Below, piece by piece: positions 1 through 64,000 of a stretch of 64,000 bases of DNA (the first letter of the stretch is position 1; every line of letters starts with the position of its first letter). The translations under genes and the position numbers were made by a program. Under the pieces are notes generated by a model. The model did no database searches. It was given only the letters and a program-made list of their open reading frames with translations, and was not told the origin of the DNA. This DNA is from Siphlonurus alternatus (Eukaryota; Arthropoda; Insecta; Ephemeroptera; Siphlonuridae): NCBI GenBank assembly GCA_949825025.1, contig OX463778.1, forward strand, positions 33,310,616 to 33,374,615. Direction: 5' to 3'.

Positions 1-358
1 AAGGAAAATGGATTTTAGGGGTAGTTCTCCACCCTCAGGGGTGCGTCGGGGAAAAAATCTAAAATTATTTCTGAGTGCAGGAGGGTCGATTACCTCCTGA
101 GAATTAATTTCATAATTTTAGCACAATTTTTAAGGAAAATGGATTTTAGGGGTAGTTCTCCACCCTCAGGGGTGCGTCGGAGAAAAAATCTAAAATTATT
201 TCTGAGTTTAGGAGGGTCGATTACCCCTTGAGGATTAATTTCATAATTTTAGCACAATTTTTAAGGAAAATGGATTTTAGGGGTAGGTCTCCACCCTCAG
301 GGGTGCGTCGGGGAAAAAATCTAAAATTAATTCTGAGTTCAGGAGGATCGATTACCCT
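1..358. repeat. 131-bp tandem repeat, about 2.7 copies, cut by window edge
   Basis: Units begin at 1, 132 and 263 with AAGGAAAATGGATTTTAGGG and share the core CTCCACCCTCAGGGGTGCGT. They differ at only a few bases. The array probably continues upstream of the window. No coding potential. Confidence 0.9.
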
Positions 359-2355
359 ATGCTAGAAATTTTATCTGCAAAATTCCAATGATTTCAAAAA
401 AAGTTGAATTTAACATTGAATTTCCATAAGGCGAAAATAATTTTTTTAAAAACCACCCCTGAAAGGGGTGTTATTGGTGTCCAATAAAAATTTCAACACC
501 CTGAACTAATTTTTACAACCCTCAGCTACAAGTGTACCAAATTTGAAGTCTGTACGAAAATTTTTGCAATACCATATTTACGAAAAAAGTTGGCACGTGA
601 ATTGTGGTTCACTCTGTAGTTATCTCATTTCTTTCTTTATTGTAAAAAAGAGAAAAAAATGGAACATTATTTTTATTAAAAGCTTCTTATGTAATGAATT
701 AAAAAAATCACTGAAAGAAATTAATTTTTTTTTAACTGAAATAATCAATCAGAAAAATGATCAGACAATGTAATACTAAAAGATCGTAATAATAAATATT
801 GTTATGGGTAATTGCTTGAATATATAATATAAAATCGATGTCATGTGTTGTAAAACTTAACCGGTTAGCACAGTAATGGCTCTGAAGTTTTCGATTCAAG
901 CTTTAATGCAGAGAGAAGTGAGATAAAAAGCAAGTTTTACAATATCTTGGTGCATCGCAAAGTACCATTACTGTAATGTATGTGCAGTGAAGATTTTAAT
1001 GTTCTTTTCTTTAATTCTCCATTCTACATGTCTAATACAATTTTAAATGCTTGATCTTTTATATTCATGAATCCTAAGAGTGATGTTGACAGCAGAATTA
1101 AAAATATAATAAAAACATGCATGCTATCCTATCTGACACACTTGAAACTCCAATATTGCATAAAATAATTGTTTGCTTTTTATTATACTTAATAACTTGT
1201 CATATATGTTATGACAGCTAATCTATTGATATTTTTTTTCTAAGCATTATGCATAATTTGACGCAACGGTTATAAAAGAAGTGGACATTAGAGCACTTAT
1301 GGAAGCACATAATAGCAAGACTGATGGTTTGTTTACGTGAATTAGAGTCATGGTTACATGGCAGCCACCTGTTCATGTTGACCGAGGGTAACTGATGGAG
1401 AACAATAAAGACTACTAATCGGCTTGTCCATAATTAGACCGACCTTGTCAAGAGGAATAGAATTATGATGAATGCAAACTACATGCAGAGCTAGACAATT
1501 AAACAATAGAAGTTTATCATTGTGAATATAATTATAGTTAAATTTCATTGTTTTATTTCTTAAACGTTTATGTAAAATCAAATAATTTAAATTTTTTGCC
1601 ATACTTTAAATCAACTTCAAAAAGGACAAGACCAAAGTTTTGATTTTAAATCTTAAAGGTCATTGCCCCTGATTTTTATGTAACCCGCTTCATTTCTATG
1701 CTGAACAAGTTGTCTAAATTCAAGGAGATATGATATAGCAATATCCTAATTCTTTGGGTGTACTAAAATAATACATATACTATATATACAGTAAAAGTAA
1801 TGCAAGAGAAATATATTTATAATAATTTCGTATTATAGTGCAACAAACAATAAATGAAACTAATTGTAATTACACATCAATATAATTATTACAGTGTCGT
1901 ATTTCGTGTCAGTGAAAGTAATTTAAAAATATACATATTTTTTACTTTATTAAAGAGGCGGAAGTCTTTAATTTCATTCAAGTTTAATTATGACAGTTAG
2001 AAGCTATTACATTTTAAAATTCTCGCCTGCAAGTAAATTAGTGTATAAAAGTGTTATTATATTATAAAAACAAACGTAATTTAATTGTGATAATTTTGTG
2101 ATGCAGAATTATCTGACTTTTTATTGGCATTCCAAGACACAAGGATAAATAAATATGTAGACAGATGATATCAGAGAGTCGAAAAGGGGAGGGAAAATAT
2201 TTACATGCTGGTATTAATATTGACTTGCTTAGTTATACAAAAAGGAATTTGATAAGAATGCTGATTGATAAATAGTAACGAGATCCTAGCTTTGAGAATT
2301 AGGACTTTTTTCTCCGTGTGTCTCACCACTCCTATCATTTACCATGAGTATTCAG

Positions 2356-2481
2356 GTACACTCGTTGCCTTGGAAATTTTCCCACTTGCAGCCTTGTTAA
2401 TCACCATATCTTATGTTATTCTTACGGGCCATGGTGATTAACAAGACTGTAAAGGGAAATCTTCAGAGGCGATGACTGTAC
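2356..2481. mobile_element. TA-flanked fold-back element, family B copy 1
   Basis: Nearly palindromic 126 bp. GTACACTCGTTGCC at the left pairs with GGCGATGACTGTAC at the right, and inner arms GCCTTGTTAATCACCAT and ATGGTGATTAACAAG pair around a short loop. A second copy lies at 23337. Ends of TA plus CACTCGTCGCC suggest a Tc1/mariner-type MITE, by inference. Confidence 0.75.
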
Positions 2482-3934
2482 AACTACCCCCCCTCCCCCA
2501 ACTTCCTTGACTGACGGGCTGCCTGCATACGCAGAAGACTAATGATTTTTTCCCTTTGTGACTCAAAAGATTATCTCGAGATTTTTATCGTTTCTTATCC
2601 ACCGTTTTTACATCTGTAGTTGACAGTTGCTTCAAAAGTTAAAAAGAAACTTAAATTAAATAACGTCATCAAAAAAATTTTACGCCCATTACTTTTTTAA
2701 CTTATAATTAATTCTATTTTTGTCAATTTTACTTAAAAACGTTTTAACTTATAATAACTTTTTAAGTGTTTTCTAATTTTTTTAAAATATTTTTTAAAGT
2801 GAAATCTTAATAGCATAATGTACACAAGCAGCATGCAGCTATTAATGTTCCTACATATTACAGTTGACCTTACATATCGTAAAGGTGACGTAAAGTTATT
2901 TTATGACAGACACATGGTTTTTATATACGGTAGGTGTATAAAAAAAAATGTTATGCTTATGCAAGGGGCTGCATGTCAGTCTATATTTATATTATCTTAA
3001 CCCCCATATGATGACTTTCATATCAGTTTTCATTACATATGCGTAAGAATATTGAAATTTTCCATATTTTAAGATTAATCTTATTTATACTGTGAAACTT
3101 CTTGCTCTGATTAACTTTATTAATAATGTTATACAAAAATATCAAAATTCGTCTAGCTTACTTTGGTTTCCAGAACAATTTTAATACATTACGTATGGCA
3201 AAATTTAAATCAAATTTTTAGATATGGACGTTGTATTGAAGTAGGCACATCAAAATAATATTAACCATAAATAAGCAGTTAATACACATTTTACTGTAAG
3301 CTATACAGTAAATTTGAATTTACTATAAGAATAATGAATAAATATAATTAAACCACAGACTATAACTTTGCCAATGATATTTTGCTGTTTGCAAATCAAG
3401 CAAAAATATTTTATTTCATTTTTTTTTTTTTTTTATATAGAAATTTAAAATGTTATATCATCACTTTTAATATTTCTGAAAGAAATTAAAAAATAAAGAA
3501 ATGTATTCTTATAAAACTGGACAGTGTAACATTTCTGTATGATAAATAATAATACATTTTCCTTTAAAGATTATTTTTAACATATAAATACATTAACATT
3601 AGTTCTAAGTCAAGTATTATCTTGAAATTAAAAATAGAAAAGTGGTGTAGTTTGAGAGGGCTTGTCTAAAAATATGTTTCTAAAGCTCATTAATAATATA
3701 TATATTTTTTTTTACACAGCGTTAAATTATGATGAGCCGTTGTGTAGAATATACAGCGGCGTGGAGTTTGGGCGTGGGGCAGGTTTAGTTTGTCCGTGTT
3801 TACACATTAGAGGGCCCTGGAGGTAAAGCTGCAACACCACTACGTGAATAATAATAACTTGCTGCTAGCTGGCTGACTGCATGGCGTTGTTAATCATATG
3901 TCACACAAGTGTACACTATTGAAACGTGATATAG

Positions 3935-3936
<2 letters not shown>

Positions 3937-3995
<59 letters not shown>
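3937..3995. repeat. (AG)n microsatellite
   Basis: About 29 uninterrupted AG units. Confidence 0.97.
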
Positions 3996-3999
<4 letters not shown>

Positions 4000-4553
4000 C
4001 TGCTTTCATTAATTTTGATATATGATAGAGACAAAATATTTAAAAAGCTTTTGTTATATTTGTAAAATGTCAACATTGACGGAAATATGACATTTTTAAT
4101 GAAATGTACATGTACAATATAATAACAAGTACTTACAAAACAACAACAAACTCACGGCGGCATGATTTATAATATTGTTGATAATTGAAGCTTATTATTT
4201 TTCATTGTAATAATTTATAATTCGTTATGACAGTGATGGAAATTTTAAAATAAATAAAATATGAAGAGGACACTTTTTGATGGTAATAAATACATATTTT
4301 TTTTTATTATTTTTTTATTTTTTGTAATGTCAATAAATTTATTACAGGTTTTGTAATACTTGCTCATAAATAATTATTGTTAAGTAAATTTTGCAATTTT
4401 TTGTATCCTGTTATTGTATATTATGCATGTATCTTTGGATGCTTTTTCAATGCTCAAAGAGTAGTGGAAGAAAAGAAAATTATAAATATTTGAACATTCA
4501 AATGACAACAATGAAAGGTTGTATTTTTTTTAAATGTTATGTATCATTATTTA

Positions 4554-4743
4554 CAGGGGCGGATCCAAGGGGGGAGGTCAATGGGGGCGATCGCCTCCCC
4601 CCCAAACCCAAAAGCTCCCAAATATATTAAAGGTGTTACCACCACCACCCCGTCGACCCCCCTCCCACTCCAAATTTTAACATTGCGGGAAAGGGTACCG
4701 CCCCCCCCCCTCCCCCCAAAGCCGCGAGCTGGATTCGCCCCTG
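4554..4743. mobile_element. hAT-type MITE with 8-bp target duplication
   Basis: 190 bp. Terminal inverted repeats CAGGGGCGGATCCA (left) and TGGATTCGCCCCTG (right) match at 13 of 14 positions. Both flanks carry ATTATTTA (4546-4553 and 4744-4751), a perfect 8-bp target duplication. CAGGGG ends with an 8-bp duplication are typical of hAT elements. The interior is C-rich and non-coding. Confidence 0.9.
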
Positions 4744-6216
4744 ATTATTTATACATTATATATACAACCCAACCATTACTCCTTCTCTCATTGTACAGAG
4801 TGAGTCATAAAATTTTGAACAGAGCTATGCAGCGCGTACGTCCGTACGTACGTACGGTTCCACTTATTTTTACTACGCCTGTACATTGCACACCGGTACG
4901 CTATTAGTGTTGTCCGCTAATAAAACAAACTCTCTCCATATTCGAATATGTCTAAATAACTACTCTAAACCGAGTACTGTTTTTACCTTCTCTAAAATTT
5001 CAAGCATATCTCTGTCATAATAAAGAAGTTTCTTCAGAAAATAAATCAAAGGATCGCGAGTGTCTTAAATTGTACTAGTAATAAAATAAATGCAATGTTT
5101 TCTCACTTATTAAAATCATTTTAGGTATTTCAAATGATGAAACATTATAAATTGTTTACAATTAAACGTGATGAGTTCAATGTTACATCACATTGTTTAT
5201 AAATCGGCCACATAAAAGTAACATTAGTACTTTGCTGATTACTTTTTTTACCGGCGATGTTTTATTTTTTTTATATAATGTGGTTTCTCCAGAAGTAAAA
5301 AAAGTTCTTGAAGATTTCTTCAAGAGCGGCGGCAATATGTGCCTCTAGATTTTATCTCAAGCTCTTCCTACGCACTTCACGTATACTTGTAGTGAGCGTG
5401 CCTTATACAGTGGAATGTACACACAATTACAGTGAAAATGTTGTTACCAACTTGAAGCAAGTACTTCTTGTAGTCTTCATGGCATGTTCTTTTCATATTA
5501 TATATTTAATATTGTTTGTGCGTAGAAATAACTTTATTTTAAAGCTAATTTTAACCTCAAAATTAAATTACTTCACGTTCATGGAGAAAAATGTTTGAAA
5601 TATTAAACACACTTACAGTGTGATTGTTAAGATACTTGATTTAATATGTAATGGATATTTTTATAGCGATTCTTTCATTAATGTAGGGTATTATTGAAAT
5701 ACTTTCGTACTTAAATTTTAAAATATTATTTAAAGAACTATTTTATGGAATGAGTTTGAGAAGAATTACTGATTCTTCTGTATCCTCGGGTTAAGATAGT
5801 ATCTTACGTATTACGTAAATTATATAACGTCATAAAGCTAATAATGAACCTAGTGGTAACAGCATGAACTACGTGCGCTAACGAGGCCTCGTCTCGTATT
5901 TTATTATTATTGTAGAATCGTTTAAATGCTCTAACAGCAACCACAGAATAAATTTACAGAATTAACAACAACACAATTATTTGCGGCATAACTTCAGACA
6001 AGTATGAAAATATATTTCAACTTCGTAAGTGAAGTCTTTAATTCTGCTAATTTAACAATTCTCCCAATGATATATAATATGTATTGCCGGGGTTTCGATA
6101 TATATACAAAAGGGCTAGAATTTCTGCACATAAAGCCATCTATTAGTTCTTTATGGACTCAATTATCTAACAAGTAAGTGTACTTGTTGTTGACCTCTGT
6201 GCGCCTCTGGTTGCAG

Positions 6217-6448
6217 GCTGCGACATGACAAGAGCGGAGGAGCGTGGTGTCCCCGGCGCCAGATCACACGGGAGACCACCGAGTTTCTGCAGGTGGAGCT
6301 GCACCGACCGCACGCCATCACGGGCACGCGCACCCAGGGTCGTTTTGGAAACGGTCAGGGTCAGGAGTACGCCGAGGAGTTTGCCCTGGAGTACTGGAGA
6401 CCTGGCATGCTCACGTGGCGAAGGTGGAGGGACCGCGCTAGGAAGGAG
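6217..6448 (+). CDS. Ddr: Ddr exon a: discoidin domain, middle part
   Basis: Acceptor ttgcag, donor gtgagt. It starts with the last base of a codon and then gives 77 residues. [28 protein letters not shown] and [12 protein letters not shown] match the discoidin fold of DDRs, which has AWCP, FLQxDL and GTQGR followed by a WxxW strand. The preceding exon must end in phase 2 and is not in view. Confidence 0.93.
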
Positions 6449-9400
6449 GTGAGTCTCAGGGTCATTTAAAAAGTTCAATAACCAGAGAAAATGCAAGCGT
6501 ATGAAATTTACTTTATTTTTCTAAAAGTGCACCCGTAACTATGCAAACATAAAAAATGAATAGTGGTTATTTCGTTTTAACTATTTGACAAAAATCATTT
6601 CATATAATATTTAATTATACTGTATGATATCCTCATATTTCCTTATTTCTTTCAGGTAAGTCACAGGTATATTTTTTTAAAATATATAAGCTAAATAAAA
6701 TAAATCACTAATACATTTTTTTAACACGTTACTATGATTATTTCAGTGTAATAAATAGTAACATATGAACATAGATTCTATCTATATACGATAAAATTTC
6801 CACTCTTTTGTTGTAAATAAACGTTTAAGTACATTATGAACTTATGAGTACATACAATACATAAATCGGGTAATACTATACCTATATCAAAATAATGGCT
6901 GTCAACAATTTAGTCAAATAAACAAAAATAGTAAATTTAAACAATAAAAAACTACATAGCAATAGCATATTTCAACATGCATTATAAATTTAATGCATTT
7001 TATATACTTCAATGATTTAAAAATAATAAATGCAGCAGTCAATTGTGAATTATTTAAATTCCACGTCAAAAATTTACATAAGCTATAAAGGATTATTATG
7101 TTGTGATGCAAAACTGACAGGACTAACAAAAGTAATCCTCGTGGTTGAAGTCATGACAGGAGCTCCTCCTTGGCTGCAGCACTCGTTTGTTGTTCTCCAC
7201 TCAGCCATTGTTGGCCTCAGAACGGGGAGGGCGACCTCAACTCGCCTCTGCACGGATCAGCTAGACAGGAGCAGTTGTGGTGTGATATCCTCCCTCTCAG
7301 TACGTCAACCAGAGAAACAAGCACATAAAGTTCTCATTTGCATCACTCACTCGTGTTTTTATCTAAACTATTTTATTGCATGATTTATAAACTATTATAG
7401 ACGTGTTTTGAACAATAATGTATGTATATATAAAGTATTTTGTTGTATTTTCATGGAATTATTAAAGTTAAAAAAAAATGTAATTAAAAACGGTTTAATT
7501 TTTTAATAATCATTTTTTAACTGAGTTTAATTGCAACTAAATTGTAATATTTAATTCGTACATTTTAAGGAGTAAATTTTCACTTTTTTTTTTATATTTG
7601 CCTCTCATGGATTTAAATTTGATAAACAACATGTACAGCTATATATTATATTAAACGTAAATTCGATAACATCAAAACGAAGCTTATAAACCGTTTTTGC
7701 TAGGAATATTCTACGGTAAAAACTACGTGCTTCTAATGTTAGAACTTCGAATTTCATCATCAATAAGTATCTACTTTAGTTTTTGTGGGTAAAAATTACA
7801 TTGAAGGAGCCTGACAGTCAAAGGAACAAAAAATTTGTTTGATCTTTTTAAAATTAAATGAAAAACTAGTTAAAAAATCATTAATGAGTTTTTTAAGGTG
7901 ATGTATTTTTTGAATGGCAAAAAGAGTATGCGTATTTTTAATTTTTTATTACCTTTTACGTATATTAAAAAAATACGAAACAGGAAAAAAACATCTAAAA
8001 AGCTTTCTAAATACAGTATTGCAAAGAAGCTTTCATTTTTTATATTTCAAAGAAATATGGAAATAATAAAAGATCAAATTTTGAGAAAATAAAAATATAT
8101 AATTGACTTAAATATTAAATCGACTTTAAAAATCAAACTGTTGCTGCGAAAATGTGACAAATTAATTTTACTTTAAAAATTCATTTAAAATTAACACGAT
8201 AAGATGTTAATATTTTAGAAACATTTCTGGTGCTTAATTTTGTGCTTAATCCAGCGTGAATTAAAGATCTCGTCATTGCGAAGAGATAAAGAGGGTGGAG
8301 GGGGGGGGTATGTTTGAGAAGCGATCGTAGAGTAAACACTTGGGGGGCTTACACGAGATGTTGACGGCGTGACAGAAGAACCAAATCTGACTGCAGCCAC
8401 CGTCTTCTTCCCCCAGGCCTTCAGTCAGGAGAAGAAGGAGGAAAAGGCAATAAAGGGATGAAACCAACGACGCGAAACCTGCACACAAAGCCGCAATAGG
8501 AACTCGAATTTGTACTTACATCTTACAGATTTACGACAAAATTATATCCCATGTTTCCGCAACACTTCCTTTATACTCTATTTCTTATTATTATTTTTTT
8601 TTTTTTAGTATTTTTTTCACTTAAATTATATTTCAAAACGATTTATCACTTTTTTTTTATTACCACTTTATTCATTTCGAACCTTTATGATACATTTAAT
8701 GTAATTTAATAATAAAAATTCAGTTTTTTTATTATGAGTAATATTAATTAGTTTTTAAATACTTAATTACACCTTTTATATAAAAATTCAATATATTTTA
8801 TCTAAATTTTGGTAATCATCAAAACTGTGATTAAGCTGAAAATGTACCTTTTTCTGAAAACTGCACGAAACATAAGTTTGAACTGCAACCCCTGATGTCT
8901 TACTCGTTACAGCTATATACTTTTTATAAATATGTAAAAGCAGATTGTTTTACACATGATATAATATTTTATATTAAATTTATTATTTTATATTAAATTT
9001 ATTATTTCAATTTTTTTATATAAAACTGGATAGGATTAATAAAATATATTCGTAACGTCATGAAAATTATTGCTTCTCAAAAGTCGTACCAAAGATTAAA
9101 TCCTCGCTCTTAAGAAAAGTTTAATCCTTGCAGAGTATGAAAGTGGTTTCTGATAGAAAGGATCAGTTCCATAAGTTGGGTGCTAACACCTTAAGTAAAC
9201 ACCTGCTCAGGTATATTATAACATGGGCAAACTGGACAGCACTTGATAAACATCCCACCCTTCGTTTCTCGCCGTTTTTCTTCCGTCCCAAACCTAATCT
9301 CCAGGTTATATTTCATTCTGTACAGGCGACATGTTTTATATTCTAATAGATTACGTTTCAAACTTTATAATATATTATTTGTACGGAAAAAAAAATGAAA

Positions 9401-12400
9401 TCAATGTTTCATACAATTGCATGTGTAAATAGAATTTTTTTAAACATATTTCAAAGTTGATTTAATTGATTTGAAACAACGTAGAGAGGAAAATCAACAT
9501 GTTAAAAAAAAAAGAGATTAAGTGACGTATGTACTTAGTATTTTTAAGTGATTTATTTACAGAAAATTAATAATAAATCTTATTTCTATATTTCAAGTGG
9601 TTAAAAATTTAAAATAAAAAACTTTATTAAAGTTACATTCAATTTTTCTACGCTTTTTTAAATCAAGTTAAGATTAATTTTATAGTTTAACAGTAAAATT
9701 TTAGTACAGTATAACCTGTAATGATTTAAATTAAAAAAAAAATGACATCAAGAATCATTAATATTCATCGTGTGTATTATTTTATAATTTAAAGTTATAA
9801 ATATTACCTAAAACACATTTAAAATTCACAAAAAATAATATGAAAAATGATTTGTATTTATAGCTGATGTAATTTATAAATATACAAATATGTACGAGGC
9901 TATATCCTTAAAGTTTAATTTCACACTTATTTTATATAAATATATATAAATAAAAATAAAACTGGTTAAAAAAAAAACAGAGAGGGAGAGAAATCTCATC
10001 AAATTTCTAATAATTTCTTGTAAAACTGTGATGCGTTTTTTATGTTTATTAAAATTAAAAGACTGCTGTTGATGATGATCGTTAAAATTTCTGCTCTGCT
10101 GCGGTTGTGCGGTGCGGCGGCTCGTTACCCTCGCGAGCGATCTCGTCAGGTGCTCTCCATCCCCCGACTGAGAAATTGCAGCACCCCTCTCGCACTAAAC
10201 TCCAAGCAACATAACATCAACGCTCTTAGAGGTCATTTTCTTATACAATAAGCTTCAATCAAGACTTAAGGAGAGAGGAACTTATGTTGCGTGATCTCAA
10301 ATCCTGTTTAGAGGGGTTGTTTTTTTATGATTTCTTGAAAGCAAATCAGAGCCTGTAGCTGTAATATAGCAAGTAGGGTGGTAAATGTTGGGGGTGGATG
10401 AAATACTACTGTAGTGACGGCAATGTATTTTTTTTTTACAACCCTCCAGCCGTCATCTGTGTTACTGTAAGCAAGTGAACCCTCCTTCTTATACTCACAT
10501 TGCTTCTAAAGTACTTTTACGGCATACTCTCTATAATGTAAAATCTCTTTTATATTTAGTTAAGTGAAATAACCTAGCTTATGGCGGTGATCATATAGCG
10601 TGTTGCCGTACAGTAGCAATCATAAATATTAGAACTTTACATGATAATTTACATGATTCGAAGAGTGATTTTGTAATGATTAATTTTTACTAAAAATAAT
10701 ATAAATTCTTTGCAAATTTGCTTAAGGATTGACCTCAGTTGACTGAGATCTCGGAATCGGCCTCCTTAAACGCTACAAGATTTTCAGAGAACATAAAACT
10801 CACCATCAATAAGTGGCATAAGAGAGCGTTAATTAACGCTCTCTGGTGGCATGTAAATTTTGAAGTGAATCAGTCTTATCAGTTTTGAGAAAACTGAGAT
10901 AGAAGTTTAACATTGGCCATATGGACGGAAACCGGAAAAATGGAGCTACTGTGAGGAAACCGCCCCCTTGAATCTTCTCAAATAAAACCATAAGTGATTA
11001 AATTTTATAGCATTATCGAATTTTTAAAATATATTTCATTTGATTCCGTATGACAGAAATTTCCTTTGACTCGCGTAGTAACTGACTGTGAGGTCAATCG
11101 TTAAGAGATTGAAAAAAAGTGTTGTTGCTGTTGTAAGTGACGTTAATGAATAATTATAAATCTATGAGCTTTGAAAAACGAAAACTGAGAAGACTGAAAT
11201 AAATACTACAAAATATTACCCAACAATAATTTCATTGTTCTTGAATGTTGTACAAATTTGTGAACATGAGTTGAACAATACAGTGAAATTAAGGCTAATT
11301 AAAGCAAAGAGCTAGGTATTTAATCATCATCAATTTTATTAATTTTATTATTGCATAAATCACCTGCAGAAAATTTTCAAATAATTTTCAAATCTTACGT
11401 TGAAGTTTAGAGGTCTATCAAGTTTCGTTTTTAAAATCGTTTATTATTAAATCAGATATTACATAAACTACGGTTAAAAAAATTACGACTTTTATCAACT
11501 CTGTCACGACAATATGTTCACTTGATGTTGATTTTAGAATCGATAAATATGCAATCTCCCATGCCAGTCCTTGGCGTAAGGCTAAATTTTGTGATTTAAT
11601 GATACAATTACACATCATGAATGTCTTACATATCACCTGCTTGACAATTTTTTATTGCAAAAATTAATAGAGGGTACCAAATCATGCTACTGTATGATTT
11701 TTTTTTTTTCAGATTTTTTTTTAATCTCGAAATTGCTTTTAAAAGTTATTGAAAATTCTGCAAGTTCTGTTGTCCCCTTTGAATTCTTAATAAAAAGGAT
11801 AAGGCCTAGGGGCGGGACCGCAATTTTAATATATTTTTTTAAAAATAGTTCCTGTACTCAAAAAAATCTGAAAAAATCGGAGTATCATAATTTGGCACCC
11901 TCTATTTATTTCTTTAATAAAAAAATTTCATGCATATTTTCCATTACACATCATACCTTAATTACATGTTGCAATTGGTGTACAAACATGTTACAATTTT
12001 ACATCATCTGCATGACCGAACTTTGGGATTAAGAAAAAACAACGTTATCTCAACTTTAATTCTACATTATTTTGTATCAGGTCTGGTAATATAAGTTTTA
12101 TTACATTATTTAAGGGTTGGGGGGAAAAAGTTAAGAAGCTATTAAACGTCAAGAGAGAATTTTTAGAGTGACATGCACAGAAAACGGATTTTTTTTTATT
12201 ATTTAACTAAAAGATAATTGACAATTTTATTACTTAGCGTGTACTTTATTTAATGTATAAAATAATACGTTATTATAAAGATAAAGCAAGTAAAAAAAAG
12301 CATGTTATCATTGTAAATATATTCATATAGTTTAAAGTTAACTAACAAACTATACTTTGCATGATGTTCTATATAAGATAAAACACGTATAATAATAATA

Positions 12401-14537
12401 GTGTATATAATCAACGCTATGAGTGAAGTGGCGCTGGTGTAGAAATGGTAATTGTTTGTCTAAGTACCTTCATTCTCAGAATATTCTAATCAGTATACAC
12501 AGGCAATGATGTTGATGATGCTTATAATATAGCAACGAACAGAAACAACTTTAATAGTGTCCTCCTTCCCTTTTTCATTCCAGAATATAATGAGAGCAGA
12601 AACCAACGCAATATCCATTCTATTTGGTCGTCGTGGTTCCAACAAAATTCTCATCTCAATGAAAACATCATGCAAGCTTTGTACAACGATAATAATACAA
12701 CACTCTCTTATCCAACCACCCACACACCAAAAGAGAAAAACCTCGTTATGTTTTTTCTTCTTTTGTTATGGAATTAAATTAGGTAGGATGTTCATTGAGT
12801 CTTTCTTTTCTGTAACGACAAACGGTTTTTCAGTCATCATATAAAATGGATGATGGCTGAAAAGAAGAGGACATTTTATTTCTTTTGAGAAAAGTTGAAA
12901 TAATGACACTTCAATGAGGCTAGTTAGCGAGACAGTTCAATTATGTAGTCTTCATTATACAACCTTGAATTTTTAGTAGCACAATTTTTACGAATTACGG
13001 TTCTTTTAATTCTTTTTTCTTATATAAAGATACATTAATTACATTTTTAATTTATATACAATGGGGTCAGTGAAGTTCATAAAATAACATTTTTATTATT
13101 GGAGTAAAAAGAAAAGAGTATATATGTAAATTATGTATTGAAATTCTGGATTGTCGTATTTTTATTCAATTGAAATTTCAGTGAAAACTCTTTTTAATTC
13201 AAACTCGAATTTATATGCAATTAGAATCTCTAAAGAAAATAATATTGACAGTAATAGGATAAATTTGTATTGTACACATAAACAATAATAAAGTGTCCGT
13301 TTGCAAACTTCTCAATATACACATACATCATGTAAATATGCAAGCAGAATAAATAAGAACTGCATAACGGAATAGCAAAGTTAATATTATGGTACAGTAA
13401 TACATTACATAATAATGCAAACATATCTGTAAGAAAATCATTAAAAAGTTTTGTGTCCACGAGGCCTGACGACAGTTGCTGACGGACATGTTATGATTGT
13501 ATCAGTGTATCCTTCAGCAGAAGAATTAAAAATTGAAGAGACAAGTTACTTGGTGACTAAAATCTAGCAATGTTAATATTTAACATCACTAACATCACAG
13601 CATGTCCATTAAGTGATATAATCTGTTAATGTGCTCTTTAAAAATGTACGCATAACTTTTTTCACTAGCATGTATAGAAATTATTGCTTTTTTTTATTAT
13701 TTATACCATGGTATAACCAGTATAATATATTTGATTTTTTTTTATAAAATGATTATATCGCTCAAATGACGCTATGAATATGCTTTAATAATAAAAAAAT
13801 GTAGTTACGTATATTTGTTAATAGTATATGGTTTTTACAGTATACGCTATTTACATATAATGTTCGCAGATGCTCGTTTGTTTGCGCTTACTCTTTTTTT
13901 TTCACCCCATCATGACTTCCCCTTCCTCTTTTTTTTTTTGTGCGAATTAATGGCATATATCTCATATCGATAGTATCAACTCTAACATTTAACTTTTTTA
14001 TGATAACGGAATGTTGCCATATTTCTATGTGGTTTTTGTAGCTCGTTAATTGGGTCGTGTTTTTGCGTCACGGGAGGGGGGGGGGAGTATCATGGTTTGT
14101 GGCTGGGAGCTGATGCGAATGACTGACATTTCAACTTCGTGTGTAATTAAAATTTTCATTAATTAGGTTATGAAAATAATGATAATAAAATAGTAATAAT
14201 TTTAACTCTAAAATAAAAATATTGTAGCGCCTGTATTTTATGCAACTTTTTGAGCATCATTGTGATGCAAGTTGCATAAGTATCAGTAACCAAATTTGCT
14301 CTGGCATTTTTTAACCACTTTTACTGCATATAGGAATCAATAATTATACGTATTCATGTTTTATTTTGTTACTTTAAAAAGTAATATAATTAAGAAATAT
14401 CATTATTCAAATTTTCTGCTTCATATATCATAATTTCAAAACACAATGATATAGATTAAAATTTCAATAAAAAAAAATGCATACCTTGTAAGATTACACA
14501 AAATCTACAGTTTAAAGAAACAATTAAACAATTTAGA

Positions 14538-14579
<42 letters not shown>

Positions 14580-14700
14580 ATTTATTTTCAAATAGCTGGT
14601 TGTACATTACAACATGATTCACGTCAACAAAATAATAAAAAAAAAAAAAAAAAAAAATATACAATATTAAACCAATATTACTAATTACTAACTACTACAT

Positions 14701-14740
<40 letters not shown>

Positions 14741-17319
14741 CATATATTTGTACATTACAAATTTATTATAAACATAACTACGTGCGTTTCGGTCTCCATT
14801 TCTCTTATTATCAGAGTCGACATTATGTAGCTGTGATTTTAGTTTTTGCTTCAAGTTTTTATTTCCACATCTTATATAAGTTTGAATATTCAAAATACGT
14901 ATATTATAGTCAAAAGTAAATATTGGAAAAAATATATTTGTCATATGAATATAGTACATATATGATTATATAATTACACATGTGCGATTACTCTACAGGT
15001 ATTAGGTAAAATATTAAAGCACAAAACAAGTGACGCCCCAACCCATAGTTCCCCTCTGACCCAACAAATTTTAATTTCAAATTTTGCCGCTTGTTTCAGC
15101 TACTTCCGGGCAACACAAACACGTACACGGTAGTGGAACAGACGCTGGAGCCTCCCGTGTTGGCCACCAGAATTCGCTTCGTGCCGTACAGCCTGCACGT
15201 GCGCACCGTGTGCATGCGTGTGGAGATCCTGGGCTGCCCTTGGACAGGTAAGTTTGTGCCCAATCAGGGAGCTTAATTCCTCGTTATTCAATTCTGTGTA
15301 GAAACCTCGCTTTGGCTACTGAAATATTCTGATCAAGAACATTTTATATTATGTCAAAAGTGATTCATCGTGATTAAGTTGAAAAGGTTAAAAAATGTAT
15401 ATTTTAACACATAATTTTATTTATTTTATTTTACCATATTTTCCTATTGAATTCATAAAAATAAGTCAGAGGCAGAAGATTCACAAATAGTCAAATAAAA
15501 ACATATCACATTCCGGAAGTTGTGTGGTATAATAATATTGTAAAATTATTTAATTATATAGCTGACAATAATGTAAGACAATTGAAGATTTAAGAGCCAT
15601 ATGCTGGTGGACTAGCTAAGTAACTTCGGAAAGCTTGTTGCTCTTTAAAAATTTACCTCTGTATGCTAGAGGGGTTTATAAAGTGTTTTGTATTATTAGA
15701 AAGGTCAAACCAAACTCCTAAACTGAAACCCAAATACTACTGGATCACCTAGCAAAGCAGGTAGAGAATATTGAAAGCTATACAAACTAGCAGGTAGAGA
15801 ATATTGAAAGCTATACAAACTAGCAGGTAATCTGACCATTGTTATGCTATCAGTGTGTCTGATTAGCATTATTTATAAACTTTGATCAAGTTTTAATGAG
15901 AGTGCCATAGAATTGATCACCATAATTTTGATTCTAATTAATTAATGCACACAAAGAATGGTTTAGTAATGTTAACATTAAGTATTCAGATCTTCCTCAG
16001 AGTACGTGCTACAATTTAAAATTTTCAATGTAGTAAAAAAAAAAAAAAAAAAAAATCTGTAGAAGCAGATTCAAGTAGTATAATGACTATAATGTAATTT
16101 TTTTTTCATCCTCTTGAAATATAATCACTTTTAAATACACAAATAAAAAATTATTATATTATCCTTGGTTAAAAATTGTAATTAAAAGTAATTTTCATAG
16201 ACAAAAAAAAAATCAATTAAAATATTACCCAGTAAAAAGGAGATTTAATTAAAATAGCTGAGGCCAGCGACATGAAAGTGAAATGAAGGCTTGCTGCCAG
16301 GGAAGGGGGTAATTGCACGGAAGCCACAGACTGAAAATAAAAACATTTTCTGGTGAGTCTTTGTTGTACACCAGCCGACGTGCCGCGGGGATCACGTGTG
16401 GCCCCACGTTCCTCGTACAAACATGCTTCATACCTGTAGGGAGGCGAGCTGTTTTTTCATAAAGCATAGATATCTCTGAGCATTTAAATTAAATTAAAGA
16501 ATTCTTTAGAAGTACAATTTCACAAACATACTTTTGTTTTTTATAGTCATGGATGCTTGCAATTATGTTGTTTATAATTATAAAAAAACAACAACTGGGA
16601 ATTGTCTTATAAGGCTGGCTGAAAGTATACATCATTTGTAGAAGAATAAGAACATTCTGAACATAGTTTAAATCTTTTTTGAGAATGAATGAAATAATTC
16701 TCAACATTTCCACCCTTGCTCACTATCTCTTTTGTGTATCGTGAGATGGCGATGCTTGTTCATTGCCTCATTTCCCCACATTAATGGCGCTTTAATTTTG
16801 AAACTACTCCCATGTAGGTTTAAATTCAATTTCATGGGAATGATAAATAATATATGTAGATATTTATGATAATTGTGGTCCATTTTAACTCTGCTAATGT
16901 TGATTGTTAAGTAAGTGTATAAAATAAATAGAAAAGCTGACAACTTACTTTTTTAAATTTAACTTAAAAGGGTTAACAATTTGCAATATCTATTTTTTTG
17001 AAATAAATAAATAAATAAATAAATAAATATTTTTTCATAGACTCTAAAAATCTCATGAATTTTCAAGTTGACAAGATAGACTATTATAATCCATACCTTT
17101 TGCCAAGTTTTTGATGCTATCAATTCTTTGAGTAGATAATATATATTTTTTCACATACTGAATATTTGAAATGGAAATAACTTTATTCACTCACTCATAA
17201 GAACGGATGAGATATTTTTTCCTTGAAATCGATCTATTGAATGCGCTTGCTTGCTCGCTGCTGATAGAAAATCCAAATGTCTGTATGCACGACAGATGGG
17301 GCGGAAAGTATGACGTCTT

Positions 17320-17405
<86 letters not shown>

Positions 17406-20400
17406 ATCCACATTGCAATTGACAGTAAAGAACTCAACACAAATCTCATCGATATAATACGATATTCATATCACTAGACATATCGTTCATATATCTTTAT
17501 TTGGTCATATTTTTATACCTGAATTTCATATTTGATTGATTCGATATATTTTTCAATGCAATATTATGGAAAATATATTAATTTTCATATATATATCATG
17601 TAAAATGGCTTAATATATTTGTAACTGAGTGGTACAATAAGAACGTGTATATACATAAAATCTTATTAAATAAAAAAAAAAAAGTAATACATCTTGGTCG
17701 TTGGAATTGATTTGTGGAATGAAATATGGAAGTGATGCTGCTCGTCAGTGTAATAAATAATCAGTGCTAGAAGAAAACATTACAAAGCAATTAACACAAG
17801 TACTGGAGCAAACACGACAGAAAGTAGTGTAGGAGTAAGGGATGAGAAATTGGAAATCCCTAGTAAGAAATTTCATGTAAAAAAATACAATTAATTGCGC
17901 TAAACGTATTTCAATCTAAAAATAGATTTTTATGTATGAAACACAACACAGTATTTTTTTTGTACGTTTGTTTACTTTTAAATTACAATTCCAAGGTCAT
18001 GTATATTGTCTGCCAAGACGTCTAGACACGTACAATAATCAATAAATGAAATGTGGCAAACAGAAATTCAGGTTATCAATTTTTTTTAAATAAACATGAT
18101 CATGCTATATCATAATACGCGTAGAATCGTTCAACGTGTTTTCATTTAATATTTTGGACACAGTAATAAAAAACAAAGAAAAATTGCAATTACTGTTAGT
18201 TACATTTTGACTTATATCCATCAACTGCATATAAATAATTAAATTTCAAAGCCCTTTAGCACTAATCTTTTATCTTCTATATAGTATTAACATAGTACTT
18301 AAAAATTTTTAACTGGTGTAATAATATACATAAAGTGCTTTGAGAATAATGAGAATACTAAATAAAGAATGAGTTAAAAATTAAGTTATATTATATTTAA
18401 TTTACATTTTTTCTTATCATCATATGTACAGTAGTACAATTTCACTTATCCTTATCTAATTTTTTTCCTTCCCATACACCCTCTGTTGGTATATAAACCT
18501 GACGTGGTGTTTCAGAGGGCCTCGTGAGCTACGCCATGCCTCAGGGTGAGCAGCGGGGCTCGGAGGTGGACCTGAGTGACCGCTCGTACGACGGCCGGGA
18601 CGAGGGCGGCTACCTGATGGGAGGTCTGGGACAACTGGTGGACGGTCAGAGAGGCGCGGACAACTTTCGGCTAGACACTAACGGCCACGGTAAAGGTAAA
18701 AAAAAAAGTTTGAGCAAGAACTAACAGCACTCAATTCATTTTCACGCACTTGCTTGCTGTCTCATCTTTAACTAAAATATTCTGCTTATTTTATGATGTA
18801 AAGTGCTATAATATTATACAAAATTACTCGCGCTTACATAGTTATACTTTATAATATATAATTTTCTACGCTACTTCAAAGTTTATATTTTGTAACACGA
18901 TTTAAGTAGTGCCAACTTGTTGGTATTCTTGGTCAGTTTTCCAGTAGGAACGTTACTGCTAGGCATACAGGGTGGCTCCATCGTGAGGCACGTCGTCAGC
19001 CTACTGATCAGATCTCCCTCGTTTTGTCACATCCATTAGTGAAAAATTTTAAATTCAGCAAAGGTTTCCATTTGAAGAAGAAAAATATTAAGAGATTTGT
19101 TGGAAAATAAGTAAATAATAAACCATTATTTTCTCTTTTTTTATAAGAAGACTGATTTAAGACGTCGCATTTATAAAAAAAATCCATAGCTAAAGCTATA
19201 ACATTACATTAAAGTTATTGTTACTTACAATTCATTTTATATTTTAATACTTCTTCAGTTGAGGCAATTGAAGCATTATATTTGTCTAAATTTGTGTTTC
19301 TATAAAATTATAAAATAGATGTGTTTTGAAACTATGGTACAGTGATCCAGCTGTTATCGTCAAGCCTGCAATTACCATTACGTTAATGGTTCTAATGGTC
19401 CCCCCGTGTGGTGTTCAGGGTACGAGTGGGTTGGATAATTTGGTTCTAATGGTCCCCCGTGTGGTGCTCAGGGTACGAGTGGGTTGGATAGTTTGGTTCT
19501 AATGGTCCCCCGTGTGGTGCTCAGGGTACGAGTGGGTCGGCTGGAAGAACGACAGCGGGGCGGTGGGACGACCTGTCGAGATCGTCTTTGAGTTTGATCG
19601 CGTGCGCAACTTCTCTGCGCTCTACCTGCACACCAACAACCTCTTCAGCAAAGACGTGCAGGTTGGTGACCTTCATTTGACCTCCAAGTGACCTTTACGT
19701 TAGAATTAACCTATTTAAATATTAATTTCTTATATAATAAAATTAGGCTGTCAACTTTTGAAAAAACTTAAGATATAACTTTTATAAAAAACAGAATCAA
19801 ATTAACCGTTCAATTTTTGATTACTTAAAATTAAACGCTTTGAAATGTATTTTAGAATACATGTTTTCTATGATGGTTTATACGAAGGGACATTAACAAT
19901 GAGTGAGTTCTGTCGCTAATAAAATTATATTCTCCCTGGTAAACACTAACTTTGCTATAGGTGTTCTCGTACGCGCGCGCCTTCTTCAGTATCGGCGGGC
20001 GTCACTTCAGTGGCGAACCGGTCTACTTCTCGTACATGCCCGATCTCATCATGGAGCACGCGCGCAACGTCACCATCAAACTGCACGGCCGCGTGGGGCG
20101 CTTCGTCAAACTGCAGCTGTGGTTCGCCGCTAAGTGGATCATGATCAGCGAGGCCTCCTTCGACTCAGGTGAGCACCAGTGACGTCACAAATCACGTGAC
20201 TTGTGTTATGATAGATTACTACAAAGGTTCTAACTTGTAAGATCAGTGAAGTCTCCTCTGATTCGAACGAACAACAATAATGTTACTGGTCATGTTTTTC
20301 CTGTTTTCATTTAGTAAAAAAATGAAAGATTTTTATTTTAAAATATAACTTCGCCACAGAGGTATAACATCATTATTACAGCAGACAGTTTTAACATAAT

Positions 20401-23400
20401 TAATTGTATGGCAAAAACAGCAAATTTTTTTCTAGTAAAGCTTGTTATTTGATAAATTATATCTTGTATGTACGTTTTTCTTTGAAAATAGAATTATCGC
20501 TGAATTCGTTTATAAACCATGGCTTTTTGATGTAGTACACCACAAAAAAAAATCAATTATCTGCGAAATAATTTATTTATAACGTAGATATTGACGTACA
20601 CTAAACAAGTATTGGAAACACACAAAAAAAATTGTATATAGGATTATATCGGAGTAAAAACTTTCTGCTCTTGTGACAAGAAATTAAATTAATTTGAGTC
20701 TTTTTATGAACAGATGTTATGTAATGTTTAGCGACGTTTAAAACCTAGCCCCCCTAATGTGAGCCTCATGTCGTCTCACAAAACCTGTCTGTACATGTTC
20801 TAATAGATTTAATCTCGATGTAACGAAGCAAATTCAACTCCTCAGATTACTCTTGATAACGCTTAGTACGTCCGTAAACATTACGGTAAAAATAATTACA
20901 TAAGTTCAAACTGATTTTTTTTTTAGTGTGCAAGTTAAATTAATAAATATTGTTTATTAAATTTTACTTATAAAGAATTTAAAGCTTACATTTCAAGTGT
21001 ATTATAAAGTGTTTTATTTTTTTTATTGAAGTTAGTAGTAGCAACAGCATCTAATTAGTAAGAGATGGAGGCTCATTAATGGACCGCTCTAGAGCATACG
21101 GATCGTCGTCTTCGTAACTGCCAGGCAAATCACATTTGCATGGCTCGTTTGTCGTTGTGGGGACACCATGACACCTCGCGTCTGCTTCCGTAACTAATTT
21201 CCTCCGCTCTCTCTACCTCCTTGGCACCAAAGACACTCTGGGCCTCATTTAATTAGGCAAAAAAATTTGTTGCTAGCTATTCTCCTTACTTTTTCCTCTC
21301 TTTCTCTTCTCTTATTTTTTTTTTCTCTTCCTCTTTTTTTTATGTTTAAGAAGAAAATACCTCCTTGTTATTTTGCTCATAATGTAGGCTTTACTAACAG
21401 TCACAAAAGCCGGCTTTAAAGCTTGCGGCGGCGAGAGTATGAACATTGTCAATGACATAGTCTACAGCAAAAAAAGAAGAAGATGACTTTTTGCCTTGTT
21501 ATATTATACACGTGTAGTTCATCTTAAACACAAACAAGCTACACATAAAAGAGTCCATGTAACAACAAAAACTATTTCATTGATTTATTTTTTTTTTACA
21601 AAAAATAGTCATTTTTTTCAACTTGTTTGATCAAAGGAAAATTCTAATGTGATTATTTTATTGTTAAAGTTATAGTTACGGGAAATTACACATCTGAAGA
21701 AGAGTCTCATGATGCAGGAGTCCTTAGTTCATTTCCTGAAGAGCGAGAAAAGGAATATCCACTACAGAGGGATGAGGTGCAGACTTCACCGACTCATGAA
21801 GATCGCAGTATCGGTAAGTGAAGCCTCGATCGCCGGTAAGTAACGAGGGCTCGGACTCATGTGTCTTGTGTTCAGGGGGTGGTTTGGCGAGCGACAAGCA
21901 GTCCCCTGCTGAGCCCGGGGGTGGCAGTTACATCGGTCCGGTGATCGGGATCCTGGCTTCAGTGATCGTCGTGCTACTGGCCGCCATCTTGTTCATAGTG
22001 ATGAGAAACAGAAGACTCAAGAGCGGCGCCTCCAGCATGCTACCCGTGTTTGGGGACAAGCGGGTTGCGATGAAGGTGAGTCCTGGGCAAAAGACACCGT
22101 CTCGCATAAACCTGCAGTACTCAGATACTGAAAAAGTTGCATACCCATAAATTTTTATGGTAGATTTTTATGTTTTTGTTTGACATATTTACCTTAGTTT
22201 GTCACTTTCACAGTAATTATTCCCATGGTAACCACTTTCTGTGATACCCAGGTTGCCGAAGGAGACAAGGGTGCTGGCATGTACCACGAGCCGTACCACG
22301 TTGGCATGTACGGCGGCAACGGTGGCTACAGCGCGGTCCGCAAGCAGGGTGACATCAGCAGTCCGGACTACACGGGTGAGTGACGTCATGAGCACCACTG
22401 ACGTCACAGGTCACTGACCTCTTGTTCCCACAGACGTGGCGCCTCAGCAATCGGATTACGCCGTTCCGCTCCACCTGCCGACATCTGCCCCCACGGACTC
22501 GCCGCCCCCACCGTTCCCCGGCCGTGGCAAGACCATCCCGCACAACTTTTTCCCTGGCCCTCCCCCAGTGCCGCCCCCGCCTGAGCAGTATTACGCTGCA
22601 ACGGAAATCTGCAAGGTGAGATTAATTCCGGCTTGGTTTAAAGTTAATTGAAACTAGATACAATTTACTTAAGTAGGTTCACTTGTGCAATGGAAATGGT
22701 TGTCATTGATAATAATATTTTATTATACATGATACATTCCTTCCATGTAAATTGTTTATTGATTGTAGAAGCAAATTTAGATTATGGAAACTTAAAAACA
22801 ATATGATTTATTATTTGTAAACGTCTATTTTGAGAAAAACTGAAGTGAAACTTTGGAAATGTTACCAACGTCTTACGATTGAAATAAATAAACAAACTCT
22901 GTGATCGTGTGTGACAGAGCGGTGGCTCGAGCGTGCACTCACCTCCCCCGCCACCCTCCATGGGGTTGAGCATGCAGGGCGAGTCCACAAGCGAGCTGGA
23001 CGAGGAGGGGGACGTGGAGGAGATGCCGTCCTCGCCCTCTGCCGCCGCGCCCCTACTGCTCGACTTCCCGCGGGACTCTCTGAGAGTCCTCGAGGACTTG
23101 GGACAAGGACAGTTCGGAGAGGTGAGAACGCGGCAAATTTGAATGCAGTTCAAGTTTTAGTCCACATATAGGAAATATCTTTAGTTTTAGGCCTATAATA
23201 CGTCGTGCAAGATTTGTTTATCAAATACTCAAGTTTCCACCTGTTGTGCTACGGAACTGAATATCTTTGCGATTTTGATCTTTTGAAGCTCCAAAATAAT
23301 AAAAAAAAACTACCACGTATGGATGCTAATATGATTGTACACTCGTCGCCGTGGAAAATTTCCCACTTGCAGCCTTGTTAATCACCATGTCTTGTGTTAT

Positions 23401-26400
23401 TCTTACAGGGCATGGTAATTAACAAGGCTGCAAACGGAAATTTTGCGAAGTGATGACAGTACTGTACATATACCTATAATAAACATTAAACCAACAAATC
23501 TTAAAAAAATTTACAAAACCATTAGAGTTTCTCACTTTCTCAGTATAAAGTTACAAGGACATTCTGCATTATATGGGTACAGTTTTGTTCAATGAATTAT
23601 TATATATTTAAAATCCCTTAAAAATGAAGTGGTAACCATGTATGTATTATGTAGACTAATGTTTTCAACATTAAAATTATATGTATTATATGTGACTATA
23701 ATAACAGGAAAAAGATTATAGTATTGGTATTCCCTGATAATAATTAGATTAATTAGAGATTTTATAAAACACAAAGAGTATAATTCGTTTATGTTAAAAA
23801 ATGGGTTTTTAACTATTTTGATAATTTAAGATCTCGATTTCAATCTACATAATTAATCATCTCACGGACCATATTTTACGGACCATATGAAGAACCTTAT
23901 GATTAATTCATGTTTATAAAATTCAACATTTATAATATTCACTCGCATTTTATGAAGTATTAAATTACTGTCGACTGAAATATAATCCAGTTTAGAAATT
24001 ACGTCACGCTTCTCGCTGTTGTTGTTTGTTGACGTTGGAGTTGTTTGTGTTTGTTATGCAAATATTCGAGTGTAGCCTGCCATGAAGCAAACTTTATTTC
24101 ATCAAACTTTGTACTAAACACATTGTAAGCATTGTCTTTCAACATGATGGTACACCTCAAACATTTTACGTAATAAATTAATAATTACGAAGATTTTATG
24201 GTAATGTTTAATTATTTATTAAAATAAAATCACATATATGCTTCATCATATTATTGTTAATTTATTTTAATTAGTCTAAATTAATTATCTCATTAAGAAA
24301 ACATTATAACAGTATCACGAAATATTCACATTTTCTCACAAGCTGAACCAACAGTGTCCATCTTTTGTTATCTAACACTACTATCACCCCGCAGGTGCAC
24401 CTGTGCGAGACTGAGCAGTGGTGCGAGCCGGGAGACAAGCGGCTCGTCGCCGTCAAGTGGCTGCGACCTGGAGCCCCCGAGGCCTGCAGGTAAGACCCGA
24501 CTGACTCCGAGGTCAATATGCAGCAGTGACTGACTGGATCATTCTCAGGGCGGATTTCGAGCGTGAGGCGGGCGTGCTGGCGCGCCTCAGAGACCCCCAC
24601 CTGGCCCGCGTGCTAGGCGTGTGTCTACGAGAGGAGCCGTGTTGCGTCGTCCTGGAGTACTCGGAGCGGGGCGACCTCAACCAGTTCTTGCAAGAGCACA
24701 TCTCTGACACCGGCTCCTCGCCTCCGCCTTCCAGGGCCAAGACGCTCAGGTAAGAATTCAGGATATTATGGCGGGAAAATTTGAAAAACGTGTTGTTGAG
24801 AAAAATTAGTGGGAACTGTATTTTTTCCACCAAGAAAATTACTTTACAAAACATAACACTATGTATTTTGAATTTTGTTGAGTAATAAGCTTAACATTTA
24901 CTCCAAATTCCAAATGTCAGACTCCTACAATTTAGAACGCGGTGACTACACATGCACTAAAGCGTCAGTTTTGCCTCAATACTCCATATCAATATCAATA
25001 AAAGTTACCTTGGCTTATAAAAATGAACTTTTACACATAGTAAGTTTTGAAGTTTTTTTTTGTACGCTAGAGTTCAAATATTCAATTTCTCAGTATATTC
25101 ACTTCATTTTCATAGTAACAAAAATAAATGTTTTATTTTACTTATACTTGGTGCAAATTGAATTCAGTTTAGACGGTACTGGATTATTACACAATTGTGG
25201 TAATGTCATTTATAACTCCGAGGTTTAACGGCAGTGAACGTAAATTATTTATGCAGCTGCCACCACCGTCATAATGACGTTTAAAAGCTTGGTGTTGACA
25301 ACAACACGGTGTGGTGCCCTTCTATTTGTTTGTGTTGTTCTTCCTGCCAGCGTACAATTTATTACTAGTACAGGCGAGTTTGTACACAATAAAACTTAAA
25401 CTTTGCCATTTGTATGAATAATATTTGCATAATTATATCATCAGTTGAAAATATACAATATGTTTATCTCCTATTTATGAGGGAAAGACCATATATAATT
25501 AATATGATAAAAAAATATAGTGACATTTTTAAATTTACATTGACAGCTAATGACATGTCATAAATTGTATAATTAAATTATATTCATGACAAAATATACA
25601 TCGAATAATTAATATATTTTTATTTGGTGGATTTCATACTAATTTAAATAAATATTTAACTTATTTCAACTGCTAATTTTAAAAATCATTTTATTTATTT
25701 CTCTTATTGTTAAATCGTCAATTTTTTTGTTTAGATGTATAATGGTGACGGTTCACGAAAGAGTTATCCAGAAATTCATCAATCTTTCCCACTAACCACG
25801 GTTAGCGTCAGCCTAATTCAATATATGTTACTAAACGTGGTTAGTGAGAAACCTGGATAACTCTCTCCGTGAATCGCGCACAATAAGTTAATAATAACAT
25901 TAAAAACTAATTAACATCTCAACTTCCTGTTTATAATTTTAATATTTTATACAATAATATTTCTTTTATTTCAGTATAATATAATACTTTTTATCCGAAC
26001 ATAATTCTATTAAAAACATATACATATAAAAAAAAAAAACATAACGAGGAAAATTAATGATTACAAAACTGGGTAATGACATTAAAAGTCGTAGTAATCA
26101 CTATTTTCATTGTCCACAGTTATGGTTGCCTTATTTACATGGCAACACAAATCGCCTCTGGAATGAAATATTTGGAGTCGTTAAACTTCGTACACCGGGA
26201 CATAGCTACTAGGTAAGTGAATTAGCCCAGCATTCCCCTTCTATATAGTAGCTCACTATATAGCAATACCTATGGGCACTTTGCTCGCGGCTTTATTACC
26301 TACTATATAGAGTGGTTTAATGACCACGCGGCGCATTTTATAGCGGCAGACTGCTGACCAACAGTATAATGGCTATTTACAGTGGATAACAATGGATTGT

Positions 26401-29400
26401 ATAATAGAATGTAGCTATACCAAACACAGTTTCTATTACATTGAACTAATTGATTTAATATCTGAGGATGAAATAATAATAAATTTTATTTTATTCACAT
26501 CATTAGAAATTTTAATTTGTTGATCATATTTTTTTTTATTTTTATAATAGTCGCTTATAAAGTGAGATGTATTAGATAATCATTTCCCCCTAGAGCTTAG
26601 GCAATTTGTTCAGCGTCAAAGCAAAGCGGGTTACATCAGGGGTAATGACTGCCAACCACTTTTAGATGCTGAAAAGGTTACCTGGCCTCAGGGTATGATA
26701 CTATGGGAGACATCCAGGCTTGAGTAAAAAATATTAATAGTAAAATTTGATTGAAGAATGCTTTATTGCATCCACTATCAATAGCCATTCTTGTCACAAG
26801 GAGTTAAATACTGCCAACATCTTTTCCAAAGTTTCAAAGTCTTAAGAATTGGCTAAAAATGAGAGAAAGTTTTTATATACTAATGACCCTGGATGTACTT
26901 GAAGTCAAAGTTTTCACTATTTATTAATTTACCTGCTTTCAAACATTCATCTCTTTACCTTCATATTGTTTCGTGTTGGAAAAAAAACACAAACAATTTC
27001 AAGTGTTGACAGGTATTGCAAGAGCAGAAACTAGTTACAAATTCTAAACACAAACCTCATGGTGTAACGTCCCTAGCGCTAATTTTGCGGGCACGTCTTT
27101 CCCGCCATCTTGCTGTCACTCTGTAAACCACACGCGCTGCAGAAACAAGTGAAGAGCGGTGGCAAAGTCTGAGATGTCTAGGATAGAGTGAGAAAAAGAG
27201 ATAATTCTTATCACGTTTCCTTCTGCTGCCAATACCCCCAGCTTTAGTTCACAGAGTATATACGTAACCTTACTAGACACGTTGGAATTAACATGGCAGT
27301 GTTAAATGGTTTTCTAGACAGAAAGACAAAATGTAATATATACTTCACTTCAGACAACGGAGGATAAAATATAATTTGTTTTCGCTTGTCAATTTTTGTT
27401 TTGTGTTATTGTCAAAGCAATTTAGTCTATAATATTAGATTTTGTTGGTTTAAAATACGTATACTGCTTTTCTTTACATAATTTTGTTATACTAAAATAC
27501 CTATTTTAATAATCTCGGAAGTTTTTTAAATATTATGGGATTTTTATTGCTGTGAGGGTTGCATAACAACAAACATTTGAAAGAAAAAAATAATCCTTTT
27601 TCCAATACTCTAAGTAAATAATATCCTGTAGTAACCTGTAAATCGAATTTCAGTTGTCTTAGTAATACAACCCTCATCAAGGCACACCACTGTAGCTTTG
27701 TCTTTCCACAGGAACTGCCTGGTGGGTGCGGGACACACGGTAAAGGTGTCCGACCTGGGATCAGGGCGTCTGCTCTACGCCGCGGACTACGTCTCGCTCG
27801 AGGGTCGTGACCCCGTGCCCCTGCGCTGGATGGCCTGGGAGAGCGTACTGCTGGTGAGTGTCCTATCTTCTCACGTTGAAATTTCGCCCCTGAGTCATAG
27901 ATTTTAGTATTTTATTATACATACAATCTAATATTTACGATTACACGATGAATTTTCAAAATAATAATTTAAATATTATCTAATTTATAAAACGTTTCCA
28001 TTTACAATAAAATATATAACGTTTTAATATTCATGTTAATAATAGTCATATCTGAGATATTGCACTTTTTTTTGCACGAATTTATTGACACGCTATTTAC
28101 GATCTAATACATCCCCCGTTAATTAAATGTTGGACAATATTGCCACATCCTTGTGATGTGAATTACGCAATTTTGTCAGCAGAGCAAAATACATAAATAT
28201 ATATAAAAATATATTGCCCCTGCTATTGTGCTGAAAAAGTTGCATAATCTCAAGGCAAGGTAATTTATGATAACTATATATAATTACATTTAAACAACAA
28301 AAAACGGAAACTCATGACGTTTCTATTCACAGTCTTGAAGTTTTCAAGTCTTTTTGGTATTTTAGGTTAACTAAGTAAATTATCACTACGTTCATATGAT
28401 GGTGTTTATTAATAGGTATCCGTTGACGACGCCTCATAAGAATAACATTATCCGTCGTCAACGGATACGTATTAAACAACATCATGTTGTATTCGTAGTG
28501 ATATGTACTTTACAGGCATGCAACTTTTGGTACACCCACGTGGGTGCGAGAGTCTGAATTGTGATTGTTGTGTGCACATTAGTGACATTTCTCTGCTTCC
28601 CAGGACAAGTACACAAGCAAGAGCGACGTGTGGTCGTTCGCTGTGACGCTGTGGGAGGTGCTCACGTTCGCCAGGGAGCAGCCCTTCGAGGAGCTCAGTG
28701 ACGCCAAGGTGCTGGATCACATCGAGCGCCTCTGCCACGATGACAAGGAGCAGGTACGACACGGTGGTTCACCTGAGTTCATTGTCCTCAAAATATATAT
28801 TACAGTCTTAATGTTACTGACAGTGATGATGAGAAATAACCAACAAAAAATAGAATTGTTTTATTCTTCTATTTATCATTAAATTTTTGGTATATTACCA
28901 GTTCTTTGTTGATGTTCAGAGTCATTTCATAAGAAAATAGTTCAATTTTATCAAGTGTTTGTTAAAAAAATACTTGGTATTTTTACAAGATGTCTGTATA
29001 TAATCTAGATTTATAACGTAGACTCGTAAAAGTTAGAGCTCAGTAGTACTGTTGTCTAAAATACGAATATCTCCTAACAGTATCAGTCACTGTCACACAA
29101 GATGCAACATCATAATCAAACAAACAGACTTGTACACATAGCACAGATACAATTTATCATAAGAATTTTTGTTATTTCAATACAAATTTAATTTTTTTAA
29201 GAAGGCTGAAATTTATATATTATATTATATATATTATAGGCTTATATTCAAGATTACTTTGAATGTACATTAAAATTACCAGCCTCACTCTAAAGTAAGT
29301 GACATAAAGACTTTATTTTTGTATTGTATTTTAAATCTATACATTCTAGACCTCATATCAAAACGTTATTATTTCAAATTCCTAAATTTCTTGGTTATAA

Positions 29401-29623
29401 AGAAATAACGTCTCCCGTTTACTTTGACCTCTAGACTGACCTTTGTTCTCCACAGCTGCTGCTGCCACAGCCCATCAACTGCCCCAAGGAGATCTACGAT
29501 CTGATGTGCGAGTGCTGGCAGCGGTCAGAGGCGGACAGGCCCAACTTCCGGGAGATCCACCTGTTCCTCCAACGTAAAAACCTCGGCTACAGACCTTTGG
29601 TGACGGCTGCCTCAGATAACTGA
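6217..29623 (+). CDS. Ddr: Discoidin domain receptor tyrosine kinase (16 exons seen, 5' end missing)
   Basis: Receptor tyrosine kinase of the DDR family; vertebrate members bind collagen and signal from the plasma membrane. Exons joined by phase: 6217-6448, 15100-15247, 18516-18689, 19525-19661, 19961-20168, 21676-21813, 21876-22075, 22252-22375, 22434-22615, 22918-23121, 24395-24489, 24549-24749, 26120-26212, 27712-27853, 28604-28753, 29456-29623. All junctions keep one frame and give 864 residues plus stop. Order: discoidin domain (1-126, start missing), discoidin-like domain (about 127-300), stalk (300-364), membrane helix (365-388), Tyr/Pro-rich juxtamembrane region (389-560), kinase (about 568-850). 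Seen in the kinase: glycine loop [12 protein letters not shown] with K603, E620, HRDIATRN with D708, DLG 726-728, RWMAWES. The signal peptide and first part of the discoidin domain are not recognisable in bases 1-6216 and probably lie upstream. Exons are GC-rich and introns AT-rich. Family assignment is firm; kinase activity is inferred. Confidence 0.95.
10726..11100. mobile_element. TTAA-flanked MITE, family A copy 1
   Basis: Both ends abut TTAA (10722-10725 and 11101-11104). Terminal repeats are GGATTGACCTCA at the left and TGAGGTCAATCG at the right. A diverged inverted copy lies at 32116-32442. TTAA duplication is the habit of piggyBac-type elements, but the termini are not the usual CCC start, so the superfamily is uncertain. 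Non-coding. Confidence 0.8.
11641..11946. mobile_element. Fold-back element, family C copy 1 (decayed)
   Basis: Left arm AGAGGGTACCAAATCATGCT pairs with the right arm ending TTTGGCACCCTCTATT. Outer end TTTTCCATT matches the GTTGTCCATT end of the other copies. The centre has gaattcttaataaaaagg, which appears in inverse orientation in the 34269 copy. Confidence 0.75.
14538..14577. repeat. (TA)n microsatellite
   Basis: About 19 TA units; a second (TA)n tract lies at 14706-14735 and an A-rich run lies between them near 14636. Confidence 0.95.
15100..15247 (+). CDS. Ddr: Ddr exon b: discoidin domain, C-terminal part
   Basis: Acceptor tttcag, donor gtaagt, starts in phase 0 and leaves one base. 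The product runs from [12 protein letters not shown] through [14 protein letters not shown] to [13 protein letters not shown]. The last part is the conserved end of the discoidin domain (CMRVExxGC), including its closing cysteine. The 8.65-kb intron before it is the longest in the visible gene. Confidence 0.93.
15757..15828. repeat. 33-bp tandem duplication
   Basis: GCAGGTAGAGAATATTGAAA and the bases after it occur twice in a row, starting at 15757 and 15790, and a third copy begins at 15823 and breaks off. Confidence 0.93.
17324..17404. repeat. (TC)n microsatellite
   Basis: About 40 CT units. The open frames it creates on both strands (Ser-Leu or Arg-Glu repeats) are artefacts. Confidence 0.97.
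18516..18689 (+). CDS. Ddr: Ddr exon c: start of discoidin-like domain
   Basis: Acceptor tttcag, enters with two bases and leaves one. [14 protein letters not shown] and [10 protein letters not shown] correspond to the linker and start of the DDR discoidin-like domain (SYxxPxG, TYDG, GGLGQLxDG). Two in-frame donors lie six bases apart (GT at 18690 and 18696). The second would add two residues and end the exon at 18695. Confidence 0.92.
18696..19524 (+). other. Ddr intron with triplicated acceptor
   Basis: 0.83 kb. Its last 137 bases consist of tandem copies of a 53-bp unit that includes the splice acceptor (see the repeat at 19388). The rest is AT-rich with nothing recognised. Confidence 0.85.
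19388..19542 (+). repeat. 53-bp tandem triplication spanning an intron-exon junction
   Basis: GGTTCTAATGGTCC, GTGTGGTG and TCAGGGTACGAGTGGGT recur three times. Acceptor AGs end at 19418, 19471 and 19524, exactly 53 bp apart. Only the third copy leads into the open exon; the first meets TAA (19436-19438) and the second TAG (19489-19491) in the Ddr frame. Confidence 0.95.
19525..19661 (+). CDS. Ddr: Ddr exon d: discoidin-like domain
   Basis: Acceptor gctcag, enters with two bases, ends on a codon boundary at a weak donor (gttggt). [31 protein letters not shown] and LFSKDVQ match the DDR pattern YxYVGW, MEFEFDxxRxFxxMxVHxNN. The acceptor and first 18 exon bases are repeated upstream at 53-bp intervals; only this third copy stays open. 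Confidence 0.93.
19961..20168 (+). CDS. Ddr: Ddr exon e: end of discoidin-like domain
   Basis: Acceptor ctatag, donor gtgagc, starts in phase 0, leaves one base. The product starts [13 protein letters not shown] and ends with [20 protein letters not shown], which matches the final strands of the DDR discoidin-like domain (RFxxCxFxFAxxWxxxSEIxF). Confidence 0.94.
20169..21675 (+). other. Ddr intron of 1.5 kb
   Basis: AT-rich. A more complex, GC-richer stretch at about 21060-21250 contains an ATTTGCAT octamer-like site (21133). It could be regulatory, but nothing more can be shown. Confidence 0.6.
21676..21813 (+). CDS. Ddr: Ddr exon f: extracellular stalk
   Basis: Acceptor ttatag, donor gtaagt, enters with two bases and leaves one (138 bp, symmetric phase). 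It encodes an acidic, low-complexity stalk of about 46 residues with one N-glycosylation site (NYT near its start). It is less GC-rich than the other exons. The sequence is not recognisable by family, but frame, splice sites and position support it. It can be skipped without a frameshift. Confidence 0.8.
21876..22075 (+). CDS. Ddr: Ddr exon g: transmembrane helix
   Basis: Acceptor gttcag, donor gtgagt. It follows a 62-bp intron. The residues around [20 protein letters not shown] form the single hydrophobic helix (about 365-388), followed by the basic stop-transfer stretch RNRRLKS. A Gly/Pro-rich extracellular segment precedes the helix. Confidence 0.94.
22252..22375 (+). CDS. Ddr: Ddr exon h: cytosolic juxtamembrane, Tyr/Gly-rich
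   Basis: Acceptor acccag, donor gtgagt, starts in phase 0, leaves one base. It encodes [20 protein letters not shown] and then [16 protein letters not shown]. Several tyrosines are possible phosphorylation sites; that role is inferred from the family. No NPxY motif is seen here. Confidence 0.9.
22434..22615 (+). CDS. Ddr: Ddr exon i: cytosolic juxtamembrane, proline-rich
   Basis: Acceptor ccacag, donor gtgaga, after a 58-bp intron. It encodes [10 protein letters not shown] and two proline clusters ([21 protein letters not shown]). The clusters resemble SH3/WW ligands, by inference. It ends in phase 0. Confidence 0.92.
22918..23121 (+). CDS. Ddr: Ddr exon j: juxtamembrane end and kinase glycine loop
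   Basis: Acceptor tgacag, donor gtgaga, phase 0 at both ends. It encodes [10 protein letters not shown], an acidic segment ([11 protein letters not shown]), then [20 protein letters not shown] followed by FGE. DFPRxxLRxxExLGxGQFGE is the typical start of the DDR kinase domain with the ATP-binding glycine loop. Confidence 0.95.
23122..24394 (+). other. Ddr intron of 1.27 kb
   Basis: AT-rich, containing the second copy of fold-back family B (23337-23462). Nothing else recognised. Confidence 0.8.
23337..23462. mobile_element. TA-flanked fold-back element, family B copy 2
   Basis: GTACACTCGTCGCCGTGG at the left and GTGATGACAGTAC at the right, with inner arms GCAGCCTTGTTAATCACCAT and ATGGTAATTAACAAGGCTGC. 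Same structure and length as 2356-2481, with scattered differences. Confidence 0.8.
24395..24489 (+). CDS. Ddr: Ddr exon k: kinase beta-3 lysine
   Basis: Acceptor ccgcag, donor gtaaga, starts in phase 0, leaves two bases. VHLCETEQW completes the glycine loop and [11 protein letters not shown] contains the ATP-positioning lysine (K603). The insert between these strands is shorter than in vertebrate DDRs. Confidence 0.94.
24549..24749 (+). CDS. Ddr: Ddr exon l: kinase helix C and hinge
   Basis: Acceptor tctcag, donor gtaaga, after a 59-bp intron. [20 protein letters not shown] gives the helix-C glutamate (E620), and [13 protein letters not shown] is the hinge with the GDLNQFL signature of DDR kinases. 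A short Ser/Pro insert follows ([10 protein letters not shown]). Confidence 0.95.
24750..26119 (+). other. Ddr intron of 1.37 kb
   Basis: AT-rich with a fold-back element at 25748-25878. An open frame at 24875-25228 has no family resemblance and no plausible coding composition. Confidence 0.8.
25748..25878. mobile_element. Fold-back element, single copy
   Basis: Left GGTTCACGAAAGAGTTATCC pairs with the right-hand GGATAACTCTCTCCGTGAATC. An inner pair CCACTAACCACG and CGTGGTTAGTG surrounds a short loop. Total about 131 bp. Likely a MITE; no further copy was noticed here. Confidence 0.65.
26120..26212 (+). CDS. Ddr: Ddr exon m: kinase catalytic loop
   Basis: Acceptor ccacag, donor gtaagt, enters with one base, leaves two. 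It encodes [20 protein letters not shown] then IAT, with the catalytic Asp (D708). The usual HRDLATRN reads HRDIATRN, completed by the next exon. It is only 93 bp long, in AT-rich DNA. Confidence 0.95.
26213..27711 (+). other. Ddr intron of 1.5 kb
   Basis: AT-rich, with a moderately GC-rich stretch at about 27060-27260. No exon of the receptor is missing here, since the flanking phases join directly as HRDIAT-RN. Confidence 0.8.
27712..27853 (+). CDS. Ddr: Ddr exon n: kinase activation loop (DLG variant)
   Basis: Acceptor ccacag, donor gtgagt. It encodes [20 protein letters not shown] then [20 protein letters not shown] and AWESVLL. The metal-binding motif is DLG (gac ctg gga) instead of DFG, and the YY pair usual in DDR activation loops reads YV. 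RWMAWES is the normal RTK form of the APE region. Confidence 0.95.
27854..28603 (+). other. Ddr intron with hairpin element
   Basis: 0.75 kb of AT-rich DNA holding the fold-back element at 28381-28503. Confidence 0.8.
28381..28503. mobile_element. Fold-back hairpin element
   Basis: Perfect inner arms GTATCCGTTGACGACG and CGTCGTCAACGGATAC, about 20 bp apart, inside a longer imperfect palindrome whose outer ends are TATCACTACG and CGTAGTGATA. Reads as a TA-flanked MITE with TCACTACG ends. Confidence 0.7.
28604..28753 (+). CDS. Ddr: Ddr exon o: kinase C-lobe
   Basis: Acceptor tcccag, donor gtacga, phase 0 at both ends. [20 protein letters not shown] is the helix-F signature (SDVWSFxVTLWE), followed by [18 protein letters not shown]. 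Confidence 0.95.
28754..29455 (+). other. Ddr last intron
   Basis: 0.7 kb of AT-rich DNA; nothing recognised. Confidence 0.8.
29456..29623 (+). CDS. Ddr: Ddr last coding exon: kinase end and stop
   Basis: Acceptor ccacag, phase 0, 55 codons and TGA. It encodes [20 protein letters not shown], then [20 protein letters not shown], the helix-I region CWxxxxxxRPxF that closes tyrosine kinases. A short tail ends TAASDN. Confidence 0.95.
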   Translation: MLLPQPINCPKEIYDLMCECWQRSEADRPNFREIHLFLQRKNLGYRPLVTAASDN

Positions 29624-29745
29624 GCTGCAGTGTGCCTTTCAGAGTGATCTCCTCTCTCTTCTCAATGATGGACCAATAAGCAGCACGTACATCATCCAAG
29701 TACCTTTGTCCCCACATAACTCCTAATAAAACCCACACAACCGCA
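29624..29745 (+). promoter_or_regulatory. Ddr 3' UTR with polyadenylation signal
   Basis: About 100 bp after the stop codon an AATAAA hexamer lies at 29725-29730, followed by GT-rich sequence (ctgtgcttgt). This would give a short 3' UTR of roughly 120 bases. Longer 3' UTRs using further AT-rich signals downstream cannot be excluded. Confidence 0.6.
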
Positions 29746-31418
29746 CTGTGCTTGTATTAATTATGCTTCACTGCCTTTTTTTTTAAAATATATTATAATA
29801 TAAATATATCACTGAATATTAATTGTCTATGTGTGGGCCAATAAAATTCTAAAAAATAATAATACTATTTTATACTTTTGCTTTATATGTTAGTGTAATC
29901 TTTAATGCTATAATAAAGTAATTTTTTAAGTCTGATACATTTTTTTATCTTAATAAATTTTATACTAAAAATATAATTATTTAAATAAAATATCATTTTT
30001 TTTTTTTTTTTTTTAAATCAGCTGTTTTTCTTTAGCAGTAAGATTACACTATGTCAGTCAAAAAGTGAAATAAATTTCAAAGTTATTTGTACTCAAATAT
30101 TTATCAACTAAGTCATGAATGGTTATGTAAAAATAACTTATGTAGGTAAACATTGTTATTAAGTTTATCATGCCACATTAGGATCATAAAATGCTTGTAG
30201 AAAATTTAATAACTTTGACCGTGAAATATACAGAATATAATGTTATGTAATAATATCAAAATATAAAAAAGTGTATTAAATGGTTTACTTTGTTATTATT
30301 ATTAACATAATTTAACTTAAATGTATAGTAAAGTGAAATGAAATATTATAATGCTTAAGGACAATTTTTCTACTTGAAATCAATTTAACCACTTTGTCGA
30401 GATGTGCTGACTCAATGCACACTGCAAGTTATAAAACATAATTAATTATAGTGACTGACATTCTTAATTGTTAATTTATTAGATTGCTGCAACTTTCAGG
30501 GAAAATACAATCTGTGTAAATAAATAAATATTAATTAGTAAACAAAAAAAAAAAATACTGTTAAAAAAATTATGTATTGATGCCTGATTTTGTGCAATCA
30601 CATAGAATAAAATAATATATATATAAATATTAATAATAATAATATAAGTCAAGAAAAAAAGTAATAATATTATATAAATCATCATTTCATACTTTAAAAA
30701 AATAAAAATGTGTATATAAATAAATGTTAATATAATTATTATTGTGAAGCAATGTAATTAATTTTTTTGTTTTTGTGTACAGCATAAAATTACCTACTTA
30801 TTCCCCCACGAATTTTGTTAATAATGGTAATTTAAAAATTGGCCTAATGTGATATGTAAGGCCTATGTTGATTTGAAATAAAATATAATTGCTGATATGT
30901 AATTTTGGTGCGTTTCATTGTATTGTGATGATTTACCAGCTCTTATAATTATCAGGGTACAAGCACTTGCTGTAGTAAGAAAAGGATTCAGGTTTAAGGA
31001 CAATATTTTTTTTATAAAGGGTAAAAGGACATTGTTCAGAGTCACATTTAAAAAAAAAATAAAAAAAATACATCATATTCTTCCATTTTTTTATGAAAAT
31101 ACAGCTAATTCTATCAACTAAGCTAAAATAACTATACATTAATAATTTATATTTTTAAAAGAATTTATACTTTTAATCAAGATTGATATTTATTTATCTT
31201 TTATTTAGTACAGACTACTGGTTAGGTAGTCACATTACCAAGAATATATACAATAGGTCACAGATACATCATAATTAACTTATTATGTTAGTTAGAACTG
31301 GAACTAGTTTATAATATTATTAGTTTGTGAATAGTAAATAACATGAACATTAAATATATATTTACTTGTTTTCTTTTCATAAAACGATAAAACATGAAAT
31401 GGATAGTTAATTTATTAG

Positions 31419-31444
31419 AAAAAAAAAAAAAAAAAAAAAAAAAA
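31419..31444. repeat. Poly(A) run
   Basis: 26 consecutive A, preceded by AT-rich DNA. It might mark the tail of a decayed retroposed sequence, but no source sequence is recognisable. Confidence 0.9.
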
Positions 31445-32115
31445 TCGGGCTTGATTATAAAACGTTTTCAAAAGGGTTACAACAAGTATTCTATAAACTT
31501 TTTCCTCAGTACCAAAGATATCTAGGTTTATAGGTGTTACACAACTTTTTTTTTTTAAAAAAGTTTGAAGAAAAGAGTGTGTAAAAAAAATCATAGTATA
31601 CCACTTATCACAATAGAGCTTCTTCTTTTCTTTGCCTTTAGCGTTGTATGTTTTGCGAGTATAGCTTTTCTGGTGTACTGATTAGGCAGCCTAACTTCCT
31701 ACTACACAACGAGGGTGTTGATAGCTGAGCCAACGGGCTGCTGAGAAGGAGAGAGTCGTTCACTTTACCTCCTTATCTGTATGATGGATTCTCTGGCAAG
31801 TGTTGGTAACGATATGCATGGAGGAAATTAAAGATATGACGATAAGCAAGAGAATATAGGCAGCAGCAGCATCAGACTATATACCCTTCGCTATGGGAGA
31901 AAATTCAACGCATGTCAAAGCATTTACACCATATTTACCAGTAGATGGGTAACAAAAAATATATATAATATAAGGTGTTATAAGTTTTAAAATATAAAAG
32001 GGTATCAAACGATTAAAGTATTAAAAATATATGGCAAGTATATAGTTAAAAAAAGTTACTTATCATTTCTAGTACCTATAAAATATAAACTAGAAAGTTT
32101 TTTTATATAACTTAA

Positions 32116-32442
32116 CGATTAATCTCAGTTACTTCGGAATCAAAGAATATTTCCCTGCAAACAATCGAATGAAATAAATTTTAAAAAATCGAGAATGTTC
32201 TAAAACTTAATCGCTTATGGTTTGAGCAAATTCAGTCTTGCAGTTTTCTTACAACAGCTCCATTTCCGGTTTCCGTCCATAAGGCCAATGTTAAACTTCT
32301 ACCTCAGTTTTCACAAAACTGATAAGACAGATTCGCTTCAAAATTTGTATGCCACCTATTGATGGTGAGTTCTAAGTCCCCTGCAAGTCTTGTTGCATTC
32401 AGGCGGTACGATTGCGAGATATCAACCTACTGAGATTCGTCC
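32116..32442. mobile_element. TTAA-flanked MITE, family A copy 2 (inverted)
   Basis: Flanked by TTAA (32112-32115 and 32443-32446). In reverse complement it matches the 10726 copy in order: CTCACCATCAATAGGTGGCA, TCTTATCAGTTTTG, GAAGTTTAACATTGGCC, ATGGACGGAAACCGGAAA. It lacks the 33-bp insertion present in copy 1. Confidence 0.8.
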
Positions 32443-34268
32443 TTAAGATAATTAAATAATGCACCTTACATAATGTAATAAGTAAATGATTAATAATAAT
32501 TAGTCTGTATTTAATGACGTTTTGTGCAACTATTTTTTAAAATCTTATAGAAACATGCTTTTTTTGTATATATAATATAACGTAATGTGTATTTAAAAAA
32601 AAAAAGTTTCTAAAAGTTTTTAGCGTATTGAATTATGTCCACGCACCGCAAGGTATATAAACTCTGTATGCTCCTTTGCTGCAATCACAATCGATTTAGA
32701 GTTTTAATATTAACATTTATTCTATGTTTATTTTCTCATATAATAATTGCCAATAAACTGCTATGAAAATTGAATAAAATCTCTGTAATTACTTTCAATT
32801 TTCTTTAATTTAAAAAACTTTATACGTACATGCATTGAATAATAATATCTCAGTTATTTTCTTCAAGTTTCAAGTATACATCAGATAAGCACTAGAGAAA
32901 TTCAGCAAGCAAATGAGAAGAGTAATATCATAACGAGACTTGAGAGAGCTCTATGATGCTACTAATTTCTTATTACATAACTTTAGTTAAACCACCCTCT
33001 CACTGCGAAACATATTGAAAATATTTACTAACAACTTCAGTAGCAGAAGATAATCTTTCTAACTTAATGACTCTCACTAATGGGCTATTTCATATTAAAA
33101 TAATGATATTTTATACTAATAAATTTATACATTACTTATATTACCAAAAATAACTCAAATATCATACATAGTCATTAAAATGTAAATTAAAATAAAACAA
33201 TATTACGTTTTTAAAAAAATTCAAATTTTGTTTGAACTCCTCAAATTTCAAATATTTAAGAAAATGCTAATGTTATTTATGTCTTTTAAAAAAAAGTTGT
33301 TAAGAAAACACAATTTCTTGTCGTCCCCTCTATGTTTGAATACATTTCCGGTAGGTACAGCTCGCGGCATAATGTTACAAGATAACCCGATTACAGCCGC
33401 GAAATGTGTCATCACGGCGTCATATTCAGTCCCCCCCCCCTGAAATGTCAAGCCCGCTCAATTTACACTCCAGAGAACTCGCTGGAGAAAATGTCTTCTA
33501 CCTTACTTACCTAACCAAGTGCTAAAATTAAAAGGACCTTTTCATACACGATGTTCTTACTATTTTCATCAAGTTTATGTACCTAACCTATTCATATAAA
33601 AAAAATATAAACTTTTTGTAAAAAGAAAAATATTTTTTATAAAAAAAATGTTTTATATAATATTTTTTTAACTAAATTTTTATAGCTTTTCACAAATGTG
33701 TTTTATAACTTACTTTATAAATACATATATTATTTCTAGTACGTACTTTCAAGTAAAAAAGACTTTTATATTTTGTAAAAATAGAGTATAAAACTGTAAA
33801 GAATTTTATAAAAGTATCATTATATAAAATTAAATTAACTCGGAGATTTTTAGAAAAAATGAGATCAATTTTCATATAATTAATTTATATTACATTTTTA
33901 ATTAAAAAATATTTATTTTTACTTTACATCACTACTATAAAATAATTATTTAATTAAGATTTGGAAAAAAAATAAGAGAAAGTAGGCCTTTCAATTAAAA
34001 AGTAATTGTATCCTTTTGAAATTCGATGCTTGAAAACCCTCCTAGCTACTGATTTTTTTCTTCCCCTAGGATCCCCAAGATATCATATCTCGGTGTGGGT
34101 GAATTTCATGAGTTATCCGATACCAAAACTTTTATGTTTTATTTTTTTAAATGAGAAAGTGGAAAAAGAAATCCTCATTTTTAAATTTCATTAGAATTTC
34201 ATGTTTTCAAAATAACAGAACTGGAGTTTATGCAAGCTTTTCTAGGTAATTTTGTATAAAAAACTTGC

Positions 34269-34602
34269 AATGGACAACATGCATGAAAAAAATTTATTGC
34301 AGAAATGAATAGAGGGTACCAAATTATGCTACTCTGAATTTTTTCAGATTTTTTTGAGACCCAGAACTATTTTTAAATAATTATTGAAAGTGCGGCCACG
34401 CCCCCTGGAGGCGTCAATAGGCTTCCAGTCTCTATCCTTTTTATTAAGAATTCAGGGGTGCCAACTGAAATCACAGGACTTTCAATAATTATTTAAAAAT
34501 AGTTCCGGGTCTCCAAAAAATCTGAAAAAATTCAGAGTGTCATAATTTGGTACCCTCTATTCATTTCTGCAATAAAATTTTTTCATATATATGTTGTCCA
34601 TT
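34269..34602. mobile_element. Fold-back element, family C copy 2 (best preserved)
   Basis: Left end AATGGACAACATGCATGAAA, right end TATATATGTTGTCCATT. Long arms share TTATTGCAGAAATGAATAGA, GGGTACCAAATTATG and TTTTTAAATAATTATTGAAAG with their complements on the right. The GC-rich centre has CGGCCACGCCCCCTGGAGGC. Confidence 0.85.
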
Positions 34603-37600
34603 AACAGTTCTCTCTTCTTGGCGGTGATTTGAAGTGAGCTGCATACAAGATTAATATTTCTCCTTGCAATTAATTAAGAACATAATGTAAATAAATTTTA
34701 GTACCGTACATGATACAGATTCGGTTTTATCAATAAGAATTTTTATTATTATTATTATTATTATTTTTTTTTGTCATTTTGTTTTTCTGATTTTTCAATA
34801 AGTTGAATATTTATTCATAAACTTTACTGAAAAATGTCAACTCGCATCACATTTTGGAAGTTGGTATCATACATAAACTTTTCACGCATTTTTCATACAA
34901 TTTTGTGAGTAACGTTCTCCATTCTTTGTGTATCGTTGCGAAAGTTTCGCGAGGGAAATGAGTTTCCCTGCGCCTCCAGCGGCCGGAGTGGAAGATACGT
35001 GCTGGATGATAATTATTACGACGTTCAGCGTCTGCCGGAACCTGTGACGTCAAGTCAAACTGCAGCCGATACTCCGACAGATTGTTAGGAAAATGAGTTT
35101 GCAGCTTGTACAATACTTTGTATGCTATAGAACAGAAGAACCAAGTTTTTTTGTATTTTTTTTATTGTTATAGTCTGCTATACTTTAAATAAATATTCAA
35201 AAAATTATGCACATGTGTTCAAATATTTCACAACTAAAAGAGAAGTTGTTTCAAAATTATTTAAAATATATGAAAAAATAAATCAAAATTGAAATATTTT
35301 TAACATTTTAGTGTAAATAATGAATAATATAACATAATTATATGTTAAATAATACTTTAATCAAATATATATGTTATATTACACATAAATTAATAATATT
35401 ACACATATTTTAGTTTTTAATTTATATTTTGGTTTTTATTGTAAAATAATTATTATGCCCTCTCATGTTTAAATGTAGAGTCCATTTTAGTGGAATTCAT
35501 AATAAATAATCTACAATTAAAACAATGTCATGCAAAACAATTAAACGCATTTTACATAAATTATTTCATTATTTATATAGAAGAAAAGTTAACATTGACA
35601 GCAAATAACAATATAAATAGTTTAATTTATGTTTACTCTTATCTTAATAAATATTATTATATAGTTTGTCCTATATAATTTTTACTAGAAAATTTAATAT
35701 ATTAACGTCAAATTAATGATGATTGATGAAATCGTGTCACGTTAAAGCAAAGTTTACATGGAATATTGAATCTGGAGACGATGTAATGATTATGTACTGT
35801 AGTCTTGTAGTTGCGGTTCGTGGAAATATGAAAGCCTCTTTGTAGCTGAGAGTGTACACGAGGCAAGACAAACTTCTCAAAGAGCAGAATCGGTTCTAGC
35901 CACTTTACTTCTTTAATGTCTCACATCTGGTAACGTTATAAAACCACACAAAGTGGAAATCTAATACTGACATTTTATTATAACTACGAAATATATATAT
36001 ATTTCTTTTTATTGATATTAAACATTAACTTTTATTACACTTTTTATTCCAAAGTTTACTTTTTTTAAAACATTTTTATGCATTAGTGAGTTTGAAAAAT
36101 ATAAAATTGTATTTTGTTCTATCGATAAAAAAAATAATAGCTTTTTAATAGTTTTTTTTTTCTTCTGTCAAATTTCTGTTTTTGACATTCTTTTGATATA
36201 TTACTGATTTTTTTTTTAAATTGAAAAAAAATTTGGTACAAAAATGCATCTAGATTTTAAAATAAAAAATACATTAAAATTACAACTATAATATTTTTGT
36301 TATTTGATCTTTTTTGTAAAAAGTTTTAAAAAACATGATATTCTTTCACATTGCTAGATTTTGTATTATTCCTTTGTATTTTCAAGCTTTAGTTGAATTC
36401 CTTGCTTGTATTTAACTATAAACCCTCTTTGTATATATATACTATAAAGTTTCAAAATATTTAAATTTTGAAGAGAGAAATCCTTGCTACTACACTGGGT
36501 ATATATAAAAGAAGCAAGACACAATGTACAGCAGCAGCTCCCTCTCCGCACCTAGGGATCAAAGTGTACGTACAAATAACTCGAGGGGATCCGCCCGCGC
36601 CCCTGCGTCATCTGAAGACACTGTGAGGGGAGATTCTGCAAGTAAGAGCCTCTGTACTACTCTCCAGACACGCACAGGACCCTTAGTCCCCGACTTACTT
36701 GCACCTTGCTGTGTTGCATTTCATAGTATATACCGGCTAGAGGGGTCGCAACTTCACAACTAGTGTCCACTGTTCTCTTGGGAGTGGATATACCGCGAGA
36801 CCCACCGACCGATCCATCTTTGCTCGTCCTCTCTGCCCTCCCCCCCTCTCTCTCTCTCTTTCTAAAACTCTCAAGATGAACCTGTTGCTATTATATAGGA
36901 CCTCTCATGGGATATCTTCTTCCTCAGTACTGTCCTTTCTATTTTTTGTGTCTTTTTCTTACCTTCTGTTTCAACCACAAGAGATCTTAAAAAGTTCACG
37001 TGAGAAACTTTTGAAAGTTTCAATTTTCTTTTTTTAAAAAAAAATCTAGTCACACTCTATGGACTTTAAACAACAAACATACAGGGAATTTACAGTTTTT
37101 TTTTTTTTTTTAATATAACAGTATACTATTAACATTTAAAAAGAATATATTTCAATTTACAATGTTTTATTTCTCATACAAAATTCAACTGCTTTACATT
37201 ATTTTTAGCAACAACTACAATATTGAAATATATTCAGACATATTTATACAGAGTGCATGATATTTTGATTTTGGCTTTAAAGCTAACTAAAATATTGAAA
37301 TACAGTGTTAGTGCACAAGGAGTGGTACACACACATTGCAAACACGCATGCACCAACCCCTCAGCTTCATTCCCTTTGTCTAATTCTGAAAAGCAGGCAA
37401 ACGGATTTAATCTCGTAATATTTTAATCTGGTATTAAAACATCAGCACTAAAAATTTTACTATACAAATTTACAAAATAAAATGCATTTTCAACATACAT
37501 TTATAAATAATCAGATTTGTTACGCATAGCCGGGTATTTTGTGCAACGCTTTTATAAATATAATAAAAATAAATTCAAATATTATTTCTCTTACTGTTGC

Positions 37601-40214
37601 ACTTAACATTTAAAAAAATAAAAAATTTAATAATTATAAATTGTGATTGAAATATTTTAAAATTTCTTGTAAATATATATTAATGAATAGTAAAAGTTAA
37701 TTTTATTTAAAATATACATTGGAAATAATTTAGTGATGTCGCATAATCAATAATGCGAATTAAATTAATTTGTATGGTACTATACTTATTTAGTAGATTA
37801 TCAGCTTAATAAATTGTATTTAATATAAAAAATTTAATTCTTGAGATAAACTCAGCACTCATTAAGTTACAAAATGTAAATTTTATTAAAGCAATTTAAT
37901 ATGTAAAATAGGTATTTAATATATTAAGATAAAAAATGCCTGTAATAAAATAAATTTATTAAAATAAATTTTCCAATATCGTTAAAGTAAATTCAAGTAA
38001 TTTTATGTTAATAAAACGAAGTCAATATTTGTATTAATTATTTAAAGAGTGATGTTATAGAAGCTGTCAACTACATTAAAGTTCGAGATGCTCTCAAGTT
38101 GGCAAACCTTCTTACTACTACATGGTCAAGTGACTGCAACTTGACAAGCAAGTTGATTGAAACTCACATATGCAAACGTAACATATTTACCTTTCTGTTG
38201 ACCTCATTTGCAAACTTGGTTTCTCTTTGCAAACTCATGTTATTTTATTTTTAATCTTACTTTATTTTACTCAGGTAAATGCATAAAAGGACGAAAAACA
38301 AAGCTTGTGTTAAAAGTCGTATACTTTAAGATAAATGTCTGATCAGATGGTATTCTCCAACGTTTATGTTTTGTTTTTCTAAAAATAAAGTTCCTTTTAC
38401 CCCTTTTTTTCTTCTTCTTTTTTTTCCCTTCCGTCTTTCTTTCCTACCGAGTCTCCTGTTTTTGCTACTTCTTCTTTTCCTTTGCTGCTAGCTTGGCGGG
38501 ACTGCCGTGGAGCGTAATTGGCGCTGAGAAGGGGTGGGCAATAAATCCATTACGTGGCGCGACTTATAACCCAATTACCGTGCTATCTATACTACTAGAA
38601 CTCTCTCTATCTTTCTCTCCCTCTCTCATTTTCTCTCTCCAGTGCTTTGCAAGATTGAAATAACATCGTTTCCTTTACGAAAACAATTTTACTTAAAACA
38701 TTCTAAATTTTTTAATATATTGTTTATTAAATTATATTATATAACATTGAAGATTTGATTTTGTAAATAAAAAATTACACTCACGGGAAAACACGTAAAA
38801 AATCTAACTTTGCCTTTCTATCAAGTAATGTATAGAACCTCAATGTATTACTATTTAAAAAAGTTTGCTGATATAATTTTAATAATAATTTTTATGTAGA
38901 AATACTGTCCAGTAAATACATTGTGTCTTGGACAACATAAAAAGTTATATTATAAATCTGAAATTTATAATATTCAATTTTCTATAAATTGAAATTTTTA
39001 ATCACAAGTATATTACAAAAAATAAATTTATTCAATGGTATTTATTATCTATAATTCTGTTCTATTGATATAACAATAACCAATTAAATACACATATGCA
39101 ATAAATATTAGATTTAATTGCATGAATTATTAATTTGTTTATTATAGAAGATTTAGAAATGCAATTTAAAAATAAAATAAAAGCTTGTCATGTAATATTG
39201 GAAATTAAATTATATATTCATGAACCTTAACATTTTATCAATAATTACATTAATAAATATTGTATTAGTAATTATTTTATTATTAAATGTAAAAAAAAAT
39301 ATTATTGATGTGTTTATACAATTGTAACCTAATATTTATAATTAGCAACATCATGCATGGCCATATGGTTTTAAAAATTAATTAACTTTGATAGATTGTA
39401 AAAAATAATTAAATTCAATGCTGACCTCGTTTTAAAGTATACTGGTTACACCTCTCAACACCACTTACGTTACAGCTGATCTCTTTGTGGGCGTTAAACT
39501 CTTGGGGCACGTTCTTTCTCTCCTTGGATTGCAAATGTTTGTCTTGAAGCTGCAGTGTAAACAAACAGACAAGGATAATATTTCCAGTTTTCATGAAAAC
39601 ATATCGAAGATCACAACTGCAAAGACATATCCTGCGGTAACTGTTCAAGCAATTAGTGTCTAGGTTTTAATAAAATATGAGCCTTCTTCTATCCCTTTTT
39701 TTTTATAAGATTTATATAATTAATGAAAAGCAAGGTAATAAAGAATCATAATACTGGAAATATTTGCAATAATTAGTATATAATTACATTAATACATGTT
39801 GTGGTGTAAATTATTTTTCTATAATTATTCGTGTAAAAAATTTTATTGGTGCATTTATTTACGGAATAAATAATCTATATTACTATTAAAATCATGCAGG
39901 CACATATAGGTTTTATATTGGTTTTTAATTAATTTTCTTTGTGTTATAGTTATATGATATTTATCATTATATTATTATAGCTATATTCGCTCTATTTTTT
40001 TTTTTCAGTTAAAATTGAAAACAAACAGTAGAGATTTAAAATTTAACATGTTTCGTTGAAGTAATTATCAGATTTATTTTTCAATCACTTTAAATAAATG
40101 CAATTAGGTCAATATGAGATGAAATTAAAAATTAATTAACTTAATTAAGATTTTACTACTCGACCGTCATATTAAAAGCAGTTTTTATCGGATATGTTCG
40201 GTTTTCCTTCACTT

Positions 40215-40560
40215 CTACAGTTCAACAAATTTAAGATTGCCACCGAATTTAACCGGAAGTGCGAGGTTTCTGGACTTACTAGTTCAGTTTTTAACCTGAA
40301 ACTTTTGTAGAAAGATTTATGTTAGGATTTCAACCTATCTACAAAGTCTTGGAGGGGTCTTCAAATAACACCACTTAACCTAAACCTCAACCTAAGACTA
40401 TCTTAGTGCAACAATAAAGAATACTTTAAGACTGTCCTAATTTTAGGATTGTTGTAATTTGTGTTATTTGAAGACCCTCACTTTTCAGGTTCATAGTTCA
40501 GCCAAAATCATTCCACTTCCGGCTATTTCCGGTGGTAATTTTACATTTGTTGAACTGTAG
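40215..40560. mobile_element. Large fold-back element
   Basis: 346 bp. Left CTACAGTTCAACAAATTTAA and right TTACATTTGTTGAACTGTAG pair; inner arms GGGTCTTCAAATAACAC and GTGTTATTTGAAGACCC pair around an imperfect centre. TTCAC occurs close to each end (40208-40212 and 40562-40566) and could be a target duplication. Confidence 0.75.
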
Positions 40561-43500
40561 TTTCACCAATGAAGAGAATATCTTCTAATGACTGAAGACG
40601 ATACAAACACGGTGACAATCACATTAAATGCAGAGTAAACATTATTGTTGTTAACAACAATATGTTTAAACTTAAAACTCTTACAAAAGATATAATTTTC
40701 CTTACAAATTTTAAATATTTATAAATACCACCAAGTTTCAATGACGTCACAAGTTTGTCTTGTTTATGTTTATTTGTTCGTGCTGTCAGCTGGATTGTTT
40801 TGACTGGACGTGGCACGTCTGTGCTCGAATTGCCCGAGGTTTGAGGGCAGCTGTGGAGGCAGTAGCGGCTATTGTAATCCCATTCACAGCCTGGGGGCTA
40901 CTGAAAGACTGCAGGGGATTACAACTGGACCAACACAAGACCCTTATCAAATTTGACATAACTGGACTAGGAAAAAAATAACTTAATTCTTAAATACCCT
41001 GTATAATATTAAATTTAGTTTTTTAGCATTAAAGTAAGTAAAGAAAAGGTATATAAATAATTTATGTATTGTATTATTAAAGTAAGCATTTTTTGTTATA
41101 ACATGATGATTTTTGTAGTTACACAGAAAATTGCCTTAAAATATACATTTCCATTTTTTCGCAGTAAAAAAGTAGATGAGTTATTTTTTTTAGTATGTAT
41201 AGTGTATCTACTGTCTATCTTTTTCTCTCTCTTTTTCTACCGCTGTGTTAAAGCAACATATCCGAGAGGCATTTTGTATTTAGCCCCTCAAGCTGTGTTT
41301 GTATCATTATCTTTCATAATACATATTCTAGTTGGTATCACTGTAAACCAACCAAAAACCAGGCAAGCGCATTACTGAAGAGTAGCTTTCATCGTCTCTC
41401 TCTCTTTTATATATCAAAGTTGATAGTAATAAAACATATTTTTCACAATATATATGTATATATAAAAACTTGTAATGCTTTGCACAATGTATTATTTTTA
41501 TGAACAAGTCATAAATTTTAAAAACTATATTTTTTATATATACGTATTTTTTTTAAATTACAATCAGATTGAAACATTTGGGAATTAACAAACATGTTGT
41601 TTGTTAGTAGTTCAAATTTATGGCCATTTCATCGTGATAAAATGCTATTCTATCTGATTTTTTGTGTGGTTTTCAAAAGAAATATTGCCTATAAAAAGGT
41701 TTTTTAGCAATGTTTAAATTGATGATGAAATTTAACGTTCTATTTTCATTAAATTTTAAACCATGGCGTTTTTTGACATACTAACACCCTAAAGGTAGGC
41801 AACTTCTGTTACAAATGTGCTCCTCTGGTTGCATACTTTTATAACAAGCAGGCGCTGTTAATTTTTGATCAATCTAAATTATTACAATCTATAAATTTAA
41901 TGTATTCATATTAAACTGTGCATGCTGTACACTGAAGTTTAAGAAATTTTAATCAGAAGTATGACACATATTGTCAAAACTCAGGAGTAAGAATCTTACA
42001 CTCTGTTAAATAATCTCTTGAGTCAGCATGCCAGACTTTTCAGACAAGAGGCGTGAGAGCACGTTCTCTAATCTCACGTTATAAAGTCAACGAGTCATTT
42101 TAAAGAAAGTTTAAAGGTATTCTGTGATATATGAAGTTTCAAAATTCTGAATTTGTCATCACTTGTTTTATGAAGCAAGAGAGTCGGATTTTTTTTATAT
42201 AGCATAATTTGTTTTCAGTTGTTAAAACTGTTAAAAAATTATGTAAAAACTGAAGCCAAATTATTAAAACATTCATAATATGTCCCAATTTAATATACAA
42301 AAGACTAACAGAAACAAGACAAAAAGTTTAAATCTATGATAAAGGTTAGTTTCTTTATCCCTGTACGTTAAAAATGAACTTTATTGTAAATTTTATTTAT
42401 CCTGTTTTGCATCTCGTCATATCATATGTACTTTGTACATAAATATTTTTTTAACAAACAAACAAAATCACAGCAACAGCAAGTTAACTCAATTTTATTA
42501 TAATTTTGTTCTGTATTAACTTTTCTCTTTTTTTGCCATACCAATACCAACTCTATTTTAATGACATTATACCCTTAATCAATAATACATGGGAATTGGA
42601 ACAATATTTGCATATTAATAACATTTGTGGATACACCTGTGAATACGTCAAAACTTTTGCAATTTTAATTCATCATTGTGATAAACTATTGTTGTTAACG
42701 CCAACAATAAGCCGCAGTATTTCTAGTCCTGTACGTCAAACTTATACGACAATAAAATTGTTATCCTGTCAAACTAAGAGTTTTTTTAAATTTAGTATGT
42801 ATTAAAACAGGATTATAGTTCTATGGCAGGCTTTTAGGAAAATTTAATTTACATGTATTTATACTTGACATCGTATTTAAAATTCATAATAAAATATTAT
42901 ATTATTTAAAAAATTAATTATAAATAGTTCATTAAACAATATACTACTTAGAAAATATTGAGTATTAAGGTAATTATAATTCTGAATATGAGGGGGGCAC
43001 GAAATAATATGAAATTTTATCCCTCACCTTCGTTACTGTATCATTATAATGTTTCCGATTAATATGGAAATTTATTCCATGTTGAAATCAATATTCATGC
43101 TACTGTTAGCAATAAACAAGCTAGCTGTATATTAGCGCCAGTCTGATTGTTGTATAACACACAGATCATCATGCTCTCAATACAACAAACATGAGGTGAA
43201 CATTGTTGTATCGATTGGTGGACAACTATTTTGTCAAAACAGTATAATAAGTATTTCTAACACGGTACAGAAAATTTAAAAAATATATATATTATTGCAG
43301 TTTCTTGATCTAAAAAAAAAAGTGGAACATTTCGTATCTCTCTGCCTCACACTTTATGACGAACTCTGTATAATGTTATTTTAATGTTAACCTACAAAAG
43401 ACCATCGTTACAAAAAAATATAATAACCAAAACAGCAATAAAAAGGTGATATAACTAAAAACATTAATAATACTTGAGAAGAAATATCTTTGCTTTATCA

Positions 43501-43790
43501 GAGTCTATTAAAATATATAATATTAAGGACAATATTAAACATTAAGATTTATTTTATTAAAATAAGTATAAATTGGAATCTACAATTGTAAGCTTTATGT
43601 TTAAAATTTATATTTGTAAAGGTCGTTAAAAAGAGCTTAATGTAAAGAGAACAACATTCCTAGAAGATACCTTCTTGCAGTGGGCCTCAGATTTATTGCA
43701 AGCACAGTTTGATAGTGGCTAATGGCACGCCGCTGCTGCTGCATGCCATAGCTATACCACTAGTGCACGAGCCTGGCCATGAGGATACAA

Positions 43791-43905
<115 letters not shown>

Positions 43906-46219
43906 CTCGTATCAGTGTATTCTAGGCATTTAAAACGAAGAGATGTAATCATTGGAAAGCTCTCTCATTTTGTGTACCCCCTTCCCTCTCTCTCTCTCTG
44001 CATGGATAAGAGCCCAAGGCAAGAATTCACAGCAATACTCTCTCTTTCTCTCTCGCTTTGTATTCGCTTAGTATAGCCTCTAGCAAGTAACGTTCAAGCT
44101 TTTAAAAGCTTCCGCCAAAACCTTCATATCCTGAAAATATCATTACTGTGAAGCTTGTGCCTTTTTTTTTGTGTGCTTAACTTTGTCTTTTACAAAATTT
44201 TAGTGTGGAATGAATTCAAGTTTTACATTGTATCGTTTTTTAGTACCATTTTTAGAGGAGTTTACAAAAAATGTTATCTACAACATTATTACACGATAAT
44301 AATTTACAGAATTAAAAGTACAGCTGTTACGTAAACTAAAGATAATACATTTCTATTCCTATAAATATATAGTTCATATTTTCAATTGTAAATTTGAATA
44401 TGTTCTATATTATTGGTAAGTGCATGCAAAAAAATTGATTGGATAACCAATTATGAATTGATAAAAAAAATATAATATTGTCCGTTTAATATGGTGTACG
44501 TACAGTAACTAAAATTATTCATTTGCATTGTTTTGTTTTTTAACTGTATGTCGTACTAAGGTTGAAATGGCAGCCACCATTTTGTCTCCTACCCCACGAG
44601 TATTAGGCCACCCACCTTACTTCAGACAAAGGATTGTTGGTACAATTTCCCAAGATCCCTTTACTTAGTAACGGGATCTTGCAATTTCCTTAACTTAACA
44701 CAACTAAAAATGTTAACATCACAGCGTTCACAGGTATAACACGGCCATTGATGTCAATATTTATTTTAAGTAAAGTGAACAGAAATTTGTGGCTTCCATT
44801 TCAATCTGTGAGTAAAGCAGTCAATGATCACCTGTGCAGAATGCAGTTATACATTGCAATTGATTATATACATTTACGGATACATTTAATTGTGTATGGT
44901 GCAAACTGCTGTAAATGTTTAAAAGTGACAATGTTTTCTTGACCTCATTATATAAATATAAGTTTAACTTGACTTAGATTTTTGTTATTCTTACTTTTAA
45001 TTAATCTCATCAGCTATGGGGAAAAAGAAAGAAAGATGAGTTGCAGATATTCCTCTGAAATATTTTAAATTAATTTTGGCTAAAATCTGTGACATTCTAG
45101 GGATTTTATAATAATTATATTTTGTATTTAAAAAAAATATTAGCATTTTTGTTGTGAAAATATAAGAGGGATAGAAGTACAGTATTAACTAATGGAAAAC
45201 AAAACAAAAAAAAAATCATATTAAAAATGCTGTAAGCAAAGTCAATACAAAATAAATTATTTATAGAAAAATTATTTAAATAATATAAAACGACAAACGC
45301 AAAACAAATTTTTCTTATAAGTTATTTTTTATTGATAGCATAACTGTATTTAACAAAACAAATTAAGAAAGAGTAAAATTTTACAGTTAGTAAGTCAAAA
45401 ATAAACAAATGTTTTCTTGTGTAATCCCATGCAGCATCAGACGCAAAATCGAAATAATCCTTTAGAATATAAATAAACATTAGAATGGTGCGACTTGAGC
45501 ACCGTTCGTTCTCCACGACACGTGCTCAGCAGAGAGCAGGTGCGCACTTAGTTGGTGACCTACTTGCCTTGACTTGCAAAATATCCCTCCAGTATAATAT
45601 ACCTTGGGATATTTTGCAACGATACACACCAAGTTATTATATAAATATACCTCCTATCATATTTTATCCATTAGCATAAATTGCTGGTTATACTATTAGT
45701 CTATATAACAGAGTACTCTGTGCATTTGTACTATGTTATTATATTTGTTACCGCAAATATATTGCAAAACAGAGAGTATAAAAAATGTCATTATAATATA
45801 ATAATGATAAAATATACATCTATAATGTAAAACCTCAAGAAATGTGTTTTTTGATAAAGAGAAAACAAATAAGGTAACATGAGAAATAATAAAATCGCAT
45901 CTTGAGAGAAAAATCTGTTGCTGATGTTACTTGTGATTTTTATGGCAGTAAAAAAAAATATGCATTCAAAAGAATAACCATTTAGCAACAAGCAGAGATT
46001 TTACTTAACATTTATTACATGTTTTAGGTCTCTTGCCTCATACTGTTTTTAAATATTCACGAGGAAAATATTAATTTAATAAAAATAGTTTCATTATTTA
46101 TTTACTGCATGTGAAATATCTGTGATTAACTATTCTAATTACTTGCAGAACAAAAATAAAATAAAAAATAAGAAAAAAAATCATGTTATTTTTACAAAAG
46201 ATTGTAATTTAAATATGAT

Positions 46220-46504
46220 AATGGACAACCCAAATATATTTTTTTTATTTCAGAAATTAATACAGGTTACTAAATTATGCTATACTTCATTTTTTTCATA
46301 TTTATTTTTAACCCAGCAATTATTTAAAACAAAATTATTTAATGCGGCTATGCTCTCTGAAGGCGTTTGGACCTCATCATTTCATTAAGGGAGCATGTGT
46401 GAAAAAACTCAGAACATTTTGACAAAAGTTGAAGTAGCATAATTTGGTAACCTCTATTCATTCCTCCAATATAAAATTTCACCATGCAATGTAGGTTGTC
46501 CATT
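46220..46504. mobile_element. Fold-back element, family C copy 3 (decayed)
   Basis: Ends AATGGACAAC and GTTGTCCATT, with inner TTACTAAATTATGCTA and TAGCATAATTTGGTAACCTC. Arms are more diverged than in the 34269 copy. Confidence 0.75.
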
Positions 46505-49500
46505 GTCATGGTATAATGCGATAATATAGTAACCAAGACTTAGTTTCGAAAGTTTCAAGCAAGCAAGATAATATTACGTACTTACATTTACATATTATTT
46601 TATAAATTTAATACTTCATTATAAATTTTTGCTAAACATAAATTGCATACGAATAAAATAATATAGAAATAAAACATAGGAACATAACAGACATAAAAAT
46701 ATAAATATGTACGAAAATATAAAATGCTAGTAAACACAGAACAAAACAATAAATCTATTAGTAATTATTTTTTTTTCTATTGTAGTAAAATAATTAAAAA
46801 AAAAAACATAAAATTGGAAAGCTAAAAGTAAAGAATATATGAGAATTATAATTAATTTATTTGTTGATGTGTTTCTAAACCAACTGAATTATAATTCTAC
46901 AAATATTGTCTTAACAGTGAGAAACTCGATCCTTTAGGAATGTTCTGGAAAACGGAACGACATCAAAGTTAAAATGCTCTCTGTTGCAGCATCAACAACA
47001 ATGAAAAAAATAATGGCATGTTTTCATAAATATAGCCATGTTTTCCCTTCAACAGTGTTTGTTACCTTAAATTAATAAGACTGCACTGCAGGGGGTATAT
47101 AGTGCAAAAGTATGAACGACCTCTCATGCATGCACAGACTTTTCAGCACCTGCTGAATTCGTCTCAATATATTTCCATTTTTTGAACGAACAATAAATTT
47201 AAAAATCACCTTGTTCGCAACATAATTATTCATATTGTGCATCAAATAATCATGTTGCTATGATGAAAAAATATTTTATACAAATTATGTAAAAATAAAA
47301 ATACTTCATAATAATATTTTTAAAATAAATACATAGTATAATTATAAAAAAAAAAGTTATCCATAATAGCTACATTATAATTAAATTGCCAGTAATCACT
47401 ATTAGTGTAATCTATTTACCATGCATTTTAATCATATAGTTTACATAAACTTTAACGTAATAGCATAGCTTATCAAAGTACACACACTATATAAACGATT
47501 TTTTTTCTCTCTCTTTTTACGTCCTGCAGTTTCAATTTTAGTTTTAACTATTTGGTTACACTAACGGTGCTTTGAGTACTTAACGTATTGTATTTTCTAC
47601 AGTACACCACCAGCACTCTCTCTCTTATCATCCCAGCAGAGCTCTCTCCTCTCTCCAAACACACACGAATGTCCCTCCATCTGCATACAAATGAACAAGA
47701 AAATGGCAGAGCTTTTTAATCGAGTGTCACGGTGCTGGCATGGTTGCACTTATATACAACGTACCATATATAACTAGCATCGTCACAGGCAGGTTGTGTA
47801 ACTAGACTAGCTTGATGAGAAATCAAGAACAACCTCAGCACCTCGTCTAATGTTATTTAAACAATCTCAAAACTAAATGCTAATTATTTTATCATATAAT
47901 TATTTTTAATTAAATTAAATAATAGTACATTTTATATTCAACAAACATATTATCATATTATTTATAATGTAGATTTTAGTTTTAAAAAGTAAATAAAAAA
48001 CAAATGTTTTTTTTTTAATTGTGTCGCAAATATAATATAATCTACATGTTTTTTTTAAAAAAACACGTATGTATTTTTATTGACAACACATTATTAAGGT
48101 TTCCACAATATTATAATATTATACTGAAATAATCATAGCATTCTCTTTGCATTTATTAATAATTAAACTAAACGCACTTAATCAAAAGTAAATTTTAAAA
48201 TGGTAAAAAAAAAATAAGTATAAAGTCATTCCTATGTTTCTGATACGTGTACATTATTAAAATTTCAAAGGAAATTTATTCAAATAATGACAAATTTCTA
48301 AAATTACAAGCATGATTTGCAGTAGAACACATCATCTGCATGAATGTAGTAAAATAATGCAGATTACCAAATGTTTTAATATTTATGCAATTATATGTGC
48401 ACTTCACAATTAAAAATATGTGCATTGTTCTAGTTGCATATTCATTTATGTGTAAAAAAATATACCGTATTATAATTGCATTGTTGAGTGTTAACAATGC
48501 ATTAATAATTTGATGAAATAACATGCTAATGATTTACTATATTATTTATAAATTTAATTATAAAATACAGTATTTAGATCAAATAATTAATGTCAAGAAT
48601 GTTTCTCCACATTATACTAAAACGAAATTTATCTACAATTGCTTTCATATCGTAAAACAGAACATTACCCTATTTCATTATAATTATTATAATATAAAAT
48701 ACATAATAATATTGTGAATTTATAAATATTCCTATTATGTAAATTAAATAATACTTTGCTGGCACACAAATTATATAAAGCTTATAACTTGCATCATCAG
48801 AAATTCAAGATGCAAATAAGCTGCAAGGCTTAAATTAAGTCACGATAAATTTAGCTGTGTACCTCATAAAGTAATTTTATTTTGATATTTTGATTGAGTG
48901 CTTGCACCTTATGCAGTTAGTGTCATGTTTGGCTGCAGTACAGCAGTTATCTCGCACATCTGTAACATGTTGTAACGAGAAGGGGGCTACTGAATCACGG
49001 TGAACAAAGTGCAGGATAACAAGCTCTGTATCACGTAGAGGATACGCTCGATAAAGAATCTTGCTTATTATGTCATCAGTATAAATACTGAAAATATTTT
49101 CTGTAGAGTCTTTGTGACATACATTTGATTATTGATTGAAGAGCTAAATATAATTATATTAATACATTAATTATATTAAAGCTCACACAACATGATATAA
49201 TTTTGTTTTTACTCTAAAATAAAATCATATTAACTATTGTGGTTTGAGTTTTAATGTGTCTTATGAAAAAAACTTAACATACAGAAACTTTTAAAACAAG
49301 AACTTGCAATCACTAGATGATTTTATCACCGTTGTAATCAATTCAAAATGTGTATCTAATTCATCTACATATAATTAATATGTCATAGGTGACTAAATAA
49401 AATCAACTTTTATAGGAAATACATCACCCTGCTTTTTCTCACAGCACAGAGTCCTTATATTTTAACGTTATAAATATATTATTATGATTCTAAACCCTCT

Positions 49501-51313
49501 TTGCTCAATTGACAAGTGTCATCTTGACTGACTTCCTTTTCAAACACACGTATTAAATGCTTGATATTTTGCTGAAAATTAGAAATCATAATGAGACAAG
49601 TTAGTTATAGTTATAACAAACGAGTTTGTGTTGAAAAATAAAATGTAATATTTTATTTAAAACTCAGATTTAAACTGCTATTCATACATTTTGAAAAATT
49701 TGTTTTATTTTAGGCCTTGGTTCTGTAATTCTTGCTATATAAATAATAATTTGAATTTACCTTGAAAACAAATTAATGTGCCGCAAAATGAAAGTAATGA
49801 AACTGTGTACTGTACCACTTTTATACCGTACATTATATAATGTAATTATTACATACTATATCTCTCATAACGCTTCTATACAGTAATCTCTGAGATTTAA
49901 AGAAAACTAATTTTATTTTTAATGTTCCTCATTATTTTTTTTTACTGTGCATTTTTCCTTCACTCTTTTTAAATAAAAACTAAAACAACAAAATTAAAAT
50001 AACTGTTTTAATAAAAATATAAGTTTTTAAAAGAAGATTAAAATTAATTACATTTAATTATACTTTGTAAGAGTTATGAGAAAATTATTTGAAAATTAAA
50101 TCAGTGAGTCCTAGTTTTAAACAATTTTTTTTTTTTTTTTATAATTTAAAAACATTTTTCTGTGAAACTATTTTCTAAAAACTTAAAATAAATTCAAGAA
50201 GGAAATATCAACCGTAAAATCACATGAATTTTTAATGAATTTGTTCATCATCTGTGGATCTCATTAAATATATGAACCGAGTCATGAGGTATATAATTTG
50301 TATCATATACACATGGACTAGATATATTTTTGCAGCCTTTAGTTGAGTAGTGCATGAAGACTCCAGAGACTGCATGATATTTATTTCCAGGCCGCTTCAT
50401 AATTATGTCATAGTGCAACTGAGGTTAAAATGTACGTAGATAGTTTAAATCGTGTAGTGATAAAAATTATAGAAAATGTAAAGTGTAGTGCATAATTATC
50501 AACATATTTGTAACAATATTATATTATAAATAAATATTAAATCTGAATATATATCTTGAGTTTCACTTGCTTTTCTTACTAAGAGTACAGTTTACTGAAC
50601 CATTGTAAGAATTAAGTATTAGGTTTGTTCGTTTCTTGCTCAGTGTACTCCGAGTAAGGTTTACGAACACATCTATTGATTTAATTTTATATTGGCTTCA
50701 GGTTATTAAGAAACACAACCACTGAACATGTGTTTGTATATGGTATATATATAATAATAATACAGTATTTAAGAGTATTATAATATATATTGTATACTTT
50801 AGAATATAAACATACTATCACTATAAATTCTATTCTATAATTTATCACAATTAAATTTACATTTCATGTTTCAGATTAAAGATAAATACAAAGTGCATTA
50901 AACTCACGTGTATAACGTAGATATAATTTAAAAATGTTTATAAAATATCACATTATGTCAATAATTTCACTTTGCAGAAGAGAAATACATGGCAGTTTAT
51001 TCTAATTTATTTTGCGTTATGATGTACTGGCAATATAGAAGCAGTGCGTAGTCGTCGTTTGATATTGGGCGTTTTACTGAAGTGTACATGTTCAGTCTTG
51101 CACGGGGATTTAATCGGAGCGGTCCATGATTTCACGAGTCGCTGGTTCGCTCTTTCCTCTAACAGCCAGCCAGGTTTGTGAGGCAGCAGCATCATCATGG
51201 CAGACGCGCTCACCCTTCCTTCTCTCTTTCTCTCTCTCATATCCTGGGACCGTTGTAATACACCACCATATATACCCACCCTCACCACAGCTTTATACCA
51301 CCAAAAAGAAAGA

Positions 51314-51320
<7 letters not shown>

Positions 51321-51368
<48 letters not shown>
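51321..51368. repeat. (GA)n microsatellite
   Basis: 24 GA units. Confidence 0.97.
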
Positions 51369-51372
<4 letters not shown>

Positions 51373-52626
51373 TAACCAAATTTTAATATCCCTTTATTCT
51401 GACCTAAATACATTTGACTTATTATTCGTATGGTTTTATCTTCTCGTTTTCTCTCTATATATATACATACAAACTAACTCTCTAACTAAAAGCTTTTGTA
51501 TTATGGCTTTGTATATATTCAACATTTTAATAAAACGAGGTAAGACCTTTATCTCATGAAATGTTAACTATATTTTAAATTCGTAAGTGATCATTTGTGT
51601 ATACGTAACAAACAATATTTTTATAAATATATTTATGAAAATATGTTACATAACTTATATTATAATTATTATATTAATAAATAATAACATAAATATTTTC
51701 ATATAGCATATACTGCGTATAATATGACAAAAAAAGTAAGGAAGTACAGTTTTTCCAACCTATTATATATGCCTATCAGTCGACCCTGTTTAAATAAAAA
51801 AAATATATTATATAACAATGTTATTGGATAAATTAATGAATAATTGACTGTAACCGCGGTGTGGTTGTTTAATTAATGATCGATGTTTAAATATTAATTT
51901 AAAGCTAGCTGTATTAATGAAAATTTCGTTGTCTGAAAAAAAAAATGAAGTAAAAAACGTATAGCAGTGAATATGGGAGACTGCATACAGTTAAGTTTGA
52001 TTTCGCAATCCCATTTGAAATAAGTAATTCTTGCAATTGCAGTGATATATATATAGTAATTATTCATTAAAGTTAATGTATAAGTGCAAAAAGTAAATTA
52101 CAAATTACTATTTTTACTGTTACATGACATTTTTTAATGTAACTTTGATTATACAAAAAGTTATGACAAAGTCATGACCTAAATCCATTTTAAATTTAAA
52201 TTGAGATTATTTGATTAACTCCATTAATTTAAAGTTATATAGTTAAAATATTATATGAAGATTATGTATTCTAATAATTTCATATTTATATATAAAAAAA
52301 CATAAAGTACTTTTGTATTTCATAACTGCATTGCGGAATATTTAAAAGATAATCTAAATATATAATATAAAATTATCACTTTAATAATGAGTTTTCCATT
52401 TTATTTATTTATTTATTTATTTTTATTTTGGAACTTCTTTTTGGTTGTACAAGACAAACATATGTTCAAGTCAAAATTGGACAAAATACAACATAAAAAC
52501 ATCAAACTTAAACACATTTACATAAGTTATTTAACACTATCAAACACAATCACTGACAATAATAATAAAAACAAAATACAAGCCAAAGTCACCATTAATA
52601 CTGATAAATTTTAGTTTATGTGGAAC

Positions 52627-52659
<33 letters not shown>

Positions 52660-52674
52660 CATACATATATACAT

Positions 52675-52725
<51 letters not shown>

Positions 52726-52799
52726 CATATACATACACATACACATATACACACACATACATATATGTATATATACATATACATACATATATATATATC
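52627..52799. repeat. Complex (TA)/(CA)/(CATA) microsatellite
   Basis: Mixed tracts of TA, CA and CATA directly beyond the 3' end of ORF2, separated from its stop codon by about 40 bp. Read on the minus strand it is a TATG/TA/TG tract. It could be the element's simple-repeat tail or a pre-existing target site. Confidence 0.85.
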
Positions 52800-52840
52800 A
52801 GTCAATACAATGTATATGTAAATTTATAATTTTGTTTATT

Positions 52841-55744
52841 TTATAATCCTGATAATACTTTTTCAGACATTTTATTACTCTCAAAAGCTTTAATAGAGTA
52901 AAACTCTTTATTGATCAATACATTCTTTAATTTTGTGCGAAAAAGTTTACTGGTTTTTATTTCTTTCAAACATGCTGGTAAAAATTCATAAAATTTTGCT
53001 GTTTGATACATTGCACAGTTTTTGAAAAATTGTGTGTTATGTCTTTCAGTAACTACATTCGATTTATTCCTAGTATTATAGTCATGATAGCCATCATTCT
53101 GAACATAAAAATTTGGATGATTTTTTTTGAATGAGGCACAATTTAAAATATAAATGCAAGGGACAGTTAACATTTTATTAGCCTTAAAATGTGAAACACA
53201 CGACTGTCCTTTTGGTATTCTTAAAATCGTTCTAAGTGCTCTCTTTTGCAAAACAAAACATCGATTCAATAGTTCCGATTTACATCCCCAATTTATTATG
53301 CCATATGCCAAATGTGGATAAACATACGCATAATATATGGTTAGCAAGGTTTCATGAGATACATGATTCCTGATTGTATATAACATAAAATTGGCCGAAT
53401 TTATCTTCTTACAAATCGCATTTACATGTAAAGACCAATCCAAACTTTCATTAATGTGTAGACCAAGAAACTTAACAGACTCTGCTCTTTTAATTGTTTT
53501 CCCGGCTAATTGCAACAAATAACTATTCAAAGGGATTTGTCTAGGGGAATGAAATTGGATGTATTCGGTTTTAGTTGAATTTAATATTAGCTTATTATTT
53601 GTACACCATGTATGTACCTCTTCAATAGTAAGTTTAATCTTACGAATTAATTCATCTTCGGCTTCTGCTGTGATTATAGCTGTAATATCATCAGCATACT
53701 TTACTAATACCGCATTCTTGACATGATCTGATAAGTCATTTGTTCCTGTATTAAACAATGTGGCTGACATTTTTCCTCCTTGAGGAATTCCAAGTGTAAT
53801 CGGTAATTTGTCTGATTTATATGTAATATTTTGGCCGTTAGAATTTGAATTTAATTCAACATATTGTTGTCTGTTAGTTAGATATGAATCTAATAGATTA
53901 CGACTCGAAACTCCTATTCCCATGTTATCAAATTTATTCAATAATACATCTTTATTTAGACTATCAAACGCTTTAGATAAATCAAAAAATATTGCAACGC
54001 AAAATAGTTTATTATCTATTGCCATATAAACGTGGCTTAAAAGATCAAATAGTGCTGTATCAGTAGAACGGTCTTTCAAGAATCCATGTTGACAGGGAGC
54101 AATTAAATGATTTTCTGTTTGATAATCCGTAATTTGATCGTCTAATGTATTCTCAAATAATTTGCCAAAAACAGATGTATTTGATATTGGTCTGTAATTA
54201 TCAATAATGAAAGTTGGGCCTTTTTTATGAGTTGCATAAATCTTAGAATCCTTTAAACAATCAGGAAATATACCATCTGATATTGAATGGTTAATTAAAT
54301 TAGATAAAGGGACAGACAAAACAGAAGCACAATATTTTACAACAGTATATGGTATTTCGTCTGGGCCAGCTGCATACTTATTAGGAAGGGATTTCATTCG
54401 ATTTAAAATATAAATCGGGTCTATCGAACTAAAATTTAATTTCGTTTTACTTTTATCAGAATCGACAATAATTAAAGTATTAGAATAATTAAAAGGAAAT
54501 TTTTCTGTTATTATATTTTCAATTGTCTTGACAAAAAAATTATTAAATAAATTGCAAATTAGTTTGGGGTCTGTAATCGTTACACTATTTATACATAATT
54601 CATAATTATTCTTATTATTAACATTTGTTTTCTTTGTTTTGCATTCTTTATTAATTATATTCCACGTAGCTTTAATTTTATTATTAGCTCCTTTTATTTC
54701 ATGGTCATTCTCTTTAAATTTAGCGGTGGCCATATTTTGTTTATAAGATTTCATTTCTTTTTTATAAGTAGACTCTAAATTTGGGTCAGTAAATTTTACA
54801 TCATAGTGTAAGCGTTTTAAAGAAATCCCTTGTTCGTAAAGATGGGGGTTATTGAGTATCCAGGAAGGTTTATTTTTGTTACTTGAAATTTTTCTTTTAA
54901 CAACAGGAAAAGCCTCGTTGAAATGATAAATAAAAATTTCAAGAAATTTTGACCATCTCTCATTTGAATTGAGATCAGGATTTAATAAATCATTCCATTC
55001 TTCACGAATTAATAGGAGCAGAAAATTATCTAAATTGCATTTGTCAAATATTCGTTTATAATAAAATTGTTTTTCTTGTATTTTATCAATGTTCTTCGAG
55101 TTATTTAATGTTATTGTGACTATAGTATAGTTATGGTCCGACAGAGTTGTTTTTTCAGTTTTATAATTAGTATTAATAGCAGATGTACTTTTAATAATAT
55201 GATCAATTAAAGTAGCCGTTTTCATTGTTTCTCTAGTAGCGGAACTATTAACAATTTCCAACTTGTATGAGTCCAGTATATCTTTATATAAAATTACATT
55301 TGCATCATCAATAAATAAATTAAGATTTACGTCACCCGCAATAATAAAAAAATCATCATTATTTTTACAGTATTTAATTAATTTTTTGCATAACATTTCA
55401 AATTCTTTTAAGAATGGTTTTATATTATTTTCTGTGTTGTCAAAATTCTGAATTTTTTTCATCACTCTAGATATATTAGGTGGGCGATATATAGAAGCAA
55501 AATAAATGTTTGTTGTATTGTTAATTACTAATTTCGCTATGCAGCATTCAAAAACTGATTCAATGGATTTTATTTTAATATCATTTATATTTGAACCTTT
55601 ACGAGATAGAATTACTACTCCCCCACATTTTTGAATATCTCTACAGTAATATGAAACTATCATAAAATTTTTAAAATTTATTGTTATAATTTCAGATTCA
55701 TTCAGCCCATGTTCACATAATATAATTATATCACAATCAACCAT
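52841..55744 (-). CDS. Retrotransposon ORF2: endonuclease-reverse transcriptase
   Basis: 967 residues from the first ATG. Endonuclease/exonuclease/phosphatase domain (1-210): CEHGL with E11, YRPPN with Y86, AGDVN with D138 and N140, LIDH with D181, LSDH with H204. Reverse transcriptase (about 495-760): [11 protein letters not shown] with D588, GIPQGG, KYADD (YADD 683-686). The C-terminus has HDYNTRNKS, common in Jockey/CR1/L2 elements. The frame is open upstream of this ATG to 55882. There it encodes NIKILQLNLPGLKNKLPKFE, which is the usual first strand of the endonuclease. Translation therefore probably starts before this ATG or is coupled to ORF1, and the ATG coordinate is only a minimum. 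The role is target-primed reverse transcription: nicking DNA and copying the element RNA. No stops or frameshifts are seen within it. Confidence 0.93.
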
Positions 55745-55841
55745 TTCAAGAAAATACTCAAATTTTGGTAATTTATTTTTTAGGCCTGGTAAGTTAAGCT
55801 GAAGAATTTTAATATTACATGGGGCTGAGTGAACCTGAACA

Positions 55842-58178
55842 TTAAGTTTTTTTTTTGTTGGGCAATTTGGTGGAGATACTGTTTAGTGTACTGGCACGGA
55901 GCCGTGATCTCACAGGGGAAGATTGTGTATCTTCCTGAGAATTTTTAATGGGGGATTTCAATTGAGATGTCAGATTAAAATTATCAACATTTGAACTCAA
56001 AACATTATCATTAATAGTATCATTTTTACTAATAATGGATGGTGAGACAACAGATGAAATTTCATTAATTGATTTTTCTGAATTAATTGCACTTTTCTTA
56101 GCAGCGGTTTCATCATTTTTTAATAGATCATTTGTAAATTGGAATTTATTATCTAAAATCGTTAGTAAAAAAGCTTTGAGTCTTGGATGTAATGAGTTCA
56201 GATCTATAATATCTTGATTCAATTCAAGAGAACATACAGGATCTGGTAAGGGTGGTCCTGATTCAGGCAAACTATTGTTTACCAAAACAAGACTTGACTC
56301 CTCACTCGGGGCAATACCGTCGTTCGCCGGAGCGAGGCCTGACTCCTCGCCCGGGGTGGTACCGTCGTTCACCGAAACGAGGCCTGACTCCTCGCCCGGG
56401 GTGGTACCGTCGTTCACCGAAGCGAGGCCTGACTCCTCGCCCGGGGTGGTACCGTCGTTCACCGGAGCAAGGCCTGACTCCTCGCCCGGGGTGGTACCAT
56501 CGTTCACCGAAGCGAGGCCTGACTCCTCGCCCGGGGTGGTACCGTCGTTCACCGAAACGAGGCCTGACTCCTCGCCCGGGGTGGTACCGTCGTTCACCGA
56601 AGCGAGGCCTGACTCCTCGCCCGGGGTGGTACCGTCGTTCACCGAAGCGAGGCCTGACTCCTCGCCCGGGGTGGTACCGTCGTTCACCTGAGCGAGGCCT
56701 GACTTCTCGCCCCGGGTATTAGACATCTGCTCCTTCGTGGCTGGCACTGGCAGTCCCTCCACCCTCACTATGTCAGGCGTGACAATTGAGGGGCGGGTAC
56801 TCTCTCGCAAGGTAGAGGTCTGGCATTGCCCGGAACTTACAAGGACCGCCAGGTTATTAGAAGGAGGGGCCCTAGCGGTAATGACGTTTGCTAGAGTAGA
56901 TTGGGCTGATTCCTCAAAGAGTTCTTTAACAGCTGTTTCATCATCATTACTTGCAACTTTCTTTGCTAATGTCTTCCATCCATAATAAGCAACAATTTCA
57001 ATGTCAAGATCTTTGAACACTGAAATAATGTCTTGTTTTATAGTAGACCAGTTGAAACCGTCTCTGCCACATGCTAAACGAGGAATTGCGAGTTTTTTTA
57101 TACTTAAAATCTCACAGATATTTCTTAAATTTTTTAATGCAAGTAGTATATTTGAGTGGTCAGGATAGCTGTTATGGACAGATTTAGTAACTAAGTAGAA
57201 AATAAAACTGTCATCTGAAGATAAAACAGCTACTTCACCAGTATTTTTGAGTTGACTCTTTAAAAAAGGGGTTTGTCCATGTTTTTTTTTAAATTGAGTT
57301 GCAACTCCACGTCCTTGTTTAAATGTTTTATCAACGCAGTGGGCGTAGGATGTGCCTGGTGGTGCGTCAAACAAATTTCCTTTCTTTTCAATGAAACGGA
57401 AATTTTGATGTTTTCTTTTTATATTATGGTTATTGGTATTTTTCTGATGTAAAGTCGGAAAAGACTCATTATTAATATGTTGTAGTACTGAAAATGAGTT
57501 TGATGTTGGTACTGTCGCACCCCACGGATTATAAGGAGGTCTTGGGGGGCGCAATTGGGCACCCTGGCTTTGGCGCGGCAGCTGGGTAGGGTGCGGTCGC
57601 TGAGCGCTCAGTTGGTGTTGGAGCGGGCGACGAGGTTGATACTGACTTACAACGTGCTGCCGGCGTGTCTGCTGCTGGCGTGATTGCTCAGATTGTTGCT
57701 GCTGCTGCTGGCGTGATTGCTGCTGCTGCTGTGGCACTCCAGTGAACGACGTCGGCTGAGGTGGGCGTTGTTTTGTGTAACCAGCCGTCCTCCAAGGTCG
57801 CGAGAATTGAACTGGTGACCTGTCATAATCAGCTGTTTGTATATGACATTGATGATTTGAATTTCCCTCATTATTAAAGTTATTTGCAGAAGAAATTCCA
57901 TTTCTTTCATTTAACATTAATTTAATAGTGCATTTAATTTCTTCTCTAAAGTCAGTAAATAAGTCCTTAATATTATGTTGAATTAATTTGTACATTGGAT
58001 GTACAGTCAGATCATTTGATAGGCTTTCATTGGACATATGTATATCAGAATTATTTTTATCATAATTAATAAATTGTGAGTTAAAAACCTCCGGTGTAGT
58101 TCTAGCAGGTGGCGGCCAGTGTGGTACGAGCGGAGAGCAGAACTGAGGTGTAGCACGCATGGAGCGTAGGTCCGTCAT
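55842..58178 (-). CDS. Retrotransposon ORF1 protein with TARG1-like macrodomain and 15-residue repeats
   Basis: Predicted protein of 778 residues. Order: N-terminal part with a possible helix (about 62-90); Gln/Arg/Pro-rich basic stretch (137-216), possibly nucleic-acid binding; SFSVLQHINNESFPTL (228-242); macrodomain (about 262-402); tandem repeats of GEESGLASVNDGTTP (490-624, with a decayed copy to 639); polar tail ending NKKKT. The macrodomain resembles TARG1/OARD1 in its order of motifs: GNLFDAPPGTSYAHCVDKTF, QGRGVATQFKKKHG, TGEVAVL, FYLVTK, LAIPRLACGRDGFNW. K332 and D373 sit where TARG1 has its catalytic Lys and Asp. No CCHC knuckle or RRM is seen. The ATG is the first in the frame and follows a plausible 5' UTR. 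The frame is intact. ADP-ribose binding or hydrolysis is inferred, not shown. Confidence 0.88.
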   Translation of the reverse strand: MTDLRSMRATPQFCSPLVPHWPPPARTTPEVFNSQFINYDKNNSDIHMSNESLSNDLTVHPMYKLIQHNIKDLFTDFREEIKCTIKLMLNERNGISSANNFNNEGNSNHQCHIQTADYDRSPVQFSRPWRTAGYTKQRPPQPTSFTGVPQQQQQSRQQQQQQSEQSRQQQTRRQHVVSQYQPRRPLQHQLSAQRPHPTQLPRQSQGAQLRPPRPPYNPWGATVPTSNSFSVLQHINNESFPTLHQKNTNNHNIKRKHQNFRFIEKKGNLFDAPPGTSYAHCVDKTFKQGRGVATQFKKKHGQTPFLKSQLKNTGEVAVLSSDDSFIFYLVTKSVHNSYPDHSNILLALKNLRNICEILSIKKLAIPRLACGRDGFNWSTIKQDIISVFKDLDIEIVAYYGWKTLAKKVASNDDETAVKELFEESAQSTLANVITARAPPSNNLAVLVSSGQCQTSTLRESTRPSIVTPDIVRVEGLPVPATKEQMSNTRGEKSGLAQVNDGTTPGEESGLASVNDGTTPGEESGLASVNDGTTPGEESGLVSVNDGTTPGEESGLASVNDGTTPGEESGLAPVNDGTTPGEESGLASVNDGTTPGEESGLVSVNDGTTPGEESGLAPANDGIAPSEESSLVLVNNSLPESGPPLPDPVCSLELNQDIIDLNSLHPRLKAFLLTILDNKFQFTNDLLKNDETAAKKSAINSEKSINEISSVVSPSIISKNDTINDNVLSSNVDNFNLTSQLKSPIKNSQEDTQSSPVRSRLRASTLNSISTKLPNKKKT
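56262..56711 (-). repeat. 45-bp coding minisatellite in ORF1
   Basis: A GC-rich 45-bp unit is repeated nine times with one further decayed copy, encoding GEESGLASVNDGTTP with changes mostly at the ASV positions (ASV, VSV, APV, AQV). Because 45 is a multiple of three, the reading frame is kept. The block is much richer in G and C than the rest of the element. Confidence 0.95.
56973..57395 (-). other. Macrodomain segment of ORF1 (residues about 262-402)
   Basis: Domain call within ORF1. Macrodomains bind ADP-ribose; TARG1-type members cleave ADP-ribosyl-glutamate bonds. Matching order of motifs: GNLFD at the first strand, AHCV, QGRGVATQFKKKHG at the phosphate-binding stretch, GEVAVL, FYLVTK, IPRLACGRDGFNW, and a final strand IEIVAYYG. 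Assigned from remembered family features, without a profile search. Confidence 0.82.
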
Positions 58179-61100
58179 GATGTTGTTCTCAAGAGAATAT
58201 TTATCACACCTTTATATTTAAAGTTCAATGCACAGGACACTTAGTAGTAATGTATCACTTAATAGAAAAAAACTTCAACTTTCCGATGAACAGACTTTCT
58301 TTTTAATTAAATGATAGATAAAAAGGTTAATCTTTAAAAATTACGGAGCAGTGAAAATATTGTAGTTAAGCTCTCAGGTGCTGCCACCTATTTTGTTTAA
58401 GACAAAGGGTTTAGTAAAGATTAGTGTGTGGAAATAAATTCCTTAAATCTGTTTTTAAAAGGGGAAGCTAGAAAAATTCAGTTGAAATACCAGAGGTCAG
58501 TTGCAGCAAATTGCAAGTTGCTAGCTCAAAACATGGCGGTGGTGCAGAAAACTTGGTCTTTGTAACGACGTCGTAAATTTAAAGAGCCGTTTAGTTGGAA
58601 ACTTTTAGCTCTTCTTCATAATTAGCATAATCGATGTAAGATCGGCCAAAAGTACGTGAAGAACTTGGTAAATGTACATTTATTTTATATTTTCATGGCA
58701 TTCAAACATAAATTGGAAGTGTGATTATAATAATAGATACATAAATAAATAAAAGGCTCAAAATTGTCGTACTCAAATTCATATTTTTATATACTTACGT
58801 CTATTTTATTAGGAAAGGAACTATAAGGATTTTTTTTAAATATTAAAAGCTATGCTTAATATTGATTAAATATGCCTCTTTTTGGCGTCGCTTGAATCTT
58901 AATAAAAGGAAAAAGACTTTGACACCGAAAAAGGGCGTGGCTGTCAAAATATGAACTTTTTTTTAATATTTTCGGAATTATAATTAAATAACTTCATGAA
59001 AGTGATAAAAAAGTATGTTGTAATTATTTCAATATCCCTTATTATTATTAGGTGGGTGTCAAAAAATAAATAGTTCAAATATCAAATATTCATTAAAAAT
59101 ATACATAATATGGAAACAGTGATTACTACAGAAAATGCACGTATCTTTTTTACTGTTTTCTCCTATAAATTCGCAATTATATATATTTGCATTTTTACCA
59201 ACAATCTCTATGAAAAAAAAAAATAATCTGACAAAAATAGTAACTGAAGGTAACCAAATATCTGCCGTGGAGTGTAGCACTTTCCCGATCTCCTGAAAGC
59301 TGACGTCATTCCTGTGTTAGTTGGGTGTGATTCTAGTTTGAGAGCTTGCTCAATATTCCAGTGCGAGCTGCCGGAATCACCGGTGGTACATGCAGGGGGG
59401 AACATATAACAGTGAGAGCAGCTTCCTCCCTATATGACCATCAAACAGCCTCAGGTCATGGCTTATTCAACACCTTACCAACACACTAAGCATGTACATA
59501 CCTGTCCGGTACACCTGCATGCAAAACTTATGTTATTTAACCTGAATATAAATTATGATTTAATAATTAAATTATAATGATAATTAAACAAGCTTTATAA
59601 TTTAATTTTCTTGTTTTAAGATAATAAATTTTATGTTCTTTTAGAAATAAAAAAGCTAAAGAGACAATTATTTAATGTATTGAAATTTTTTGCTTAAAAT
59701 GTGCTTTGAAATACAGCTTATTAGAAAATTAAAACTTGTCTAAACTTTCCGCTTTCTGACCTCAAATATACGCAGTTAATGAATTTATTATGTGATCATA
59801 TACTGTGACAATTCATTGGAGTGACGTCATTGGATCTACAGGGACATAGAAAAATTCAAGACATGCGACCGTAGTAAATTTAATTACAGTCTGCCATTAA
59901 AGTAGTCCGTTGTTTTGCGGAAAAAACATAGCCATTCTACTAGGTTGAAACATAGGATGTGTTTCAACATTTATGAGATAAAGTAACTAAATATTTAAAT
60001 ACAAACACAATAATTAATTTTATAATTAATTATGAAACAAAAGTCAAGAATTTAAGTGCATTTACGTGTAGTTTTGAACAAAGTTAAATTATAGATGTGT
60101 TTTTGTTTTTCATCGCTTTATTAAGAAGGTATTGTATTTATTATTTAATAATGAACGGTAAAAAAATAAAATAAATGAATAAAATGATTATTTTCTAAGA
60201 TCATATAAGATGGGTATCGTACAAAAATAAAAGGAAATAATTATCATGAAAAATTAAAACTTCCATAACTTTTGCTTTTAATATGTATTGACTTTAACAC
60301 TTTATGTCAATTCTTATTTAAATACACTTATTGTTTTCATATTTTTTTCAACAACTTTGGTGTGCAAACATTTGAGATAGAGTTACTATGAAGCCATTGC
60401 ACTATATTATTAACCTATATAATATATAACACTAATTAATTATTATTTAATCTAAAATTAAATTATATGATACAATTTAATTTTATAGTGCTTTGTTTTT
60501 GTCTACAAACATACCTTACATCAAACAGAGTATTATATAACATGATATGGTATAACTACAGTATAGAACCCGATGGTTATATGTACTGTACATCTCTGTA
60601 TGTATGACTCGTCTGCTATCAATTAATCTAGTCTGCCATGTCCAATGCTAAATTGTGTGCAGTATTCAATAAGCCAACGTTAAATCCACAGGTAAATTAT
60701 ACTCTCTCTATTATATTATAAGCTGTGATGCGGTGGCTGTATGTAATATAATTATTCACCTTTTCATATACATTATTTAACGATTAACATTTAAATTTTT
60801 TATTATTTAAATTAAATAATCCCATATTAATATAATATATATTATAGAAAATATTAATATTATTAAATAAAAATGGGTTTTAATGGAATTAATAATCCTT
60901 GTTAAATTTTCCATTGGGAAGTTTATTCATTATTAATTAAAATTTAGTTCAAGCTTTTTTTTACTTATAAATGATTCAGCATTAAAATATTATGACCACG
61001 GCGTTAAAGCATATGATGTGGAATTTAAATTTACTGATATGTCTTGTGTGTTTATACTGTTTATTTATTGAAAATTTGATCTCATAACAAAATTAAATGC

Positions 61101-61678
61101 TTTGTAATATACTTCGATAACTTGTGAGATAAACGTGGAAAACAATAATTTCTTCTCCGATTACACTAAATTAGTAGACTGACATTGAAACCAAAACAAA
61201 ACATATCGATGTACATAAAAAAAATCAATATGTTCATGTTGCTATTTTTTACTCGGTTAATCATAATTAAAAAAAAATAATTAATAAAAATAAAGCTCTA
61301 TACACGATATAATTTTGAATACAATTTTTCCTTACGAGAAAATTTCAATTTAATAAAAACAAATGGAGTTAAGTTTTCTTGTTAAGAAAAAAATTGTATG
61401 CAAAATTGTACCGTGTAATACAGGCTTAACTTGTAAATTTACGATGTTGTAATATTAAATTAAATATATAATATAGTTTATGTAAAAAACCATTCAAGTT
61501 TTCCTGGTTATGAATTAAAAGTTTTCAGGTTACTTGTTTAATAAAATCTAATTCTTACTTCATGTTAGAGTGGGATTTTATCCAGCTTTTAATCACTGCA
61601 ATTGCAAGTTCTTTTCCAGTCGGAGTGGTAAGCAGCAGTACCAGCAGCAACGATCATCATTAAGCTCTAAAGTATGCA

Positions 61679-61787
<109 letters not shown>

Positions 61788-62787
61788 TCGCAGCTTCCAC
61801 ACGTTCACCCGCGCGAGATTATAAGAGATGCAAAAGCTTAGACTAAAGCAAGGAATGCAAAACAAGGGGTGACTCAAATCTAATGCAAATAATTTCTAGA
61901 TAAACAAAAAATTGTTTGACATCATTATAGTTTTTATAAAATGCACCTAGTATTTACTTTTATATTCTTATATATAGTATAATTAGATGATATTAAGATG
62001 CAAACTGTGTAATTATATCAAAAGTATTGAAATCTGAGATTTCAATCAAAATTTTGCTGCATTATTTTTTTAATATAGTTTTATTGCATTGAAACGATAC
62101 AAATTGTTATAACAGTAGTGAAATTTGATTTATTTTCTATTTTACACTTCATCGCCACATTAAGTGCAAAAACTATGTTATTAAATTTAAACTTAAACCA
62201 AGATGGAGGGCAAGCGTGCATAAAATGTCCTTGAAAGTGTCCTTCAAATATTCGGTGGCTTCCATATTTTCAACGTCACCTTTATGTCTTGATATTAATT
62301 TTTACCAAAAATATAAAAAAAAAATACCTAGTAAAGCTCCTAAACATTATTTTTGACGTCCATATAACCTTTTAAATTTATCTGAACTGAGTCATTCCCA
62401 TAACAATGTTATCGTAACCGAGCAAGCTGAGAAAAGATTTCGTTTAGCTCAAATCTCACACTTAACTTTTAGTGGAGGCTTTGCTATCAATTTTCTAAAC
62501 TATTAACTATGAAGCTGCATCAGCTTCGATCTATGAAGCTACTTCATTTTCTAGCTTTGCGTGAAAATCTAATACCTTAAAAAATAGAGATTGTATAAAA
62601 TTAAAATTACTTTATATTGATGCTCTAAATAAAATATTGACAAAATTGTTTGAATACTAATAAAAATACCATTTAAACTATAGGAAATAACATATTTCTT
62701 TAAATTAATGCTCCTGTTCTCATTTAGCGTAAACTAAAACAGCTGTTTAAAATCACACGAACCTAACAGATTAGAAAGAGTGAAAAT

Positions 62788-62791
<4 letters not shown>

Positions 62792-62840
<49 letters not shown>
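62792..62840. repeat. (TA)n microsatellite
   Basis: About 24 TA units. Confidence 0.97.
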
Positions 62841-62843
<3 letters not shown>

Positions 62844-64000
62844 TCTTAATATTATTATTTTACTACATTCAGTTTCACAATAATAGGCGATATTTTCTTC
62901 TATTATCATTTTTATGGAAGGTCATAAAATTTGAACTTCAAATGTTTCAAAATGGTGTGTTGAATAAACTTCTCATTTGAAGTTTGTCGTAAAAATAATA
63001 TTTTCTGTACGAAAATTCATGTATCAAAATTACAATAATTAAAAAATACAGCAATTTTAACAATCAGTAAGATGCTAAAAATGTCTAAATTCACCTTCAA
63101 AATTTATTGTTGTTGAATTAAAAGTATTCTTTAGAAAGCTAGCCATCATCACTCATTCAACATTCTACCGAACAGTATTGAACTTTTTACTTTTGGGATA
63201 GACTGCATTCTTCTTCAAAACTCTCCCAAAAATTACAATTCTGCTTAAATATTTCCCTGCTGGAGCTTCAAATTAGGCAAGAGTAACATTCCGAAAGTCA
63301 ATAGCTGTACATTTTCAAGTTATATGAATTTTGATAGTTTTAAGTTATAGCCACATATTCGGGAATAATTTGAGGATAATTTACTAATTAACATTGAAAT
63401 CGAGGATGTTTGTTGGATATTTCTAGGCTGCAAGTAACGTCCATCACTGTTCTACCTCTCCATCTCCTCTCCTTGCTGAGCGGTGCTCATTGAAAGGTGC
63501 ATGCACCGAGCACTTGGTGTGCACCGGCCGGAACCGCACGACCAAGTGGCAGCGCGCATTCAATGTGAACGTGATATGTTTTTAACAAGCTTGCACACTT
63601 CTCAATGCAGTTTGAAATGTAATGCAACACTTGTGGGAACTGCATGGAAATAATTTTTATCAAACTGCGTTGAATAAGCATTCATAGTTTCATCAAAATT
63701 TAATTTAATAAACTTTTAATAGTAATTCAAATAATACTTTAGAGAACTACTATTGTTTACGAAATTAATGAAAATTTATTCCTAGAAAATATTCATTATC
63801 AATAGTAATTTTATATTATTAACGCAATTAATGAAATGAAAATTTTAAAAGCTATATAAACTACCAGTTCACGGAAAAGTAAGTCCTATCTCAGAGTAAA
63901 AACTTTTCATTAAATTCAAGAATCAAAATTAAAACACATCAATCAAATAGGATTGACTTGTATTTTTTTTTTACATTCAATTATGTCAATTAAAAATAAT

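What the first reader, a model, noticed from the sequence alone, without database searches (positions are those of the whole stretch)
56973..57395. A LINE ORF1 protein carrying a TARG1-like macrodomain with both catalytic residues
Seen: ORF1 residues 262-402 contain GNLFDAPP, AHCV, QGRGVATQFKKKHG, TGEVAVL, FYLVTK and IPRLACGRDGFNW in the order of TARG1/OARD1 macrodomains, in an intact frame upstream of an intact endonuclease-RT. K332 and D373 align with the catalytic Lys and Asp of TARG1. Known: TARG1-type macrodomains remove ADP-ribose from acidic residues, and ORF1 proteins of LINEs usually have RRM, zinc-knuckle, PHD or esterase domains. Inference: the element may reverse host ADP-ribosylation, a PARP-linked defence or repair step during integration, or bind ADP-ribosylated chromatin to find sites.
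Basis: partly seen in the sequence, partly recalled or inferred. Interest (0 to 1): 0.88.

Follow-up and report, generated by a model that had tools for sequence, protein, structure and literature searches.

The report
ADP-ribose eraser carried by LINE retrotransposons
A copy-and-paste genome parasite, here in many young copies, carries inside its first protein a close structural look-alike of a cell enzyme that erases ADP-ribose marks, which suggests that such elements may undo a repair or defence signal of their host.

The parts
52400..58390 (-). whole LINE element, about 6.0 kb (3' end uncertain by some tens of bases in the A-rich tail)
   Evidence: two other copies (L062, L063) match at 99.6 and 99.8% from 58398/58390 to 52372/52405 with unrelated flanks
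58179..58390 (-). 5' untranslated region, starting TAGGTGGCAGC
   Evidence: shared 5' boundary in three copies
55842..58178 (-). ORF1, 778 aa
   Evidence: 789-codon open frame in 52 of 66 places
56973..57395 (-). TARG1-type macrodomain (ORF1 residues 262-402)
57183..57185 (-). codon of K332, equivalent of TARG1 K84
   Evidence: K in 23 of 23 RT-backed ORF1 forms
57060..57062 (-). codon of D373, equivalent of TARG1 D125
   Evidence: D in 22 of 23 RT-backed ORF1 forms
57417..57848 (-). basic, Q/R/P-rich stretch before the macrodomain (residues 111-254, net charge +13)
   Evidence: repeats
56295..56717 (-). 45-bp tandem repeat (9.4 copies) in the acidic part of ORF1 after the macrodomain
   Evidence: some copies have 774 codons, 15 fewer
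55847..55856 (-). A10 run next to the ORF1 stop, inside the ORF1/ORF2 overlap
   Evidence: sequence
52841..55882 (-). ORF2 open frame (1013 codons), EN-like N-terminus and RT; first in-frame ATG at 55744
   Evidence: same 1013-codon frame in L062 and L063
53453..54229 (-). reverse transcriptase domain
   Evidence: Pfam RVT_1 E 4.9e-30
52400..52430 (-). 3' tail of AATA-type repeats
   Evidence: variable length in three copies

Best explanation
The feature is an ORF1p of a LINE whose only domain recognised by Pfam is a TARG1-type macrodomain with the catalytic Lys/Asp pair. Shown by computation: domain identity, predicted fold, catalytic residues, purifying selection, many copies, presence in many LINE families, exchange of the 5' module between ORF2 backbones. 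Inferred: the domain is an active ADP-ribosyl hydrolase that travels with the LINE RNP. Being basic and standing where other LINEs have RRM or zinc-knuckle parts, it probably also binds the element RNA, as human TARG1 binds RNA outside its pocket. At the nicked target it removes mono-ADP-ribose from proteins (Asp/Glu-linked) and/or from DNA or RNA ends placed there by host PARPs, so that priming, reverse transcription or ligation can go on; PAR made at the nick may also release the RNA from ORF1p. Likelihoods: macrodomain of TARG1 type 0.99; enzymatically active 0.75; acts against host ADP-ribosylation during retrotransposition 0.5.
For: Sequence and fold. Residues; K codon AAA 23/AAG 7 and D codon GAT 20/GAC 10 in 30 rows. 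Purifying selection: NG86 dN/dS 0.05-0.10 in most pairs with dS 0.4-1.7; S against N differences Fisher p 9e-15 to 2e-26 in six chosen pairs. Within one ORF1 pair (L018/L023): N-terminal part dN 0.103/dS 0.136, macrodomain 0.038/0.442. Recent spread. Module swap. No RRM, CCHC, PHD or esterase hit in window ORF1. Net positive charge in 23 of 23. Host PARP-domain matches: 22 at about 20 places, six within about 50 kb on C8. Papers, passages seen: PMC8501950 (K84 needed; thymidine-linked ADP-ribose removed); PMC5725667 (D125A inactive; ADP-ribose removed from DNA ends); PMC6582358 (RNA ends); PMC5928194 (TARG1 binds RNA, PAR competes); PMC8535693, review (PARP1/2 in L1 integration); PMC4695847, review (SIRT6 mono-ADP-ribosylates KAP1 to silence L1); PMC9772176 (retrotransposon repressed by PARP-1 in Drosophila). 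Abstract and introduction seen: PMC11102865 (PARP1-made DNA ADP-ribose at unligated Okazaki fragments, removed by TARG1).
Against: No biochemical or genetic data. In human cells loss of PARP1 or PARP2 lowers L1 movement, so an eraser is not obviously useful at every step. One family keeps Asn in place of D125 in four of four 755-codon copies, while its nearest kin L072/L073 keep Asp. L078 has Thr in place of K84; what it is was not followed. TARG1 D20 is Asn in the window copy. dN/dS is 0.17-0.26 in four very close pairs (dS 0.10) and 0.20 in L033/L038; YN00, where it ran, gave about 0.07-0.13. The N-terminal control also has lower dS than the domain (0.136 against 0.442), which may itself reflect recombination inside ORF1. 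At least one LINE with a related ORF2 has a PHD-like ORF1 and no macrodomain in the stretch read (L070). PARP gene number was not compared with any reference animal; the tool's 14 control genomes gave no PARP match.
Confidence: 0.5

Rival explanations
1. One reading: the domain binds ADP-ribosylated chromatin or PAR to bring the RNP to PARP-marked nicks; catalysis is incidental.
For: A family with Asn in place of Asp has four 755-codon copies, as expected if binding can suffice; TARG1 relocates in response to PAR (PMC5928194, passages).
Against: Lys kept in 23 of 23 and Asp in 22 of 23 RT-backed forms, with silent codon changes; binding alone would not be expected to need the Asp.
Confidence: 0.2
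2. RNA-binding replacement: the basic macrodomain stands in for the RRM/zinc knuckle as the nucleic-acid-binding part of ORF1p; the pocket is a relic.
For: No other RNA-binding domain found by Pfam in the ORF1s scanned (apart from L070); net positive in 23 of 23; human TARG1 binds RNA without sequence preference (PMC5928194, passages).
Against: TARG1 pocket mutants still bind RNA, so this role would not preserve the catalytic pair; host-type rows range from -4 to +14, so charge is not a clean marker.
Confidence: 0.2
3. Erasing silencing: ORF1p acts before integration, removing mono-ADP-ribose from a heterochromatin factor (as SIRT6-KAP1 for L1) or from the element's RNA.
For: ADP-ribosylation-dependent L1 silencing is described (review PMC4695847, passages); PARP-1 represses a retrotransposon in Drosophila (PMC9772176, passage); TARG1 clears ADP-ribose from RNA ends (PMC6582358, passages).
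Against: No data on the host's silencing factors here; acting in trans on chromatin would help all elements, not only the carrier (inference).
Confidence: 0.09
4. Artefact or host gene: a host TARG1 exon lying by chance in frame with a LINE remnant.
For: TARG1-like frames without ORF2 in the 9.5 kb read exist in this genome (L014, L027).
Against: 66 places at 99% or more, shared element ends in three copies, EN-RT overlapping ORF1 in the adjacent frame in the window and sister families.
Confidence: 0.01

Closest known systems
Human TARG1/OARD1 (C6orf130)
   Different: TARG1 is a small free-standing enzyme; here the domain sits in a transposon ORF1p between long low-complexity arms. D20 is Asn and G121 is Ala in the window copy.
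DarG antitoxin macrodomain
   Different: About 23-25% identity; bacterial toxin-antitoxin context
LINE ORF1 types I-V (scheme of Khazina and Weichenrieder, as given in Metcalfe and Casane 2014, PMC4120745)
   Same: Position upstream of EN-RT, modular make-up, exchange of ORF1 between lineages (abstract and passages)
   Different: No RRM, CCHC, PHD or esterase found in window ORF1; the word macro occurs 0 times in the main text of that paper
Viral macrodomains (coronavirus, alphavirus, hepatitis E virus)
   Same: A parasite carrying an ADP-ribose eraser against host ADP-ribosylation (PMC7232374, start of abstract in a listing)
   Different: Most viral ones have the MacroD residues; TARG1-like ones occur in viruses but few keep all residues (PMC4245714, passages)
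Lepidopteran TRAS LINEs with a helicase domain of viral origin (PMC5563155, listing and start of abstract)
   Same: A LINE that took up a foreign enzyme domain
   Different: Helicase in ORF2, not an ADP-ribosyl hydrolase in ORF1

Membership tests
TARG1/OARD1-type macrodomain | sequence closer to TARG1 than to other macrodomains of known structure | tested here: met
   phmmer TARG1 E 2e-25 against DarG 8.7e-5
TARG1/OARD1-type macrodomain | macrodomain fold closest to TARG1 | tested here: met
TARG1/OARD1-type macrodomain | catalytic Lys (K84) and Asp (D125) | tested here: met
   K332 and D373; roles from PMC8501950 and PMC5725667, passages
TARG1/OARD1-type macrodomain | ADP-ribosyl hydrolase activity | not testable with these tools
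   needs protein
LINE (non-LTR retrotransposon) | ORF2 with reverse transcriptase | tested here: met
   RVT_1 E 4.9e-30
LINE (non-LTR retrotransposon) | APE-type endonuclease N-terminal to RT | tested here: inconclusive
   No Pfam EN hit in the window ORF2 nor in L018; L015 and L028 ORF2s hit Exo_endo_phos and align with the window ORF2
LINE (non-LTR retrotransposon) | dispersed copies with common ends and a simple-repeat tail | tested here: met
   (ends compared in three copies)
LINE (non-LTR retrotransposon) | target-site duplication | tested here: inconclusive
   longest shared words 6, 8 and 7 bases in three copies; no chance level computed
CR1/L2-like lineages of the Jockey superfamily | RT phylogeny with named reference elements | not tested
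   no named reference RT set was used; my clade impression is recalled
LINE ORF1 types I-IV | RRM, CCHC knuckle, PHD or esterase in ORF1 | tested here: not met
   Pfam at E up to 1 gives only Macro and a weak NifZ match for the window ORF1; HMMER filters drop many weak matches

The most novel reading that the evidence does not exclude
LINEs and their host are in an ADP-ribosylation conflict. A catalytic TARG1-type ORF1 module is a common, perhaps prevailing, ORF1 in a large LINE group, is passed between LINE lineages by recombination just 3' of the domain, and erases ADP-ribose from the nicked target DNA (including its priming end) while the same protein surface carries the element RNA and hands it over when PAR is made at the nick. 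Slippage near the ORF1 stop makes some EN-RT as an ORF1-ORF2 fusion, so that eraser and nicking enzyme arrive together. The Asn family is a natural binding-only variant. The host answers with an enlarged PARP set.
Probability: 0.25. Interest if true: 0.95.

Novelty: new variant of a known kind. Interest (0 to 1): 0.86.

Why it matters
ADP-ribosylation acts at the kind of nick that LINEs make, and has been tied to retrotransposon silencing, yet the papers listed in my searches (listings mostly capped) show no transposon-coded eraser. An element with its own TARG1-type domain makes the question whether PARP signalling helps or blocks LINE integration testable by two point mutants, adds a new ORF1 type, and offers a natural Asn-for-Asp family as an internal control. 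It is also a non-viral parallel to viral macrodomains.

Tried and rejected
Rejected: chance or artefact, and host gene beside a LINE. TSD search: words of 6, 8 and 7 bases. One single clade of LINE macrodomains: AU p 0.0448 on a quick tree, 30 rows against 15, borderline, so one or several captures is left open.

Against my reading: the Asn family, L078 Lys-to-Thr, L014 first domain R/N, P0011 R/E; dN/dS above 0.1 in five of the close pairs named in the Against line. Row sets: the 23 RT-backed forms are WIN, L010, L015, L018, L021, L022, L023, L028, L029, L031, L033, L037, L038, L039, L041-L047, L069, L071; L022 has only ORF2 pieces. The 23 rows are a different set (with L032, L036, P0001; without L028, L069, L071). 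One search has no row for L025 (domain split by a stop). One search used 30 rows without family G, L078, and the host-type L014, L027, L079. L072-L077 were fetched as macrodomain stretches only, so their ORF2 is not shown. For the 13 forms the stretch between domain and RT was read only for L043, L044 and L045. ORF2 of the window family was read in three copies only. RT tree: places of L044, L045, L015 and L046 unsure (long branches).

Full report

The element. Two other copies, on C1 and C3 of the unnamed 455.7-Mb genome G000, are 99.6 and 99.8% identical over about 6.0 kb and end at the same 5' position (window 58390) and in an AATA-type tail near 52400, with unrelated flanks; both have the same 789-codon ORF1 and 1013-codon ORF2 frames. 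No convincing target-site duplication was seen. A genome search with the domain scored 150 of 314 candidates and listed 150 matches; 66, the window's own included, cover the whole domain at 99% or more, none of the 66 with a stop inside, and 52 of the 66 lie in a 789-codon frame (counted twice by hand). Frames of 774 codons would fit the loss of one 45-bp repeat unit.

Many families. Of 20 loci fetched, all 20 hold macrodomain sequence and 18 hold ORF2 homology; the two without are L014 and L027. Nine of the 18 have an ORF2 frame of 1000 codons or more (L009, L010, L012, L015, L016, L018, L023, L024, L028). For 13 further forms a stretch 1.9-3.8 kb downstream of the domain was fetched, and 13 of 13 encode RT. 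Of three ORF2-first loci, two carry the domain upstream (L069, L071) and one carries a PHD-like ORF1 (18.6 bits, cut-off 24) without it in the 2.9 kb read (L070). That gives 23 distinguishable forms with RT evidence (closest measured pair 93% identical in the domain). K84 is kept in 23 of 23 and D125 in 22 of 23; the exception is the L026/L028 family, with Asn in four of four 755-codon copies; a fifth, decayed locus was not inspected. Its nearest kin L072/L073 keep Asp. Over all rows, K is kept in 42 of 43 and D in 40 of 43; in the 11 further loci, K in 10 of 11 and D in 11 of 11. In another set of 23 rows (see Tried and rejected) 18 of 144 columns are invariant, both catalytic ones among them (chance for both 0.015).

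Selection. NG86 dN/dS for the domain is 0.05-0.10 in most pairs with dS 0.4-1.7; it is 0.17-0.26 in four very close pairs (dS 0.10) and 0.20 in L033/L038; many other pairs are saturated, and YN00 failed for most but gave about 0.07-0.13 where it ran. Fisher p lies between 9e-15 and 2e-26 for six chosen pairs. Codons of K (AAA 23, AAG 7) and D (GAT 20, GAC 10) vary silently among 30 rows. Between L018 and L023 the N-terminal part of ORF1 has dN 0.103 and dS 0.136, the domain 0.038 and 0.442: the domain is constrained while its neighbour is close to neutral, though the differing dS may mean recombination inside ORF1.

Module swapping. L018 and L023 share 93% of the domain but 56% of the RT, while L018 and L010 share 36% and 70%; L043 and L044 share 80% and 38% (21 rows, 210 pairs, Spearman 0.52). 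Identity between L018 and L023 falls from 93-97% to 34-60% just 3' of the domain, and dS rises to 0.83 in the ORF1 C-terminus and 1.5-1.8 in ORF2. L066 (L044) and L068 (L043) are contiguous, overlapping ORF1-ORF2 units; L067 (L045) has an EN piece overlapping ORF1 and the RT frame after a gap. This agrees with the reticulate ORF1 evolution described for CR1 and L2 lineages (PMC4120745, abstract and passages). Whether all LINE macrodomains go back to one capture is unsettled (AU p 0.0448).

Beyond this genome. Protein searches returned P0001 (77% identical in the domain; best full-ORF1 matches in G000 54-58%, 63 of 448 candidates scored) and P0003 (groups with L015), both from source lgn, organism not given. 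P0005 pairs the domain with PHD-like and GDSL-like parts (both below Pfam cut-offs), P0008 with an OSK/GDSL part, and P0007 has a CCHC motif that I saw by eye but no Pfam hit; that they are LINE ORF1s is inference, since their contigs could not be read. P0004 (Frankliniella), P0010 (RWD-Macro) and P0002 (double domain) look like host genes (inference).

Host side. G000 has 22 PARP catalytic-domain matches at about 20 places, all over the Pfam cut-off, six within about 50 kb on C8. That this is many for an insect is recalled, not tested; matching is exon by exon, so gene number is approximate. L014 (a tandem pair, first copy R/N, second K/D) and L027 are TARG1-like frames without ORF2 and are probably host genes.

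Mechanism. Pfam finds no other domain in the window ORF1: a short arm, a basic Q/R-rich stretch (+13), the basic domain (+10), an acidic repeat-rich stretch (-30). The domain is net positive in 23 of 23 RT-backed forms, but host-type rows range from -4 to +14. TARG1 removes ADP-ribose from Asp/Glu, thymidine in ssDNA, and DNA and RNA ends, and binds RNA with PAR competing (PMC8501950, PMC5725667, PMC6582358, PMC5928194; passages). PARP1/2 act at L1 integration (review PMC8535693, passages; the original paper was not held), and mono-ADP-ribosylation helps to silence L1 (review PMC4695847, passages). The best-supported account is an active eraser that also carries RNA; its substrate and step are inference.

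Novelty. Full-text searches listed no paper on a macrodomain in a LINE ORF1; only searches listed every paper that matched. PMC4120745 has 0 uses of macro, and PMC4245714, which surveys these enzymes across life, has 0 of transpos. Most subscription journals, preprints and Repbase itself were not searchable. I file it as a new variant (a new ORF1 type) of a known kind.

Noticed in passing
window 55842-55882; L010, L015, L018, L023, L028, L066, L068: ORF2 overlaps the end of ORF1; in WIN, L010, L018 and L068 the first in-frame ATG lies 100-386 nt after the ORF1 stop. An A-rich run often stands just before that stop. ORF2 is in the -1 frame in six of eight loci and +1 in the window and L066: possible frameshifting or reinitiation.
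   Followed up: partly
G000 C8:24.92-24.97 Mb: Six PARP catalytic-domain matches within about 50 kb, 22 in the genome: possible PARP family expansion in the host.
   Followed up: no
L026, L028 (and L005-L008): LINE family with a Cys-rich ORF1 N-terminus and a macrodomain with Asn in place of the catalytic Asp, in four 755-codon copies; its nearest kin keep Asp.
   Followed up: partly
L014 (G000 C3:10.61 Mb): 568-codon frame with two TARG1-like domains, the first with R/N in place of K/D, followed by a SYKQPSQYQSD-type repeat: looks like a host pseudo-enzyme/enzyme pair.
   Followed up: no
window 56295-56717: 45-bp repeat in ORF1 whose copy number may vary between element copies (774 against 789 codons), encoding an acidic stretch.
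   Followed up: partly
whole genome G000: No (TTAGG)7, while the tool's backwards control pattern matches 834 times on one strand: a satellite or an unusual telomere repeat.
   Followed up: no
L070 (G000 C6:28.49 Mb): A LINE with related ORF2 but a PHD-like ORF1 and no macrodomain in the 2.9 kb read, so ORF1 types coexist on similar ORF2s.
   Followed up: partly
P0005, P0007, P0008: Proteins from other sources that join a TARG1-like domain to PHD-like/GDSL-like parts, a CCHC motif seen by eye, or an OSK/GDSL part: possibly further LINE ORF1 types.
   Followed up: partly
Fusobacterium phage FNU3 and Lactobacillus phage LpeD (L064, L065): Phage genes encode stand-alone TARG1-like macrodomains that keep the K and D motifs by eye.
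   Followed up: no
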